A stretch of 64,000 nucleotides of DNA from Glaciimonas immobilis (GTDB lineage: Bacteria; Pseudomonadota; Gammaproteobacteria; Burkholderiales; Burkholderiaceae_D). Below the pieces are notes generated by a model, which saw only the letters and a program-made list of their open reading frames with translations, had not been told where the DNA came from and ran no database searches. The stretch covers positions 1-64,000 of the forward strand of contig NZ_JAAOZT010000004.1 of the NCBI RefSeq assembly GCF_011947285.1, in the 5' to 3' direction. Both the position numbers and the translations under genes were made by a program. Shown here piece by piece: positions 1 to 64,000 of the stretch (the stretch's first letter is position 1; each line of letters opens with the position of its first letter).

Positions 1-342
1 TATCTGGCGCTTGCCAATACCGATCAGAAATGGTTCGACATGCTAAAAAGCCGCATCGATACCCTCAACGCCGCCGACAATCTGTCCGGCTATCATCCGG
101 CAAAAACCAACGCAGAAAACGATGCCCTGGTGCCGTACTATCGCGCTGACAAAATCAAAGCACAGCAAAACGCCCAACAGCAAACGGTCTTTTCACCGGA
201 AGAGCAAGCCGAACTGGCACAATTTTTTCCGCTGCAAACGGATGCCGACGTGGCGGAATTACGCTCAGTGTTGATCGTTACGCAAACCAACACACGACGT
301 GAAGGCAGCGGTTATTTGCGGCCGCGGCATGTGTTTGAATAA
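1..342 (+). CDS. C-terminal part of an unrecognised protein (5' end outside the window)
   Basis: The frame is open from the first base, reading YLALANTDQKWFDM onward, and stops with TAA at 340-342, so at least 113 residues of a gene starting upstream are present. The visible part is polar and charged, with an internal Gln-rich stretch (around QQNAQQQTVF) and the C-terminus RPRHVFE. I see no transmembrane segment, no metal-binding cluster and no motif that I recognise. The composition suits a soluble domain. It could be the tail of a larger enzyme; the upstream sequence is needed to tell. The first in-frame ATG, at 40, is unlikely to be the real start because the reading continues in protein-like sequence before it. 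Confidence 0.6.
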   Translation, partial: YLALANTDQKWFDMLKSRIDTLNAADNLSGYHPAKTNAENDALVPYYRADKIKAQQNAQQQTVFSPEEQAELAQFFPLQTDADVAELRSVLIVTQTNTRREGSGYLRPRHVFE

Positions 343-683
343 GCAGGCATTAGTCATAGCGTAAAAATATGCAAACTGACAATCGACTATTAAGCGACTC
401 TTCGCACGTGGCTACCACTTAATTTGATTTGACAATGGCCAGCGTCACGGCCAACCACTTCCAATAGGGTAGCTGCGATCAAGTTTGCACTAACCCACAT
501 TATGTTGTGAGTTACACGATAACCTCAGGGTATCCACAGCGTCACGCCAGAATTACTACCGAGTCAACACCGAGTCACCTCAGGATAGTGTTATGCCGCT
601 CCACCGGGCCGAATCGGCAGTCACCAAAAGACACACTAAACGCTCCTTCCTGTATGCTAAACGCGAGGAGGAAATATTTGCCT
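343..683. other. Intergenic region upstream of the mscS-like gene
   Basis: About 340 bases without a convincing gene. The MscS frame stays open back to 507, but that stretch lacks protein-like character and the ribosome-binding site sits just before 684. Small repeats are visible: TGGCC and GGCCA as an inverted pair near 433-450, and ACCGAGTCA twice near 558-577. No clear promoter was identified. Confidence 0.5.
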
Positions 684-1814
684 ATGGATTTCAGCTTTTT
701 GTCCGAACTACATGAGGGGCCTTTAAGATCAAGCCTGATTGTAATTTTCTCGGCGCTGGTCGCCTGTGCCATCGCGGGAGGTTCGCACCGTTTGGGGATC
801 TTATTATTGCGGCGTCTTGCCCGTGGTCGCCCTTTTACCATCAATGCGAGTTTTATTGCGTTTCATGCAAGTCAGGTATGCATGTTGCTATTTGCCGTTC
901 GCCTGGTGCTGACTGGCGCACCTGACGATACGCCGTGGCTGGTCCCGCTGTCTTACCTGACCTCGGTTGGTCTGATTCTTGCGCTAACCTGGCTCGCGAT
1001 ACGGTGTATAAAAGCAATCACAGTCACAGTGATTGACCGCCACCCGGCGAATACGATAGACAATCTCAAAGCGCGCCGGATACTGACGCAAACCCGGGTA
1101 CTGGCGCGTAGCGCAAATTTTATCGCCGGCCTGCTTGGGTTGGGCTTTGTATTACTGACCCTACCTGGCGCAAGACAATTTGGTGCCAGTTTGCTTGCAT
1201 CCGCAGGCGTCGCCGGTCTGGTTGCCGGTATGGCAGCGCGCCCGGTGCTGGGCAATTTCATCGCGGGACTTCAAATTGCATTTTCTCAGCCTATTCGTAT
1301 CGATGACGTTCTGATTGTCAAAGGGGAATGGGGACGCGTCGAAGAAATCACCGGGACTTTTGTGGTCGTGCGTATTTGGGACGAGCGCAGGATGATCGTG
1401 CCGCTGCAATGGTTTATCGAAAATCCATTTGAGAACTGGACACATACTTCGTCCACCATTCTCGGGACGGTCTACTTATGGCTGGATTTTTCTGTACCGG
1501 TAGCGGCGTTGCGCACTGAGTTTGAGCGCATCTGTAAATCGTCACCACTGTGGGATGGTCGCGTTTGCGTCCTGCATGTTACCGACGTCGACCAGCGTGC
1601 AATGCAAATCAGACTGCTACTTAGTGCGCAAGATTCTGGAATCGCGTTCGATTTGCGTTGCATTATTCGTGAACAAATGATTGCGTTTATTGCCCAGCAT
1701 TATCCAGAGGGCTTACCGCGCCTCCGCTCCGCAATGGACCCACTTGAGGTCCACACTACTCAAACCGAGGATGCGGCATCGCTCAATACAATCATCGACG
1801 GGCCAGCGCAATAA
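684..1814 (+). CDS. MscS-family mechanosensitive ion channel
   Basis: A 376-residue inner-membrane protein. Four or five hydrophobic segments (roughly residues 10-30, 55-75, 85-105, 150-170 and 175-200) lead into the MscS signature region, where a Gly/Ala-rich pore helix (LLASAGVAGLVAGMAARPVL) is followed by a cytoplasmic beta domain (GNFIAGLQIAFSQPIRIDD, then VEEITGTFVVVRIWDERR and PLQWFIENPFENWT). This matches the YbdG/YnaI-like branch rather than minimal MscS. Such channels release solutes on hypo-osmotic shock. I start at the ATG at 684 because AGGAGG lies at 666-671, about 12 bases upstream. An earlier in-frame codon at 507 would add 59 residues without the features of a channel N-terminus. 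The gene is monocistronic and converges on the SDR gene that follows. Confidence 0.88.
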   Translation: MDFSFLSELHEGPLRSSLIVIFSALVACAIAGGSHRLGILLLRRLARGRPFTINASFIAFHASQVCMLLFAVRLVLTGAPDDTPWLVPLSYLTSVGLILALTWLAIRCIKAITVTVIDRHPANTIDNLKARRILTQTRVLARSANFIAGLLGLGFVLLTLPGARQFGASLLASAGVAGLVAGMAARPVLGNFIAGLQIAFSQPIRIDDVLIVKGEWGRVEEITGTFVVVRIWDERRMIVPLQWFIENPFENWTHTSSTILGTVYLWLDFSVPVAALRTEFERICKSSPLWDGRVCVLHVTDVDQRAMQIRLLLSAQDSGIAFDLRCIIREQMIAFIAQHYPEGLPRLRSAMDPLEVHTTQTEDAASLNTIIDGPAQ

Positions 1815-1909
1815 CACAATAACGCAATAATACGGCAACGCGATTAACGCAATGAATCAGATACCGCATAGCCTACGCATTTCCGTGCGGCATGTCCGCA
1901 TTGACCGGA

Positions 1910-1934
1910 ATAGGGTCGCACGTTGCGGCCCTAT
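1910..1934. terminator. Hairpin between convergent mscS-like and SDR genes
   Basis: ATAGGGTCGCA pairs with TGCGGCCCTAT (11 pairs, one G-T wobble) around a CGT loop. There is no T-run after it on either strand, so it is a strong hairpin rather than a canonical intrinsic terminator. Its place between two gene 3' ends suggests bidirectional 3'-end formation. Confidence 0.45.
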
Positions 1935-1994
1935 CCTTCAAGCCCCTCACATTACCTGACTCATGTTACCTGGGCTCACGTTACCTGACTAACT

Positions 1995-2762
1995 TTACTT
2001 GGCGGTCATCCTGATACCGCCATCAAGCCGAATCACTTCGCCATTCAGATAAGCGTTTTCCACGATTGTTTTTACCAGTCCGGCAAACTCAGCTGGCTTG
2101 CCCATACGCGCCGGAAACGGTACCGTTTTGCCGAGTGCATCCTGCACCTCCGTCGGCATACTCAGCAACATCGGCGTTTCCATGATACCGGGCGCAATAG
2201 TCATCACCCGAATACCGAAGCGCGCTAACTCACGTGCTACTGGCAGCGTCAACGCTACCACGCCCCCCTTGGAGGAGGCATATGCAGCTTGTCCAATTTG
2301 GCCGTCGAACGCGGCTACCGATGCAGTATTAATGATGACACCGCGTTCGCCATCTGCGTTAGGTTCCGTCTTGCTGATTACCTCAGCGGCCAGGCGTAAC
2401 ATATTAAAAGTCCCAATAAGGTTGATCTGAATCACCCGTGCAAAATCGTCAAATCCGTGCGGGCCTTCCTTGCCCAGCACTTTTTTGGCCGGTGCGACAC
2501 CAGCACAATTGACCAGACCATGCAAGCCGCCAAAGTTGGCGACCGCGGCGTCCACTGCTGCCTGTGCGCTGGCCTCATTGCTGACATCAGTGGCGATAAA
2601 GCAGGCGTTTGCTCCCAGTTCGTTTGCTAAGGCATTGCCTGCTTCCTGATTCAAATCGGCAATAACCACCTTTCCGCCTTCATGAATGAGCATGCGGGCA
2701 GTCGCTGCGCCAAGCCCGGAACCGCCACCAGTAATAAGAAAACATTTATCTTTAATTTGCAT
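1995..2762 (-). CDS. Short-chain dehydrogenase/reductase, 3-hydroxyacyl-CoA dehydrogenase type
   Basis: A 255-residue classical SDR. The Rossmann motif TGGGSGLG is near residues 11-18, the NCAG motif follows near residue 85, and the catalytic Ser and YxxxK (YASSKGG) lie near 145-160. The C-terminal LDGGIRM matches the end of type II 3-hydroxyacyl-CoA or 3-hydroxy-2-methylbutyryl-CoA dehydrogenases (HSD10 relatives), used in branched-chain amino acid and fatty acid breakdown; the substrate is inferred from resemblance. The start at 2762 is preferred because AGAGGA lies four bases upstream; an earlier in-frame codon at 2783 would place that site inside the gene. It lies downstream of maeB on the same strand with a hairpin in between, so shared transcription is possible but may be attenuated. 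Confidence 0.85.
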
Positions 2763-2801
2763 ACATTCCTCTATAAAAATCAATTACCGGCATGATCACC
2801 G

Positions 2802-2831
2802 GCGCGGTAAAAGCCGACATCGTTACCGCGC
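2802..2831. repeat. 9-bp perfect inverted repeat between maeB and the SDR gene
   Basis: GCGCGGTAA at 2802-2810 and TTACCGCGC at 2823-2831 form a perfect 9-bp stem with a 12-base loop. It lies in the 130-base gap between two same-strand genes and could reduce read-through or protect an mRNA end. Confidence 0.5.
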
Positions 2832-2892
2832 TTTATTCAATTATTTAACCAATCCCACGGCCCGACAACGATAATTTCTGGCTGCGGCAAGA

Positions 2893-5205
2893 TTATTTTT
2901 CACCCTGCTTTTTGGAGATCGCGTTAGCCACGACCAAAGCCGTCATGTTCACCACCCGACGTACTGTCGCCGAAGGCGTCAACACATGGACCGCCGCCGC
3001 CGCGCCAAGCAATACCGGCCCCACAGTGACGCCCTGACCGCCTGTCATTTTCAATACATTAAAAAGAATATTGGCAGAGTCCAGATTGGGCATGATCAAT
3101 ACATTAGCGTTACCGGTCAACGTAGACTTGGGCAGGTATTGGGCGCGAATAGTCGCGCTCAACGCAGCATCGCCATGCATCTCGCCATCCGACTCTACGT
3201 CGGGCATGCGTTCGGCGAACACGTTGCGTGCTGCCCGCATTTTGAGCGCAGACGGGCGTGTGCTGGATCCAAACATTGAGTGCGACAAAAACGCCACCTT
3301 TGGCGGCACCCCAAAACGCCGCACCTCCTCCACCGCCATTGCTGCAATATCGGCGATTTGTTCAGCATCAGGATCATCGTTGACCGAAGTATCGGCAATA
3401 AATAACGTGTGCTGATCCAGTACCAATCCGTTCAGTGTCGCAAAACCTTTGGCGCCATCACGCAAGCCGATGATGTCGCCAATATGCTCAAGATGGCCAT
3501 CGAAGCGCCCTACCAGTCCACACAGCATCCCATCTGCATCGCCCAGCTTGACCAGCATTGCCGCAATGATCGTGTTGGAACGGCGGAGTATGGATTTTGC
3601 CATTTCCGGCGTGACGCCATCACGCGCCTTGATCTCGTGATAAGCCTCCCAGTATTGACGAAACCGCGCATCATCCTCTGGATTGACCAACTCAAAATCC
3701 CGTCCCGCCTGAAGGCGCAAGCCAGCGCGCTCTATACGTGCCTCAATCACTGCTGGCCGGCCGATCAAAATTGGGCGCACCAATTTCTCTTCCAGCGCAA
3801 TTTGCACCGCACGCAATACCCGTTCGTCTTCCCCTTCAGCATAGACAATACGTTGCGGATCAAGCCGGGCAGCCTCAAATATGGGGCGCATAAACATGCC
3901 GGTATGGCTGACAAAGCGTGTTAATGACTGACGATAGGCGACCATATCCTTGATCGGACGTTTGGCGACCCCGGACTCTTCTGCCGCGCGCGCAACGGCT
4001 GGCGCAATGCGCAAGATTAAACGCGAATCAAACGGTTTCGGAATAATATATTCGGGGCCAAAACGCAATTCCTGGCCTGCATACGCGTTAGCTACCTCTT
4101 CGCTGATCTCCGCTTTCGCCAGATCGGCAATCTCGCGCACGCAAGCAATTTTCATTGCCTCGGTTATCCGCGTTGCGCCGCAATCCAGCGCGCCCCGGAA
4201 AATGTATGGGAAGCATAAGACATTGTTAACCTGATTCGGGTAATCCGAACGACCGGTAGCGATGATGCAATCAGGTCGGGCCGCCAAGGCTAATTCCGGG
4301 CGGATTTCAGGTTCTGGATTCGCCAGTGCCAGAATGATCGGCTGCGACCCCATGGATTTAACCATTTCGGCGCTCAACACGCCTGCGGCGGAACAACCCA
4401 AAAATACATCAGCATCCTTGATCGCATCCGCCAGGGTGCGCGCGTTGGTCTTTCTGACGTATCGTTGCTTGGATGCATCAAGCTTGTCTTCGCGGCCTTC
4501 ATAAATGACGCCGCGTGAATCGCAGACAAACATGTTCTCTCGCTTGACGCCCAGTTCCACCATCAAGTCCAGGCAAGCAATGGCTGCAGCACCAGCGCCT
4601 GAGGCGACCAGTTTAATGTCGCCGATAGCCTTCTTCACCAGTTCCAGACCATTCAACAAGGCTGCTGCGGAGATAATGGCGGTGCCATGTTGATCATCAT
4701 GAAATACTGGAATATTCATCCGTTCGCGCAGTTTCTTTTCGATATAAAAGCATTCCGGTGCTTTGATATCTTCCAGATTAATACCACCGAGGGTAGGCTC
4801 CAGTGCGGCGATCATTTCCACCAGCTTATCTGGATCACGTTCCGCTAATTCGATGTCGAATACATCGATACCGGCGAAGTTTTGGAACAAACATGCTTTA
4901 CCTTCCATGACCGGCTTACTGGCCAATGGACCAATATCACCGAGCCCCAGCACCGCAGTACCGTTGGTAATAACCCCTACCAGATTGGCGCGGGATGTGA
5001 ACTCTACCGCTAGTTCCGGATTTTCTTCAATCGCCAGGCAGGCGTATGCAACCCCGGGCGAATACGCCAGCGAAAGGTCGCGCTGATTGGATAGCGGCTT
5101 GGTCGGTACCACCTTTATTTTGCCACGCGAAGGACTGCGGTGATATTCAAGCGCATCTTCGCGCAACGCTTCTTCAGCAGGTGACAAAGTCTTGTCTGTA
5201 GTCAT
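2893..5205 (-). CDS. maeB: NADP-dependent malic enzyme with C-terminal phosphotransacetylase-like domain
   Basis: A 770-residue two-domain enzyme that decarboxylates malate to pyruvate with NADP+, supplying NADPH and linking the TCA cycle to gluconeogenesis. Residues 1 to about 430 are the malic enzyme part, with the substrate region [19 protein letters not shown], the metal-binding segment [10 protein letters not shown] and the nucleotide-binding segment [15 protein letters not shown]. Residues from about 440 to the end resemble phosphate acetyltransferase (for example [18 protein letters not shown] and [13 protein letters not shown]). In characterised MaeB proteins this domain gives acetyl-CoA regulation rather than transferase activity. 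Length is normal for the family. Start at 5205 is supported by GGAG about eight bases upstream. It is transcribed on its own or with the SDR downstream. Confidence 0.95.
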
Positions 5206-5477
5206 AATGCGTCTCCAAATACTTAAAAGTTATCGTTATTGTGCGAAAGCTACTTCCATATAAAGTAAGTCCACAGGACCTGATAGGTCCTTAGTATGCC
5301 GCGCCACTGGACTACTGTTCTCGCCACTTGCTACGTGAACACTGATAATAGCCGATTCGACGGCGCCTTAAGTGGCAAAAGTACAATTTACTTGTGTATG
5401 TTGACTGGATAAAAAACGCTGCATTGTCGCAGGCAATCGCACACAAACGGAGGGTCAAGATAATGCGAAGAAGCTTC

Positions 5478-6512
5478 TTACCCCTCGGAGGATTTTGCCC
5501 ACAAGTTGATCCCGCCTTCTTGCGCCTGCAAGTCAATCGCGGCTAATTCTCCGGCGCTAAAATCCAGACGTTGCAACGCGGCTACATTTTCCACAATCTG
5601 CGCCGGACTACTTGCGCCGATCAGGGTGGTCGTCACACGCGGATCGCGTAACACCCATGCTAACGCCATTTGCGCCAGACTTTGGCCGCGGGCTTTAGCG
5701 ATATCGTTTAACGCTCGTACACGTGCCAAATTTTCAGCACTAAGATGAGCTTTTTGTAACGAGCCGCCGCCGGGTTGGTTGATGCGCGCATTATCCGGGA
5801 TACCGTTCAGATACTTGTCGGTGAGCAGTCCCTGCGCCAACGCAGTGAACGTAATGCAGCCCATCCCTTCTGCTTCTAGCGCATCCAGCAGTCCCTGCTC
5901 TATCCAGCGATTAAACATATTGTAAGAGGGCTGATGAATCAGGCATGGGACTTTCCACTCGCGCAATAATTTTGCTGCTTCCTGGGTCTTCTCGGGCGAG
6001 TACGACGACACGCCGACATACAACGCCTTACCTTGTTGCACTGTAGTCGCCAGCGCACTCATGGTTTCTTCAAGTGGCGTTTCCGGATCGAACCGGTGGG
6101 AATAAAAAATATCGACGTAATCCAGTCCCAGCCGCTGCAAGCTTTGATCGAGACTGGCGAGCACATATTTACGCGAGCCGCCACCCTGACCGTATGGACC
6201 CGGCCACATGTCCCAACCGGCCTTGGTCGAGATAACCAGTTCGTCGCGATAGGGCTTTAAATCTTCTTTCAGGATGCGGCCAAAGTTAGTTTCTGCGCTG
6301 CCGTAAGGAGGTCCGTAATTGTTGGCCAGATCAAAGTGAGTAATCCCGTGATCAAATGCGGTATGCACCAGTTCGCGCTGCCGCGCCAGCGGGGTTGTAT
6401 CACCAAAGTTATGCCACAAGCCCAACGATAATAGCGGGAGCTTTAGTCCGCTACGACCGCAAAAACGGTACTGCATCTGTTCATAACGATTGATAGCTGC
6501 GTGATAGGTCAT
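5478..6512 (-). CDS. gpr: Aldo/keto reductase, L-glyceraldehyde 3-phosphate reductase (YghZ) type
   Basis: A 344-residue TIM-barrel NADPH-dependent oxidoreductase. The aldo/keto reductase tetrad is recognisable: Asp in FDLANNYGPPYGSAE, the following Tyr, Lys in ISTKAGWDMWPGPYG and His in FYSHRFDPETPLEET. The GWDMWPGPYG segment and overall length match E. coli YghZ, which detoxifies L-glyceraldehyde 3-phosphate and methylglyoxal and also resembles Kv-channel beta subunits. An ATG at 6512 has GGA ten bases upstream; a second ATG at 6476 (MQYRFCGRSG) is a shorter alternative. It lies upstream of maeB's end of the strand but is separated from maeB by about 270 bases containing an AGGACC/GGTCCT inverted repeat (5275-5291), so it is probably a separate unit. 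Confidence 0.9.
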   Translation of the reverse strand: MTYHAAINRYEQMQYRFCGRSGLKLPLLSLGLWHNFGDTTPLARQRELVHTAFDHGITHFDLANNYGPPYGSAETNFGRILKEDLKPYRDELVISTKAGWDMWPGPYGQGGGSRKYVLASLDQSLQRLGLDYVDIFYSHRFDPETPLEETMSALATTVQQGKALYVGVSSYSPEKTQEAAKLLREWKVPCLIHQPSYNMFNRWIEQGLLDALEAEGMGCITFTALAQGLLTDKYLNGIPDNARINQPGGGSLQKAHLSAENLARVRALNDIAKARGQSLAQMALAWVLRDPRVTTTLIGASSPAQIVENVAALQRLDFSAGELAAIDLQAQEGGINLWAKSSEG

Positions 6513-6878
6513 AAGTTAATTTCCTTTGATTTATATCTTGATTTTATAGGGTGCTACGCCCCAAACGGCAGCGCTATCGCTCACCATTGAGTGACGATGG
6601 TTTATAGTTTACGTTATTTAATAAAATAATCCTGAATCAGCGCGCCAGACGCTTCTGTCTCTGAAAATGGAGAAACCTGAGATTAAGCGTTGGGCGCACT
6701 GAAGGGGATCGCACTGAAGGAGACATTAGTTACATAAAGCGAAAACCGTTATATTGGCGGTAAAAAATTGTATCAATTTGGTTCCCCTACCAAAGCATTT
6801 GCAACTGAAAGTAACTGAACTTGATAAATACACAGCTTCCGCATTATTATTAAGTGCTAAGCAATGATGAGAAACATC
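6513..6878. other. Intergenic region between gpr and the small secreted protein gene
   Basis: About 365 bases holding divergent upstream regions. A direct repeat of CGCACTGAAGG occurs twice near 6695-6723. The rest is AT-rich with no ORF I can support. Promoters for both flanking genes must lie here, but none stands out. Confidence 0.45.
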
Positions 6879-7250
6879 ATGAAAAAATTTGTTTTATTAT
6901 TAATAACTGCGATGACTATGCTAGCCGCTAGCAGCGCTAGTTATGCGTGGGGGCGTGGCGGATATTATGGACATGGAGGATTTTATGGTCCCAGTGTTGG
7001 TATCAGCATAGGTGATCCTTATTATTACGGTCCGCCGCCGGTATATTACGCCCCACCGCCGGTGTATTATGCACCGCAGCCAGTCTATATTGAACCTGAA
7101 CAACAAACATACATTGAGCGTAACGACACCGTTGCTGCTGGCCCGGATATAAAATATTACTGCTCCAATCCTGTTGGCTACTATCCTCAGATAGCGCGCT
7201 GCCCTAAAGGTTGGTTAAAAGTAGTCCCGGACAATTCTCCTCCAAGATGA
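6879..7250 (+). CDS. Small secreted Gly/Tyr/Pro-rich protein
   Basis: A 123-residue protein with a clear signal peptide (MKKFVLLLITAMTMLAASSA, cleavage likely after SYA). The mature part opens with Gly- and Tyr-rich WGRGGYYGHGGFYG, continues with repeated PPPVYYAP units, and ends with a Cys-containing segment (YYCSNPVGYYPQIARCPKGW). That last pattern, two Cys around YYPxxxxCPxGW, recurs in small envelope proteins of betaproteobacteria (from memory of the family, not searched). Function unknown; periplasmic or surface location is inferred. ATG codons at 6864 and 6867 are alternative starts, but the one at 6879 gives the typical MKK start. It is 16 bases upstream of the lipoprotein gene, so the two are probably co-transcribed. 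Confidence 0.75.
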   Translation: MKKFVLLLITAMTMLAASSASYAWGRGGYYGHGGFYGPSVGISIGDPYYYGPPPVYYAPPPVYYAPQPVYIEPEQQTYIERNDTVAAGPDIKYYCSNPVGYYPQIARCPKGWLKVVPDNSPPR

Positions 7251-7266
7251 TAAAGGTGGTGCGATC

Positions 7267-7827
7267 GTGAACAAACCATTTTTAAATATGCCTAAAAAAA
7301 TCCTCGCTGCAGCGGTAGTTCTGGTGCTAGGTGGTTGTGTTGGCGTGCCAACAGGGCCGAATGTCATGGCGATGCCGGGCACAGGCAAAAGTTACGAGCA
7401 GTTCCAGAACGATGATTACGCTTGTCATCGCTTTGCACAGGATCGGGTAGGCCCGAACGCGGGACAAGCAACCGCAGATAGCGCAACTGGCACCGCGGTG
7501 GCTGGCACGCTGATTGGCGCAACCGTTGGGGCATTGATCGGTGCGGCAAGTGGCAACGCTGGCGCTGGTGCGGCCATCGGTGGAGGTGGCGGGTTGCTGG
7601 TAGGCAGTTCTGCAGCCAGCAACAATGCAGACCGAAGCGGCGCTGGCATCCAACGCCAATATAACAACGTCTACATCCAATGTATGTACGCGAAGGGTAA
7701 CCGGGTTCCGGTGCCAGCAGGCTACGATGACAATCGACGCTCTCGCTATGCACCTGCACCGCCACCTGACTATTACGCGCCGCGCCAACGCAGCTACGAT
7801 ACGCCGCCGGATTACGTGCCTTATTAA
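7267..7827 (+). CDS. Glycine-zipper lipoprotein
   Basis: A 186-residue predicted outer-membrane lipoprotein. The N-terminus has a positively charged start, a hydrophobic stretch and the lipobox LVLGGC. A central glycine-zipper segment (LIGATVGALIGAASGNAGAG, continuing Gly-rich) occupies about residues 80-115, and two Cys residues (YACHRF, YIQCMY) flank it. The tail is Pro/Tyr-rich. The family is common in proteobacterial envelopes without a defined role; zipper segments favour membrane insertion or oligomerisation. A GTG start at 7267 is supported by AAAGGTGGTG just upstream; an ATG at 7288 is possible but lacks a ribosome-binding site. Likely operon with the preceding gene, and followed by a strong terminator. 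Confidence 0.8.
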   Translation: MNKPFLNMPKKILAAAVVLVLGGCVGVPTGPNVMAMPGTGKSYEQFQNDDYACHRFAQDRVGPNAGQATADSATGTAVAGTLIGATVGALIGAASGNAGAGAAIGGGGGLLVGSSAASNNADRSGAGIQRQYNNVYIQCMYAKGNRVPVPAGYDDNRRSRYAPAPPPDYYAPRQRSYDTPPDYVPY

Positions 7828-7845
7828 CTCCCTAAATTACGATTG

Positions 7846-7882
7846 AAAAAGCCTGCTTCTTTATTTGAAGTGGGCTTTTTTT
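7846..7882 (+). terminator. Rho-independent terminator after the lipoprotein gene
   Basis: A 12-pair stem (AAAGCCTGCTTC with GAAGTGGGCTTT, two wobble pairs) around a 7-base loop, ending in a run of T at 7876-7882. It lies about 20 bases after the stop at 7827. Confidence 0.9.
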
Positions 7883-7960
7883 GGACCTAAAATAAGGCGC
7901 TGTTGTGCCAACCTATTTTAGCACCGGAACAACCACATCAAATAAAGCACCATATGACGC

Positions 7961-7990
7961 TATAATTGATGCATTAATTAGGAGGTAATC
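7961..7990 (+). promoter_or_regulatory. vapBC promoter, palindromic operator and ribosome-binding site
   Basis: A consensus -10 (TATAAT) lies at 7961-7966. It overlaps a near-perfect 18-base palindrome, TAATTGATGCATTAATTA (7963-7980, 16 of 18 positions symmetric), followed at once by AGGAGGT (7980-7986) and the vapB ATG at 7991. The layout fits repression by the VapBC complex, as known for the family. No good -35 is visible. Confidence 0.6.
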
Positions 7991-8182
7991 ATGCGAACAA
8001 CAGTTAATTTAGATGAAGAATTGCTTGCAAGAGCGCAAGCAATTACGGGTGAAACGGAGCGAGGCGAACTCTTGCATGAGGCACTTCGTGCGCTAATTGA
8101 GCGCGAAGCTGCCCGTCGACTGTCTCGATTATCGGGAAGCATGCCTGGCGCACAAGATATTCCACGTCGGCGCGGTGAGTGA
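7991..8182 (+). CDS. vapB: VapB-type antitoxin
   Basis: A 63-residue antitoxin. The N-terminal MRTTVNLDEELLARAQAITG is the ribbon-helix-helix DNA-binding segment typical of the VapB / DUF2191 family. The C-terminal half, charged and helical, would wrap the toxin. A near-consensus AGGAGGT four bases before the ATG implies strong translation. One base separates its stop from the ATG of vapC, the usual coupling for toxin-antitoxin pairs in which the antitoxin is made in excess. Confidence 0.88.
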   Translation: MRTTVNLDEELLARAQAITGETERGELLHEALRALIEREAARRLSRLSGSMPGAQDIPRRRGE

Positions 8183-8183
8183 C

Positions 8184-8549
8184 ATGATCCTGGTTGACAC
8201 ATCGATTTGGATTGACCTTTTGCGCGGCTCTGGGCCATTGGGCGAAATGTTAAACAGGAACGAAGTTCAAACGCACCCGTTTGTGATTGGAGAACTGGCC
8301 TGTGGCAATTTGCCTGATCGGTCAACTACGCTCCAGCTATTGCGGGAATTGCCGTCAGTGCGCATTGCTGCGAATAGCGAAGTTCTATTTTTCATAGAAA
8401 AACATCACTTGATGGCGCGCGGGGTCGGCTATATTGACATGCATTTACTTGCGTCAGCAGCGCTAGACGCATGCAAACTGTTCACCCGCGACAAGCGCTT
8501 ACACAGCATCGCTGATGAGCTGGCACTGGCGCATTATCAGGAACATTAG
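8184..8549 (+). CDS. vapC: VapC-type PIN-domain ribonuclease toxin
   Basis: A 121-residue PIN-domain protein. The acidic active-site residues are all visible: Asp in MILVDTSIWID, Glu in VIGELACGN, Asp in GYIDMHLLASA and Asp in LFTRDKRL. VapC toxins cleave tRNA or rRNA when not bound by VapB. The reading frame is intact, so the pair is probably functional. I choose ATG 8184 (MILVDTS, the usual family start); a GTG at 8175 overlapping vapB is an alternative. The frame is open upstream inside vapB, but that is overlap only. Confidence 0.9.
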   Translation: MILVDTSIWIDLLRGSGPLGEMLNRNEVQTHPFVIGELACGNLPDRSTTLQLLRELPSVRIAANSEVLFFIEKHHLMARGVGYIDMHLLASAALDACKLFTRDKRLHSIADELALAHYQEH

Positions 8550-8608
8550 ACAGGTTAGAAATTATGATTCGCAAATTCTCCACTGGAACACTTAGACGAA
8601 ATCGCTGG

Positions 8609-9487
8609 TCAAACCTGAGCAACACCGCCGGTGGCCATCTCTGCGTTAAAACCGAATGAAGTCGGCTGACGTTGACATAATATGTCTTTCATTCGCATCC
8701 GAATAGCAGGCATTACTGCAGGGTCGGTTAAAATATAAAATTGCTCAATTGCAATGGCATCAAATAGAGCATCGGCTACTTCTGCAGCCAATACGCCATT
8801 CTCCACTGCTTTAGAAATGCACTCTTCTGCTTTTGCAACAATCGCGTCAGATGCTGCTGTGCGCGGCGCATCACCTGGTGGGCGATTACGCTCCGCTTGA
8901 TCGATCCTTGTCTTTACCCATAAAGGGCATAGCACAGACACCTTGATTTTTGCATCGCGCAAAGTCAGATCGTGATGCAGGCCTTCAGATACAGTGATAA
9001 CTGCGTGTTTACTCGCATTGTAAGCAGCCACGCAAGACTGAGAAGTCAGACCCGCCGTTGAAGCGGTATTGATGATATATCCCTCTTCATCATTCTTTAA
9101 CATCGTAGGAATAAACGCACGCAAACTATTAGTGACGCCATACAGATTGACGCCCATTACCCATGCCCAATCTTCAGGTGTCGTTTCCCACACTGGTTTT
9201 ATGATGGACACGCCAGCATTGTTGACTAGCAAATGGACATTTCTACATTGTTCAAATACTTGTGCGGCCAATGCATCTACTTGCTCTGCCTTTGAAACAT
9301 CTGCGCATACACCAATAACCTCAATATTTTGTACTTTAAACTCTGCCACCGCAGCCTCTAATTTGATCGCATCAATATCGACCAATACCAGTTTCATACC
9401 TTCAGCTGCCGCACGCATGGCAATGGCCCTGCCGATTCCTTCAGCGGCCCCGGTGATGACAGCAACCTTATCCCTGAAAATCTTCAT
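8609..9487 (-). CDS. Short-chain dehydrogenase/reductase (second of a tandem pair)
   Basis: A 292-residue classical SDR. TGAAEGIG near residue 11 is the cofactor loop, VNNAG near 88 the structural motif, and YNASK near 160 the catalytic Tyr-Lys. The first strand is followed by LVLVDID, an acidic residue that favours NAD(H). Its closest visible relative is the neighbouring SDR at 9558-10460, sharing long segments such as VSVLCPLWVKT and QAERNRP, so the two arose by tandem duplication. The substrate is unknown; similar proteins act on steroid, fatty or hydroxyketone compounds. ATG at 9487 is chosen because GAGGG is five bases upstream. It is the last gene of a minus-strand group with the sensor kinase and thioesterase. 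Confidence 0.82.
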   Translation of the reverse strand: MKIFRDKVAVITGAAEGIGRAIAMRAAAEGMKLVLVDIDAIKLEAAVAEFKVQNIEVIGVCADVSKAEQVDALAAQVFEQCRNVHLLVNNAGVSIIKPVWETTPEDWAWVMGVNLYGVTNSLRAFIPTMLKNDEEGYIINTASTAGLTSQSCVAAYNASKHAVITVSEGLHHDLTLRDAKIKVSVLCPLWVKTRIDQAERNRPPGDAPRTAASDAIVAKAEECISKAVENGVLAAEVADALFDAIAIEQFYILTDPAVMPAIRMRMKDILCQRQPTSFGFNAEMATGGVAQV

Positions 9488-9557
9488 AAATACCCTCATC
9501 TATACATCGTTTTACTACACTTTTTTGACTGCTAGCTGCACTACAAACTACTTCCCT

Positions 9558-10460
9558 TTATGCGTTGATTTTTTGTATGCCATCTTTCCAGATAGGGGAA
9601 AAAGTTGGCGCGCGTTGATGCAATATATCTTCCATGCGCGTCCGAATCTTAGGGATTTCATCAGGATCAGTCAGAATATAAAAGCAATCCGTTTGAATAG
9701 CATCAAACACAGCATCAGCAATCCGATCTGCCGTAATACCCTTCCTGACGCCACTAAAAATCGCTTTACCGGTCTTAGCAACAACCGGATCGAATACGCC
9801 CGTATTAAATGCGTCGGTATTAAGTGCTTTTAGATCTAGCGCGCTATCAGATGGCCGATTACGTTCTGCTTGCGTTATTTTCGTCTTCACCCATAAGGGA
9901 CATAACACCGACACTTTGATTTTGGCGCCGCTTAAAGCAAGGTCGTGATGCAACCCTTCAGATACTGTTACCACTGCATGCTTACTAGCATTGTAAGCAG
10001 CCATGCTTGGCTGAGACTGTAAACCGGCCATTGAAGAAGTATTGATAATGTGACCTTCCTCTCCATTTTTTAACATCGCAGGAATAAACGCACGTAAGCA
10101 ATTGGTAACGCCATAAAGATTGACCCCCATCACCCAATCCCAGTCTTGTGGCGTGGTTTTCCAAACCGGCTTTACAATCGCAACACCGGCATTGTTGACA
10201 AGTAAATGGACATTTCCAAACCGGGAAAAAACCTGTGCCGCCAATGCCTCGACTTGCTCCGCTTTAGAGACATCGGTACACACGCCGATAACATCTGCGT
10301 CGCGTGCCTTAAACTCTGCTACGACAGCGTCAAGTTTTAATGGATTTATACTGGCCAACACTAACTTCATACCTTCGTCCGCAGCACGTATCGCAATCGC
10401 TTTGCCGATACCATCAGATGCCCCGGTTATGACAGCAACCTTACCCACTAAATTTTCCAT
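9558..10460 (-). CDS. Short-chain dehydrogenase/reductase (first of a tandem pair)
   Basis: A 300-residue classical SDR with TGASDGIG, VNNAG and YNASK motifs at the expected places. The cofactor-selecting position reads LVLASIN rather than LVLVDID in the paralogue, so the two may differ in NAD(P) preference (inference). An extra segment after NRP (SDSALDLKALNTDAF) is absent from the other copy. The ATG at 10460 is 17 bases after the kinase stop codon; a TTG at 10484 would overlap the kinase. Short spacing points to co-transcription, with kinase and oxidoreductases made together. The downstream paralogue follows after 70 bases. Confidence 0.82.
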   Translation of the reverse strand: MENLVGKVAVITGASDGIGKAIAIRAADEGMKLVLASINPLKLDAVVAEFKARDADVIGVCTDVSKAEQVEALAAQVFSRFGNVHLLVNNAGVAIVKPVWKTTPQDWDWVMGVNLYGVTNCLRAFIPAMLKNGEEGHIINTSSMAGLQSQPSMAAYNASKHAVVTVSEGLHHDLALSGAKIKVSVLCPLWVKTKITQAERNRPSDSALDLKALNTDAFNTGVFDPVVAKTGKAIFSGVRKGITADRIADAVFDAIQTDCFYILTDPDEIPKIRTRMEDILHQRAPTFSPIWKDGIQKINA

Positions 10461-10477
10461 AAATTCTTTATCACCGC

Positions 10478-12460
10478 TCAGCAATCAATACACCGCACAG
10501 GAATCCGCACGACAAATTGCGTCCCTTTACCGACCTGACTCTCTACCGTAATGCTTGCATTTAACAGGTCAATTATTCTTTTCACGATTGCCAGACCAAG
10601 ACCAGTGCCGTGGGTTTTCTCTTGCGAATCAATCTGCACAAACATATCAAAGATGTGCGGTAAATATTTTTCTGGGATGCCCACTCCTGTATCTCCGACA
10701 GAAATAATCAATAGAGAATGCTTACCGGTACCATCAGAACTTAAGGTCGTTTCAATGTCCCCATTAATCTCCACTCCCCCACTCTGGGTGCATCTGATAG
10801 CGTTAGATACAAGGTTAGTTAAAATTTGTCGTATGCGGTCATAGTCACTCGTCAGCTCCGTATCTGGTCCCAAATTTTTCAGGTTAAGCACAATTTTTTT
10901 GTCCTTCGCCATAGAGGAAAAATCATCCAGGATTCCTTCCAATAAATGGCGCAATGTGAACGTACTTTCCCGAATTGAAAGTATTCCCGCTTCAAGGCGC
11001 GAGAACTCTCCAATATCCCGCATCTGTGCGGTGATTCTTTGTGAGGCACGCGTAATTTTATCTACCGTTTTTTCCATAGGTGAAGACTTTGCCATCACCG
11101 ATAACACTTCAATTGCGCCCGTCAAAGATTGAAGAGGACTTCTCAACTCATGGTTCACGGCTGAAATAAACATTGTCTTCTGTTTTGCAGCATTTTTCTC
11201 CAGCGCAACAGTGGCTTGCAACTGCTTCACAAGTTGATGGGACATGTCGGCTTTTTCTTTTTCAATTAATCGCAGACGCGTTGCCAAAGCCAGAGCAAAA
11301 ATGATCGACTCCCATACAGACGCAAACTGAATCGCGTAAGTTGTCAAAAAATTTGACGACAGTAGTTCCAGTGTTTTTAACGCTTGTAAAACCAGTCCTG
11401 CACCGAACACCATCCAACCAACACTATAAAGATAGGCAGGTTTATAACCTTGGTAACTACGTATCCCACCACCAATAATCAAAAATGGAATGACCAATAA
11501 AATCAGATAGTTGATAGCATAAAATAAATACCTGATAGGAAATATGAAGCACAAAAACAAACCAGCCAGTAGCACCCATTGGAAGAAAACCAAATAGCTA
11601 TCCAACCACCGAATCGTTTTTTTCAGACTCAGGAAATGTCGTGAAAACAAAATCATTCCATGTACTGCGGCGTATGCACAGGCAGCAAAAAAGCTCTCGT
11701 AATATGCATTGATTTGAACAAATAAAGGCGCAAGCCCATAGATGTAAAAAAAAGTTCCTATAAAGCCACCTAAATAGTATAAATAATAAAAATAGGTGCG
11801 ATCACGGAGATAGAAAAACAGAAAAAAGTTGTAAATCCACATCACCAGTAAACCGCCAAAGAACAAGCCTAATCCTATGTGCGTATCACCGATGTACTCC
11901 ACAATGCCCTTGGTGCCAGCCCATGACAGATCAATATTTAATGCATGCCCATCAGGCGCAAATCTTACATAGTAGGTCGTTGGATGTGTGGGAGGCGCAG
12001 GGATTTTAAAAAGATAATTGTGTATATTGAATAAACGCTTTCCCGGAGGAGCATCTTCAATTAATGTAGTGGAGAGAAATCTCGCGTCCGTACCCGGATA
12101 GAAAACAGTCAGGCTGCCAACATGCTCATAATTTTGCATCAAAAACCAATTTAGGCCGTTATAAGCACTAAGATCAGCAGAAAATCGAATCCAAAAGGCT
12201 TTCTTTTTATACGTAAAACTGTAGTTTTGATTTTTTAGCGTTTGAAATACGCCTGCTTGGCCGCTTGACACTTGATCGATTGTATAACTTCCATCCGCAT
12301 CCTCCAAGTACGCCATCTGAACCACCAAAGGTTGTTCCGCCTCACCTAGCGGGACAAAAACACGCGGGATTTCCTTGGAGAAGACCAGATTGGAAAATAA
12401 AACAAATAATAATCCTAAGCACCAAACAACAACTGATCTGACTTCCATTTTTCTATTCAT
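10478..12460 (-). CDS. 7TMR-DISM sensor histidine kinase
   Basis: A 660-residue membrane kinase. A signal peptide (residues 1 to about 27) leads to a periplasmic beta domain of the 7TMR-DISM extracellular type (to about 185), which in relatives binds small carbohydrate-like or other ligands. Seven hydrophobic helices follow (about 190-395), rich in aromatic residues such as WIYNFFLFFYLRDRTYFYY. Then come a coiled linker and the HisKA domain with phospho-acceptor His437 in VNHELRSPLQS. The catalytic ATPase domain ends with GTGLGLAIVKRI near 615-627. There is no receiver domain, so a separate regulator is needed. I prefer ATG 12460 (GGA eight bases upstream) over GTG 12475. It lies 51 bases after the thioesterase gene. 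The regulator at 13432-14250 is the nearest candidate partner. Confidence 0.85.
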   Translation of the reverse strand: MNRKMEVRSVVVWCLGLLFVLFSNLVFSKEIPRVFVPLGEAEQPLVVQMAYLEDADGSYTIDQVSSGQAGVFQTLKNQNYSFTYKKKAFWIRFSADLSAYNGLNWFLMQNYEHVGSLTVFYPGTDARFLSTTLIEDAPPGKRLFNIHNYLFKIPAPPTHPTTYYVRFAPDGHALNIDLSWAGTKGIVEYIGDTHIGLGLFFGGLLVMWIYNFFLFFYLRDRTYFYYLYYLGGFIGTFFYIYGLAPLFVQINAYYESFFAACAYAAVHGMILFSRHFLSLKKTIRWLDSYLVFFQWVLLAGLFLCFIFPIRYLFYAINYLILLVIPFLIIGGGIRSYQGYKPAYLYSVGWMVFGAGLVLQALKTLELLSSNFLTTYAIQFASVWESIIFALALATRLRLIEKEKADMSHQLVKQLQATVALEKNAAKQKTMFISAVNHELRSPLQSLTGAIEVLSVMAKSSPMEKTVDKITRASQRITAQMRDIGEFSRLEAGILSIRESTFTLRHLLEGILDDFSSMAKDKKIVLNLKNLGPDTELTSDYDRIRQILTNLVSNAIRCTQSGGVEINGDIETTLSSDGTGKHSLLIISVGDTGVGIPEKYLPHIFDMFVQIDSQEKTHGTGLGLAIVKRIIDLLNASITVESQVGKGTQFVVRIPVRCIDC

Positions 12461-12511
12461 TAAAATTTTCCACACAAAAATAATGAATATAAATGTCCAT
12501 GAATTATGAAA

Positions 12512-12946
12512 TTAAACCCTATTTTTTTGTATGGGATAATCAGTCAGAAGTGCTGCAAATATTTCTGGCATGACCGGTTTGTTTTCGGCGTTAACTGTTG
12601 TGCAAATATTTATTGCGGTTACCATCAGCGTTCTTTCAGGTAAGCGATAAATTTTTTGTTCAAACTGAAGGCGTAATTTTGTAATTCTTTTAATTACAGT
12701 TTCGACAATAAATTCATCACCACGCATCAATGAATTTTGGCAGTCAACGTCAACACGAAGTACAAAAAAGCCTAATTTTTGCTTTTTAAGTTCTTGAAAT
12801 GGAAAATCCAATTCTGTTAATACATGGTGACGCGCTTCATCCATGTAATTCAGATACACAGCATGGACAACCCCTCCACTACTATCGCATTCATATTGAC
12901 GTACTCTGAACTCCGTTGAGAACACTTTTTGTTGTTTTATATTCAT
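12512..12946 (-). CDS. YbgC/4HBT-like acyl-CoA thioesterase
   Basis: A 144-residue hot-dog fold thioesterase. The N-terminal pattern FRVRQYECDSSGGVVHAVYL, followed by NYMDEARHH, matches the 4-hydroxybenzoyl-CoA thioesterase/YbgC signature. The usual Asp of D(T/S)-x-G-V-V is retained as CDSSGGVV. Such enzymes hydrolyse acyl-CoA or acyl-ACP thioesters in the cytoplasm. As first gene of a group with a sensor kinase and two SDRs, it could release an acyl chain used by them (inference only). No strong ribosome-binding site precedes the ATG at 12946. A TATAAT on the minus strand about 30 bases further up could serve as -10, but the -35 is weak. Confidence 0.82.
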   Translation of the reverse strand: MNIKQQKVFSTEFRVRQYECDSSGGVVHAVYLNYMDEARHHVLTELDFPFQELKKQKLGFFVLRVDVDCQNSLMRGDEFIVETVIKRITKLRLQFEQKIYRLPERTLMVTAINICTTVNAENKPVMPEIFAALLTDYPIQKNRV

Positions 12947-13431
12947 TTACTTATCATCATTTAACATGCAAATTATATTCAATTTATATTCATATACACT
13001 ACGAATATATGCATTTAAACCGCGTTAGTCAAGTACAGTGAATTTCACTCTACAGATGATCCCGTGGTGAGGCGAGTAAGCGGTATGAATGGCGCAACCC
13101 ATAATGGTGGTGTTTTTGCTTGTAACTATAACGAGTGCGGACGAAATCAGCGGCTAGAATCGGACGCTAGAAAAGGTCGCTGACCGGGCAAATCAGTGGA
13201 GGATTTCGATTGGACAAACGAGTTTGGAGAACGAAATGCATGTCGATATCGAACTCAAAATCAGTAGCAAACCAGATCGTCCCTGCGGTGCAACGACTGA
13301 TGAAGAAAGTTGAGTCTGCGAAATGGCGGCTGTGGCGTGATCGCACACAAGGTGCGATCAAACGGCTGCGCGAGGTTTTATTGAAAAGTGAATGAAGCCA
13401 TAACGCTGAGCGCGTACCGACTGTAATGCCA
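12947..13431. other. Gene-poor region between the thioesterase and response regulator genes
   Basis: About 485 bases. The part next to the thioesterase is AT-rich and likely carries its promoter. The remainder contains a short possible transposase relic, listed separately, and is otherwise featureless. Confidence 0.45.
13240..13395 (+). pseudogene. Possible remnant of an ISKra4-like transposase
   Basis: A short open stretch ending at 13395 encodes VQRLMKKVESAKWRLWRDRT followed by AIKRLREVL. The pattern of a helix, then (A/L)KWxLW, then a basic helix recalls the central part of ISKra4-family transposases, where (L)KWNLWHG is common. This is from memory and is weak. No terminal inverted repeats, catalytic residues or neighbouring transposase fragments are visible, so if the match is real it is a decayed fragment. 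It could equally be a non-coding stretch. Confidence 0.2.
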
Positions 13432-14250
13432 TTATGAAGCGGAGGAGGGAAAACGGAAAAGCTGTTTATGAAAGGATTTTGCAAGTAGTTCCAGTACAGC
13501 GGGTTTTTCGAGCACAGTCACATCGAAACGTTCCACCATTTTTGCTATTTCAGATTGATTGACCTCAGTTGTTCTAAGCTCCCCGGTAAGAATAGTAATG
13601 GGGGCGTTAGACTGGAGTTTTTCTCTAATGTATACAATGGCTGATTCGGCTGTTTCGAGCCGTGATAGCATCCAGTCCAAAACATATCCCTCAAATGGCT
13701 GGCTTTTGGCCGCCTCCAGCATGGATTGAATACTCTGAAATTGCGCTACGTCTACCCCTTGCCATGCAAACATGGTGGCGATAGTGTCGGTAATATCTGG
13801 ATTATCGTCTAGCGCCGCAACGCGAGGGTTCGGCAGTACGTCAATCTTTAAAATTTTGTAGCAAACCTGCCCTTCTTCGACTTTGGTACCTGGTATCACG
13901 AGCCAACCATCAGCCTCTCTCACGGCAACTAAATTCTCAAATTTCGGCGTTTCCAGTGCGTTACTGTGCTGAATTAAGCATCGCTGTGGGACATCACTAA
14001 TTTTAAGAATCGCATTCCATGCGTTCGCGGGTTCGTTCGTAATGAACACAGATAAAGGCTCATTGAAGTGCGCTGCAATGAGCTTGAGTTGCTCCGGGGT
14101 CCATGAACGCTTGCCTGAAAACTTTTGCTGAATCGATACATATTCCAGTTCGAGAATTCCAGCAATAACCGTCATTTGTTGACGAGGCCGTACGCCGTTT
14201 CTGGTGAGAATTTTTTGGATTTGAGCGGTCTCATTGGCATTAGTCATCAT
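13432..14250 (-). CDS. Response regulator with N-terminal BetR/HTH-like domain and C-terminal receiver
   Basis: A 272-residue protein with unusual domain order. Residues 1 to about 75 look like a BetR/HTH DNA-binding domain (IQKILTRNGVRPRQQMTVIA, then QQKFSGKRSWTPEQLKLIA). A middle stretch of about 60 residues has no clear family. Residues 143-265 are a receiver: acidic pair Asp148/Asp149 (ALDDNPD), phospho-acceptor Asp192 (VLDWML), Thr in ITILTGE and Lys in VLEKPAV. Most regulators place the receiver first. It is the closest regulator to the orphan 7TMR-DISM kinase 970 bases downstream on the same strand. The ATG pair at 14250/14247 lacks a ribosome-binding site and follows a TATAAT by six bases, so a leaderless mRNA is possible. 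TTG 14265 is unlikely. Confidence 0.72.
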   Translation of the reverse strand: MMTNANETAQIQKILTRNGVRPRQQMTVIAGILELEYVSIQQKFSGKRSWTPEQLKLIAAHFNEPLSVFITNEPANAWNAILKISDVPQRCLIQHSNALETPKFENLVAVREADGWLVIPGTKVEEGQVCYKILKIDVLPNPRVAALDDNPDITDTIATMFAWQGVDVAQFQSIQSMLEAAKSQPFEGYVLDWMLSRLETAESAIVYIREKLQSNAPITILTGELRTTEVNQSEIAKMVERFDVTVLEKPAVLELLAKSFHKQLFRFPSSAS

Positions 14251-14552
14251 CAATACATTATACAACTAGCATGTGGTGGTCTTAACAATGGATTGCTGCT
14301 GTTCTTTCACAGTGCAATAAAAGTGTTCAGCGCCATTCATTGAGTTGTCTAATTTACAAAATTAACTGATTCTTTTATCAACGTGAGTGACTGTTTGAGA
14401 AATAACGTGAATACCACTTGATATATGAATAGATTATTAATACAATTTGAAGTGTTTTTGAATATATATAATTCATTAAATATTTATCATAAAGATCAAA
14501 GTCTTTTTTGATAACTCAGGGCAGCAACGCTCAAATCCTGGCATGTGCAGTT
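14251..14552. other. AT-rich intergenic region
   Basis: About 300 bases of markedly AT-rich sequence between the response regulator gene and the orphan ORF. It contains the regulator's presumed promoter: minus-strand TATAAT at about 14256-14261, with TTAAGA 17 bases upstream. Nothing else is recognised. Confidence 0.5.
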
Positions 14553-14825
14553 ATGACAAAAGACGGAATACACTATATGAACGAATACGATATTAAGAAA
14601 GAAGTGAACGCATATAAAATTAAAGAAATTCTACGGAATAATTTTTACAAAATATCAAATAATGCTACTGAAGAAATTTATTCGGGGGATTATATATGCA
14701 AAAATATAGATATTTTTAATCATCTCTCCGTATCTGATATTTGTAAAATAGCCTATATAACTGGATTTAATAAAGGGAGAAGAATTTCAATTGAAATAAA
14801 TCAATTATTAGATGGTTTAAAATAA
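14553..14825 (+). CDS. Hypothetical protein, AT-rich orphan ORF
   Basis: About 90 residues (MTKDGIHYMNEYDIKKEV...), rich in Lys, Ile, Asn and Tyr. No transmembrane segment or known motif is visible. The codon use is far more AT-rich than the surrounding housekeeping genes, which suggests recent transfer or a chance ORF in AT-rich DNA. The start is uncertain: TTG 14508, ATG 14553 and ATG 14577 share the frame and none has a good ribosome-binding site. The protein composition is not low-complexity, which argues for a real gene. It is followed by a tandem copy of ATATGAGAGAAATA near 14825-14855. Confidence 0.4.
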   Translation: MTKDGIHYMNEYDIKKEVNAYKIKEILRNNFYKISNNATEEIYSGDYICKNIDIFNHLSVSDICKIAYITGFNKGRRISIEINQLLDGLK

Positions 14826-14950
14826 TATGAGAGAAATAATATGAGAGAAATAATATGAGAGCGGCCTCCTGAAATAAAGCTGTGAAAGCTCTTCTTATCT
14901 ACGTTTTAAATTCAAAGATATAAATACCAAATAATCGTCATGAAAAAAAA

Positions 14951-16144
14951 TTGCCTATAGAAGTGAATAAAAATAACACATTAATTATTACTATTATTTG
15001 TATCGCACTGGTTGCTTTAAACCTCCGGCCTAGCATGGCTTCTTTCGGACCACTGCTGACGCAGATCACTAGTTCTATTGATATCACTTATACACAAATC
15101 TCTTTGCTGACAATGCTGCCTGTTATTGCCATAGGCATTGGAATGTTTTTTGCTGGAAAAATTAAGTCGATGATCGGTTTGGTTCCCGGGGTGTTCATCT
15201 CATTGGCCCTGATAGGGCTAGCAACAGGCGCCAGGTATTTTTACTTTGATGTTACTGGTCTGATTGTGACCGCTATCATTTCAGGACTGGGAATTGCCAT
15301 TATCCAAGCCCTTATGCCCGCTTTTATTAAGAGTAATTTTACAAATACGTCGCTGTTGATGGGGTTTTATGCAACGGCTATTATGGGCGGCGCTACTATT
15401 TCAGCCTCTATGTCTCCATGGCTGGCAAACAAATTAAATAGTTGGCAGCTATCTTTAGCAGCTTAGGCTATTTTTGCAATAGTTGGATTATTTTCCTGGA
15501 GAAAGATTAGTCTCGTTACCAAGAATTCTGTGGATCAACCGACGAATGTAAACATAAAGCGGGATAATTTTTTTACGAACAGAAGGGCCTGGCTATTAGC
15601 GTTATTCTTTGGCTTTGGCACTGCCTCTTACACTTGTGTCCTGGCGTGGCTAGCACCTTTTTATCTGGACCTTGGTTTTACGGATCAAGAAGCTGGGATG
15701 ATGTTGGCATTGTTAACGCTTTTCGAGGTCATCGCTGGATTGACCATTCCCATGTTATCCGCAAAAAAACTTGATCGAAGATGGTATTTATTGCTGCTTC
15801 TTTCGTTCATCTTTACAGGTTTTATTGGTCTTGCCTTCTTCCCTCTTAAATTATTATTTCTTTGGCCTGCTTTGCTAGGGATTGGAATAGGCGGTCTTTT
15901 TCCTATGAGTCTGATCGTATCGATGGATCACATTCAACATCCGCAACGAAGCGGCAACCTGACAGCTTTTACGCAAGGTATTGGCTACATCATCGCAGGT
16001 CTTTCCCCGCTGTTCGCTGGCTTTATTCGTAGCGCAACGAATAGTTTTCAGTATTCATGGTTATTATTAGCCCTCATTATGATTGTTATGATACCTATGG
16101 CTCTTACCTTCAATCCTATTAGATATAGTGAAAAATTTGACTGA
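14951..16144 (+). pseudogene. CynX/NimT-type MFS transporter, disrupted by an amber codon
   Basis: The frame from 14951 to 16144 encodes one 12-helix transporter (for example LNLRPSMASFGPLL at the start and WLLALFFGFGTASYTCVLAW in the second half), resembling cyanate/2-nitroimidazole permeases. It is interrupted by TAG at 15464-15466. Both halves are in the same frame, and the residues on either side read SLAA-stop-AIFAIVG. In this family a Trp is common there, so one G-to-A change of TGG would explain it. The second half from 15530 could be translated from its own start but would lack six helices. The start is also abnormal: ATG 14940 is followed by A8 and falls out of frame, whereas nine A would join it to the transporter frame. 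I regard the gene as inactive. No downstream gene is clearly linked. Confidence 0.8.
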
Positions 16145-16196
16145 GGGGAGGCAGAGGTATGCAATTTTGGACAGCACTGCGTCAACATAAAAGCCT

Positions 16197-16233
16197 GGCC
16201 ACTCCCGGTCAGCATCTGCGGAACATCAACCGT
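16197..16233 (+). repeat. Dispersed repeat B, copy 1
   Basis: A 37-base segment starting GGCCACTCCCGGTCAGCATC matches 63164-63200 at 31 of 37 positions; all six differences are transitions. It lies directly after the broken transporter gene. No coding sense is apparent. Confidence 0.6.
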
Positions 16234-16264
16234 CAATTAACGATGAACCTCAACTAAAACCAAC

Positions 16265-17650
16265 CTACCCATTTCCCGGCAACCTCAAAACCACCTCCAA
16301 CCCACCCTCTGGATGATTCCTCAAGGTTAACACCGCCCGATGGTTCTCCGCGATATTCCGTGCGATGGTCAAGCCCAAACCCGTGCCGCCCGTGTCGCGA
16401 GAGCGTGAGGTTTCCAACCTAAAAAATGGCTCGAATACTGCCGTCAGTTGATCCTCAGGGATCCCGGCACCGCCATCGCGCACGGTAATAACAATAGAAC
16501 TATGCTCGCCGGCACCTTCGCGGACAATTTGCAAACGTGCGTAGCGGCCATATTTAACCGCGTTGTCGACCAGATTGGTCAGGCAACGGCGTAATGCGTT
16601 AGGTTGGGCCATTATCGACGCCCGTGTCTGACCTTTTAACACCACATCCTGCCCGGCATCCGCCGCATCGGCACAAACACTATCCAGCAACGAATCAATG
16701 TCCAGCAACTGCATCGCCTCCGCTGAATCCATGCTACGCGCTAAATCAAGACCTTCTCGTACCATACTCTGCATGACTGCTAAATCCTCAATCAGCTTAT
16801 GGCGCAAATCAAGATCACTCACCTTTTCAAAGCGCAATCGTAATCGCGTCAATGGCGTTTGCAAATCGTGCGTGATCGCCGCCAGCATATGGGTGCGATG
16901 TTGAATCTGGCGCTTGATACGGGCCTGCATTGCATTGAAGGCGCTGGCTGCCTGACGAATTTCTGTCGGACCCGACTCCACCAAAGGCGGTCGGTCAATG
17001 TCGCGACCGAGCGCCGATGCCGCCTCTGCCAAGCGCTTGATCGGACGCGCTGTCATTTTTGCGACCAGATAGGCAAGCATCGCAATTAAGCCTAAAAATA
17101 AAGCAAAGTAAGGTGACAGCGTCGGCATACCGAGTGGACGCCCGCGCAGACCGCCAGGATCCCGCATCACCCGCAACTTCAACTTAAGTAGTGCGCCGTC
17201 TTTCAGACTGACATACACCACTTCACATTCATCAATCCGCGGTCGGTTACGCTGGCTTTGATTGTAGGGGCCGGGTGGCCTGTCAGGGTGCCAATTGCAG
17301 CCGACCTGTTTGGATACAACAATCTGCCGCTGATTACCGAGCCGCGCTCTTAATAGCGCTACCAGAGAAGCGTTCTCTGGCATAACATTTTCAGTGTTTG
17401 GTGCCAGACTTGCTTGCAGCCCAAAATTCTCACTGGTTTCGAGTACAGCTGCACGCATCTCTGGCCGGATACCATCAAGCGAAAGAACAATTTGCTCGAC
17501 CCTCTCGGCAATGCGAAAATCGTACAGTTCCTTGAATGCATTGCGGCGTTCGTTATCCGCTAACCAACTTGTGGTGCCAGCAGCAACCAGTACGCCAGCG
17601 AGCAGAATCAGAAACACCCGATTAGCGACGGAATCAAAGAAATTTTTCAC
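16265..17650 (-). CDS. Sensor histidine kinase of an OmpR/EnvZ-class two-component system
   Basis: A 461-residue kinase. A transmembrane helix at about residues 10-30 is followed by a periplasmic sensor of about 150 residues containing two Cys (VGCNWHP and IDECEVV), then a second helix (about 182-202). Next are HAMP (MTARPIKRLAEAA), HisKA with phospho-acceptor His261 (AAITHDLQTPLTRL) and the ATPase domain (NLVDNAVKYG, then GTGLGLTIARNI). The gene overlaps the regulator stop by four bases, so the two are translationally coupled. The shared location with a Spy/CpxP-like gene and an MdtABC-type pump suggests the role of BaeS or CpxA, sensing envelope stress or metals. That role is inferred from neighbours, not from the sensor sequence. 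Confidence 0.9.
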   Translation of the reverse strand: MKNFFDSVANRVFLILLAGVLVAAGTTSWLADNERRNAFKELYDFRIAERVEQIVLSLDGIRPEMRAAVLETSENFGLQASLAPNTENVMPENASLVALLRARLGNQRQIVVSKQVGCNWHPDRPPGPYNQSQRNRPRIDECEVVYVSLKDGALLKLKLRVMRDPGGLRGRPLGMPTLSPYFALFLGLIAMLAYLVAKMTARPIKRLAEAASALGRDIDRPPLVESGPTEIRQAASAFNAMQARIKRQIQHRTHMLAAITHDLQTPLTRLRLRFEKVSDLDLRHKLIEDLAVMQSMVREGLDLARSMDSAEAMQLLDIDSLLDSVCADAADAGQDVVLKGQTRASIMAQPNALRRCLTNLVDNAVKYGRYARLQIVREGAGEHSSIVITVRDGGAGIPEDQLTAVFEPFFRLETSRSRDTGGTGLGLTIARNIAENHRAVLTLRNHPEGGLEVVLRLPGNG

Positions 17651-18378
17651 GCATCTACCGATACCGACGTCGCCAATACATAGCCTTCGTTACGTACCGT
17701 TTTGATGATGCCAGGCGTACGCGCATCGTCGCCGAGTTTTTGACGCAACCGGCTAATTTGAATATCCACTGAACGATCGAAGGGATCGGCCTCGCGGCCT
17801 TGCGTCAGTTCGAGTAACTGATCGCGGTTTAAAATGCGATTCGGATGATCCAGAAAGACCTTGAGTATCCGGTATTCTGCACCCGATAACGCGACAACAA
17901 CGCCTTCCCGATTGACCAGCTGCCGAGCGATAAGATCGAGCGTCATGCCAGCAAACTGTATTTGTTGTGCTTTCGGTGTTGCCATATTTGGCGGTAACGC
18001 CTGAGTGCGGCGTAACACGCTGCGAATCCGGGCAAATAGCTCGCGTGGTTCAAATGGTTTGGATAAATAATCGTCTGCGCCCATCTCCAGACCAAGAATC
18101 CGATCCAGCGGCTCGCCGCGGGCGGTCAGCATGATAACGGGAATGCCGAAATGCGTCGGATGGGCACGCAAGGTCCGGCACAGCGTCAGTCCGTCCTCGC
18201 CCGGCAGCGTCAGATCAAGCACGATCAGATCCACGCGCGCCTCTTCTAGCACCCGCCGCATTTCAGCGCCGTTGTTAGCCGTTAACGTGCGTAAACCATT
18301 GGCGTCAAGGTATTCGGCCAACAAAGTACGAATTTCACGGTCGTCATCGACAACCAATATATGTGCAGTAGTATCCAT
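17647..18378 (-). CDS. OmpR-family response regulator
   Basis: A 243-residue DNA-binding regulator. The receiver has acidic residues Asp11-Asp13, phospho-acceptor Asp55 (IVLDLTLPGED), Thr in VIMLTARGE and Lys in DDYLSKPFEP. The winged-helix output domain occupies about residues 140-235 (LSGAEYRILKVFLDH, LLELTQGR, VDIQISRLRQKLGDD, GIIKTVRNEGYVLA). The first gene of a two-gene operon with the kinase; it is transcribed divergently from the Spy-like gene. Candidate binding sequences in the 220-base shared upstream region include ATCCAGA-AGGCC-TCTGGAT and several TACAA(A/T) repeats. Confidence 0.92.
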   Translation of the reverse strand: MDTTAHILVVDDDREIRTLLAEYLDANGLRTLTANNGAEMRRVLEEARVDLIVLDLTLPGEDGLTLCRTLRAHPTHFGIPVIMLTARGEPLDRILGLEMGADDYLSKPFEPRELFARIRSVLRRTQALPPNMATPKAQQIQFAGMTLDLIARQLVNREGVVVALSGAEYRILKVFLDHPNRILNRDQLLELTQGREADPFDRSVDIQISRLRQKLGDDARTPGIIKTVRNEGYVLATSVSVDA

Positions 18379-18598
18379 AGCTTGATTATGGCAATTGATT
18401 AAGAGAATGGCGACGCTAATTTTGTATATTCACCTATCCAGAAGGCCTCTGGATACAATGCGATACAAACATGCGGTCACAAAACACATGGCGTTACAAA
18501 CTCCCGGCATGGGGAAAGATGGCCGTTACATAGATGCGGTTTAATAAAAACTGTGCAGGTTACCTGTTCAAATCATTTTTCTCCTGAAAGGATTCATC
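18379..18598. promoter_or_regulatory. Divergent control region of the two-component operon and the spy-like gene
   Basis: It holds a perfect inverted repeat ATCCAGA-AGGCC-TCTGGAT (18436-18454). Immediately overlapping it is GGATACAATGCGA (18451-18463), a 13-base string that recurs exactly upstream of mdtA (19204-19216). Further TACAAAC and CACAAAAC units follow at 10-20 base spacing, as seen for OmpR-class direct-repeat sites. Regulator binding is inferred. Confidence 0.5.
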
Positions 18599-19132
18599 AT
18601 GTTTAAGCTCCGCAAACAACTATTGATCGGCATCACTGCTATGGGCATTGGTGCCATGGGGATGGGTGCCTATGCGCAAAATGCCCCTGCCGGTGCGCCC
18701 GCTGTAGCGCAGGCACCCGCGCCATCCGAGCATCATATGCATCAACCACCCACACCGGAACAACGCGCCAAATTTGAAGCCAGGATGGCAAAACGTCAAG
18801 CCAAATTGCATCAGGAACTTAAAATCACACCAGCACAAGAAGGTGCATGGAAGACCTACATAGACCAAATGAAGCCACATGGCCCGGATCTGTCGAAGGC
18901 GCGTCCAACCAAGGAAGAGTGGGCTAAACAGACCGCACCAGAGCGGATGGATCATCGCATAGAACTGATGAAAAAAATGGAAGAACACATGAGTGAGCGC
19001 GCCGCTGCTTTGAAACAATTTTATGCCGTGCTGACACCAGAGCAGCAAAAGGTCATGGATACGCAATTTAGCCACATGCATCATGGCGAGCGCGGTCACA
19101 GGGATCACGGCGGAGAAAGCCACAGCATGTAA
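18599..19132 (+). CDS. Spy/CpxP-like periplasmic protein, LTxxQ family, with His/Met-rich ends
   Basis: A 177-residue secreted protein. Signal peptide residues 1-26 end with AYA. The mature protein is helical and carries two LTxxQ-like repeats: LKITPAQEGAW and VLTPEQQKVM. This is the hallmark of the Spy/CpxP/CnrX family of periplasmic chaperones and metal sensors. Unlike E. coli Spy, it has a His-rich segment after the signal peptide (EHHMHQPP) and a His/Met-rich tail (HMHHGERGHRDHGGESHSM), which suggest binding of Cu, Zn or Ni (inference). A good CTGAAAGGA ribosome-binding site is about nine bases before the ATG. It faces a two-component system and precedes an RND pump, fitting a shared envelope-stress regulon. 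Confidence 0.85.
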   Translation: MFKLRKQLLIGITAMGIGAMGMGAYAQNAPAGAPAVAQAPAPSEHHMHQPPTPEQRAKFEARMAKRQAKLHQELKITPAQEGAWKTYIDQMKPHGPDLSKARPTKEEWAKQTAPERMDHRIELMKKMEEHMSERAAALKQFYAVLTPEQQKVMDTQFSHMHHGERGHRDHGGESHSM

Positions 19133-19551
19133 AATGGCCCGTTATCTGTTTTAAAACGTGGATTTTTAACCCTTTGTTGTTGTGATTGATAACGTACTTG
19201 GCCGGATACAATGCGACGTTACCCGCTGCCAGCAGCGGGTAACGTCGCAGAGCGCCGGGCAGGACCGCCGGATATCAGGAAATTATTGGGAATTACTTAG
19301 GTAGCGTAATTTACTTAATCGCCAATACGCATAGATTGCCTTGGGTTACACAACGTTAGACAACATTAGGCAGCCCCGGATGCCCAGTCAAATGCGATAT
19401 CAACGTTGAGGTCCTTGCATAAATCCGATAGTTGTTTAGGTGTGCGTTTGCGGCGGGCAACTAATGGCGTGTATCGGTACACTAGAAAAAAAATGCATTA
19501 CTCGTTTACACTGCTTCAATTCAAAATCAATTGACTGACTTCCGGCCCGCA
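19133..19551. other. Upstream region of the mdtABC-type operon
   Basis: About 420 bases without a gene. It contains a second exact copy of GGATACAATGCGA (19204-19216) running into a perfect 16-bp hairpin (19213-19248). The last 100 bases before mdtA are AT-rich and probably hold its promoter. Confidence 0.55.
19213..19248. repeat. Perfect 16-bp hairpin
   Basis: GCGACGTTACCCGCTG is followed by a CCAG loop and its exact reverse complement CAGCGGGTAACGTCGC. The outer T-A pair extends it to 17 pairs. No T-run follows, so it is not a classical terminator for the spy-like gene 80 bases upstream. It could be a REP-like palindrome, an mRNA stabiliser or a protein-binding site. Confidence 0.7.
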
Positions 19552-20988
19552 ATGAACCCAACCCCTCCCCCGAAAGATCAAAATTCAATGACACCCCAAC
19601 AGCCCAACACCATGGAAAATAAGCCTGGCGCTCCCTCCCGTCGTTGGTGGTGGCTATTGTTGGTGATCGTGCTGGGTGCAGCCGCCTATTTTTTCTGGGG
19701 ACGGAGCACTGCGCCGGCAGACAGTTCAGGTGCGGCAAACAGTCAAGGCAGAGGTAAAGGTCGTCGAGGCATGGGTCCTGGTGGCGAGAATAGCGTATTG
19801 CCCGTAGGCGTGACCACCGCCGCCGTCGCCGATGTGCATATCTATTTATCCGGTCTTGGCAGCGTGACGCCTGAAGCGACAGCAACCGTTAAAAGTCGGG
19901 TTGATGGGCAATTAATGAAACTCCATTTTAAGGAGGGAGAAACGGTCAAAGCTGGCGCCTTGCTGGCAGAACTCGACCCACGTCCCTATCAGGTTCTTGT
20001 CACCCAGGCCGAAGGTCAGTTCGGTCGCGACTCCGCGCTGCTAAAAGCCGCGCAAATTGATCTGAAGCGCTATCAAACGTTGTTGGCGCAGGATTCCATC
20101 GCCAGCCAACTAGTCGATACACAGGCAGCCTTGGTCAAGCAGTACGAGGGGACCGTCAAAACAGATCAGGGTACGTTAGATAATGCGCGATTACAGCTTC
20201 TCTACTCCCGCGTTACCGCCCCCATTACTGGCCGCATCGGTCTGCGGCAAGTCGATCTGGGCAATATTGTCCATTCTTCCGATACGAATGGCGTCGTGAT
20301 CATCACTCAGTTGCAGCCGATTTCTGCCATTTTCAGTATCCCGGAAGATAATATTCCGGGAGTCATGAAACAAATTCAGGCGGGTAAAACTCTGCCTGCC
20401 GAAGCGTGGGATCGCGCGCAAAAAAACAATCTCGCTACCGGTAAGTTTGTGACGATTGACAATCAGGTCGATGCCACCACCGGCACGGTGAAATTGCGGG
20501 CGGTGTTTCCCAACACCGATTACGCCTTATTTCCAAGCCAGTTCGTTAATATCAGGATGTTGCTAGACACTTTAATCGGTGCCACGGTTATCCCTAGCGC
20601 AGCCATCCAGCGCGGCAGCAGTGGTAATTTTGTGTATGTCGTCAAGGAAGACAAAACGGTCACTATCCGTCCAGTGACAATCGGTCCTGTGGAGGGCGAA
20701 AACACCTCTATCGCCAAAGGAATTTCACCGGGCGAAATCGTCGTCGTCGATGGTGTCGATAAGCTGCGCGAAGGCGCAAAAGTAGAACCGGTCAAGCGTG
20801 GCGCTGGCGGTGCGATTGGCGATGCAGCGAATCCTGCCAATACGGGTAAACGCGGTCATCGCCGTCAAGGTGCTGCAGGTTCGGCTTCTGCGAGTCCTAG
20901 CCCTAGTGCGGGCAGCTCGGCCGCGCCGCCTGCTGCCGCAACGGCCGGAGACAAGTCAAAGCCAGCGAGTCATCCAGCAGCCAACTGA
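19552..20988 (+). CDS. mdtA: RND efflux periplasmic adaptor subunit, MdtA type
   Basis: About 478 residues. An N-terminal membrane anchor (WWWLLLVIVLGAAAYFFW) is followed by a short Gly/Arg-rich linker, then the barrel-sandwich and alpha-hairpin domains of membrane fusion proteins (GSVTPEATATVKSRVDGQLM, GALLAELDPRPYQV, then YSRVTAPITGRIGLRQVD). The C-terminal 60 residues are low-complexity (Ala, Ser, Pro, Lys), longer than usual. It joins the inner-membrane permeases to the outer-membrane factor. The start is uncertain: ATG 19552, 19588 and 19612 share the frame, plus TTG 19531; none has a clear ribosome-binding site. It is the first gene of mdtA-mdtB-mdtC-outer membrane factor. A 109-base dispersed repeat lies in the 194-base gap before mdtB. 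Confidence 0.9.
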   Translation: MNPTPPPKDQNSMTPQQPNTMENKPGAPSRRWWWLLLVIVLGAAAYFFWGRSTAPADSSGAANSQGRGKGRRGMGPGGENSVLPVGVTTAAVADVHIYLSGLGSVTPEATATVKSRVDGQLMKLHFKEGETVKAGALLAELDPRPYQVLVTQAEGQFGRDSALLKAAQIDLKRYQTLLAQDSIASQLVDTQAALVKQYEGTVKTDQGTLDNARLQLLYSRVTAPITGRIGLRQVDLGNIVHSSDTNGVVIITQLQPISAIFSIPEDNIPGVMKQIQAGKTLPAEAWDRAQKNNLATGKFVTIDNQVDATTGTVKLRAVFPNTDYALFPSQFVNIRMLLDTLIGATVIPSAAIQRGSSGNFVYVVKEDKTVTIRPVTIGPVEGENTSIAKGISPGEIVVVDGVDKLREGAKVEPVKRGAGGAIGDAANPANTGKRGHRRQGAAGSASASPSPSAGSSAAPPAAATAGDKSKPASHPAAN

Positions 20989-21034
20989 AACCGCCGTACA
21001 ACAGCACCAGACCGCAACATCCGACTCAACATAA

Positions 21035-21143
21035 GACTTACGCAAAACCGTCCCGGAAACGGGCTTGTTTATACTGCCGACGCAGACAGCACCTAACTGC
21101 GGCAGGGAAAGCACAACGCCGCTTGGGCGATTTTGCATAAGTC
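21035..21143 (+). repeat. Dispersed repeat A, copy 1 (109 bp, terminal inverted repeats)
   Basis: Bounded by GACTTACGCAAAA and TTTTGCATAAGTC, which are inverted repeats with one mismatch. Inside are a CCCG-GAAA-CGGG hairpin and CTGCCG/CGGCAG pairs. Another copy sits at 51106-51232 in the same orientation. It lies between mdtA and mdtB, inside an operon. The form suggests a MITE-like or structured-RNA repeat. Confidence 0.7.
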
Positions 21144-21182
21144 CGGCAACGAACAACCAACTGTATAACGACGATAAAGCGC

Positions 21183-24100
21183 ATGAATCCATCACGTCAG
21201 TTTATTCTCCGACCTGTCGCCACCACCTTAATGATGGTCGCCATCTTTTTGGTCGGTATCGTCGCCTACAAACAATTACCGCTATCGGCATTGCCGGAAG
21301 TCGACTATCCGACTATTCAGGTAGTGACGCTCTATCCGGGCGCTAGCCCCGACGTGATGACTTCTTCGGTAACAGCACCGCTGGAGCGCCAGTTTGGTCA
21401 AATGCCGGGCCTTAACCAGATGTCCTCCACCAGTTCGGGTGGCGCATCGGTCATCACGTTACAGTTTGGTCTTGCGCTGAGCCTGGATATTGCCGAGCAG
21501 GAAGTACAGGCGGCGATTAATGCCGCTAGTAACTTACTTCCCTCAGACCTGCCAACACCGCCGATCTACAATAAGGTCAACCCGGCAGATACCCCCATTC
21601 TTTCGCTGGCCATTACTTCAAAAACGCTGCCGTTACCTAAAGTACAGGATCTGATCGATACCCGTCTGGCGCAGAAGATATCGCAAGTGCCCGGCGTTGG
21701 CTTGGTCAGCCTTTCAGGCGGTCAGCGTCCTGCCGTGCGGCTGCAACTCAACCCTCGCGCGGTTGCTGCCCTTGGACTCAATCTGGATGACATTCGGACT
21801 GCCATTGGCAATGCCAACGTCAATCAGGCAAAAGGGAGCTTCGACGGCCCGGCGCAGGCCTCAACCATTGATGCCAATGACCAGCTATCGTCCGCTGATG
21901 AATACCGTAATCTGATTATTGCCTATAAAAAGGGCGCGCCGATTCGGGTTTCCGACATTGGCGATGTGGTTGATGGTGCGGAAAATATTCGACTGGCTGC
22001 GTGGGCTAATAATGCGCCGGCGGTCATTTTAAACATTCAGCGTCAGCCCGGCGCCAACGTTATCGGCGTGGTCGATAGCATCAAAAAAATTCTGCCAAGT
22101 TTGCAAGAGAATTTGCCCGGTGCCATCGATGTCAAAATTTTGACTGACCGCACCACCACCATCCGAGCCTCGGTCAATGATGTAGAGTTTGAATTGATAC
22201 TGGCGGTGATTTTGGTCGTGATGGTGATTTTTGTTTTTTTGCGCAATGTGCCGGCAACCATCATTCCAAGCGTCGCGGTGCCGTTATCATTGGTCGGTAC
22301 CTTCGGCATTATGTATCTGGCTGGATTTTCGATCAATAACCTGACGCTGATGGCGTTGACTATCGCGACCGGTTTTGTGGTCGATGATGCGATTGTGATG
22401 ATCGAGAATATTTCCCGTTATATCGAACAAGGCATGAAACCGCTCCAGGCCGCTTTGAAAGGTGCGGAGCAGATCGGCTTCACCATTATTTCCCTGACCT
22501 TCTCCCTGATCGCCGTATTGATACCGTTGCTATTCATGGGCGATGTTGTGGGTCGCTTGTTCCGTGAATTCGCCATTACGCTGGCGGTCGCTATTCTGAT
22601 CTCCGCGTTTATCTCACTGACGCTCACCCCGATGATGTGCGCCAAATTGCTACGTCATACACCGGAAGCGGAACAAAGCTGGTTCTATCGTAAAAGCGGT
22701 GCCTTTTTTGACAATATTATTGCCCGTTACGGCAAAGCGTTAGAGTGGGTTCTTAAACACCAAAACGCCACATTGGTGGGAGCGGTGGGCACGCTGGCAT
22801 TAACCGTTGTGCTGTACATTTTTATACCAAAAGGGTTTTTCCCGATTCAGGATACCGGCGTCATTCAGGGTATTTCCGAGGCGGGGCAGTCCGTCTCCTT
22901 CAGCGCCATGGCAGAACGCCAGCAAGCGCTGGCAAAAGTGGTACTGGAAGACCCGGCAGTAGAAAGTCTGTCCTCATTCATTGGCGTAGACGGTATCAAT
23001 ACAACGCTCAACAGCGGACGCATACTGATCAATCTTAAGCCACACGATATGCGCAGTGTCAGCGCCTCCGATGTCATTCGGCGTTTGCAGCCAAAGTTGG
23101 CACGCGACGTTCCTGGCATGACCTTATACATGCAGCCGGTGCAGGATCTGACCATTGAAGACAGCGTCAGCCGCACGCAATATCAGTTCAGCGTAGAAGA
23201 TGCTGACGGTACCGAACTAACCAAGTGGGTGCCCAAACTCATCGATAAGTTAAAGGAATTGCCTATGCTGGCCGACGTCGCCAGCAACCAGCAAGATATG
23301 GGCTTGCAAGCCTATATTGAGATTGACCGTAACGCGGCGTCGCGCCTGGGTTTAACTACTGCGGCGATCGATAACGCTTTGTACAATTCATTTGGACAAC
23401 GTCTGATCTCGACCATTTATACGCAATCCAATCAATATCGCGTGGTGATGGAAGTGCAGCCCGCGTTTCAAAAAGGCCCGGCGGCACTCGATAGCATCTT
23501 TCTGGTTGCAGCCAACGGTAATCATGTGCCCTTGTCCAGTATCGCTACCGTCAGCGAGCGTAACGCGCCGCTGGTTGTGAACCACATTGGTCAGTTCCCA
23601 GCCACGACCATCTCGTTTAATCTGGCCCCGGGAGCGTCGCTCGGTGCAGCGGTAACTGCCATTCGTGCTGCCGAAAAGGAGATTGGTTTGCCGGTCAGTA
23701 TTCAAACACGCTTTCAAGGTGCGGCACTGGCGTTCCAGGCATCGTTAAGCAACACGCTTTGGCTCATTCTGGCTGCAATCATCACGATGTATATTGTGCT
23801 GGGCGTGTTGTATGAGAGCTATATCCATCCGATCACCATTTTGTCCACTCTGCCGTCCGCGGGGGTTGGGGCGCTGTTGTCATTGATGATTTCTGGTAAC
23901 GATCTCGGAATTATTGGCATCATCGGTATCATTTTGCTCATCGGTATCGTGAAGAAGAACGCGATTATGATGATTGACTTTGCGCTCGATGCTGAGCGAA
24001 ATGAAGGCTTGTCGCCACGCGATGCCATTTTTCAAGCCTGTCTGCTACGCTTCCGTCCAATTTTAATGACGACGATGGCAGCGTTGCTTGGCGCTTTACC

Positions 24101-24329
24101 GTTGATGCTCGGCACCGGCGTTGGCGCAGAACTTCGCCAGCCGCTGGGTATTACAATGGTTGGCGGGTTGCTGGTCTCTCAGGTATTGACGTTGTTCACG
24201 ACGCCAGTTATTTATCTTGCGTTCGACAGGGTCTCGCGGCGCTTCAAAAAGCGCTTCGGCAAAACAGATGGCGACTCTCAGGATAATGATCCGGATTTCC
24301 GACCATCGATTGATCCGGTACGGCCATGA
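21183..24329 (+). CDS. mdtB: RND multidrug efflux permease, MdtB type
   Basis: A 1048-residue proton-driven inner-membrane transporter with twelve transmembrane helices and two large periplasmic loops. The proton-relay Asp pair lies in TM4 ([19 protein letters not shown]). The C-terminal half has [20 protein letters not shown], typical of heavy-chain HAE1 pumps. The length and the partner gene downstream match the MdtB-MdtC pair, which forms a B2C heterotrimer in E. coli and exports bile salts, novobiocin and siderophores. No strong ribosome-binding site precedes the ATG; the start [18 protein letters not shown] is conserved in the family. Confidence 0.93.
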
Positions 24330-24384
24330 TGCGTTATGTGCGGATCAAACCCGCCAAGCCCGCTGAACCTATGATGCTGATCCT

Positions 24385-27300
24385 ATGAACATTTCGCTCC
24401 CCTTTATCCAGCGTCCCATCGCCACCACTCTGCTGACGATCGGGATTGCCTTGGCTGGGTTGGTGGCGTTCCGGCTATTGCCGGTATCGCCTTTGCCACA
24501 GGTCGACTTCCCTACGATTTCTATCTCGGCGTCGATGCCCGGTGCCAGCCCGGAAACCATGGCGGCCACGGTAGCGACCCCGCTTGAGCGTGCCCTCGGA
24601 TCCATTGCGGGGGTCACGGAAATGACCTCCTCAAGCTCACTTAGTTCGAGCCGTATAACCTTGCAATTCGATTTAAGTCGGGATATCGATGGCGCGGCGC
24701 GTGATGTACAGGCAGCGTTAAACGCCGCGCGCAATCTGTTGCCAACCGGCATGCCAGGTAGTCCGACGTATCGCAAAGTCAATCCCGCCGATGCGCCGGT
24801 CATGATCCTGGCGCTGACTTCGGACAGCATGACGCAAGGACAAATGTACGATGCCGCCGACACAATACTGGCGCAAAAATTATCGCAGGTGCAAGGTATC
24901 GGCAGCGTCAGCGTGGGCGGCAGTTCACAACCCGCAGTAAGGATAGAACTCAACCCCACTGCCCTCAATAAATATGGCATCGGTAGCGCAGACGTTCGCA
25001 CTGCGGTGGCTGCAACCAACGCCAATCGTCCGAAAGGGATACTGGAAGACGGTGACCGTAACTGGCAGATTTATGCTAACGACCAGGCCCGGACCGCCGC
25101 AGAATATATGCCGCTGGTGGTGTCCTACCGCAACGGCGCGCCGATTCGCGTACAAGACGTTGCGACTGTTAAAGATTCTGTTTCCGATCTGCGCAATTCT
25201 GGTTCTTCTAATGGAAAACCAGCAGTTTTGGTCGTCCTGAGCCGCCAGCCAGGAGCGAATATTATTGAAACCGTCGATAACGTGCGCGCTTTGCTACCCC
25301 AGTTGCGGGCCTCCATTCCCGCTGCCATCAATTTAAAGGTGGCGATAGACCGCACCCCAACTATTCGTGCGTCGTTGCGCGATACCGAGCACACTCTGTT
25401 GATGTCGATTGGACTCGTCATCATGGTGGTATTTATGTTTTTACGGAATGCACGCGCTGCGTTGATTCCGACGGTGGCAGTGCCTATCTCGCTGATTGGT
25501 ACTTTCGGGATTATGTATATGCTGGGCTACAGCCTGGACAATTTATCCCTGATGGCGCTGACTATTGCTACCGGCTTCGTCGTCGATGACGCGATTGTTG
25601 TACTGGAGAACGTCTCCCGGCATGTAGAAGAGGGTATGAAGCCGTACGATGCTGCCATTAAAGGTGCGCGTGAAGTCGGCTTTACCGTGCTATCGATGAG
25701 CATCTCGCTGATTGCAGTCTTCATTCCTATTCTGCTAATGGGGGGAATTGTCGGTCGCCTGTTCCGTGAGTTCGCGGTCACGTTATCTGCGGCTATTCTG
25801 GTCTCTCTGGTGGTGTCATTGACGACCACGCCGATGATGTGTGCACGCTTGTTAAAATACGAACCAAATCGCAAGCAAGGACGATTTTTTACGGCCATCG
25901 AACGTATTTTTGATGGCATGCTGAATGGCTACAAGCGCTCTCTAACCTGGGCATTACGCTTTGGACCACTCATGATATTGATTCTGGTAGGGACGATTGC
26001 GCTCAACATTCACCTATACAAGATCATTCCCAAGGGTTTTTTCCCGCAACAGGACACCGGGCGCATGATTGGTGGAATTCAAGGGGATCAGGCGATCTCG
26101 TTTCAAGCCATGAAAATTAAACTCGATACTTTTGTCGCTATCGTTCAAAAAGATCCCGCCGTTGAAAACGTGATTGCTTTTACGGGCGGCAGTCGTCGCA
26201 ATAGCGGTGTCATGTTCATCACCCTCAAACCTCTTGCAGAACGCAAAATCTCTGCCGATCAGGTGATTGCACGCTTGCGCGGAAAGCTCAGTCACGTGCC
26301 TGGCGCGAACTTGTTTTTGCAATCGGTACAAGACATCCGTGTCGGTGGTCGATCCAGCGATGCGCAATATCAATACACGCTGCAATCAGACGACATCAAC
26401 CAATTACGCCTATGGGAGCCTAAAATACGTGCTGCCTTCGATGCGTTACCAGAACTTGCGGACGTCAACACCGATCAAAATGATAAAGGCTTGCAAACCT
26501 CAGTGGTCATTGACCGCGAGACCGCGATCAGAAGTGGTGTAACCCCGCAATTAATCGACTCTTCACTGAGCGATCTGTTTGGACAGCGCCAGATATCGAC
26601 GATTTACAGTGGCATGAATCAGTATCACGTTGTGATGGAAGCAGCACCCGAATATTGGCAAAGCCCTGAAATATTGAAAAAAACTTACGTGAGCGTCACC
26701 CCCGTGAGCAATAATCTGTCTCCCACGACTTCAGCGTTAGGCACCCCGCCTGCCTTGACTGCAAGCGGTAAGCTGGCGTCCAATTCGTCGCTGGCACAAA
26801 CGCTTTCAACCACCGTTGAATCGCAGATACCGCTATCGTCTTTTTCGACATTCAAAGCGACCAATACCGCGCTATCAGTCAGTCATCAAAGCCAGTTTAT
26901 TGCCTCGACCATTTCTTTTAACCTGCCGGAGGGGAAATCATTATCCGATGCAACAATCGCCATCAATGGAGCGATGAGTCGGCTTGGTGTGCCGACCTCG
27001 GTGCACGGCACCTTTGCGGGCACTGCGAACGTTTTTCAGTCATCGCTCAATAGTCAGCCTCTCCTGATTTTGACAGCGTTGCTCGCGGTTTATATTGTGC
27101 TCGGGATATTGTATGAGAGCTATATTCATCCCTTAACTATCCTCTCCACACTACCATCCGCGGGAGTCGGCGCCTTGCTGGCGCTACTGCTCACCAAGAC
27201 CGATTTTAGCCTGATCGCATTGATCGGCGTTATTCTGCTCATTGGTATCGTCAAGAAAAACGCCATCATGATGATTGATTTCGCGCTCGACGCAGAACGC

Positions 27301-27603
27301 AACAAAGGGATGTCGCCGCGTGACGCTATCTTTGAAGCTTGCCTGCTGCGCTTCCGCCCGATCATGATGACGACCATGGCTGCGATGCTGGGCGCAATTC
27401 CATTAGCGATCGGTCATGGCGAGGGTGCCGAGCTGCGCACGCCGCTGGGTATTTCTATTGTGGGTGGGTTGATCGTGAGTCAACTACTGACGCTCTATAC
27501 CACGCCCGTTGTGTATCTTTATCTGGACCGTTTTAGTTTATGGTGTAAAACCACATTTAAACGCCGCGATTACGCCGATGATACAGAAAGTACGCATGCT
27601 TGA
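24385..27603 (+). CDS. mdtC: RND multidrug efflux permease, MdtC type
   Basis: A 1072-residue permease, partner of the preceding MdtB-type protein. TM4 again has the Asp pair ([21 protein letters not shown]). Compared with E. coli MdtC (1025 residues) it has about 45 extra residues at roughly 775-820, Ser/Thr/Ala-rich (starting [20 protein letters not shown]), inserted in the second periplasmic loop. That region contributes to the docking domain that meets the adaptor or outer-membrane factor. The gene starts 55 bases after mdtB. Some relatives carry similar low-complexity inserts, so this may be lineage-typical. Confidence 0.93.
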
Positions 27604-27685
27604 GCACGGTGGTGTCAGCGCTAGCGATTTTCACAATGATAATTTAGGGCGCCACTTTTATGCCTTATAAGCGGACGGAATTAAC

Positions 27686-29179
27686 ATGAAACACATCAGT
27701 AAATTTGCCCTGGCGGCAACCGTAGCGTTATCCGTGACCTTGCTGAGTGCTTGTGCAGTGGGACCGGATTACGTGCGCCCGACGATGGAAACACCCACCG
27801 CTTTCAAAGAATCGAAAGATTGGAAAGTAGCCGAGCCACGCGACCACGAGCTCGGTGACCACTGGTGGGAAGGTTACAACGATCCAATACTCAATGCATT
27901 GATCACACAAATTGAGATATCCAATCAGAACCTGGCGCAGGCTGAAGCCAAATATCGCCAGGCGAGTGCGCTAGTGCAACAATCCCGTGCAGCTTATTTT
28001 CCGACCGTAGGTGCCAGCCTGTCGGCATCGCGTTCCGGGGGGCGGAGCATTAATAGCCGCACCACAACAACGGCAAGCAGCAATGGTTCCGTATCGACCA
28101 GTCATTCACTATCGCTTAACGCTAGTTGGGAAGCGGACCTTTGGGGCAGAATACGCCGTACGGTAGAATCCAATCAAGCCAACGCTCAATTCAGCGCCGC
28201 CAATTTGCAAGGTATAAAACTAAGTGCACAATCTGCATTGGCGCAAGATTATTGGCAGTTACGCATACTTGATGCGCAAAAGATCCTGCTGCAGGATACC
28301 GTAGCCGCTTATCAAAAATCGTTTCAACTTACCCAGAATCAATATGCTGCAGGCATAGTCTCCCAATCCGACGTCATTCAGGCGCAAACCCAGCTAAAAT
28401 CGGCGCAAGCCCAGATGATTGATCTTGGTGTACAACGCGCAAAAACCGAACACGCTATCGCCCTCTTGATAGGACAACCGGCATCAACTTTTTACATAGC
28501 GCCGGCGCCGCTGGCCGCGATGGTACCCGCAATTCCTGTCGGTGTCCCTTCCGCCCTCCTGGAACGCCGCCCGGATATCAGCGCGGCAGAGCGCCTCGCG
28601 GCGGCGGCAAACGCGCAGATTGGCGTTGCCAAAGCGGCTTACTTTCCATCCCTCATCCTGTCGGCTACTGGCGGATTAGAAAGCAATAGTTTTGCGAACT
28701 GGTTGAGCTTGCCAAACCGGGTCTGGTCGCTTGGTCCTGCTTTAGCACAAACTATTTTTGACGGCGGTGCGCGCAAGTCGCAGACTGATCAGGCCATTGC
28801 CAACTATGACGGTACGGTTGCGGCTTACAAGCAAGCTGTACTGACCAGTTTTCAGGAGGTGGAAGATAATCTGGCGACACTGCGGATATTGGAAGAAGAA
28901 GCGCTGGTACAAGATGAAACCGTACAATCAGCGCGTAAATCGGTCTCGCTGATTCTGAATCAATATAAAGCCGGTCTGGTTAACTACACCAGTGTCGCAA
29001 CCGTCCAGGCTACCGCACTCAGCGCCGAGAATTCTGCTTTGAGTATTCTGAATCGCCGTATGGCCGCCAGTGTGCAATTAATCGCAGCGCTTGGCGGTGG
29101 CTGGAACCAGGCCGAGTTGTCGGGGAACGCCGCCCTCAGTCACGCACAACCGGAAAAGGCTTCAGCGGCACAAAACTAA
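27686..29179 (+). CDS. Outer-membrane efflux lipoprotein, NodT/OprM family
   Basis: A 497-residue TolC-like channel. It begins with a lipoprotein signal and lipobox (LLSACAVGPDYVRP), followed by two repeats of the outer-membrane efflux domain: the first around WWEGYNDPILNALI to about 250, the second around ALLERRPDISAAERL and LGPALAQTIFDGGARKSQ. It trimerises to form the exit duct of the tripartite pump encoded upstream. Placement 80 bases after mdtC, same strand, supports one operon. Unlike E. coli, where mdtABC uses TolC, this cluster has its own channel. Confidence 0.92.
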   Translation: MKHISKFALAATVALSVTLLSACAVGPDYVRPTMETPTAFKESKDWKVAEPRDHELGDHWWEGYNDPILNALITQIEISNQNLAQAEAKYRQASALVQQSRAAYFPTVGASLSASRSGGRSINSRTTTTASSNGSVSTSHSLSLNASWEADLWGRIRRTVESNQANAQFSAANLQGIKLSAQSALAQDYWQLRILDAQKILLQDTVAAYQKSFQLTQNQYAAGIVSQSDVIQAQTQLKSAQAQMIDLGVQRAKTEHAIALLIGQPASTFYIAPAPLAAMVPAIPVGVPSALLERRPDISAAERLAAAANAQIGVAKAAYFPSLILSATGGLESNSFANWLSLPNRVWSLGPALAQTIFDGGARKSQTDQAIANYDGTVAAYKQAVLTSFQEVEDNLATLRILEEEALVQDETVQSARKSVSLILNQYKAGLVNYTSVATVQATALSAENSALSILNRRMAASVQLIAALGGGWNQAELSGNAALSHAQPEKASAAQN

Positions 29180-29325
29180 ATTGAAAGGGTCGCTTCCGGT
29201 TCTGACGCATTATCCTACAATGACTGCGATTGCCGCCCCGGGTAGTCATCGAGTTAACGGCCAGTGCGCTGCCAGCACGCGTGACTGGTATTTCAGCCTA
29301 TCGTATTTTGACATCGGAGAATGAC

Positions 29326-29757
29326 ATGGACCTGCGCAACAGTTGGCAATTATATGCATTGGGATCAGCCTTTTTTGCCGGACTGACGGCAATTTTCGGT
29401 AAGTTTGGCGTCACTGGATTGAACTCCAACTTTGCAACATTTATTCGCACTGTCATTATTTTGTTCGTCATTGCCGGCATCGTCACATTGCGTAATGAGT
29501 GGCAAAAACCCGCGCTGGTCGCCTCTGCCAACTGGCTCTTTCTGGCGCTGTCCGCCATCGCCACCGGCCTCTCATGGCTGTGTTATTACCACGCGTTACA
29601 GATCGGCCCGATCACAAAAGTAGCGCCCATCGACAAACTCAGCGTCGCGTTTGCCATCGTGTTGGGATTACTGTTCGCTGGCGAACAACTCACCTGGCCG
29701 GTAGCCATAGGCGGATCGCTCATCGTCGCCGGATCGGTTGTTATTATTGCGTTTTGA
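29326..29757 (+). CDS. EamA-like small membrane transporter (half-size DMT protein)
   Basis: A 143-residue protein with about five hydrophobic helices (for example YALGSAFFAGLTAIFGKFGV and WPVAIGGSLIVAGSVVIIAF). It is one EamA unit rather than the usual two, a size known for a small subgroup that may work as dimers. Substrate unknown. ATG 29326 is preceded by GGAGA at the right distance; an open frame back to 29230 has no further support. It follows the efflux operon by 150 bases on the same strand and may be read with it. Confidence 0.82.
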   Translation: MDLRNSWQLYALGSAFFAGLTAIFGKFGVTGLNSNFATFIRTVIILFVIAGIVTLRNEWQKPALVASANWLFLALSAIATGLSWLCYYHALQIGPITKVAPIDKLSVAFAIVLGLLFAGEQLTWPVAIGGSLIVAGSVVIIAF

Positions 29758-30239
29758 GTCAATAATGCGCGTTTAAAGCTTTCTGCTTTTTGTTCATCCT
29801 GACATCAGGATCAAGCAATTTTAACCATCTATCGTTTGCCGCCATGAGGGAAGGGTTTTAATCGACCCATTCAAATGCCACTGCAAAATCTACCTACGGC
29901 TGTCAGCCGACGCAATGAAACTAAGACTAAAGAAAACGCGCCAGTATTAAGACGAGTACGAAAAATCGTTTTGAAAGCCATCCTCCAAGTGAAATCCGAT
30001 CACCGCCGACGGAGCGATGCGCTAAGCTGAATAGCGAAGACACCAGTTGACGGAACTGAGGATTGAACGGAAATGTATGGTTGCACGCCGCTTTTTTCAT
30101 CCCGGTCAGCACTTCCTGGCAAGAGAAAAACAACGGCTGCAAATTGATGGCGATACTGTCATGCGAACTTTTACACTGACGTCTTCAAATTGATACCGCC
30201 GCATCGTATAAAGAATAATGCGGCGATCCGAATTGAACG
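29758..30239. other. Intergenic region between convergent EamA and aldehyde dehydrogenase genes
   Basis: About 480 bases with no gene I can support. A palindrome ATCCTGA-CA-TCAGGAT lies at 29796-29811 and may be a terminator stem or operator. A minus-strand open frame at 29927-30142 has no recognisable character and was discarded. Confidence 0.5.
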
Positions 30240-31817
30240 TTATTTCGATAGCGTTCCATCCACGCGCTGCCAGATTGCCAGCGGATTGCTATCCTGAATA
30301 GCCGCTGGCAATAACTGCTGCGGTAAGTTTTGATACGATACCGGACGCAGGAAGCGCGCAATTGCCGCACTACCGACGGACGTGCTGCGGCCGTCCGAGG
30401 TGGAAGGGAAAGGTCCCCCATGCACCATGGAATAGGATACTTCAACACCGGTCGGAAACCCGTTAGCCAGAATCCGTCCGACTTTACGTTCCAGAATCGG
30501 CAACAAAGTACGAACTGCGTCGTAGTCGCCTTCATCCATTTGCAAGGTGGCGGTTAACTGGCCTTCCAGATGCTCTGCAACTTGCCGCATTTCTGCGATA
30601 TCGACACATGAAACCAGTAATGATGCCGGGCCAAAAATCTCTTCCGACAAATGTGCGTCGGTCAAAAAGTCTTTTGCGCTGGCCGCAAATAATGATGGCG
30701 TGCCCTTACAAGCGCCATCCGTTGCAACGCCTTGCCCGAGTTGACGGACTATGCTATTACCGGCAAGACTACTGACGCCTTTTTGATAAGCAGCATGGAT
30801 TCCGGCGGTCAACATCGTACCTGAGGCGCGCTGGGACAGCTGGTCAGTCGCGAGAGCGGTAAAGCGCTCAAAATCCGTACCGGCCAATCCTAAGACCACG
30901 CCCGGATTTGTGCAGAACTGTCCCACACCCATGACGAGCGAATCAACAAAACTTGTCGCCAGCGTATCAGCACGTGCGGATAAAGCAGCTGGCATCAGGA
31001 ATACCGGATTGATACTGCTCATTTCGGCGTAGACCGGGATCGGTTGCGGGCGTGCGGCAGCGGCAGCCATCAATGCCAGACCGCCTTGGCGAGAACCTGT
31101 AAAACCAACCGCCTGAATAGCAGGATGACGGACCAGCGCGGTGCCGAGATCATTGCCTATGCCGGTCAATAAAGAAAATACGCCTTCGGGTAGATTGCAC
31201 TCAGCTACCGCCTGTTGAATTGCACGACCAACCAATTCCGAGGTACCGGGATGTGCAGGATGCGCCTTCACCACGACAGGGCAACCAGCGGCCAGCGCGG
31301 CAGCGGTGTCACCACCGGCGACAGAAAACGCTAGCGGAAAGTTACTGGCACCAAACACAGCAACAGGCCCAAGTGCAATCATGCGCATGCGCAGATCAAC
31401 CCGTGCAAGCGGCTTGCGATCCGGCAGCGCAGGATCAATCCGCGCATCGGCCCATGAGCCTTCACGCAATACTTCTGCAAATAATTTTAGTTGCCCGACC
31501 GTGCGACCGCGTTCACCCTCAAGACGCGCTTGCGGTAAGCCGCTTTCTGCCATGGCGCGTAGAATTAAAGGTTCGCCTAATTCAATGATTTTTTGTGCAA
31601 TGGTTTCTAAGAAACGCGCGCGTATTTCTGGATCGGTGGCGCGATAGGTATCAAACGCCTGTTGCGCGAGAGAACACGCCTGGGCTATCTGAGTGCTATT
31701 TACGGTATGGAAAACGGGTGCGATTTCGGCTCCCGAGACGGGACTAAACGCAGAGAATGCAACGCCTTCGCCGGTAATGCTTTTAGCGCCAATCAGCGCC
31801 TGACCTGTAATGTTCAA
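30240..31817 (-). CDS. 2,5-dioxovalerate (2-oxoglutarate semialdehyde) dehydrogenase
   Basis: A 525-residue NADP-type aldehyde dehydrogenase. The coenzyme-binding region has PVAVFGASNFPLAFSVAGGD and VGFTGSRQGG; the catalytic Glu lies in YAEMSSINPVF and the catalytic Cys in GVGQFCTNPGVV. The sequence matches the branch of enzymes that oxidises 2-oxoglutarate semialdehyde to 2-oxoglutarate, the last step of non-phosphorylating pentose and hexarate breakdown. It is the last gene of the minus-strand operon with the dehydratases and transporter, 50 bases after the AraD1-type gene. Confidence 0.88.
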   Translation of the reverse strand: MNITGQALIGAKSITGEGVAFSAFSPVSGAEIAPVFHTVNSTQIAQACSLAQQAFDTYRATDPEIRARFLETIAQKIIELGEPLILRAMAESGLPQARLEGERGRTVGQLKLFAEVLREGSWADARIDPALPDRKPLARVDLRMRMIALGPVAVFGASNFPLAFSVAGGDTAAALAAGCPVVVKAHPAHPGTSELVGRAIQQAVAECNLPEGVFSLLTGIGNDLGTALVRHPAIQAVGFTGSRQGGLALMAAAAARPQPIPVYAEMSSINPVFLMPAALSARADTLATSFVDSLVMGVGQFCTNPGVVLGLAGTDFERFTALATDQLSQRASGTMLTAGIHAAYQKGVSSLAGNSIVRQLGQGVATDGACKGTPSLFAASAKDFLTDAHLSEEIFGPASLLVSCVDIAEMRQVAEHLEGQLTATLQMDEGDYDAVRTLLPILERKVGRILANGFPTGVEVSYSMVHGGPFPSTSDGRSTSVGSAAIARFLRPVSYQNLPQQLLPAAIQDSNPLAIWQRVDGTLSK

Positions 31818-31866
31818 AATATATCCTTAGCCGATAATGGCAAATTTTAAATATCTGGCAGCAAAC

Positions 31867-32862
31867 TTACAGCGAATGGATCACCGGTTGCGCCAGCGTT
31901 TCTAACGCAAGTTTATTGCGTAATGGCGGTCCGAATGCAGCCACGTCGATCTCAAAAGTCTCACCTGCCAGCACTTCAATCCCATCCACGCAGCTTAATG
32001 TCGCTGTGCCAAAAAAATGGACATGCACATCGCCCGGACGGCAAAATAAGGGATATTTAAAGTGGTGATATTCAAGGTTTGCAATCGTATGCGACATGTT
32101 ATCTTCACCGCTCAGAAATGGTTTCTCCCAACGCACCGCACCTGCAGTATCGCGTATCCGCGACATCCCTTGCACATGGGTGGGCAACTCGCCCAGCAAT
32201 AACGCAGGGCCGAGCGAGCATTGGCGCAACTTCGAATGTGCGAGATACAGATAGTTCTGACGTTCAGTCACGTGGTCCGAGAATTCATTACCAATTGCAA
32301 ACCCTAAGCGATACGGTGAGCCGTCGGTACCGATCACATACAACGCGGCGATTTCTGGCTCTTCGCCACCGTCCAAAGCGAAGTGGGGCATAGTTAGCGC
32401 TTCGCCATTGGCGCGCACAATTGATCCATCGCCTTTATAAAACCATTCTGGTTGCACGCCTAACTCTCCGGCGGCTGGCTTGCCACCATCAAGCCCCATC
32501 CGAAACATCTTCATGCTATCGGTCAGGCTGTCGATATCGCTGATTTTTTTATGCATTGCATCGCGACCATCTGCGCTACCCAGATGGGTTAAACCGGTGC
32601 CGGTCACAAAACAATGCGCGTCATCCGCATGATCCAGCGGCGGCAGCAATCGGCTTTCGCTCGCTACCGTCGCGTAGTCGACCGTCGTCGTGCCAAGAGC
32701 GGCGCTTGCCAGATCCTTTAGCGAGGATTTTTGCGTAATCGCCGCCTGCGCCAGGGCGAAGGTAGTCTCGTAACCGTCAATCAGACGAATATCACGATTG
32801 TCGTTCTCCAGCACACCGATACGGCGGCTGTTATCGGGTTGCTTCAATTGAACTAGTAACAT
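31867..32862 (-). CDS. AraD1-family (FAH superfamily) 2-keto-3-deoxypentonate dehydratase
   Basis: A 331-residue protein with the fumarylacetoacetate hydrolase fold at its C-terminus. It has FVTGTGLTHLGSADGRDAM near residue 85, EPEIAALYVIG mid-protein as the metal-binding acidic segment, and HVHFFGTATLSC near the end. The AraD1 group removes water from 2-keto-3-deoxypentonate to give 2-oxoglutarate semialdehyde. The neighbours on each side, a pentonate dehydratase and a semialdehyde dehydrogenase, carry out the steps before and after. Substrate stereochemistry (L-arabinose or D-xylose) cannot be read from sequence. Confidence 0.83.
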   Translation of the reverse strand: MLLVQLKQPDNSRRIGVLENDNRDIRLIDGYETTFALAQAAITQKSSLKDLASAALGTTTVDYATVASESRLLPPLDHADDAHCFVTGTGLTHLGSADGRDAMHKKISDIDSLTDSMKMFRMGLDGGKPAAGELGVQPEWFYKGDGSIVRANGEALTMPHFALDGGEEPEIAALYVIGTDGSPYRLGFAIGNEFSDHVTERQNYLYLAHSKLRQCSLGPALLLGELPTHVQGMSRIRDTAGAVRWEKPFLSGEDNMSHTIANLEYHHFKYPLFCRPGDVHVHFFGTATLSCVDGIEVLAGETFEIDVAAFGPPLRNKLALETLAQPVIHSL

Positions 32863-32980
32863 GGCAATTCCATTTTTTTAATGCGATTTTATGTTGGTCG
32901 ATGCGCGTCGATACCAACTTATATTCCGTACAGATCGCGCCGCTGATCGCTCACGTTCACGCGCTTGATTTATACGATTG

Positions 32981-34729
32981 TTAATGCGAATGCTTCGGCA
33001 CCGCAGAACCGCGGCAACCGACCAGAAAGTCAAAGTCGCAGCCTTCATCGGCTTGCAACACCCGGTCGATGTAAAGCTGTTGATAGCCACCCTTCATAGT
33101 CGGCGCATTGGTGTCAACTGCGGCTGCACGGGCGGTCTGGCGTTGTGCCATTTCTACATCACTGATATCGAGATGCAAGCGGCCCGCGTGACAGTCGAGT
33201 TCAATCCAGTCGCCATCCTGAACGATGCCCAGTGGGCCGCCAGCGGCCGCTTCCGGTGCCACGTGCAGGACTACTGTGCCATAAGCTGTGCCACTCATTC
33301 TTGCGTCAGAAATGCGCACCATGTCTTTAATGCCTTGCGCCAACAGTTTTGGTGGAAGACCCATATTACCGACTTCAGCCATGCCCGGATAACCTTTAGG
33401 ACCACAGTTTTTCATCACCAGCACCGAACTTGCGTCGACGTCCAGATCAGGATCATTGATGCGGGTTTTGTAATGATCAAAGTCTTCAAAAACCACCGCA
33501 CGACCACGATGCTGCATCAGTTCTGGCGACGCAGCGGATGGCTTCAATACCGCACCGCGCGGTGCCAGATTGCCACGCAAAATGCAAATGCCGCCGTCGG
33601 CGATCAACGGGTTATCCAGCGTACGGATAACCTCATCGTTATACACCGGCGCGCTTAAGGTATTCTCCCAGATACTTTTACCGTTGACGGTCAACGCATC
33701 CTTGTGCGGCAACAGATTGCCGTCACCAAGTCGGCGCAAGACCCCGGGCAAACCACCTGCGTAGTAGAACTCCTCCATCAAGAAGCGACCGGAGGGCTGC
33801 AAGTCAACAATCGTCGGCGTACCGCGGCCAATGTTGGTCCAATCCTCTAACTCAAGATTGACGCCTATGCGTCCGGCAATCGCCTTCAAATGGATGACGG
33901 CGTTGGTCGATCCGCCAATGGCGGCGTTGACTCGAATCGCGTTTTCAAAAGCCGCACGTGTCAAAATTTTAGACAAACGCAGATCTTCCCACACCATCTC
34001 TACGATCCGCATCCCCGACATATGCGCGAGGACGTAACGGCGTGCGTCCACCGCAGGGATCGCCGCATTATGCGGCAGAGATGTCCCCAATGCTTCCGCC
34101 ATGCAAGCCATCGTGGAGGCGGTCCCCATGGTGTTGCAGGTACCGGCAGAGCGCGACATACCGGCTTCTGCAGACATGAATTCATGCATTGAAATCTGTC
34201 CGGCTTTGACGGCTTCGCTGAGTTGCCACACTGCAGTGCCGGAGCCGATATCCTTGCCGTTGTGTTTGCCGTTAAGCATTGGACCACCGGTAACAACAAT
34301 CGCCGGGATGTCACAGCTTGCCGCACCCATCAACAACGCTGGCGTGGTCTTGTCGCAGCCGACCAGTAACACCACCGCATCCATCGGGTTGCCACGGATC
34401 GATTCTTCTACGTCGATACTGGCCAGATTGCGCGTCAACATCGCAGTTGGGCGCAGGTTGGATTCACCACTGGAGAATACCGGGAACTCGACCGGAAAAC
34501 CGCCAGCCTCTAAAATACCGGCTTTAACGTGTTCAGCAATCTTGCGAAAATGGGCGTTACATGGCGTCAGTTCGGACCATGTATTGCAAATCCCGATCAT
34601 GGGCTTACCCTGAAATTCATGATCGGGAATACCCTGATTTTTCATCCAGCTACGATACATGAAACCGTTTTTGTCATTGCTGCCAAACCATTCAGCAGAA
34701 CGTAGTGGGCGTTTTTTGTCGATAGTCAT
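32981..34729 (-). CDS. L-arabinonate / D-xylonate dehydratase (IlvD/Edd family)
   Basis: A 582-residue Fe-S dehydratase. Cysteine ligand segments are visible: GICNTWSELTPCNAHF, VGCDKTTPALLMG and SAGTCNTMGTASTMACMAEA. The length and N-terminus (RSAEWFGSNDKNGFMYRSW) match sugar-acid dehydratases acting on pentonates rather than IlvD or Edd. It would convert an arabinonate or xylonate to its 2-keto-3-deoxy acid. Its position between the transporter genes and the AraD1-type gene supports this. The gap to the upstream permease gene is 124 bases. Confidence 0.88.
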   Translation of the reverse strand: MTIDKKRPLRSAEWFGSNDKNGFMYRSWMKNQGIPDHEFQGKPMIGICNTWSELTPCNAHFRKIAEHVKAGILEAGGFPVEFPVFSSGESNLRPTAMLTRNLASIDVEESIRGNPMDAVVLLVGCDKTTPALLMGAASCDIPAIVVTGGPMLNGKHNGKDIGSGTAVWQLSEAVKAGQISMHEFMSAEAGMSRSAGTCNTMGTASTMACMAEALGTSLPHNAAIPAVDARRYVLAHMSGMRIVEMVWEDLRLSKILTRAAFENAIRVNAAIGGSTNAVIHLKAIAGRIGVNLELEDWTNIGRGTPTIVDLQPSGRFLMEEFYYAGGLPGVLRRLGDGNLLPHKDALTVNGKSIWENTLSAPVYNDEVIRTLDNPLIADGGICILRGNLAPRGAVLKPSAASPELMQHRGRAVVFEDFDHYKTRINDPDLDVDASSVLVMKNCGPKGYPGMAEVGNMGLPPKLLAQGIKDMVRISDARMSGTAYGTVVLHVAPEAAAGGPLGIVQDGDWIELDCHAGRLHLDISDVEMAQRQTARAAAVDTNAPTMKGGYQQLYIDRVLQADEGCDFDFLVGCRGSAVPKHSH

Positions 34730-34853
34730 CGTTGGCTTTCTTTTGAAAGATGAGCAGCGTCCCCCGGACTATCATAATCCGGGTTACCTGACACGTACTC
34801 TGATCGGGGCTGCGAAAATAGGCTTAAAGCAAAGTGTAGGAAATCCGCAGCGT

Positions 34854-36071
34854 TTATTTGTTCTTGTTATAGACATCAACACAAACAGCTGCCAGCAATA
34901 CCAATCCTTTTATGACTTGCTGATAATCGATACCAATCCCCATAATCGACATGCCGTTGTTCATCACGCCCATCACAAACGCGCCGATTACCGCGCCCAT
35001 CACCTTACCAACACCGCCCGAGGCGGATGCGCCACCGATGAAGCAAGCCGCGATCACATCGAGCTCGAATCCGGTACCGGCTTTTGGTGTCGCAGTATTC
35101 AAACGTGCTGCGAAAATGAGCCCTGCCAGGGCCGCTAATACACCCATATTGACGAAGGTATAAAACGACACGCGGGTGGTTTTGATACCTGACAGCTTGG
35201 CAGCTTTCTCGTTACCGCCGACTGCATACACTCTGCGGCCCAGCGTCGTGCGATTGGCAATAAAGGTATAAATAACCATCAGCCCAAACATGATGACCAA
35301 CACGTTCGGCATGCCTTTGTAAGACGCTAGCAAATAGCTGAAATAAATAATAATCGAAACAAAGACAATATTTTTCAGGACAAAAAATGTGAGCGGCTCA
35401 TCTTCCATACCATGCCTGGTCTGACTGAGCCGACCGCGAATTTTTACGATGATCAGGATCGCAGCAACCGCCACCCCGACCAGCAATGAAGTGATGCGCA
35501 GATCAACGCCGCCAATTGGATCAGGAATAAAGCCTGAACTTAGACGCTGGAATGTATCGGGAAAAGGGCCGACCGATTGCCCGTCCAATAACGCCAACGT
35601 CAAGCCTTTAAACACTAGCATTCCGGCCAGCGTTACGATAAATGACGGTATTCTGAAGAACGCTACGAAATAACCTTGTGCGCCGCCAATGACCCCGCCC
35701 GCAATCAGGCAAATAATGATCGTGAGGATAAAATTAAGGTGGAAGTTCACCATCAATACTGCTGCCAGCGCACCGACAAAACCGACCACCGATCCGACCG
35801 ACAAATCGATATGTCCGGCGACAATCACCATTAGCATACCCAGCGCCATGATGACGATATAACTGTTTTGCAATACCAGATTGGTCAGGTTCAATGGCCG
35901 CATCAACGTGCCATCGGTCATATACTGGAAGAACGCCATAATCGCGATCAATGACAGCAACATGCCGTACTCGCGCATATTCTTTTTTAAAAAATCCGCG
36001 TAATCTCTGGTCTCCGCGACAGGTCTTAGTCCTGTTGAATCTGCCTCTGCGACCGCCATTTTTTGGTTCAT
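34854..36071 (-). CDS. gguB: Sugar ABC transporter permease, GguB/MmsB type
   Basis: A 405-residue inner-membrane permease with about ten hydrophobic helices and the conserved segment VAGHIDLSVGSVVGFVGALAA near residue 85, a mark of the ribose/xylose permease family. The pattern TTLGRRVYAVGGNEKAAKLS is the coupling loop contacting the ATPase. It pairs with the ChvE-type binding protein and GguA-type ATPase for uptake of arabinose, galactose or xylose. Its ATG is one base after the GguA stop, indicating coupled translation. Confidence 0.9.
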   Translation of the reverse strand: MNQKMAVAEADSTGLRPVAETRDYADFLKKNMREYGMLLSLIAIMAFFQYMTDGTLMRPLNLTNLVLQNSYIVIMALGMLMVIVAGHIDLSVGSVVGFVGALAAVLMVNFHLNFILTIIICLIAGGVIGGAQGYFVAFFRIPSFIVTLAGMLVFKGLTLALLDGQSVGPFPDTFQRLSSGFIPDPIGGVDLRITSLLVGVAVAAILIIVKIRGRLSQTRHGMEDEPLTFFVLKNIVFVSIIIYFSYLLASYKGMPNVLVIMFGLMVIYTFIANRTTLGRRVYAVGGNEKAAKLSGIKTTRVSFYTFVNMGVLAALAGLIFAARLNTATPKAGTGFELDVIAACFIGGASASGGVGKVMGAVIGAFVMGVMNNGMSIMGIGIDYQQVIKGLVLLAAVCVDVYNKNK

Positions 36072-36072
36072 G

Positions 36073-37611
36073 TTAGTTATCTCCGATCTTCGCGTTTTTT
36101 ACAATCGCGCGCATAATTTTTTCTTGTGATGCTTCTGCCGCCAAAAATTCGCCAACGAAATTACCTTCGTTCATGACGTAAGTGCGGTCGCACATCCCCA
36201 GCAATTCCGGCATTTCCGATGAGATCATAATGATGCATTTGCCTTCTGCTGCCAGCTGGCTGATGATGTTATAAATCTCGTACTTGGCACCCACGTCAAT
36301 ACCGCGGGTTGGCTCATCGAGTATCAATACATCAGGATTGGAAAACAGCCACTTGCTCAACACAACTTTTTGCTGATTACCGCCCGACAAATTCAATACT
36401 TTTTGAAAAACGCTGGAGCATCGAATCCGCAGCTTGCTGCGATAGTCCGCTGCCACCATAAATTCTCGCCCCTCGTCCACAACCAGCATATTGGATACGC
36501 CGTCAAGATTTGCCAGGGTGATATTTTTTTTGATGTCTTCGTCCAGAATCAAGCCGTAGCCTTTTCTGTCTTCCGTGACGTAGGCGATGCCATGGTTAAT
36601 GGCTTTTTGGACGGTACCAACGTCTATCTCTTTACCGCGCAAAAAGACCTTGCCGCTAATGCGCTTACCGTAGGTGCGACCAAAAATACTCATCGCCAGC
36701 TCAGTGCGCCCTGCTCCCATCAATCCGGCGATGCCAACTATTTCGCCTTTTTTTACATGGAAGTTGACGCCTTTAATCACTTCGCGATCAGAATGCAATG
36801 GGTGATGGACGCGCCATTGCCTCACCTCAAAAATGGTCTCGCCTATCTTCGGTGTACGCTTCGGATATCGGTCGGCCATTTCACGACCAACCATGTTCTG
36901 GATGATGCGATCCTCGCTGATGACTTCTTTATGGCAATCCAGCGTATCCACTGTTGTGCCGTCGCGCAGGATGGTGATCGAATCGGCGACTTTTGAAATT
37001 TCATTCAACTTGTGCGAAATAAGAATGGAAGAAATTCCCTCCGCTTTTAATTCAAGCAACAACTCAAGCAAGGCATCGCTATCGCTCTCGTTTAAGCTGG
37101 CAGTAGGCTCATCCAAAATCAACAATTTGACTTTTTTGGAGAGCGCCTTCGCAATTTCGATCAATTGCTGTTTGCCGACGCCAAGGTTGGTAATCAGCGT
37201 ACTAGGTGATTCTTTCAGTCCGACTTTTTGGAGCAGTTCTTTGGCTTTTCTATACGACAGCGCGGTATCGATGATGCCGTTCGTGGCTTGCTCATTACCA
37301 AGGAAAATATTTTCTGTAATCGACAACAAGGGGACTAAGGCCAACTCTTGATGGATAATAATAATACCGATTTTCTCGCTGTCGCCAATGTCTTTAAATT
37401 GGCGTTCCTCACCTTGGAAATGAATTTCTCCAGTGTAGGAACCGTGGGGGAATACGCCACTTAATACTTTCATCAGGGTGGATTTACCCGCCCCGTTTTC
37501 GCCGACCAGCGCGTGAATTTCACCAGTACGCACCACCAGATTGACATTATCCAGCGCCTTAACGCCGGGAAATGTTTTCTGGATTCCTCGCATTTCCAGG
37601 ATCGTTTCCAT
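36073..37611 (-). CDS. gguA: Sugar ABC transporter ATP-binding protein, GguA/MmsA type
   Basis: A 512-residue protein with two ATPase cassettes. The first has Walker [10 protein letters not shown], signature [15 protein letters not shown] and Walker [11 protein letters not shown]. The second has signature [15 protein letters not shown] and Walker [13 protein letters not shown]; its Walker A position (GLMGAGRTE) is degenerate, as usual in this carbohydrate family. Start ATG 37611 has AAGAGGT upstream. Separated from chvE by 217 bases that contain a 13-bp tandem repeat, so expression may differ between the abundant binding protein and the membrane parts. Confidence 0.92.
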
Positions 37612-37714
37612 CTTTTTACCTCTTATCGTTGCCGCAGTCCCAAAACGTAAAAGGAGCTGGCTTAACGACCAAATTGCGACCGAATTTTACCCGCGGAGTT
37701 CGATGTGACGCTTA

Positions 37715-37753
37715 ATATCGCCATCAAATATCGCCATCAAATGACGCCATCAA
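37715..37753. repeat. Three tandem 13-bp repeats between chvE and gguA
   Basis: ATATCGCCATCAA occurs twice head to tail (37715-37740), followed by ATGACGCCATCAA (37741-37753). The array sits in the transcribed gap between the binding-protein and ATPase genes. It might be a regulator site or part of an mRNA-processing region. Confidence 0.7.
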
Positions 37754-37828
37754 ACGCCGCAGAATGTTACGTCAGGCTACCCTGCGCGCAACGTCTGCGG
37801 CACCTCACTTTATTTCCTGAATTAGTAA

Positions 37829-38896
37829 TTATTTAATTTGTGCTTCGGTGTAATAGCCGCTACCAGTCACCAGCACCTGCTTCCAGTTAGTTGCGTCGAC
37901 CACGACTGGTTTCAACAGGAAGGCAGGAACAACTTTGACGCCATTGTTGTAGGTTTTGGTATCGTTAATTTCAGGTGTCTTTCCGCTCAGTAAGGCATCC
38001 ACCATACCGACCGTTACCTTGGCTAATTCGCGCGTGTCCTTGAAGACGGTCGAGCGCTGTTCGCCGCGCAGGATCGATTTGACTGATGGGATTTCAGCAT
38101 CTTGACCGGTTACAATTGGCATTGGCAGTTTTGGCGTACCATATCCAACGCCTTTAAGCGAAGAAATGATCCCGATACTCAAACCATCATAGGGCGACAA
38201 CACCGCGTCTACGCGCGCATTTGTGTAATACGCGCTCAACAGGTTATCCATACGTGCTTGCGCAACCGCGCCGTCCCAACGTAGCGTAGACACCTTCTCC
38301 ATACCTAACTGTTTGCTACGCACGACTAGTTTGCCGCTATCAATATACGGCTTCAAAACAGACATTGCGCCGTTATAAAAAAAGAACGCATTGTTATCAT
38401 CTGCCGAACCGCCAAACAGTTCAATATTGAATGGACCTTTAGCAGTCTTTAAATTGAGTGCTTTCTCGATATAACCCGCTTGCAAAACCCCGACCTGAAA
38501 ATTATCAAAAGTCGCGTAGTAATTGACATTTTTAGAATTACGGATCAAACGGTCATAGGCGATGATCTTGACGCCCTTATCCGCGGCCTTTTGCAGCACA
38601 TCAGATAACGTGGTGCCGTCAATCGATGCGATTACCAGGACTTTTGCGCCTTTGGTGACCATGTTCTCAATTTGGGCTAACTGATTTGGGATGTCGTCTT
38701 CAGCATATTGCAGATCGGTCTTGTAGCCTTTTTCCTTGAATACCTTAACCATATTCTCGCCATCGGCAATCCAGCGTGCTGACGATTTGGTGGGCATTGA
38801 GATACCTACCAGTGCTTTTTCCTGCGCGCTGGCCTGAGAAGCGACGCCAATCAGACCTATCATCAATCCTAAAATCGTGGATTTAATTATGTTCAC
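37829..38896 (-). CDS. chvE: ChvE-type periplasmic sugar-binding protein
   Basis: A 355-residue substrate-binding protein of the ribose/galactose class. The signal peptide ends near ASQASA. The mature start [20 protein letters not shown], then later [18 protein letters not shown] and [11 protein letters not shown], match ChvE and related multiple-sugar binding proteins (arabinose, galactose, glucose, xylose). The start is GTG at 38896 with AAAGGAGA about nine bases upstream; there is no ATG in a suitable place. First gene of the six-gene operon. No transcription regulator is encoded nearby, so control is by a gene elsewhere or by catabolite signals. Confidence 0.9.
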
Positions 38897-39713
38897 AACC
38901 TGTCTCCTTTAGTTACTTAGTTATTGTGGTGCTGCGAGTGTTAAGTACTACCGCCTTGTAAGTGCTATCAAGAGCTACACTTTTTTAACGATTTTATCGG
39001 TAAGCCAATTATCGTATGGGTAACGCTTCGCGCGCTAGCCGATACCCACCTGATGTCTCTTCAAAATGCATCTTAACCTTTTCAACGTCGAGGTTTACAG
39101 CAATTTCCAACCTCATAGTACGAATTTTACCGATATCAAACAAATGAATTTTTTTCCTAATTCAATATCCGTTTTGATATGTCTAATCAATCGGCAATTT
39201 GTGCGTCAGGCGCGTGATGCATCCGTGATTCATGGCCAGTCTGCGTTTTGAAGTGGACTTCAGGAAAGCGCCCCCACAGTGTAAAAATAGTCGCGTGCTG
39301 TGACCAATCACTTTTTTTACAAAAGTGATATCCATAATGATATCGCTGCAAGAAATGGAAGGTCAGAAAATAAACAGCTTAACATTCGTATGTCACGGAA
39401 GAATTATTTCCCGGTAGAAATGTCACGTGGTTTTAAAAATTATTGTAGGTAATATTACTTACCTCGTTATTAATAGAGGCAATAAGAAATTGTTAAATAG
39501 AAGCGAAAATAGAATTAATTATTTAGAAATGTATCGACATTGACTTAATGTAAAGGAATCAGTCTCTAGTTGGTTCCCAGTTAATTAGAATCGCGGCGAT
39601 TTCATTGGATTAGTCACGCGATCTTATTGATGTACTGGTGGACTATTCGGTTTTCCCTAGCATTTTTTGTATCATTCTGATGTTTGAAATAATCAACTTA
39701 TAGAGGCTACAAG
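38897..39713. other. 817-bp intergenic region upstream of chvE and the EF-hand gene
   Basis: A long divergent gap. On the chvE side TGGGTA and TACCCA form an inverted pair near 39016-39050. Further on, ATCACTTTT-TTTAC-AAAAGTGAT (39307-39329) is a perfect 9-bp hairpin, and GATATC recurs at 39327-39332 and 39339-39344. The last 300 bases before the EF-hand gene are AT-rich. No ORF is supported. Confidence 0.55.
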
Positions 39714-39911
39714 ATGGCAAGTTTAAATACGAAACAAATTAATGAATATTCAGTTTTTTTCAGCAAACTCGATCTCGATAAGAGTGGGACTGTGTCCGTA
39801 AGTGAGCTACGAAAAAGTCCTCTTAGCGGCATATTCAAATTTAAGGAACTAGATGGTGATCACGATAAACAAATCACCTTAACTGAATTTCTCGTTGCGA
39901 TGGCGGAATAA
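39714..39911 (+). CDS. Small two-EF-hand calcium-binding protein
   Basis: A 65-residue cytosolic protein that consists of almost nothing but a pair of EF-hands. Loop 1 is DLDKSGTVSVSE with ligands Asp1, Asp3, Ser5, Ser9 and Glu12, and Gly at position 6. Loop 2 is DGDHDKQITLTE with Asp1, Asp3, Asp5 and Glu12 but Lys instead of Gly at position 6, which may lower affinity. Exit helices follow both loops (LRKSPLSGIF, FLVAMAE). GAGG is at the right distance from the ATG. No signal peptide is present. It is monocistronic, with a terminator immediately after. Function unknown: calcium buffer or sensor are possibilities. Confidence 0.85.
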   Translation: MASLNTKQINEYSVFFSKLDLDKSGTVSVSELRKSPLSGIFKFKELDGDHDKQITLTEFLVAMAE

Positions 39912-39918
39912 TCGAAAT

Positions 39919-39956
39919 GGGGTGAGATTTGCCAGGGCTTTGGCACTCACCCTTTT
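39919..39956 (+). terminator. Terminator after the EF-hand gene
   Basis: GGGTGAG and CTCACCC pair, with an inner TGCCA/TGGCA stem, followed by TTTT. It begins eight bases after the stop codon at 39911. Confidence 0.75.
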
Positions 39957-40421
39957 GTAGTTTCTTCAAATATTGCTTTTAGCTGGTGTTGTCGAATAAT
40001 ATTGTAGATTTTGTTAATTTATTAAAAAATACTAAATTAGTATTAATTTTATATACTTTTATAATATCTTTCAGTTGTCCCTTTTAACAGGTATCGCTTA
40101 ACTAAAAATTATGGCGCTTCTATGGAGGCCATCAATAATAAATAAAATAACAGCAAGCTCCTATAAACAAACTTTCCTGCGTTCGCAGTGGGAATAGCCG
40201 CGCATAAAAAGCGATTGCCGCTATAAATGTGATTAATTGGGTACTTGCGATAAATCGTTCCGGAACGCGGTCGATTTTGAGGAAAAACAGAGACGGCCAG
40301 CACGCCTAACAGCGCGCAACGCCACGAGAACGGGCTGAAAGCTTTAACTAAGGCTTGCGGCCTAAAGAGAACTGAAGGAACAGCGAGAACGGTGAAGTCT
40401 GGCAAAATACCGCTTAATATT
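39957..40421. other. Intergenic region downstream of ppk1
   Basis: About 465 bases, AT-rich in the first 150. Nothing resembling a gene or RNA was recognised; open frames here have no protein character. Confidence 0.45.
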
Positions 40422-42476
40422 CTAAAATCGCGCCAGCAAGTCAATCTGGCTGATCATCGGCTCTGCGTCACCGGGCGTCACCTTTTTATAGGTACCATCT
40501 GGTTTCATATCCCACGCAGAAGCGTTGTCCTGCAAATGTATCAACAAACTCTCTTCGATAACACGACGCTTTAATTTGCTGTCCAGAATCGGAAACGCTG
40601 TTTCAATTCGTCTAAACAGATTCCGATCCATCCAGTCGGCGCTGGAGAGGATTACGTGCTCATCCCCGTCTGCGTAAAAATAGAAGACGCGGTGATGTTC
40701 CAAAAAACGGCCAATCACAGAACGTACGGTGATGTTCTCCGACAATCCTGGCACGCCCGCATGCAACGCGCACACGCCGCGAATGATCAGCTGAATCCTG
40801 ACACCGGCTTGCGATGCGCCATATAGAGCGGCAATGACGGTTGGTTCAAGCAACGCGTTCATCTTGGCGATGATATATCCCTGCCGTCCCGCTTTAACGG
40901 CGTCGACTTCTTTTTCGATCGCTTTGAGAATATTTGCGTGCAGCGTAAAAGGTGACTGCCACAGCCGTTTAAGCGGGACCTGCTTGCCAAATCCAGTCAA
41001 TTGCTGGAAGACGTTATGCACGTCTTCGCACATTTTGTCATCGCTGGTCATCAATCCAAAGTCGGTATATAAACGCGCTGTGCGCGAATGATAGTTACCG
41101 GTTCCCAAATGGACGTAACGTTTCAGTTTGGTGTGCTTTGCGTGGCGCTTGCGGCGCACGATCAGCAACATTTTGGCGTGGGTTTTATAGCCGAATACGC
41201 CGTAGACAACGTGTGCACCAACCGCCTCCAGTTTGGCGGCCCAGCCGATATTGGTTTCTTCATCAAAACGCGCCATCAGTTCCAGCACCACGGTTACTTC
41301 CTTGCCATTTTTGGCAGCCTGCATTAATGCGAGCATCAACGCCGATTCATTACCGGTGCGATAAATGGTTTGCTTGATCGCCAGCACGTCGGGGTCGATT
41401 GCTGCTTGCTGCAATAGTTCCAGAACCGGTTGGAAACTTTCGTAAGGATGGTGCAGCAGTACATCGCCCTGATCGATCACATCGAACACCGAGGACCCGG
41501 TGAAGAACGACTTCGGCAAAACCGGTGTATGGGGTGCAAACTTCAGATCCGGGCGATCAACCAAATCGGGCAGCGGCATCAAACGGACCAGATTGACAGA
41601 ACCATTGACCCGATAGCAATCGGCCTGCTGCAATCCATTTTGTTTTAATAAGCGCAGTACCAGCGAGGCGGGAGTATCTTCGGCCACTTCCAGACGCACC
41701 GCATTGCCTAATTGTCGCGTCGGCAGTTCGCCTTGCAACGCCAACCGCAAATCAGTAACTTCATCTTCGTCGACAAACAGATCACTGTTGCGCGTGACGC
41801 GGAATTGATAGCAGCCGCCTATCGACAGACCGGGAAATAGCTCTCCTACAAAACACTGCATAAAACTACTTAACAGGACAAAGCCGTACGGATGGCGCGA
41901 TAGCTCGTCGGGCATACGCACCAGGCGCGGTAACGCGCGCGGCGCCTGTACGATGGCTAATTCTGGCTCGCGCCCAAAGGCGTCTTTTCCGCTGAGCTTG
42001 ACGGCGAAATTCAGGCTCTTGTTTAATACTTTGGGAAAAGGATGCGCGGGGTCAAGGCCAATAGGCGTCAGGACCGGTAGTAATTCCGTTTTAAAAAATT
42101 CATGCGCCCAAGCGCTTTGCTTTTCATCCCAATCAGACTCAGAGTAGAAGACAATGCCTTCGGCATTTAGCGCGGGCAGTAATTCATCATTGAAGAGTGC
42201 ATATTGGCGCGCAACCAATTTCTGCGCGCGTTCGCTAATTACCGTGTACGCGTGCTGCAGCGACATGCCGTCCGGGGTCACACCATCGATAGCTTCACGC
42301 ATCTGCTCTTGTAAGCCGGACATGCGAATTTCAGAAAATTCATCCAGGTTACTGCTGGTAATACATACAAAGCGCAAGCGCTCAAGTAACGGAATCGATG
42401 GATCTTCGGCCTGCGCTAACACACGCTCATTGAAGGCCAAAACGCCCAATTCACGATTCAATATAGGGAAAGTCAT
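40422..42476 (-). CDS. ppk1: Polyphosphate kinase 1
   Basis: A 684-residue enzyme that makes inorganic polyphosphate from ATP at the inner membrane. The N-terminal domain opens with LNRELGVLAFNERVLAQA and FVCITSSNLDEFSEIRM. The autophosphorylated His is His463 in GTGNYHSRTARLYTDFG; the C-terminal phospholipase-D-like part has VILSSADWMDRNLFRR. Length is normal. No good ribosome-binding site precedes the ATG at 42476, and an in-frame stop shortly upstream rules out a longer form. A Pho box and -10 about 80-110 bases upstream indicate phosphate-starvation control. No ppx gene follows in the window. Confidence 0.95.
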   Translation of the reverse strand: MTFPILNRELGVLAFNERVLAQAEDPSIPLLERLRFVCITSSNLDEFSEIRMSGLQEQMREAIDGVTPDGMSLQHAYTVISERAQKLVARQYALFNDELLPALNAEGIVFYSESDWDEKQSAWAHEFFKTELLPVLTPIGLDPAHPFPKVLNKSLNFAVKLSGKDAFGREPELAIVQAPRALPRLVRMPDELSRHPYGFVLLSSFMQCFVGELFPGLSIGGCYQFRVTRNSDLFVDEDEVTDLRLALQGELPTRQLGNAVRLEVAEDTPASLVLRLLKQNGLQQADCYRVNGSVNLVRLMPLPDLVDRPDLKFAPHTPVLPKSFFTGSSVFDVIDQGDVLLHHPYESFQPVLELLQQAAIDPDVLAIKQTIYRTGNESALMLALMQAAKNGKEVTVVLELMARFDEETNIGWAAKLEAVGAHVVYGVFGYKTHAKMLLIVRRKRHAKHTKLKRYVHLGTGNYHSRTARLYTDFGLMTSDDKMCEDVHNVFQQLTGFGKQVPLKRLWQSPFTLHANILKAIEKEVDAVKAGRQGYIIAKMNALLEPTVIAALYGASQAGVRIQLIIRGVCALHAGVPGLSENITVRSVIGRFLEHHRVFYFYADGDEHVILSSADWMDRNLFRRIETAFPILDSKLKRRVIEESLLIHLQDNASAWDMKPDGTYKKVTPGDAEPMISQIDLLARF

Positions 42477-42555
42477 ATTTTCAATTAGTCATCATCGAAA
42501 TGGGGGGAACGCCTTCGATCATGCCTTTAAGGCAATACTCAAGAGAATCGATGCG

Positions 42556-42589
42556 ATTGTAATTGTTCAATATGACGAACTAATGACAA
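42556..42589 (-). promoter_or_regulatory. Candidate PhoB-dependent promoter of ppk1
   Basis: On the minus strand TTGTCAT-TAGT-TCGTCAT (42589-42572) matches the PhoB direct repeat (CTGTCAT-N4-CTGTCAT) at 11 of 14 fixed positions with exact 11-base periodicity. Ten bases downstream is TACAAT (42561-42556), a good -10. The spacing is that of known Pho promoters, where the box replaces the -35. Confidence 0.6.
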
Positions 42590-42718
42590 ATTAATATGTA
42601 CTTGCATCACGCAAATGGGACATACCCAGTTTTCCGGCAGTTATTTTGCTTCTGCCCCAAACGATAAAAGTGACTGTCGGGAACGAATTCATACGGCTTT
42701 ATGCAAGATCGAGATGGA

Positions 42719-43027
42719 TTATCGCTGTCCGGGTGGAATAATCTTGATAGCAGCGGCAAAACGCGCATGTAAGTCAAGGTCCACTGGCCGATGTTTCACT
42801 TCGGTCCACGCAGGATCGTTAGCGAGGCAATTGCCGTTTTTCCAGTCTTTGGCTGGACGAATTGGTCGCGGAACAAATCCGCCGCCACAATTGGGACAAA
42901 CATTTTCAAGAATATCATCGACGCAATCCGCGCAAAACGTACACTCATAGGAGCAAATACGGGCTTCGTAAGATGTTGGAGGAAGCGCTTTGTTGCAATT
43001 CTCGCAGGTCGGCCTGAGTTCCAGCAT
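42719..43027 (-). CDS. DUF1272 zinc-ribbon-like protein
   Basis: A 102-residue protein with four Cys pairs: CENC, CSYEC, CADC and CPNCGG, consistent with two zinc-ribbon sites. The sequence MLELRPTCENCNKALPP and the later VPRPIRPAKDW are characteristic of DUF1272, whose function is unknown. AAGGAG lies five bases before the ATG at 43027. It is upstream of ppk1 on the same strand, but the ppk1 promoter lies between, so the genes are probably independent. Confidence 0.88.
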   Translation of the reverse strand: MLELRPTCENCNKALPPTSYEARICSYECTFCADCVDDILENVCPNCGGGFVPRPIRPAKDWKNGNCLANDPAWTEVKHRPVDLDLHARFAAAIKIIPPGQR

Positions 43028-43277
43028 GGTGGCTCCTTAAGATGACTTTTATAGTTCGGTATTTGTATCTTGCAGGAAAAATTTTGATGCAAAACGTACT
43101 CTGACCCGCGTATGTCCACGTCTGCTTTTACATTTCCGCCTAAATAATCAGGAGTACATTCAGCGCGTGCGTGCTGCTCGGTGGTTATCACTAATATACC
43201 GGACTATAAGGTCGTAAGGCACCTTGGCCACCGCATAACCCATGTAAACTGCAAACTCTTTCTTTAGATCCACCGTT

Positions 43278-43616
43278 ATGCTTCTGATGCCACTCGCCAA
43301 AACCTTTGGACTCTTTATGTTGACCGCACTCGCCGAAATACTTGGGTGCTATTTGCCTATGCTGTGGCTTAACGGCAAAGGCTCTGCATGGCTGTTGTTG
43401 CCCGCCACCCTCAGCCTGACGGCGTTTGTCTGGATGCTGACGCTGCACCCAATTGCGAGCGGGCGGGTCTACGCAGCCTACGGCGCGGTCTATATTGCGA
43501 CTGCTATCGTTTGGTTATGGCGGGTCGACGGGGTTACGCCACGCTGGACCGACTTGCTTGGCGCTGGACTGGCTTTGGCAGGCGCCGCAGTGATCGCGAT
43601 GGGCTCTCGAACCTAA
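43278..43616 (+). CDS. YnfA/UPF0060 family membrane protein
   Basis: A 112-residue protein with four transmembrane helices: [18 protein letters not shown], then [38 protein letters not shown] and [17 protein letters not shown]. This is the UPF0060 pattern; YnfA is related to SMR transporters. The Glu in the first helix is conserved. A second start at 43287 (MPLAKT) is possible. It converges on the exchanger gene with a 37-base gap. Confidence 0.88.
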
Positions 43617-43653
43617 CGGCGCCGTTGCCTGGTCTACCGCCCGCCCGCACTTT

Positions 43654-44658
43654 TTAACGGATGCCGATCAATGCTAACCCCACCGCAAAGATCAGATACA
43701 GTCCTCCAAACATCGCCAGACGGCCACCGGTCAACATCTGCTTACGTAACAATATATATAAACCTGCAATCGAGACCATTGTGACCATGCCCGCCCAGAT
43801 CAATGCGGTATCGAGCAACCATGGCGTAAAGATCAACACTAAAGCCGTGGGTATCGTTGCCTGTATCATCATCGCGCCGCTGATATTACTCAATGCCAGC
43901 GTTTGCTTGCCTTGGCGCACCCAGATCACGGCGTTGAGGATCTCCGGTAATTCGGTCGCGATCGGACTCAACAGCAGCGCCACCAAATGCGGTGATATAC
44001 CAAGCCATGGTGCCATCGCTTCTAACTGCGCTACGAATAACTGTGAACTCAAAAAGATAACAACTAGCGCCACTAACGTCTGCAACGCCGCCCAGCCAAG
44101 CGCGGGCTGCGGATCGTTTGGCCGAAATTTTAGCGGATCAAGATCATGGACCTCGATATCGGCGCTGTCTTCTTTGCGGATTTCGCCCCAAATATACACG
44201 CCATAAGCCATCAGAAACACCAAACCCAGCCATGGCTTGATCGCAAAAGCGAACAGACCTAACGTAATCTTGAGTACAAAGATACCCATGAACCAGGCTT
44301 GGTCGCGACTCAACCGCGCACCATCTGCGGCGGACAAGAGGACGTTGCCAAGCTTCTTACGATTCAAAATGAACATTAAACCGACCACCGCGTAGGCAAT
44401 CGTGCTGAGGGCCAACGGACCGCCAAGCGCAGCGCCGACGCCGATATCCTTATGTGCAGCATCGCGGCCAAACACCACCGCGACAAAAGTCACCACGGTC
44501 TCCGGCAAGGCCGTACCAAATGCGGCAAGTACCGTACCGACGGCGCTTTGAGCCACGCCAAGACGACGCCCTACCCACTCAATACTGTTGACGAAATACT
44601 CACAAGACAAATAGATAACAATCGCAGACCCTAATAACAATGCAATCGTCAGGATCAT
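43654..44658 (-). CDS. Sodium/calcium exchanger family (CaCA) protein
   Basis: A 334-residue membrane protein with ten or so helices in two inverted repeats. The two alpha-repeat motifs are FGTALPETVVTFVAV near residue 50 and IATELPEILNAVIWVRQGKQ near 235, each with the essential Glu of cation exchangers. The central loop is acidic (KEDSADIEVHDLD). Substrate is Ca2+ or another cation by exchange for Na+ or H+. No ribosome-binding site was examined in detail; start MILTIALLLGSAIVIYLSCEY is a typical first helix. Confidence 0.87.
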   Translation of the reverse strand: MILTIALLLGSAIVIYLSCEYFVNSIEWVGRRLGVAQSAVGTVLAAFGTALPETVVTFVAVVFGRDAAHKDIGVGAALGGPLALSTIAYAVVGLMFILNRKKLGNVLLSAADGARLSRDQAWFMGIFVLKITLGLFAFAIKPWLGLVFLMAYGVYIWGEIRKEDSADIEVHDLDPLKFRPNDPQPALGWAALQTLVALVVIFLSSQLFVAQLEAMAPWLGISPHLVALLLSPIATELPEILNAVIWVRQGKQTLALSNISGAMMIQATIPTALVLIFTPWLLDTALIWAGMVTMVSIAGLYILLRKQMLTGGRLAMFGGLYLIFAVGLALIGIR

Positions 44659-45273
44659 GCTGATACCTCTAGCCGGTCAGCTACGTGGCTTCGCAAAAAT
44701 ACGAATGAAGATGCGCTTGAATGGGCAACCAGAGGGCAAACAAAGGAACAGCGCGACTTGAGCATAACGGGACATCCTGAGGGCTGGGCACTGACAAATG
44801 GCGCAGCGTCTTCGCCCAGCCGGGTAAAGACAATGCACCAAAGGTCTTGCCAGACCCGACGGTCGCGTATGCCATGACGATAAGCGTCAAGTATGTTGAC
44901 ATACGCTCATTGCAAAACAGAGACGCTTGATCAGGTGTCAGCGAGGTTCTGTTGCAAGAAGGCTACTCCCCTAAGGAAGCGCCGATCTTATCATTAAAAT
45001 TCCCCTTAAGGCAATCGACTAATTGGTTGGCGCTCTTGTTTAGTTTTTATGGGAAATAGTTATCGAGGCTTATCAACGGTTATCAATGGTATCAATAGCC
45101 ATAACTGTCAAAATCAGAAGTAATTAGCTACAAACGGCTAGAATGGCGACAAGTTGATTTTTCTGCTGATTTTTTATTGTTTTTTTGCTCTTTGTTATTG
45201 CGTGCCGGCGCGCTTATTTATGCGTGCAGCCCATCAATACCAACGCAGCTATTTTTGATTGGAGCACATTGTC
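44659..45273. other. Gene-poor region upstream of the lpxO-like gene
   Basis: About 615 bases. An open minus-strand frame at 44681-44902 reads ATVGSGKTFGALSLPGWAK and looks like a decayed or repeat-derived segment; no function is assigned. A palindrome GTATGT-TG-ACATAC lies at 44891-44904. Four 10-bp phased repeats lie at 45060-45098. The rest is AT-rich. Confidence 0.5.
45060..45098. repeat. Phased 10-bp tandem repeats upstream of the lpxO-like gene
   Basis: TTATCGAGGC, TTATCAACGG, TTATCAATGG and TATCAATAG follow one another at 10-base spacing, so equivalent faces of each unit lie on the same side of the helix. This fits cooperative protein binding. The array is about 175 bases before the ATG at 45274. 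Confidence 0.6.
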
Positions 45274-46176
45274 ATGAAATGGGCAGTGATTAGTATATTT
45301 CTTTTATCCGTTATTTACGTGCACTTCCGCGGCAAGGTACGGTTACCTTTTTTTCGCCAGTTGTTCGACCATTCGTCGATCATGGCACCGCTTAACATTC
45401 TGATGTACTGGTTTTCTAAAGTACCCACGGATAAAGCGTATTTACCGACCAGTATTTTCAGTGATTTAAAAATTCTGGAAGACAACTGGGAAACCATTCG
45501 GGATGAAGCGCAGGCCCTCACCGGTATGGCAAAAATTCGCGCAGCAGAAAAAAATGACGACGCCGGTTTTAACTCATTCTTTAAAGCAGGATGGAAGCGT
45601 TTTTATCTAAAATGGTATGACGCCAGCCATCCATCTGCCGAACAGTTTTGTCCAAAAACGGTGGCGTTACTGCGCCGTACGCCCAGCGTCAAAGCAGCAA
45701 TGTTTGCTGAACTTGCACCGGGTGGAAAACTTAACTTACATCGTGATCCCTTCGCCGGATCGATGCGCTATCACCTGGGCCTGATTACGCCTAACGATGA
45801 TCGTTGCTTTATTGAAGTTAATGGCGAGCGCTATAGCTGGCGCGACGGTCAGGGTGTCGTTTTCGATGAAACGTTTATGCATTGGGCGCACAATGGCACC
45901 GACGTTAATCGCATTATTATATTCTGCGATATCGAGCGCCCTATGCGGTATCGCTGGGCACAAGCGGTCAACCGTTGGCTTGGTCGGCATATGATGAGCG
46001 CGGCGGCATCACCGAATGAGACCGGCGATCAGACGGGTGGCATTAATAAACTGTTTCGCTTTGTATGGGCTGCCGGTCAGTACCGCAGGGCACTCAAAAA
46101 ATTTAGTAAGCCACTCTATTACGTGGTCAAGTTCGGTTTGATTATCGGCGCGATTGCCGCAATTATCTGGCTGTAA
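45274..46176 (+). CDS. lpxO: LpxO-like aspartyl/asparaginyl beta-hydroxylase (lipid A hydroxylase)
   Basis: A 300-residue 2-oxoglutarate/Fe(II) oxygenase with an N-terminal membrane anchor (WAVISIFLLSVIYVHF) and a second hydrophobic helix at the C-terminus (FGLIIGAIAAIIWL). The iron-binding triad region reads KLNLHRDPFAGSMRYHLGL and later ETFMHWAHNGTD. LpxO adds 2-hydroxyl groups to lipid A acyl chains, altering envelope resistance. ATG 45274 is preferred; a TTG five codons upstream carries the GGAG that would be the ribosome-binding site. Regulation may use the phased repeats upstream. Confidence 0.85.
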   Translation: MKWAVISIFLLSVIYVHFRGKVRLPFFRQLFDHSSIMAPLNILMYWFSKVPTDKAYLPTSIFSDLKILEDNWETIRDEAQALTGMAKIRAAEKNDDAGFNSFFKAGWKRFYLKWYDASHPSAEQFCPKTVALLRRTPSVKAAMFAELAPGGKLNLHRDPFAGSMRYHLGLITPNDDRCFIEVNGERYSWRDGQGVVFDETFMHWAHNGTDVNRIIIFCDIERPMRYRWAQAVNRWLGRHMMSAAASPNETGDQTGGINKLFRFVWAAGQYRRALKKFSKPLYYVVKFGLIIGAIAAIIWL

Positions 46177-46190
46177 GAGCGTGTATAGTC

Positions 46191-46209
46191 GGGCGCAATC
46201 ACAGCGCCC
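46191..46209. terminator. Hairpin between lpxO and fahA 3' ends
   Basis: GGGCGC-AATCACA-GCGCCC, a perfect 6-bp GC stem, 15 bases after the lpxO stop and 17 bases before the fahA stop. No T-run on either side. Probable bidirectional 3' end. Confidence 0.45.
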
Positions 46210-46225
46210 TACTTGCAAATCTGTT

Positions 46226-47503
46226 TTATTGCACTGGTAAAATTTTGCCGACGACATTACCAAAGCCAACTCGATAACCGTCGCCCTGACACCACCCGGT
46301 CATGCTGATTTCATCCCCGTCCTGTATGAAACCGCGTTGCGCCCCACCGGTCAGCGTCAGCGGATTTTGTCCATTGCGGGTCAATTCTAACAAGCTGCCG
46401 CATGCATCCGGCGTATTGCCGCTGATCGTTCCTGACCCCATTAAATCGCCTACTTTGGTATTACAGCCGGATACCGTGTGATGCGCAAGTTGTTGCGCCA
46501 TAGTCCAATACATTGCTTTGAAATTAGTTTTGCAAATCACTTGTCCGACGCTGGAACCACTACTATCCTCCGCCGGTTTTAAGGTCACTTCAAGAGTGAT
46601 GTCGAACCCATTGTCAGTATGCTCCTGCAAGTATGGCAGTGGCACCGGCACCTGCGCCGGACTGGCAACGCGAAAAGGCTCCAGCGCCTCCATCGTCACC
46701 ACCCAAGGTGAAATCGAGGTGCCGAAAGATTTACTGTTAAAAGGTCCCAAAGGCACGTATTCCCACTGTTGCAAATCGCGTGCGCTCCAGTCGTTGAGCA
46801 ACACCATGCCAAAAATATGCTGCTCGGCGACGGCGATGTTTATTGGATCACCTAGCGCATTCGGCTGCCCAATGAAGAAGCCGGCTTCCAGCTCAAAGTC
46901 CAGCTTGCGCGACGGCGCAAAGATCGGCGCGTCGCTGTCCGGTAGTTTCAACTGACCTTTTGGACGATGCAATGCGGTACCGCTGACCACCACGGAACTT
47001 GCCCGCCCGTTATAACCGATGGGCATGTGTAGCCAGTTTGGTAGCAACGCATTTTCTGGATCACGGAACATGCTGCCGACGTTGGTAGCATGTTCTTTAG
47101 ACGAATAAAAATCGGTGTAACCTGCTATTTCCATGGGCAAATGTAAAGTGACCTCCTCCTGCGGCAATAACGCTGCAGAACGTAGAGTATGATCGTCGCG
47201 TAATAACGGGTTATCGTCGCGTAATAAATGACTGATTAACTCTCGCGTGACGCGCCAGGTTGCGTGGCCTAATGCAACGAATTGATTCAGGCTGCCGCTA
47301 CGAAAGACTTCTGAAGGCAATGGTAGTAGATCGGCGTCCGCTAGCAGCGCCAGATCCACCACGTGATCGCCGATGGCAACACCGACTCTCAAGGTCGCAT
47401 CTTCAACCGAACTGAAGATGCCGAACGGCAAATTTTGTATCGGGAAATGAGACTCTGGTGCAGTGGCGATAAAGGATTTAAGCGCAGGGTCATTAGGTGG
47501 CAT
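46226..47503 (-). CDS. fahA: Fumarylacetoacetase
   Basis: A 425-residue hydrolase that splits 4-fumarylacetoacetate to fumarate and acetoacetate, the last step of tyrosine and phenylalanine breakdown. Family segments are DFYSSKEHATNVGSMFRDPE, DFELEAGFFIGQPNALGDP and LNDWSARDLQQWEYVPLGPF. The length equals that of typical bacterial enzymes. GGGAG precedes the ATG. It is downstream of hmgA on the same strand, giving the second and fourth steps of the pathway; maleylacetoacetate isomerase is not in the window. Confidence 0.94.
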   Translation of the reverse strand: MPPNDPALKSFIATAPESHFPIQNLPFGIFSSVEDATLRVGVAIGDHVVDLALLADADLLPLPSEVFRSGSLNQFVALGHATWRVTRELISHLLRDDNPLLRDDHTLRSAALLPQEEVTLHLPMEIAGYTDFYSSKEHATNVGSMFRDPENALLPNWLHMPIGYNGRASSVVVSGTALHRPKGQLKLPDSDAPIFAPSRKLDFELEAGFFIGQPNALGDPINIAVAEQHIFGMVLLNDWSARDLQQWEYVPLGPFNSKSFGTSISPWVVTMEALEPFRVASPAQVPVPLPYLQEHTDNGFDITLEVTLKPAEDSSGSSVGQVICKTNFKAMYWTMAQQLAHHTVSGCNTKVGDLMGSGTISGNTPDACGSLLELTRNGQNPLTLTGGAQRGFIQDGDEISMTGWCQGDGYRVGFGNVVGKILPVQ

Positions 47504-47660
47504 TTAATATCTCCCGTTAATATAAAAAGATCGGCTGTTGATCTCTTGTTGACTGGGTATGTCTTGAACGGCGTATCTGGATTTACCATGCGCATCGCAT
47601 GATAAGGTTAATTATGTCGGCTTGAAGCAGATCGGCTTAAATCAGAAAGTGCTAAAGCAT

Positions 47661-49082
47661 TTAAGGCTGGCCGGTAAAATTCTTTTTTAATCCGTCCCAG
47701 CAAGCCAGATAATTTTTCTGTAGCAGTGGTGTATCCAATGCAAATTGCGTCGGATGTATTACGTATCTGCTTTCGAACATAAAGGCCAGCGTGTTATCGA
47801 TTCGGTGTGGCAACAGCGTTGCTGCGCTGGCTTTCTCAAAGGTTGCAGCATCGGGCCCATGGCCGCTCATACAATTGTGCAGGCTACCACCACCCGGCGC
47901 AAAGCCTTCCGCTTTGGCATCATAGGCACCATGTACCAACCCCATGTATTCGCTCATCACATTGCGGTGAAACCAAGGCGGACGAAACGTATTCTCAGCG
48001 ACCATCCAGCGCGGCGGAAAAATCACGAAATCCACATTAGCAGTTCCAGGAGTATCCGAGGGCGACGTCAGGACAGTAAAAATAGAAGGATCAGGATGGT
48101 CAAAACTGACCGTATTAATCGTATTAAAGCACTTCAGGTCGTATTTATAGGGTGTGTAATTTCCATGCCAGGCCACCACGTCCAGTGGCGAATGGTCTAT
48201 TGCGGCTGACCATAACCGACCGCCAAATTTTGCCACTAACTGGAAATTGCCTTCGCGATCCTCGTAAGCCGCCACCGGTGCCAGAAAATCGCGGACGTTT
48301 GCCAATCCGTTAGCACCAACCGGGCCGAGCTCCGGCAACGTAAATTGGGCACCATAATTTTCACAAACATATCCACGGGCCTCGCCATCCGGCAACACCA
48401 CTCTAAAACGCACCCCGCGCGGGATCACTAAAATTTCTCCTGGCGTCACATCAAGCACGCCAAATTCGGTATGCGCCCGCAAACGTCCCTGCTGCGGCAC
48501 GATCAATAACTCTCCATCGGCATCATAAAAAAACCGCTCATGCATGGAGCGATTAGCGATATATAAATGAATCCCCATGCCAGCCTGTAGCGCTGGGTCG
48601 CCGTTACCCGCAAATGTAATCAAACCGTCGATAAAATCGGCAACCTGGCCAGACGATGGCAACGGCAAAGGATCCCAGCGCAGTTGATTAGGCGATGCCG
48701 GTACCTGCTTAAATGGTCCACTACGTAGTAAAGGGTGAGCCAGCGATTCAAAGGCATGATGCATTGCAGCTGGTCGAATGCGGTACAACCAGGATCGACG
48801 ATTATGCGCTCGCGGTGCTGTAAAGGCCGTTCCCGATAACTGTTCGGCATACAAACCGTACGCTACTTTTTGCGGTGAGTTTTGCGCTACCGGCAACGCA
48901 CCGGGCAGCGCCTCGCTAGAAAAGTCATTGCCAAATCCGGATTGATACCGGACCGCCTCAGTACCGTCAGCACGAGTGTTTTGCATTGATTTTTGGGCGG
49001 CTTCAGAGAGTGAAGTGGCGCACAAACCGATGATTGCCTCCGATTTCGAGGCCGATATTGTGTCAGACTGGAGCGTGGGCAT
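47661..49082 (-). CDS. hmgA: Homogentisate 1,2-dioxygenase
   Basis: A 473-residue iron dioxygenase that opens the ring of homogentisate. Conserved segments are [19 protein letters not shown] near residue 45, the cupin part [20 protein letters not shown], and [20 protein letters not shown] with [10 protein letters not shown] carrying iron-binding residues. Residues 1 to 32 are a longer N-terminus than usual; ATG 49082 is supported by AAGGAG seven bases upstream, while ATG 48986 would give the standard length. hmgA leads, fahA follows after 157 bases. No local regulator is visible. Confidence 0.95.
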
Positions 49083-49527
49083 TCAATTTCTCCTTGGGCG
49101 CTAAACGGACAATACTTCCCGACCAGCGCATTCACGTCAGGCTAAGCGCCAACGATACAAACCCCATCCATAAAGATACGACACAAGAATATCAGAGATG
49201 CGTCCGGGCGAACAATTACACTTAGTACCACTGCGTCACCGACAATTAAAAATACAGGAATTTCCTTGATTTGTAGCAAGGATCGTTAGCTTCCGTTTTA
49301 TCATTTTAGGTACCACATTCATTTACAAAATAATAAATATTGTGCTGTGCAATGAGAATTAATGAAATTGCACTCAAATTTAACAAAAAAATTAATAAAT
49401 ATCGATAAAAAAGTATCTAATTATTAATTAAATTCTATTGTTGCTCATATGCATTAAAATATCTTTATGTGAATGCCGCCTGTGACGTCGTCACCGGTAT
49501 CGACGCGAATTATTAAAGGAAAAACAA
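49083..49527. promoter_or_regulatory. Divergent region between hmgA and the SMR gene
   Basis: About 445 bases, AT-rich in the middle (49300-49460). GTGAC-GTC-GTCAC (49482-49494) is a perfect palindromic element 34 bases before the SMR start and may be an operator. I looked for guanidine riboswitch features (ACGR-loop hairpin pairs) and did not see them. Confidence 0.45.
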
Positions 49528-49857
49528 ATGCACTGGCTATATTTAGGTATCGCGATCGTCGCAGAAGTTATCGCCACTAGCGCTCTAAAGGCCAGCAACG
49601 AGTTCACCCGCTTGCTGCCCTCAGTCGTGGTCGTAGTGGGTTATTTGATCGCGTTTTATTTCTTGTCCTTGACGTTGCGTACGCTGCCCGTGGCGATCGT
49701 GTATGCGATGTGGTCCGGCATAGGTATAGCGCTGATCGCCATGATTGGCTGGCTGGTATTTAAACAAACATTGGATGCGGGCGCTTTAATCGGACTCGGT
49801 CTGATTGTCGCTGGCGTGGTGGTGCTCAATGTATTTTCTAAATCGGTGTCGCATTAA
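49528..49857 (+). CDS. SMR-family multidrug efflux protein, EmrE type
   Basis: A 109-residue, four-helix membrane protein. The essential Glu is Glu13 in [16 protein letters not shown]; the [17 protein letters not shown] segment carries the conserved Trp of the third helix. The sequence resembles EmrE/QacE, which export quaternary ammonium and other cationic compounds by proton exchange, rather than the guanidine exporter Gdx. AAAGGAAAAACAA precedes the ATG. Single gene; the next gene is on the other strand. Confidence 0.9.
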
Positions 49858-50007
49858 CAGGGCATTTAGCGTCAAAGGCTGCGTCTCTTTGCCGCCAATT
49901 AGGCATTACGTAGAAATACGATGCAAAAACCCGTGCCGAAGGACAGTGAGATTTATGAAAAATGGCGGGCAAGTGTGCGCACCCCGGTTGGACGAATGGT
50001 TTTGGCC

Positions 50008-51027
50008 TTAAGCTTCCAAGGCTAATAAGGCAAACGTTCCTAACCAGTGTTCGCCCATATAGTCGCCCGATACATGCGCAATAGCGCTTTCATAATGCAG
50101 ATCTGCGGAGGCAAATAGTAATGCTGACCGTGGATCATCGCGGGGCAGCGCGCGCGCTATCGAACGCTGGCACCAGGCGCGGCTAAAATTAAGTCCATCG
50201 AGATGGGCGATCTTGCCGTCGCTGCGGTCGGTCACGGTCGCGGGCAAAAATAATGTGGCCGGCTGACGCTGCACCAGATTCGGCAAAAATGCGCTAAACC
50301 AGATCTGAAATTCGGCATCGGATAATACTTGCCGCATCAATTCGGCCTCCATCAATGCGGGTGATAAAAATTCGTCCCCGCTGGGCTCCCAAGCCTGACA
50401 GTTGACATCATTTGCGTGCCAGCGCCAGGCGGTCTCGCAAATTTGTGTTTCCAATTTTGTGTTGCGGGCTGCGCGCGCATATTTCAAACCTAAGGTCATC
50501 GCAAACGCCGTATTGAAGTGGGTGCCTACGCGGACCGGATAGGTCGCTTTCGGCAAGAAATCAATGAACCGCGCGACAAAAGCATCGGCTAACGGCGATA
50601 GGATTTTGGCCCAACGTTGGCTTTCTGTGGTGACGTTTTGTTCCAGTGCGGTTTGTAGTGCCAGCAACCAACCCCAGCCGTATGGGCGTTCGAAGCCTGC
50701 ACGCGAAGGGACTGCCAGATAGGCTAGTTCGCCCTTTACATTTGCTTCGGTTAGTTGACGATTAAATACGGCACGTATCGTTGGCGCTTCTGGCAGATTG
50801 GGATAACGCGTCAACAAGCGCGTTAATAACCAATAACCATGCACGCAAGAATGCCAGTCGTAACTGCCGTAAAAAATGGGGTATAACGCGCGCGGGCTTT
50901 GTACGTCAGCTGCGCTGTCGAGCGAGTGGGTTAGCTTGTTTGGGTATTCCTGGGTTAAATGGCCTAGTACCAATTTGGCGAACCTGGAGGCCAGGTCTGG
51001 AGTTAGATGGTGGTTCGATTGGGTCAT
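50008..51027 (-). CDS. DUF2891 family protein
   Basis: A 339-residue cytoplasmic protein of unknown function. Recognisable segments are FYGSYDWHSCVHGYWLLTRL near residue 55, PYGWGWLLALQ near 120 and EPSGDEFLSPALMEAELM near 215, an alpha/alpha-barrel pattern shared with the family. The fold suggests a sugar-related enzyme, but no activity is established. I start at ATG 51027 (MTQSNHHLTPD); the frame is open to 51069 but the extra residues look non-native and there is no ribosome-binding site in either position. Confidence 0.8.
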   Translation of the reverse strand: MTQSNHHLTPDLASRFAKLVLGHLTQEYPNKLTHSLDSAADVQSPRALYPIFYGSYDWHSCVHGYWLLTRLLTRYPNLPEAPTIRAVFNRQLTEANVKGELAYLAVPSRAGFERPYGWGWLLALQTALEQNVTTESQRWAKILSPLADAFVARFIDFLPKATYPVRVGTHFNTAFAMTLGLKYARAARNTKLETQICETAWRWHANDVNCQAWEPSGDEFLSPALMEAELMRQVLSDAEFQIWFSAFLPNLVQRQPATLFLPATVTDRSDGKIAHLDGLNFSRAWCQRSIARALPRDDPRSALLFASADLHYESAIAHVSGDYMGEHWLGTFALLALEA

Positions 51028-51105
51028 GGTTTTGCGATGGTTATGTTTGATTGATATGAAGACGCGCAATGCCGCCAGGAGAGCCAGGCACCTGAATCAT
51101 GCAAT

Positions 51106-51232
51106 CGGAATCACGCAAAACTGTCACGGCAACCGGCTTGCCAACCCTGCCGATGCAGACAGTATGCTAGCACCGAGCCGCAGCGTGGCTAGGAAAGCAC
51201 CAACGCCGCCGGGGCGATTTTGCGTCAATCCG
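51106..51232 (+). repeat. Dispersed repeat A, copy 2 (about 127 bp)
   Basis: Starts near CGGAATCACGCAAAA and ends with TTTTGCGTCAATCCG, inverted repeats of each other. It shares with copy 1 (21035-21143) the blocks ACGCAAAAC-GTC, CTGCCGA-GCAGACAG, GGAAAGCAC-AACGCCGC and GGGCGATTTTGC, in the same order. Differences are spread along the length and an extra 15-20 bases occur in the middle. It lies between the DUF2891 start and the srkA stop. Confidence 0.7.
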
Positions 51233-51239
51233 ACCTACC

Positions 51240-52232
51240 TCAAGAGGGCCAGAGGGGGGCCTCATCCATCAAGGCGATTTGCTCGCGTAATTCCAGCACG
51301 CGGTCTTGCCAATATCTCTGCGTATTAAACCAGGGGAATGCTACCGCAAACGCGGGGTCGTCCCAGCGCCGTGCGATCCATGCGGAATAATGTATAAGGC
51401 GCAGTGTCCGCAGTGCTTCGATCAGGTGTAGTTCACGTGGATCAAAATCGCAAAAATCTTCGTAGCCAGCTAGCAGGTCGGATAACTGACGGACCATGTC
51501 TTGACGTTCGCCTGACAATAACATCCATAAATCTTGTACAGCAGGTCCCATACGGCTATCGTCGAAATCGACGAAGTGCGGCCCGGCGTCGGTCCACAGC
51601 ACATTACTGCCATGGCAGTCACCGTGCAAGCGCAGCGCACCGACGTCGCCAGCCCGATCGAAACAGCGGCGCACGCCTTCTAGCGCCTGGGTCACGGTGG
51701 TGCGATAGGCGGCTAATAAATCTTCCGGGACAAACGCACTCCCTAACAAATAATTACTTGGTTCGATACCGAAGGTAGTGATGTTCAGCGTCGGCCTGTG
51801 CGCAAAATTCTTTAGCTTTCCGATCGAGTGGATGCGTCCCAGAAACCGGCCTAACCATTCCAGCGTCGCGCTGTCTTCTAACTCTGGCGAACGGCCGCCA
51901 TGCCTTGGAAATACCGCAAACCTGAACCCATGAAACTGATGCAATGTGCTTCCGTCCTTACTCGCCGAGGCGGGGACCACGGGAATTTCTCGCTCAACCA
52001 GTTCTTCAACAAATGCGTGCTCTTCCAGAATGGCGTCGTCGCTCCAACGCTGTGGTCGATAAAATTTTGCTACCAAAGGCGGTCCATCGTCCATGCCGAT
52101 CTGATAAACCCTATTCTCATAACTGTTGAGCGCCAGCAAACGGCCATCGCCATGCAAGCCTATGCTATCAAGCGCATCCAGCACGGTATCCGGGGTCAGG
52201 GTAGAAAATGATGCGGGTGTGATTAGGTTCAT
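51240..52232 (-). CDS. srkA: Stress response Ser/Thr protein kinase (SrkA/YihE)
   Basis: A 330-residue kinase of the aminoglycoside phosphotransferase fold. The catalytic loop is LRLHGDCHGSNVLWTDAG and the metal-binding segment FVDFDDSRMGPAVQDLW; both are characteristic of YihE. In E. coli it counters toxin-mediated death under stress. The N-terminus TPDTVLDALDSIGLHGDGRLL is typical. ATG 52232 gives the family length; the frame is open to 52376 but those 48 residues are not protein-like. Confidence 0.9.
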   Translation of the reverse strand: MNLITPASFSTLTPDTVLDALDSIGLHGDGRLLALNSYENRVYQIGMDDGPPLVAKFYRPQRWSDDAILEEHAFVEELVEREIPVVPASASKDGSTLHQFHGFRFAVFPRHGGRSPELEDSATLEWLGRFLGRIHSIGKLKNFAHRPTLNITTFGIEPSNYLLGSAFVPEDLLAAYRTTVTQALEGVRRCFDRAGDVGALRLHGDCHGSNVLWTDAGPHFVDFDDSRMGPAVQDLWMLLSGERQDMVRQLSDLLAGYEDFCDFDPRELHLIEALRTLRLIHYSAWIARRWDDPAFAVAFPWFNTQRYWQDRVLELREQIALMDEAPLWPS

Positions 52233-52474
52233 GCCGACTATTGTAAGCTGCAAATGTGGTCTCGCCCTGCCTGAACGAATCCATTTATTGTTAACTGCTG
52301 GACGGCCCTCCACACGCCTGGTGCAAAATGCAAAAATAACAATATTAAACATGACGATGCTGGCTACTTTTACCAAAATAGGAAGAAACGCAATACTGAG
52401 GCGGAACCGGCGTAAAATTTACCTGGCAGAAAATACTGTCGTTGTTATCCACGCTCAATCCACAGGAAGTGCTC

Positions 52475-52885
52475 ATGCCAGTGCTCGGACTCAATCATTA
52501 CAATCTGCGTGCGCCACGCGCGCTGATGGTGATCCTGAAAAATTTTTATTGCGACGTCGTCGGGTTAGAAGATGGTCCGCGCCCTGCTTTTAGCAGCGTT
52601 GGGTATTGGCTCTACGCGGGCGGTCTGCCGGTTTTGCATCTGAGCGAAATAACCGACGCCACATCAATAGAAATACCGCAGCCCAGCGGCAAAGTTGTCG
52701 CGACCAATACTTTTGACCATGCGGCCTTTACCTGCGCCAGCCTGCAAGCCATACAAACGCACCTGACAGCGCACAACGTGGCGTATAAAATCGTATTCTC
52801 GCCAGTCACGCGCCAAACCCAGCTATTTTTTAAAGACCCTGGCGGCAATGGTGTGGAGTTAAACTTTGATGAAGAGCGCGCTTGA
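52475..52885 (+). CDS. VOC/glyoxalase superfamily protein
   Basis: A 136-residue single-domain protein with the vicinal oxygen chelate pattern: LNHYNLRAP at the start, DHAAFTC in the middle and DPGGNGVELNF at the end, giving the His/His/Glu metal ligands. Family members act as glyoxalases, dioxygenases or resistance proteins; the substrate cannot be told. AGGAAG precedes the ATG at 52475. Separate from neighbours. Confidence 0.82.
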   Translation: MPVLGLNHYNLRAPRALMVILKNFYCDVVGLEDGPRPAFSSVGYWLYAGGLPVLHLSEITDATSIEIPQPSGKVVATNTFDHAAFTCASLQAIQTHLTAHNVAYKIVFSPVTRQTQLFFKDPGGNGVELNFDEERA

Positions 52886-53071
52886 TCGCGCAAGGAACCC
52901 TGCCCGGAATGTGCGGATACTAGATTACACAAAAAGTTGAGCGGGATTGCCCGGAATTGCACCCAAAAATACGATGATTTGGGTGTTTTTGACACTAAAT
53001 TGCGAGCTTTGGGCATTTCAATCGTAAAATCCGCCTCGAACCTCACATTTATATATTACATAGGCATCACG

Positions 53072-53770
53072 ATGGAACTTGACGAACCGCTATCAGATAA
53101 AGAATTTGATGAATTAGACGACTTTTTGCTTTCCGACCGCTGCGGGGAAGAAAGCATGACCATGGACACGCTGCACGGTTATCTGACCGCGCTGGTCATC
53201 GGTCCGGAGCAAATTTTATTGGGTGAATGGCTACCGCACGTGTGGGGTCCGTCACTAAAGGATGCGCCTAAATTTAAATCCGACAAGGAATTTGAGCGCA
53301 CGGTCGGCCTGATCGCACGCTACATGAACGAAATCGCGGTCACGCTAGAAGTTGCACCAAAAGAATACGAGCCGCTGTTCTGCGAGTTTGAGCATGAAGG
53401 CAAGCCGCTATTGGACGGTGAAGCCTGGACGTGGGGCTTCTGGGAGGGCATCAACTTGCGCCCGCAAGCGTGGGAGCCAATCTGGACCTCGAACTTATCT
53501 ACCGTGGTCCGGCCAATTTATCTGCTGGGTGCAGAAGAGTTGGAAGAAGAAGAAATGCGCCTGCGCGAAGATCCGATTCAGCGCCATAAGTTGACTGTTG
53601 AGGTCGAAGCAGCGATCCCGGAAATTTATCGCTATTGGCTGCCCAACCGCAAGTCGGCAGTTAAAACAATCCAGCGCGAGACGCCAAAAGTCGGACGGAA
53701 TGATTTGTGCGGTTGTGGAAGTGGCAAGAAATTTAAGAAGTGCTGCGGTGCTGGACTAGCCGAAGAGTAA
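53072..53770 (+). CDS. YecA/UPF0149 family protein with C-terminal SEC-C motif
   Basis: A 232-residue protein. Residues 1 to about 180 form a UPF0149 domain ([53 protein letters not shown]). The C-terminus has a zinc-binding SEC-C motif, [19 protein letters not shown], as found in SecA and YchJ. In E. coli, YecA binds SecA and ribosomes, so a role in protein targeting or folding is plausible. The frame is open to 52937 but ATG 53072 is the first credible start. A 7-bp hairpin (ACCTTTC/GAAAGGT, 53790-53810) follows the gene and may terminate it. Confidence 0.85.
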
Positions 53771-53952
53771 AACCGAAGCGGAAAATGCCACCTTTCGATC
53801 TTTGAAAGGTCGCATTGTCATTGTAAAAGTGAGGTGCACAATCAAAGCGGTGTCGTTACCAGTTACGCTGCCAAACACTGCCTGGCGTAAGGCCACAAGT
53901 TACGGCAGCATTAATATAGCGCAACAGCCATGCGCTTGACGCATCCGACAAT

Positions 53953-54549
53953 TTACTCCTTGATGAAATGTTCGCGGTAGTATTTCAGCTCTTCAATCGA
54001 CTCAAGAATATCCGCGAGCGCGGTGTGCTTTTGGTGCTTCTTGAAGCCACTCGCCAGTTCAGGCTTCCAGCGGCGACATAATTCCTTTAGCGTCGAGACA
54101 TCCAGATTGCGATAGTGAAAGAACGCTTCCAGCTTTGGCATGCCACGCGCCATAAAGCGGCGATCCTGACAAATTGTATTGCCGCACATCGGCGACTTTC
54201 CGTTAGGCACGTATTTGCGCAGAAAGGCGATCAGCTCCGTTTCGGCCTGCACTTCAGTCACAGTCGACGCTTTGACCCGCTCGATCAAACCGGAGCGACC
54301 ATGGGTGCCTTTGTTCCATGCATCCATGCCATCCAGAAAGGTATCCGCCTGATGGATGGCAAAAACCGGCCCTTCTGCCAAAATATTGAGTTGCGGGTCG
54401 GTGACGACTACCGCTACTTCGATGATGCGCTCTGCATCGGGGTCGAGACCGGTCATCTCCATGTCCACCCAGATCAGATTGAATTCATTAGTGCGCAACG
54501 GTGCCACAACTGGTGCGGATGATGTCGATGAATCGATAGCTTGTGACAT
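53953..54549 (-). CDS. orn: Oligoribonuclease
   Basis: A 198-residue DEDDh 3'-5' exonuclease that degrades 2-5 base RNA fragments and linear dinucleotides such as pGpG, which ties it to cyclic-di-GMP turnover. The first acidic motif is [20 protein letters not shown]; later come [17 protein letters not shown] and [19 protein letters not shown] with the catalytic His and Asp. The N-terminal 20 residues are Ser/Ala-rich, an extension over E. coli Orn. AGAGAA lies before the ATG. It is divergent from the protease gene, with a short shared promoter region. Confidence 0.95.
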
Positions 54550-54627
54550 AATTGTTCTCTTTACTATTTATTGGGAAACGCGCTTAAATTGCGTCGTCAG
54601 GCGCGTATTTTCTCACATAGGGACAAC

Positions 54628-55920
54628 ATGTCTTCATTTGCATTTTCAGTATTATTTATAGTCTTTTTGGCAATTAGCCTGTCTTTGCGGTTCTGGCTCG
54701 GCTCGCGTCAGATTCGCCACGTGTTGCAGCATCGTAGCGCAGTACCGCCAGAGTTCTCTGAAAAAATTCAGCTTTCGGCACATCAAAAAGCCGCAGATTA
54801 CACCGTGGCGAAGACTAAATTCGGCCTTTTTGGGATTTTAGTCAATGCGGTGGTACTGATTGGCTTCACTTTGCTAGGCGGTTTGCAATGGCTTTCGGGC
54901 ACTTTATTCGGCGTAACCGGGTCCGGAATGCTGTATCAACTAAGCTTACTGGTCGCATTTTTAGCGATTTCCGGTCTGATCGACTTACCGATGGCTTACT
55001 ACAAACAGTTTGTGCTTGAGGCGCGGTATGGCTTCAACAAAATGACGCACAAGTTATTTTTCGTCGATTTACTAAAAAGCACCGTGCTCGGTGCGGTAAT
55101 CGGCTTGCCGCTGATCTGGGTGGTTTTGTTACTGATGGAAAAATCCGGCAGTATCTGGTGGTTTTATACATGGCTGGTCTGGAGCGGCTTTCAGCTATTG
55201 ATGCTGGTACTATTTCCAACCGTGATAGCACCGTTGTTCAATAAATTCACGCCATTAACGGATGACAGCTTGCGGGCACGGATCGAAGGATTAATGCAGC
55301 GCGTCGGCTTTGCGTCCAAAGGCTTGTTTGTGATGGATGGTTCCAAGCGCAGCGCCCATGGTAACGCTTACTTCTCCGGCTTCGGTGCGAGTAAAAGGAT
55401 CGTTTTTTTCGATACGCTACTGGCGCGCCTTGCACCGCATGAAATCGAAGCAGTGCTGGCACATGAACTGGGCCATTTCAAGCTCAAGCACATCATTAAA
55501 CGCATCATCGTATTATTTGTGGTGTCGCTCGTATTTTTGGCACTACTAGGCTATCTCAAAGAACAATTATGGTTTTACACCGGACTTGGGGTGGTGCCAT
55601 TGCTGTTGGCCGATTTATCCAATAACAATGCGATGGCGTTGATTTTGTTCATGCTGGCACTGCCAATTTTTACTTTCATGTTGTCGCCGCTATCGTCGAT
55701 CACCTCCCGTAAGCACGAGTTTGAAGCAGACGCGTTTGCCGCCAAATATACTAAAGCAGACGATCTGGTCTCGGCGCTAGTGAAATTGTACGAGGATAAT
55801 GCATCGACGCTAACGCCAGACCCGCTGCATTCCGCCTTTTATGATTCGCATCCGCCAGCCGCCCTGCGTATTAATAAGTTACTTGCCACAAAATCAGGAG
55901 CAGTCGTCGCGCATGGTTGA
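54628..55920 (+). CDS. M48-family (Ste24/HtpX-like) membrane zinc metalloprotease
   Basis: A 430-residue membrane protease with several N- and C-terminal helices. The zinc motif HELGH lies in [13 protein letters not shown], and the third ligand is the Glu in [10 protein letters not shown]. The N-terminal layout with a long cytosolic loop and [20 protein letters not shown] is that of Ste24 (CAAX-prenyl protease 1) proteins. In bacteria they likely act in membrane-protein quality control. ATG 54628 follows AGGGA at good distance. Its stop overlaps the rsgA start by eight bases, so the two are coupled. Confidence 0.9.
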
Positions 55921-56875
55921 TCATTACAAACCCAAGCCGGGTAAGGCAGCAAAAGCAGGCATCGCAACCGCCATCGGTGTGGTCATCGCAGCGCATGGTC
56001 GCCACTATCTGGTCCAGGCGCTGGTTGATGGAGAATCATTAAAACTGCATTGCGTGACGCGCGGCAAGAAGAGCGACGTGGCGGTCGGTGATAAAGTTAA
56101 TCTCAATATGACCTCCAAGAATCAGGCCGTCATCGAGTCCATCGGCGAGCGGCGCAGCCTGTTATATCGCTCGGATCAATACAAGTCCAAGTTGCTTGCT
56201 GCTAATGTTTCTCAATTGTTTATCGTGGTGGCGACCGAACCGGGATTTACCGATGATTTGATCTCGCGTGCGCTGGTGGCTGCCGAAGCCGCAGGCGTTG
56301 CCGCGCACATCATCTTGAACAAGACCGATATCGCCGCCTCGCTGCCGAGAACCCGCGAACGCTTGCAAGCTTACGCAAAACTTGGCTATCCGATCCATGA
56401 AGTATCCGCCATGGGCATGCCGGAGCAAACCTGCGCTACCCTGATGCCATTGCTGGAAAATCAGTCGACCATACTGATCGGCCAGTCTGGAATGGGTAAA
56501 TCGTCGATCATTAACCTGATCGTGCCGGATGCCGACATCGCCACGCGAGAGATTTCTGCTGCATTGGATACCGGTAAGCACACGACGACTTTTACCCGCT
56601 TATATGAGGTCAATCCCGGCACAAACGATGAAACCTACATTATCGACTCGCCCGGATTCCAAGAGTTTGGCTTGTACCAACTGAGCGAAGGAATGTTGGA
56701 GCGAGCATTCAGAGAGTTCGAACCTTTCCTTGGGAAGTGTAAATTTTACAATTGCCATCATCTGATAGAGCCGAATTGTGCCGTTCTGGAAGCAGTGCAA
56801 GATGGAAAGATCGCACCGATGCGACATCAATTGTATAAACAATTGTTGCATGAATCATCACAAACTTTGTATTGA
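55913..56875 (+). CDS. rsgA: Ribosome small subunit-dependent GTPase RsgA (YjeQ)
   Basis: A 320-residue circularly permuted GTPase that helps mature the 30S subunit. An N-terminal OB-fold (residues ~20-90) is followed by the G motifs in permuted order: G4 ILNKTDI, G1 GQSGMGKSS and G3 DSPGFQEF. The C-terminal zinc finger has [17 protein letters not shown] 55913 overlaps the end of the protease gene (ATGGTTGA); CAGGAG lies about ten bases upstream. The frame is open earlier, inside the protease gene, only by chance. Confidence 0.95.
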
Positions 56876-57190
56876 ACGAATGAGAGCAATTCAGGTATTG
56901 CCCGCCTGATGCCTGCTTAGTGCCTGCTCAATGCCTGCTTTATGCCTATTGGGAAAGCTAAGTTGCAGTGCCTCATAGTCATCCCATTGCGACATTGATC
57001 GGCCCCATCATCTGCTAAGCGTCGCGCAATATTGATATATATGGACCAGATACTGCTCCCTTCTGCCTTTTTATTGATATTAAGCCGATGGGTAGGTCCC
57101 TTCTGCAGGTATCTTTTTAAGCAATATCCCTTATAATTGAACGGGTTAGAAACTTCGGCGGCAGACCTACCACTGCCGCCATTTTCATTT
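56876..57190. promoter_or_regulatory. argF upstream region
   Basis: Contains four 11-bp tandem repeats, (A/G)TGCCTGCT(T/C)(A/T), at 56909-56950. A consensus -10 TATAAT is at 57132-57137 with only a weak -35. A perfect 8-bp GC hairpin, GGCGGCAG-ACCTACCA-CTGCCGCC (57157-57180), sits 10 bases before the argF ATG and is followed by ATTTTCATTT. No ribosome-binding site lies between hairpin and start. Confidence 0.6.
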
Positions 57191-58108
57191 ATGGCAATCA
57201 AACACTACCTGCAGTTTTCCGACTTTACGCTGGATGAATACGAGTACATTATTGAACGTACCCGCATCATTAAACGTAAGTTTAAAAACTATGAGCCGCA
57301 CCACCCGCTCCTTGACCGCACGCTAGTGATGGTGTTCGAGAAAAACTCGACCCGGACCCGCCTGTCATTTGAAGCCGGGATGCATCAACTCGGCGGTGCT
57401 GCGATCTACCTGAACACCCGCGATAGCCAGCTTGGACGCGGTGAACCGGTCGAAGACGCTGGTCAGGTGATGTCACGCATGTGCGACGTTATCATGATTC
57501 GTACTTTCGGGCAGGAAATTATCGAGCGCTTTGCTGCCAATTCGCGGGTGCCTGTAATTAACGGCCTGACCAATGAACATCATCCATGTCAGGTCATGGC
57601 CGATGTATTTACGTTTATTGAACAGCGTGGCTCTATCGCAGGCAAGACGATAGCGTGGATCGGCGATGCCAACAATATGTTGTATTCATGGCTGCAAGCG
57701 GCGCAGGTATTTGGCTTTCATGTCAATTTATCGACGCCAAAAGGCTATGACCTGAATCCGGCATTGGTGACCGCTGATAGCAGTCGCTACACGTTATTCG
57801 ATAATCCATCGGACGCCTGCGAGGGTGCGCATCTGGTCACCACCGATGTCTGGACCAGCATGGGTTATGAAGACGAAAACAACGCCCGCCTGAAAGCTTT
57901 TGACGGCTGGATCGTGGATCAGGCCAAAATGTCGCGCGCGCAACCCGATGCCCTGTTCATGCATTGTCTGCCCGCTCACCGTGGCGAGGAAGTGTCAGCC
58001 GAAGTCATTGACGGACCGCAATCCGTGGTTTGGGACGAGGCTGAAAACCGATTGCATGTGCAGAAAGCACTGCTTGAGTATCTGGTGGTAGGAAAACTCG
58101 ATACCTGA
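57191..58108 (+). CDS. argF: Ornithine carbamoyltransferase
   Basis: A 305-residue enzyme that makes citrulline from ornithine and carbamoyl phosphate, the sixth step of arginine synthesis. The carbamoyl phosphate site is FEKNSTRTRLSFE; the ornithine site has FMHCLPAHRGEEV; NEHHPCQVMAD is the third conserved segment. Length is standard. ATG 57191 begins MAIKHYLQFSDFTLDEYEY, the family start; an in-frame codon at 57137 lies inside the predicted promoter. argG follows 119 bases downstream on the same strand, so these may form an arginine unit. Confidence 0.96.
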   Translation: MAIKHYLQFSDFTLDEYEYIIERTRIIKRKFKNYEPHHPLLDRTLVMVFEKNSTRTRLSFEAGMHQLGGAAIYLNTRDSQLGRGEPVEDAGQVMSRMCDVIMIRTFGQEIIERFAANSRVPVINGLTNEHHPCQVMADVFTFIEQRGSIAGKTIAWIGDANNMLYSWLQAAQVFGFHVNLSTPKGYDLNPALVTADSSRYTLFDNPSDACEGAHLVTTDVWTSMGYEDENNARLKAFDGWIVDQAKMSRAQPDALFMHCLPAHRGEEVSAEVIDGPQSVVWDEAENRLHVQKALLEYLVVGKLDT

Positions 58109-58227
58109 AGCGCTTACCCTGGCGACTTCTGGCATTCACCCGGCGCATGACACCTTCGCCGCCGAACGAATCGCCATTTTGAATATAGAACAACACCGAA
58201 CAACACCGAAACATTAGAAAGCGAATC

Positions 58228-59460
58228 ATGAGCGACGTAAAAAAAGTAGTGTTGGCCTACTCCGGTGGCCTTGACACTTCGGTCATTTTGAAATGGCTGC
58301 AAGATAACTATCAATGTGAAATCGTCACATTTACCGCGGATCTGGGCCAGGGCGAAGAGCTGGAACCAGCGCGCCAAAAAGCACTGAAATTCGGCATCAA
58401 GCCGGAAAACATTTACATTGATGACGTACGTGAAGAGTTTGTGCGCGACTTCGTGTTCCCGATGTTCCGTGCCAACACGGTATATGAAGGCGAATACCTG
58501 CTGGGCACATCCATCGCACGGCCGTTAATCGCCAAGCGTCTGATCGAAATCGCCCGGGAAACTGGCGCAGACACCATCTCGCACGGCGCGACTGGCAAAG
58601 GTAACGACCAAGTACGCTTTGAATTAGGTGCGTATGCCCTGATGCCTAACGTCAAGGTCATCGCGCCGTGGCGTGAGTGGGATTTACTGTCGCGCGAAAA
58701 ATTGCTGCAGTACGCAGCAGACGCCGGTATCGAAATCGATATGAAACACAAGAACGGCGGCGCACCCTACTCGATGGATGCAAATCTGTTGCACATCAGC
58801 TTTGAAGGCCGTCATCTGGAAAATCCAAGTGCAGAGGCTGAAGAAAGCATGTGGCGCTGGACCGTCAGCCCGGAAGCGGCACCAGATCAAGCGGAATATC
58901 TGGATATCGAATACGAAAAAGGCGACATCGTTGCCCTAAACGGCGCCCGTATGTCACCAGCCACCGTTCTGACCGAGTTGAATCGTCTGGGCGGCAAGCA
59001 TGGTATCGGTCGTCTGGATCTGGTTGAAAACCGATTTGTCGGCATGAAATCACGCGGTTGCTACGAAACACCGGGCGGCACCATCATGCTGCGGGCTCAT
59101 CGCGCCATAGAGTCGATCACGCTGGACCGTGAAGTCGCGCATCTGAAAGATGATTTGATGCCACGTTATGCGTCAATGATTTATAACGGTTTCTGGTGGG
59201 CTCCGGAGCGCGTTGCATTGCAAACTTTGATCGACCAAACCCAATTAAGCGTTAATGGCTGGGTACGGTTGAAGTTATACAAAGGTAACGTGATTGTGGT
59301 ATCTCGCGACTCTAAAACTGACTCATTGTTTGATATGAAGATCGCAACCTTTGACGAAGATGGCGGCGCTTACAATCAGGCGGATGCTGGTGGGTTTATC
59401 AAACTTAACGCCTTGCGGTTGCGGATTGCGGCTAATGCGCGGGGGCAGCGAGGGCAATAA
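58228..59460 (+). CDS. argG: Argininosuccinate synthase
   Basis: A 410-residue ATP-dependent ligase that joins citrulline and aspartate. The ATP-binding loop is [16 protein letters not shown]; the segment [15 protein letters not shown] and the citrulline region [19 protein letters not shown] are diagnostic. Length and sequence are of the type I bacterial class. The gap before it carries a perfect 10-bp direct repeat, GAACAACACC twice at 58188-58207. The ribosome-binding site AGAAAG is modest. A strong terminator follows. Confidence 0.97.
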
Positions 59461-59512
59461 CGTTTAACTCTTCACAGACGGCTGTTTAGTCTGGGATAGC
59501 CTTCTTCGGTGA

Positions 59513-59556
59513 TAAAAAAGTCTCTATTGATCTAAGGATCGATAGAGTTTTTTTTT
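59513..59556 (+). terminator. Rho-independent terminator of argG
   Basis: CTCTATTGATC and GATCGATAGAG pair over 11 positions (one T-G wobble) with a TAAG loop. A run of nine T follows at 59548-59556 and A-rich sequence precedes the stem. It begins about 55 bases after the argG stop. Confidence 0.92.
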
Positions 59557-59661
59557 GGATGACCATAATATATACAGGTCCTGATCACTTATAAATTTGC
59601 GATAATTACGCAAAGTTTTTTACCTCCACCAGTATCAACTATTTTCTTACAAGGTTTTCTC

Positions 59662-59976
59662 ATGAGCGCGCAAATTGATAACGTATCCGTCCTGAAGCAA
59701 GCCAGCGTCTATTTCGATGGAAAATGCGTGTCGCACACTATTATTCTTGAAAATGGCGTTAAAAAAACGCTCGGCGTGATCTTGCCGTCAACGCTGACTT
59801 TCAATACTGGCGTGGCCGAAATCATGGATATCACCAGCGGTATTTGTCAGGTGCGCCAAAAAGATCAAGCCCTTTGGACTAAATATGTGGCTGGCGACAG
59901 CTTCGATATCCCGGGCGACTCTGGCTTCGATATTGAAACTATTGAGACGGTCAACTACGTTTGTCATTACGCTTAA
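59662..59976 (+). CDS. ppnP: Pyrimidine/purine nucleoside phosphorylase (PpnP, DUF1255)
   Basis: A 104-residue cupin-like enzyme that splits nucleosides with phosphate, giving free base and ribose 1-phosphate. The family segments are KASVYFDGKCVSHTIILENG, LGVILPSTLTFNTGVAE and VAGDSFDIPGDSGFDIET. AAGG precedes the ATG. Monocistronic, ended by a bidirectional terminator shared with murB. Confidence 0.93.
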   Translation: MSAQIDNVSVLKQASVYFDGKCVSHTIILENGVKKTLGVILPSTLTFNTGVAEIMDITSGICQVRQKDQALWTKYVAGDSFDIPGDSGFDIETIETVNYVCHYA

Positions 59977-60005
59977 ATAGTTGCGTGCGTGTTCAGCCCG
60001 CAATG

Positions 60006-60037
60006 AAAAATGCATTCGATAATCGAATGCATTTTTT
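60006..60037. terminator. Bidirectional terminator between ppnP and murB
   Basis: AAAAATGCATTCGA pairs perfectly with TCGAATGCATTTTT (14 bp) around TAA. T-runs are present on both strands, so transcripts from either side would stop. Confidence 0.92.
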
Positions 60038-60074
60038 ACTTCTAATTTAAGAATATCCGATTTTGTCCGAACGA

Positions 60075-61133
60075 TCAGACGAAGACCGGCTCCGGCTCTA
60101 GCACCACGCCAAAACGTGCGAGCACGTCGGCTTGCACAGCTTGCGATAGGCGTACAACATCTTGTCCGCTAGCACCGCCCAAATTAACCAATACTAAGGC
60201 CTGATGTTGATACATGGCGACTGGACCTAACGCCTTGCCTTTCCAACCGCATTGGTCGATCAACCAGCCAGCGGCGAGTTTAAATTGGCCATCCTGTTGT
60301 TGGTAGCTGATCAACGCGGGATGCTGCGCCAGCAAGGCGTCTCTTTGATGGGCAGGTACGATGGGATTTTTAAAAAAGCTGCCTGCGTTACCAATCACCG
60401 CCGGATCAGGCAATTTGCGCGTCCGAATCGCGATGATCGCGCTGCTGATATCGCGTGCGTCGGGCTTAGTGATGCCAACCGCTGCCAGTTCTTGCGCGAT
60501 ATCGCCATAGCGGACGTCGGCTTGCCAGCGCTTCGGCAGCGCAAACGTGACGTCAAGCACGATAGCGCGGTCGCGCAGATGGTGTTTAAAAATACTGTCG
60601 CGATAGGCAAATCCACAATCCTGATGACCTAACGTCAGAACTTCGCCCGATGCAAAATCGAATGCCGTCAGTGAATGAAAACGGTCCTGCATCTCGACCC
60701 CGTAAGCGCCAATATTCTGAATCGGCGCGGCACCAACGTTACCGGGAATCAACGATAAGTTTTCCAGTCCGCCGAGCCCTTGCGCTAATGTCCATTTGAC
60801 GAGTTTATGCCAATTTTCCCCCGCAGCAGCGCGCACAAAAATAGAATCAGCATCTTCACCGACGATCTGGATGCCTTGATTACAAATATGCAATACCAGT
60901 CCTAAGAAATTCTGCGTCATGACGAGATTGCTACCACCGCCCAATATCAGTCTTGGCAAGGCGGACAAGCGCAGGTCCGCTTTCACCTGTTGCAACTGGG
61001 TGATGGAAACAACCGACAAAAAAGCATGCGCAGCCGCTTCTATGCCTAAGGTGTTCAGTGCGCGCAGAGGGAAGTCTGCCTGGACGGGCAAATGGGCAGG
61101 AGTGATTGCGGTATTCTCTATGATGGAAGGCAT
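60075..61133 (-). CDS. murB: UDP-N-acetylmuramate dehydrogenase
   Basis: A 352-residue FAD enzyme that reduces UDP-GlcNAc-enolpyruvate to UDP-MurNAc in peptidoglycan synthesis. FAD-binding segments include PRLILGGGSNLVM, GAAPIQNIGAYGVEMQDR (with the catalytic Tyr) and GNAGSFFKNPIVP (with the catalytic Ser). The protein ends with a Glu-rich tail (LEPEPVFV) carrying the catalytic Glu. It is the type I form found in gamma- and betaproteobacteria. Divergent from yajQ. Confidence 0.95.
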   Translation of the reverse strand: MPSIIENTAITPAHLPVQADFPLRALNTLGIEAAAHAFLSVVSITQLQQVKADLRLSALPRLILGGGSNLVMTQNFLGLVLHICNQGIQIVGEDADSIFVRAAAGENWHKLVKWTLAQGLGGLENLSLIPGNVGAAPIQNIGAYGVEMQDRFHSLTAFDFASGEVLTLGHQDCGFAYRDSIFKHHLRDRAIVLDVTFALPKRWQADVRYGDIAQELAAVGITKPDARDISSAIIAIRTRKLPDPAVIGNAGSFFKNPIVPAHQRDALLAQHPALISYQQQDGQFKLAAGWLIDQCGWKGKALGPVAMYQHQALVLVNLGGASGQDVVRLSQAVQADVLARFGVVLEPEPVFV

Positions 61134-61420
61134 AGGTCGGAGATTATACGGAACTCACACCATAACTCGCAAACCCAATAAAATTCCACGTCATTAACCT
61201 CATAAATACAAAAATACCGCAATCAGATCGGTAACCAATAGCCGCAGGTATTTTTGTTCGATAGAATGCACGTTACACTAAGACACAGAGCAAATCTTAG
61301 TCATGGCGTCGAACAATCGGCATGAATAGCTATGACTCGCATTCTTTGCTCCACGTGCATTACGCGCACCATTTGCACCAATTTAATACGCAATATTAGA
61401 ATCTATTAAGGAAACTCACC
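61134..61420. other. Divergent region between murB and yajQ
   Basis: About 290 bases. AAGGAAACTCACC before 61421 is the yajQ ribosome-binding site. No promoter or repeat stands out. Confidence 0.45.
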
Positions 61421-61906
61421 ATGCCATCATTTGATACCGTATCCGAAGCCAATCTTGCCGAAGTCAAGAATGCCGTTGACCAGGCCAGCAAAGAGATTGC
61501 AACGCGCTTCGACTTCAAAGGTAGCGACGCCCGCGTTGAACTAAAAGAACGCGATCTGACTGCTTACGCCGACTCAGACTTTCAACTGGCGCAAGTACGT
61601 GATGTACTCACCAACAAGCTGGTCAAGCGCAGCGTCGATGTCCGTTTTCTGGACATGGGCAAGATCGAAAAAACCGGCGGCGACAAGGTAAAGCAAGTCA
61701 TCAAGATCAAAAATGGCATTGAGACCGAAGACGCCAAAAAAATCGTCCGGGTGGTAAAAGACAGCAAGATGAAAGTGCAAGCCAGCATTCAGGGTGACGC
61801 GGTCCGCATCACTGGTGCAAAACGCGACGATCTGCAGGCAGCGATGGCGATGCTGCGCAAGGAAATTGCAGATTTGCCACTGGAATTCAATAACTTCCGC
61901 GATTAA
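61421..61906 (+). CDS. yajQ: YajQ family nucleotide-binding protein
   Basis: A 161-residue cytoplasmic protein of two ferredoxin-like folds. It opens with [20 protein letters not shown] and carries [11 protein letters not shown] and [21 protein letters not shown]. Relatives in Xanthomonas and Pseudomonas bind cyclic-di-GMP and modulate transcription. The link is suggestive because orn, which removes pGpG, also lies in the window. A hairpin of GCAACCAG and CTGGTTGC (61946-61983) follows the gene without a T-run. Confidence 0.94.
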
Positions 61907-62071
61907 GTTATTGCCCGCATCCAAAGTCTTTGGCTTAAATACGGAGCAACCAGGCAGAACGCGATCAAGCGCCTGCTGGTTGCGCTGCATGCCGCCTATC
62001 CAACTATTTGAAAGCCTTCCCATTAATGCCTTTGCCCAGGCTGACCGCCTGTTTTTTTTCTATGCACGTCA

Positions 62072-62668
62072 ATGGCGTTTTCTGCTCAGGCAACTGATGT
62101 CGGCGTGGTTGGCTTATTTCCCGGAAAAGCCGTATTGGTCATCAATGGAGCCGCACCCAAGACCTACTCTGTCGGTGACAAAATCGACGCCAATGTGCGC
62201 CTGACCTCGGTCACAGGATCGACTGCCACCGTGGACGTAAAAGGGAAACCCCAAATTATCGGTATCGGGGAGTACGTCAGCCGCAGCGCGCCAGGTATCA
62301 GCGCCAGCGTGACATTGAAGGTAAACGGTGCAGGACACTTCGTCGCCCAAAGTCAGGTAAACAGGGGAACAATAAAGATGCTGGTAGATACCGGTGCCAC
62401 CGTTATTGCCATACCGGCAGCAGACGCCATCAGACTAGGCATAAACTACCAGCAAGGCCAGACCATCACCATGAGCACGGCAAACGGACCCGCTTTAGCC
62501 TATCGCGTCCGCCTGGATACCGTAAAAGTCGGCGATATCGAATTGCGCCAGGTCGATGCCGTAGTAATGGAAAGCGGTCTATCGTTTGCCTTACTAGGCA
62601 TGTCGTTTCTGAATCGCACCGAGATGCGCCGCGAAGGCGACATGATGGTACTGACCAAACGCTTTTGA
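62072..62668 (+). CDS. Retropepsin-like aspartic protease (TIGR02281-type), signal peptide probably split by a frame break
   Basis: The frame from ATG 62072 encodes 198 residues with a clan AA aspartic protease domain: the catalytic DTG in MLVDTGATVIAIP near residue 110 and LLGMSFLNR near 180. The N-terminal part, MAFSAQATDVG, looks like the last third of a signal peptide rather than a true start. In the next frame ATG 62026 gives MPLPRLTACFF just before a run of eight T (62052-62059). With seven T the two join as MPLPRLTACFFLCTSMAFSA, followed by QATDVG, an excellent signal peptide. The gene therefore looks frameshifted in the window; without the join the protein would stay in the cytoplasm. 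Confidence 0.72.
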   Translation: MAFSAQATDVGVVGLFPGKAVLVINGAAPKTYSVGDKIDANVRLTSVTGSTATVDVKGKPQIIGIGEYVSRSAPGISASVTLKVNGAGHFVAQSQVNRGTIKMLVDTGATVIAIPAADAIRLGINYQQGQTITMSTANGPALAYRVRLDTVKVGDIELRQVDAVVMESGLSFALLGMSFLNRTEMRREGDMMVLTKRF

Positions 62669-63163
62669 TCCTGAACCAGTTCAGATGTAAAAATCATCGT
62701 TTTGCCCGCCCCCCCCATCAGGCCCATCCACACACCGCACCCGTGTCAACTGACCTTTTCTGCCGACATACCGAGCCAGTGAAAACCAAAGCACGTCAAT
62801 CATAAAGGCGGCGGCTGTTGAAGTAGCAGTTGCAGTTGCAGTTGCAGTTGCAGTTGCAGTTGCAGTTGCAGTTGCAGTTGCAGTGGCAGTGGCAGTTGAA
62901 CTGGCCGTTGAAGTTGCAGTTGCAGTTGAACTGGCCGTTGAAGTTGACCTACCCCGTCATGGGCGTTACCGGTTATTTCGGCTATCAGTCGGGAATTATC
63001 GGAATACATGTCTGAGCCGAAGGCGAGTTGGTATTTCGACCCGACTGATAGTCGAAATAATCGGGGACCCGCCAACGGCGGGCGACGCCTCTGCGGTCGC
63101 CTTTTTGTTGGTTACTTATTTTGCGGGGGCGCCTAGCCAAGCAAAAAAAGTGACTGGGTGTCG

Positions 63164-63200
63164 GGCCACTCCCGACCAGCATCCACGGAGCACCAACCGT
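63164..63200 (+). repeat. Dispersed repeat B, copy 2
   Basis: Matches 16197-16233 at 31 of 37 positions, starting GGCCACTCCCGACCAGCATC. It follows a segment reading GCGGTCGCCTTTTTGTTGG and AAAAAAAGTGACTGGGTGTC, which has the look of an extragenic repeat. Confidence 0.6.
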
Positions 63201-63305
63201 TTCATTTACCGGTCAACCGAACAACCAATCGCCCCCGCCACCAATAACACCTCCTAATAAAATTTCCAACCAAGAAATTCAAATACCGCCCCTCTAAATC
63301 CAAAC

Positions 63306-63341
63306 AAAAAAAAGACCCATTCAGATAACTGAAAAGGTCCT
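63306..63341 (-). terminator. Terminator of the aroG-type gene
   Basis: On the minus strand a stem of 9 pairs with an internal 2-base mismatch (GACCTTTTCAG with CTGAATGGGTC, loop TTAT) is followed by a run of eight T. It lies about 90 bases after the aroG stop. Confidence 0.78.
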
Positions 63342-63429
63342 TAAATTTGCCGACCATACCACGACTCAAACGCACTCCCTATTCAACGCCATACGTCGAA
63401 CAAGAAAAAACGCCCGATAATCTATTTAC

Positions 63430-64000
63430 TTAAGGCGCCCGCTTAAACAAGCGCCGCTGCTTAACAGCCTCAGCCAATCCGTCCAGCACAGCAATGCTCT
63501 GCTCCCAACTAATACACCCGTCAGTAACCGATTGACCATAAGTCAATTCCTTACCCGGCACCAGATCCTGACGACCTGCCACCAGATGTGATTCAATCAT
63601 CACCCCCACGATACGATCATCACCGGCAGCAACCTGACTGGCGATATCGGCGCAAACGGGAATTTGATTTTCCGGCTTCTTGGAACTATTCGCATGCGAA
63701 GCATCAATCATCAAGCGTTGTGCCAGACCGTTGCTTGCGATGTCCTTGCACGCCGCATCAACGCTCACTGCATCATAATTAGGCGCTTTGCCGCCGCGCA
63801 GAATGATGTGGCAATCTTCGTTTCCGTTGGTCGACACGATCGCCGAGTGACCGCCTTTGGTAACCGACAGAAAATGATGTGGCTGCGATGCGGCCTTCAT
63901 GGCATCGACCGCAATTTTGACATTGCCATCGGTGCCATTCTTAAATCCGACCGGGCAGGACAAACCGGAAGCCAGCTCGCGATGCACTTGCGACTCGGTA
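63430..64000 (-). CDS. aroG: 3-deoxy-7-phosphoheptulonate synthase (DAHP synthase), C-terminal part
   Basis: The window holds the last 190 or so residues; the frame continues past 64000. It begins TESQVHRELASGLSCPVGFK and includes ILRGGKAPNYDAV, LMIDASHANSSKKPENQ and VGVMIESHLVAGRQD, the conserved metal- and phosphate-binding segments of type I (AroF/G/H) DAHP synthases. The enzyme condenses phosphoenolpyruvate and erythrose 4-phosphate, the entry step to aromatic amino acids. Which feedback type (Phe, Tyr or Trp) cannot be decided from the C-terminal part. Confidence 0.93.
   Translation of the reverse strand, partial: TESQVHRELASGLSCPVGFKNGTDGNVKIAVDAMKAASQPHHFLSVTKGGHSAIVSTNGNEDCHIILRGGKAPNYDAVSVDAACKDIASNGLAQRLMIDASHANSSKKPENQIPVCADIASQVAAGDDRIVGVMIESHLVAGRQDLVPGKELTYGQSVTDGCISWEQSIAVLDGLAEAVKQRRLFKRAP

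Follow-up and report, generated by a model that had tools for sequence, protein, structure and literature searches.

Which signal might be read by a gene block in which a membrane histidine kinase lies beside putative acyl-chemistry enzymes, and is this block a native operon? For the 64,000-nt stretch of DNA analysed here (the window), an earlier note had proposed an undescribed signalling module of five genes (Table 1). Our analysis points to an Air-type two-component module of plasmid or mobile-element descent, in which an acyl-CoA thioesterase stands in for AirM and a 7TMR-DISM kinase for AirS and whose ancestral output was probably conjugation, a reading to which we assign a probability of roughly 0.55.

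Table 1. Features of the module and its surroundings in the window.
Feature	Coordinates	Strand	Size and basis
BetR-receiver response regulator (AirR type)	13432..14250	-	272 aa; Pfam BetR and sub-cut-off Response_reg, alignment, trees
Intergenic gap with IS debris inside	12947..13431	.	485 bp between regulator and thioesterase
4HBT/YbgC-FadM-type acyl-CoA thioesterase	12512..12946	-	144 aa; Pfam, NCBIfam, alignments, PDB relatives
Sensor histidine kinase, ATG 12460	10478..12460	-	7TMR-DISMED2/7TMR-DISM_7TM/HisKA/HATPase
SDR1, PRK06194 family oxidoreductase	9558..10460	-	NCBIfam NF004843
SDR2, PRK06194 family oxidoreductase, tandem copy of SDR1	8609..9499	-	ATG 9499 or 9487; NF004843
Genomic insertion with module, VapBC-like pair and broken MFS gene	7883..16256	.	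Genus genome alignments
VapB-like antitoxin and VapC-like toxin, left edge of insertion	7991..8549	+	Antitoxin 7991-8182; toxin to 8549

All five module ORFs are open and apparently intact. With starts at 12460, 10460 and 9487, the thioesterase, kinase and two SDR genes are co-stranded with gaps of 51, 17 and 70 bases, exactly as first described. The regulator had been placed just upstream on the same strand, which holds for strand and order but not for operon proximity: the 485-bp gap contains IS-matching DNA, and regulator and enzyme genes are therefore probably separate transcription units. In a DNA comparison, the stretch 13158-13377 (segments 13158-13300 and 13297-13377) matches insertion-sequence regions elsewhere, namely two places in contig G096:C2 (81-82%), of which one inspected place directly precedes an IS6-like transposase ORF, and contig G000:C9 (91%) within a transposase-like ORF; these transposase labels come from a reading of the ORFs, not from a family scan. 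Promoter and terminator scans were near chance (16 found versus 13.3 +/- 4.5 expected and 7 versus 5.4 +/- 2.8, respectively), and a tRNA search of the window and an Rfam search of 7000-18000 were both negative.

The inverted order of the regulator was borne out by Pfam, with an N-terminal HTH (BetR; 2.8e-15, 57.1 bits, cut-off 21.6) and a C-terminal receiver (Response_reg; 1.1e-5), whose 26.0 bits lie slightly below the cut-off of 30.2 and which in an alignment with 18 relatives keeps the acidic pair, the phospho-acceptor D192, T222 and K249. The kinase carries PF07696, PF07695, PF00512 and PF02518, all above cut-off, and thus combines a DISMED2 outer domain and a 7TMR-DISM_7TM region with output domains, as expected of a 7TMR-DISM kinase; it has no receiver domain, and its profile matches in PDB are 2xbz (RetS), 3jyb and 9jpe. 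A PADLOC scan of four proteins gave just two weak kinase-domain matches. The thioesterase matches Pfam 4HBT_2 (6.2e-12) and NCBIfam TIGR00051 (70.9 bits, cut-off 68.7), its PDB relatives include YbgC, and by eye it has no signal peptide and is apparently cytosolic. In alignments, kinase, thioesterase and regulator retain catalytic or phosphorylation residues. SDR1 and SDR2 score 334.2 and 314.6 bits with NF004843 (cut-off 308) and are tandem duplicates (70% amino acid identity; 76% DNA identity over 300 nt).

The block lies inside an AT-rich insertion of about 8.4 kb (about 7.88-16.26 kb; GC 0.423 versus 0.52 and 0.507 in the flanks) between two genes ending towards each other. Alignments to three closer relatives end at 7825-7882 on the left and resume at 16257-16276 on the right, and in four other genus genomes the same site measures about 206-573 bp and lacks the insertion. 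The block is foreign DNA. Besides the module, the insertion contains a VapC-like toxin gene (Pfam PIN 1.4e-8), a VapB-like antitoxin gene named by eye from its translation and a broken MFS gene. A native operon conserved in the genus or order was rejected because the site is empty in these four genomes and the kinase is nearly absent from the order sample; as neither the genus nor the sampled order genomes share the operon, the module appears to be mobile.

The family, order, phylum and class searches scored only the top three to six first-look candidates per genome, so that copies can have been missed. Within this scope, profile A1 at E <= 1e-60 found the kinase in its own genome only among 300 order genomes and in 1 of 349 genomes of the family of G1075, whose own kinase reaches 769.6 bits. 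The best match besides its own in 195 family genomes had 152 bits and 28% identity, and two others among 274 class genomes matched at E <= 1e-42 with 25-26% identity; the 40 others that profile A4 found at E <= 1e-60 in 398 phylum genomes (best 279.5 bits) are more distant 7TMR-DISM kinases. A genome-collection scan gave just five distant kinase-domain relatives (24-30%). Among phage records, 24 matched the kinase, one near full length (Pseudomonas phage Y3, 27% over 97%), and none matched the BetR-receiver protein.

Conservation of the five genes across Burkholderiales, which the earlier note had suggested checking, is seen in reduced form: thioesterase, kinase and regulator are again neighbours in two other replicons, not as a genus- or order-wide operon. 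On plasmid p2 of Robbsia andropogonis, the three genes adjoin (44, 38 and 42% identity, respectively); past the regulator follow a lytic transglycosylase gene at about 1 kb and VirB3 at about 2 kb, and no SDR was found in the annotated 31.8 kb. On the plasmid-like contig G1075:C90, they adjoin likewise (30, 42 and 42%), together with a PRK06194 SDR, a dehydratase-like protein, a cupin and a porin; replicon signs are ParA-like and ParB-like ORFs (by eye) and a Pfam replication initiator. Three thioesterase-type modules are thus found in all, of which the window carries two PRK06194 SDRs and one of the two other replicons carries one, a protein family matched 25 times, in 23 of the 60 genomes searched from the family of G1075. 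D21 and H28 are invariant across the three thioesterases; that of Robbsia falls below the TIGR00051 cut-off (62.7 versus 68.7), and that of G1075 shares just 29-31% identity with the other two and, from its sequence, may not be orthologous to them. A thioesterase model built from these three, which therefore match by construction, found nothing up to 1.5 kb away from 50 other kinase loci, and no thioesterase was found in the viral contigs scanned. On a prophage-like contig, a related kinase has a lipocalin where the modules have the thioesterase.

The regulator has matches in 466 PLSDB records, 384 of them conjugative plasmids; among the matches listed for kinase and SDR1, 5000 each, the corresponding counts are 2247 and 1637, respectively. 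At E <= 1e-8, 5 of the 299 remaining order genomes match the regulator, and there four of six loci have an OxMoco gene and a kinase adjoining and two have neither. We inspected 16 annotated BetR-receiver plasmid regions, chosen from best and spread lists rather than at random and with some backbones near copies (E. coli, Edwardsiella): a kinase is present in 15, tra or type IV secretion genes in 13 and an OxMoco (AirM-like) gene in 12. Transfer genes lie near the regulator on plasmids of Serratia, Enterobacter, Pantoea, Klebsiella, E. coli, Edwardsiella, Arsenophonus, Janthinobacterium, Pandoraea and Robbsia, and none were found near it in P. megapolitana or on the two Rhizobium plasmids. In the window, the module does not stand at the head of tra or type IV secretion genes, and we saw no transfer genes beside it. 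A search limited to VirB4/TrbE, whose control matched in 1 of 14 named genomes, had no match in the window's own draft genome.

Phylogenetic trees place the window among these mobile relatives. The kinase tree, which leaves out 6 of 18 comparison kinases because of stops in the stored stretch (probably the non-coding strand), groups window, Robbsia and G1075 (SH-aLRT 91) and, with the prophage-contig kinase, forms a clade of four (100). A first regulator tree of 20 rows recovered the same trio (88/86) within a group of seven (99/95). As it was plasmid-heavy, a second tree of 52 rows was built with 30 genome rows (29 of one genus) and five plasmid rows added; the short L100 regulator was left out of both, and the long-branched L099 and the unannotated Caballeronia regulators are in the first only. 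The second tree, which is rooted at the midpoint and carries a long-branch warning that also concerns where the F-type plasmid group attaches, supports the trio (98/90), the trio with a Paraburkholderia plasmid (99/90) and a group of ten (100/99). This group includes Pantoea, Serratia, Enterobacter, Arsenophonus and Paraburkholderia plasmid members; apart from the window, all nine lie on plasmids or a plasmid-like contig, and six of the eight replicons carrying them show tra or type IV secretion genes nearby. The prophage-like contig has its kinase inside the window clade and its regulator on another branch, so kinase and regulator can part.

The inverted-order regulator type is already described, as PMC7240160 presents AirR. 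AirMSR (antibiotic-induced response) is a system of Chromobacterium violaceum/subtsugae characterised by a response to translation inhibitors (PMC7240160, PMC11019928); the former paper gives AirM as an accessory protein required for Air signalling and names acyl-CoA or membrane lipid change as one possible signal, and the latter reports that violacein phenotypes were not seen in ATCC 12472. The window shares with AirMSR a regulator with BetR and receiver domains, a membrane histidine kinase and a small accessory gene adjoining the kinase, and in Robbsia and G1075 only, the accessory-kinase pair is also convergent with the regulator, as airMS is with airR. In contrast, regulator and kinase are co-stranded in the window with IS debris between them, a 7TMR-DISM kinase with DISMED2 and without receiver stands in place of AirS, for which no known sensor domain is expected, a thioesterase without signal peptide replaces the OxMoco protein AirM (no OxMoco among eight scanned island proteins), PRK06194 SDRs are added, and the module sits on mobile DNA. 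Plasmid cassettes of BetR-receiver regulator, kinase and OxMoco (and GNAT) in Enterobacterales, Burkholderiales and Rhizobiaceae belong to the same regulator group but combine OxMoco with HAMP or hybrid kinases, and they differ further from the window in that no tra genes were seen in the latter. Neither 7TMR-DISM nor DISMED2 occurs in any of five OxMoco-linked kinases that were scanned, four from plasmids and one from a genome. RetS-type kinases share the DISMED2 sensory domain and the 7TM architecture; the window kinase differs in having no receiver, in its separate clade and in having a BetR-receiver regulator and thioesterase as partners.

In the Air-type reading, the kinase would receive a signal either by way of outer DISMED2 or in the membrane region and phosphorylate the BetR-receiver protein, its presumed partner, which would alter transcription. 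The thioesterase would occupy the accessory position that AirM holds, and together with the two SDRs would most likely tune or report an acyl-CoA or hydroxy-acyl state sensed by the kinase. By eye, relatives of AirM have a signal-peptide-like start and the thioesterase has none, so that the same position need not mean the same role. As the regulator's nearest relatives lie on plasmids, mostly beside transfer genes, the module suggests a transfer-control switch, and it may read lipid or acyl metabolism. In plasmid ancestors the output would probably have been a conjugation operon; in the present genome the module may have been left behind, or put to new use, within a chromosomal insertion that lacks transfer genes.

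An Air-like ancestry could also have turned nutritional, with the kinase sensing an outside lipid, steroid or aromatic compound and the regulator inducing SDR and thioesterase genes that degrade it. We consider this unlikely: the gene of an Azospirillum SDR1 relative is lined up with genes for acyl-CoA dehydrogenase and phosphotransferase, the ten best solved relatives include C alpha-dehydrogenases, which we take to be lignin enzymes, and a porin and a cupin lie near the G1075 thioesterase, but the scanned insertion proteins offer neither a complete degradation pathway nor an intact uptake gene, the MFS gene being broken, and in Robbsia thioesterase and kinase travel without an SDR. Enzyme genes beside a membrane kinase are also known from CqsA/CqsS and LqsA/LqsS, the quorum systems to which the earlier note likened the locus, and SDR and thioesterase might make a fatty-acid-like or hydroxyketone-like ligand for the kinase. 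Such a signal-producing module seems improbable to us, even though possible acyl-chemistry enzymes recur with the kinase (a thioesterase and two SDRs in the window; dehydratase-like protein, SDR and thioesterase in G1075): in Pfam, the eight scanned island proteins match no CqsA/LqsA-type synthase and no crotonase (RpfF)-type protein, which leaves the analogy unsupported, Robbsia retains the thioesterase only, and the DISMED2 domain resembles that of RetS, which is not known to be an acyl-autoinducer receptor. Very doubtful, finally, is a decaying island whose two-component genes are intact by recency alone and functionless in the host, which would suit the IS debris, the broken MFS gene and the site empty in four genus relatives but not five open ORFs and retained catalytic and phosphorylation residues.

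The Air-type reading might extend much further, a speculative proposal that we consider unlikely: the Air-type kinase-regulator pairs of plasmids and prophages would each have an accessory slot that can be filled by OxMoco, GNAT, a lipocalin, or a thioesterase together with SDR and dehydratase, and that turns a metabolic signal, here acyl- or fatty-acid-like, into a transfer decision, a mobile-element pheromone or host-state switch of which the window holds a captured chromosomal copy. The slot would then tell what each plasmid listens to, and if the regulator controls transfer, the dissemination of many conjugative plasmids would be under the control of a little-described family. Replacement of AirM by a thioesterase, or by a lipocalin in the prophage-like contig, fits the suspicion of acyl-CoA or membrane lipid sensing published for AirMSR, and the thioesterase branch offers a second system for asking what the AirMSR kinase senses. 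In the open-access literature, where absence is weak evidence, searches for BetR regulators with conjugation gave one relevant paper, those for OxMoco with conjugative plasmids, 7TMR-DISM with thioesterase or plasmid-encoded two-component control of conjugation gave none, and among the matches listed for TraJ with two-component systems and for 7TMR-DISM with plasmid conjugation, none concerned such a module by title and opening of the abstract. A comparison of upstream motifs gave no usable signal: 478 pairs were shared, against 280-426 in five crude shuffles, and none was common to three or more regions.

Re-examination bore out the coordinates and minus-strand orientation that the earlier note had given for the five genes (14250 down to 8609), and taking 12460, 10460 and 9487 as starts reproduces its spacings of 51, 17 and 70 bases. 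In the domain scan the kinase carries 7TMR-DISMED2, 7TMR-DISM_7TM, HisKA and HATPase_c, and the regulator is a BetR-receiver protein. The thioesterase is of the YbgC/FadM type (TIGR00051, 70.9 bits against a cut-off of 68.7), and both SDRs, which share 70% identity, exceed the 308-bit cut-off of NCBIfam PRK06194 (334.2 and 314.6 bits). Alignments show that the catalytic or phosphorylation residues of kinase, thioesterase and regulator are kept; D21 and H28 of the thioesterase are presumably the counterparts of the YbgC active-site residues, an assignment helped by PDB relatives.

The module lies in an insertion of about 8.4 kb, flanked by two convergent genes. In DNA comparison with four other genomes of the genus the flanks closely adjoin, with about 206–573 bp at the matching site, and the GC content of the insertion is 0.423 compared with 0.52 and 0.507 in the flanks. 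The split MFS gene is probably a pseudogene. Two segments between regulator and thioesterase match insertion-sequence regions elsewhere, with 81–82% identity in another genome (G096) and 91% in the own genome; mobile DNA has therefore been active between these two parts of the module.

Features of the insertion outside the five genes
Feature	Coordinates	Remark
VapBC-like pair		One edge of insertion
Insertion-sequence match	13158-13300	Between regulator and thioesterase
Insertion-sequence match	13297-13377	Between regulator and thioesterase
105-aa ORF	14508-14861	Three perfect tandem repeats of 14 bp come next
MFS transporter, split	14951-16144	Two ORFs, 171 and 204 aa; right end of insertion

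Over 246 bp, the DNA of the 105-aa ORF is 80% identical to a portion of a 176-aa ORF elsewhere in the same genome (G000:C31, L108 6604-7134).

The module recurs on mobile DNA, although modules of the thioesterase type are few (n = 3). A plasmid protein search identified adjacent genes for a kinase (38% identical), a thioesterase (44%) and a regulator (42%) on plasmid p2 of Robbsia andropogonis BLB1, flanked by ParAB on one side and a VirB-type secretion operon on the other; the annotated 31.8 kb contain no SDR of the PRK06194 type. A profile built from the window and Robbsia kinases and searched in 349 genomes of another family found one more, on contig C90 of genome G1075 (thioesterase 30%, kinase 42%, regulator 42% to the window; regulator convergent). 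This contig has ParA-like and ParB-like ORFs (by eye) and a replication initiator (Pfam RPA), and also encodes a dehydratase-like protein, a PRK06194 SDR (399 bits), a cupin and a porin. PRK06194 is not common in this family, where 23 of 60 genomes account for 25 matches, so chance alone is unlikely to have placed an SDR of this type ~2.5 kb or less from the thioesterase. The G1075 thioesterase itself is, by sequence, divergent from the others.

A BetR-receiver match is present in 466 PLSDB plasmid records, of which 384 are classed by PLSDB as conjugative and 52 as mobilizable. Among 16 annotated plasmid regions (L061, L062, L065, L066, L088-L094, L147-L151), tra or T4SS genes accompany the regulator in 13 and a kinase in 15. 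An OxMoco gene is recognised by annotation or BLAST in 12; in two further regions that position is held by a gene outside this count, and the remaining regions are Robbsia, with its thioesterase, and Serratia fonticola, lacking both kinase and OxMoco. The cassette of Pandoraea likewise includes an SDR, only distantly related to SDR1 (24%). F-type plasmids of Serratia (two), Pantoea (two) and Enterobacter carry the regulator or its cassette between traM and either traY or traA, the position of TraJ in F. In the open-access literature we found neither a description of BetR-receiver regulators with kinase and OxMoco beside plasmid conjugation genes nor an experiment testing whether any family member controls conjugation.

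In a plasmid-rich tree of 20 regulators, the window, Robbsia p2 and G1075 proteins form a trio (88/86), and the window falls within a group of seven (99/95). A second tree of 52 rows (with a long-branch warning), built because of this plasmid richness and including 30 added genome-derived rows, gave 98/90 for the trio, 99/90 with Paraburkholderia megapolitana and 100/99 for a group of ten, which also holds Enterobacter, Serratia fonticola, Arsenophonus, Pantoea agglomerans and two proteins from one Pantoea ananatis plasmid; none of the 30 added rows falls into it. The nine non-window members are spread over seven plasmids and the G1075 contig; tra/T4SS genes lie close by on six of these eight replicons (Robbsia, Enterobacter, Serratia, Arsenophonus and both Pantoea). 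No such genes were seen near the P. megapolitana regulator, and the G1075 contig shows no more than an ORF resembling a lytic transglycosylase (by eye) and a secretin-like protein below its cut-off. The larger tree strengthens the case for a plasmid ancestry, not for a function. The regulator has matches in 49 of the 58 genomes from the G1075 genus; in the one inspected (G310), it adjoins both an OxMoco gene and a kinase resembling AirS. In the window's own family, locus L014 (G116) has a BetR-receiver regulator adjoining a kinase and lies outside the plasmid group.

The window regulator belongs to the family of AirR from Chromobacterium. There, mutants of the three-gene airMSR cluster are reported to be unresponsive to translation inhibitors, airS by itself does not complement airMS loss, airMS and airR are convergent, and similar systems occur in other Chromobacterium and in Burkholderia; its authors propose oxidative change as signal, or acyl-CoA or membrane lipid change because fatty-acid genes emerged from the same screen (PMC7240160). 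Another group did not observe the violacein phenotypes in a different strain but found siderophore effects (PMC11019928). In the window branch an acyl-CoA thioesterase occupies the place of AirM, and SDRs lie close to it; a shared gene position need not imply a shared role. We suggest that the kinase may read an acyl or lipid-linked state, which thioesterase and SDRs would tune, and that the ancestral output would have been a conjugation operon. A search of the own genome for the VirB4/TrbE family gave no match, and an upstream-motif search found no shared binding motif.

The kinases tell a concordant story for the trio (91 SH-aLRT in a quick tree of 16), as expected if kinase and regulator travel together. 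A fourth relative of the kinase (44%) was found on an IMG/VR contig that also carries an integrase and the P2-type tail genes GpU and GPD; immediately upstream of it come genes for a BetR-receiver protein and a lipocalin-like protein. This prophage-like contig is the exception, since its kinase joins the trio (100) while its regulator falls into another branch. No signal peptide was seen by eye in its lipocalin or in the window thioesterase. On this contig the three genes, the last encoding a hybrid 7TMR-DISM kinase, follow one another at L113 6625-10277. In the record of Pseudomonas phage Y3, which has no annotation, a stretch (OQ572405.1 4053-6344) matches the hybrid kinase with 27% identity over 97% of its length.
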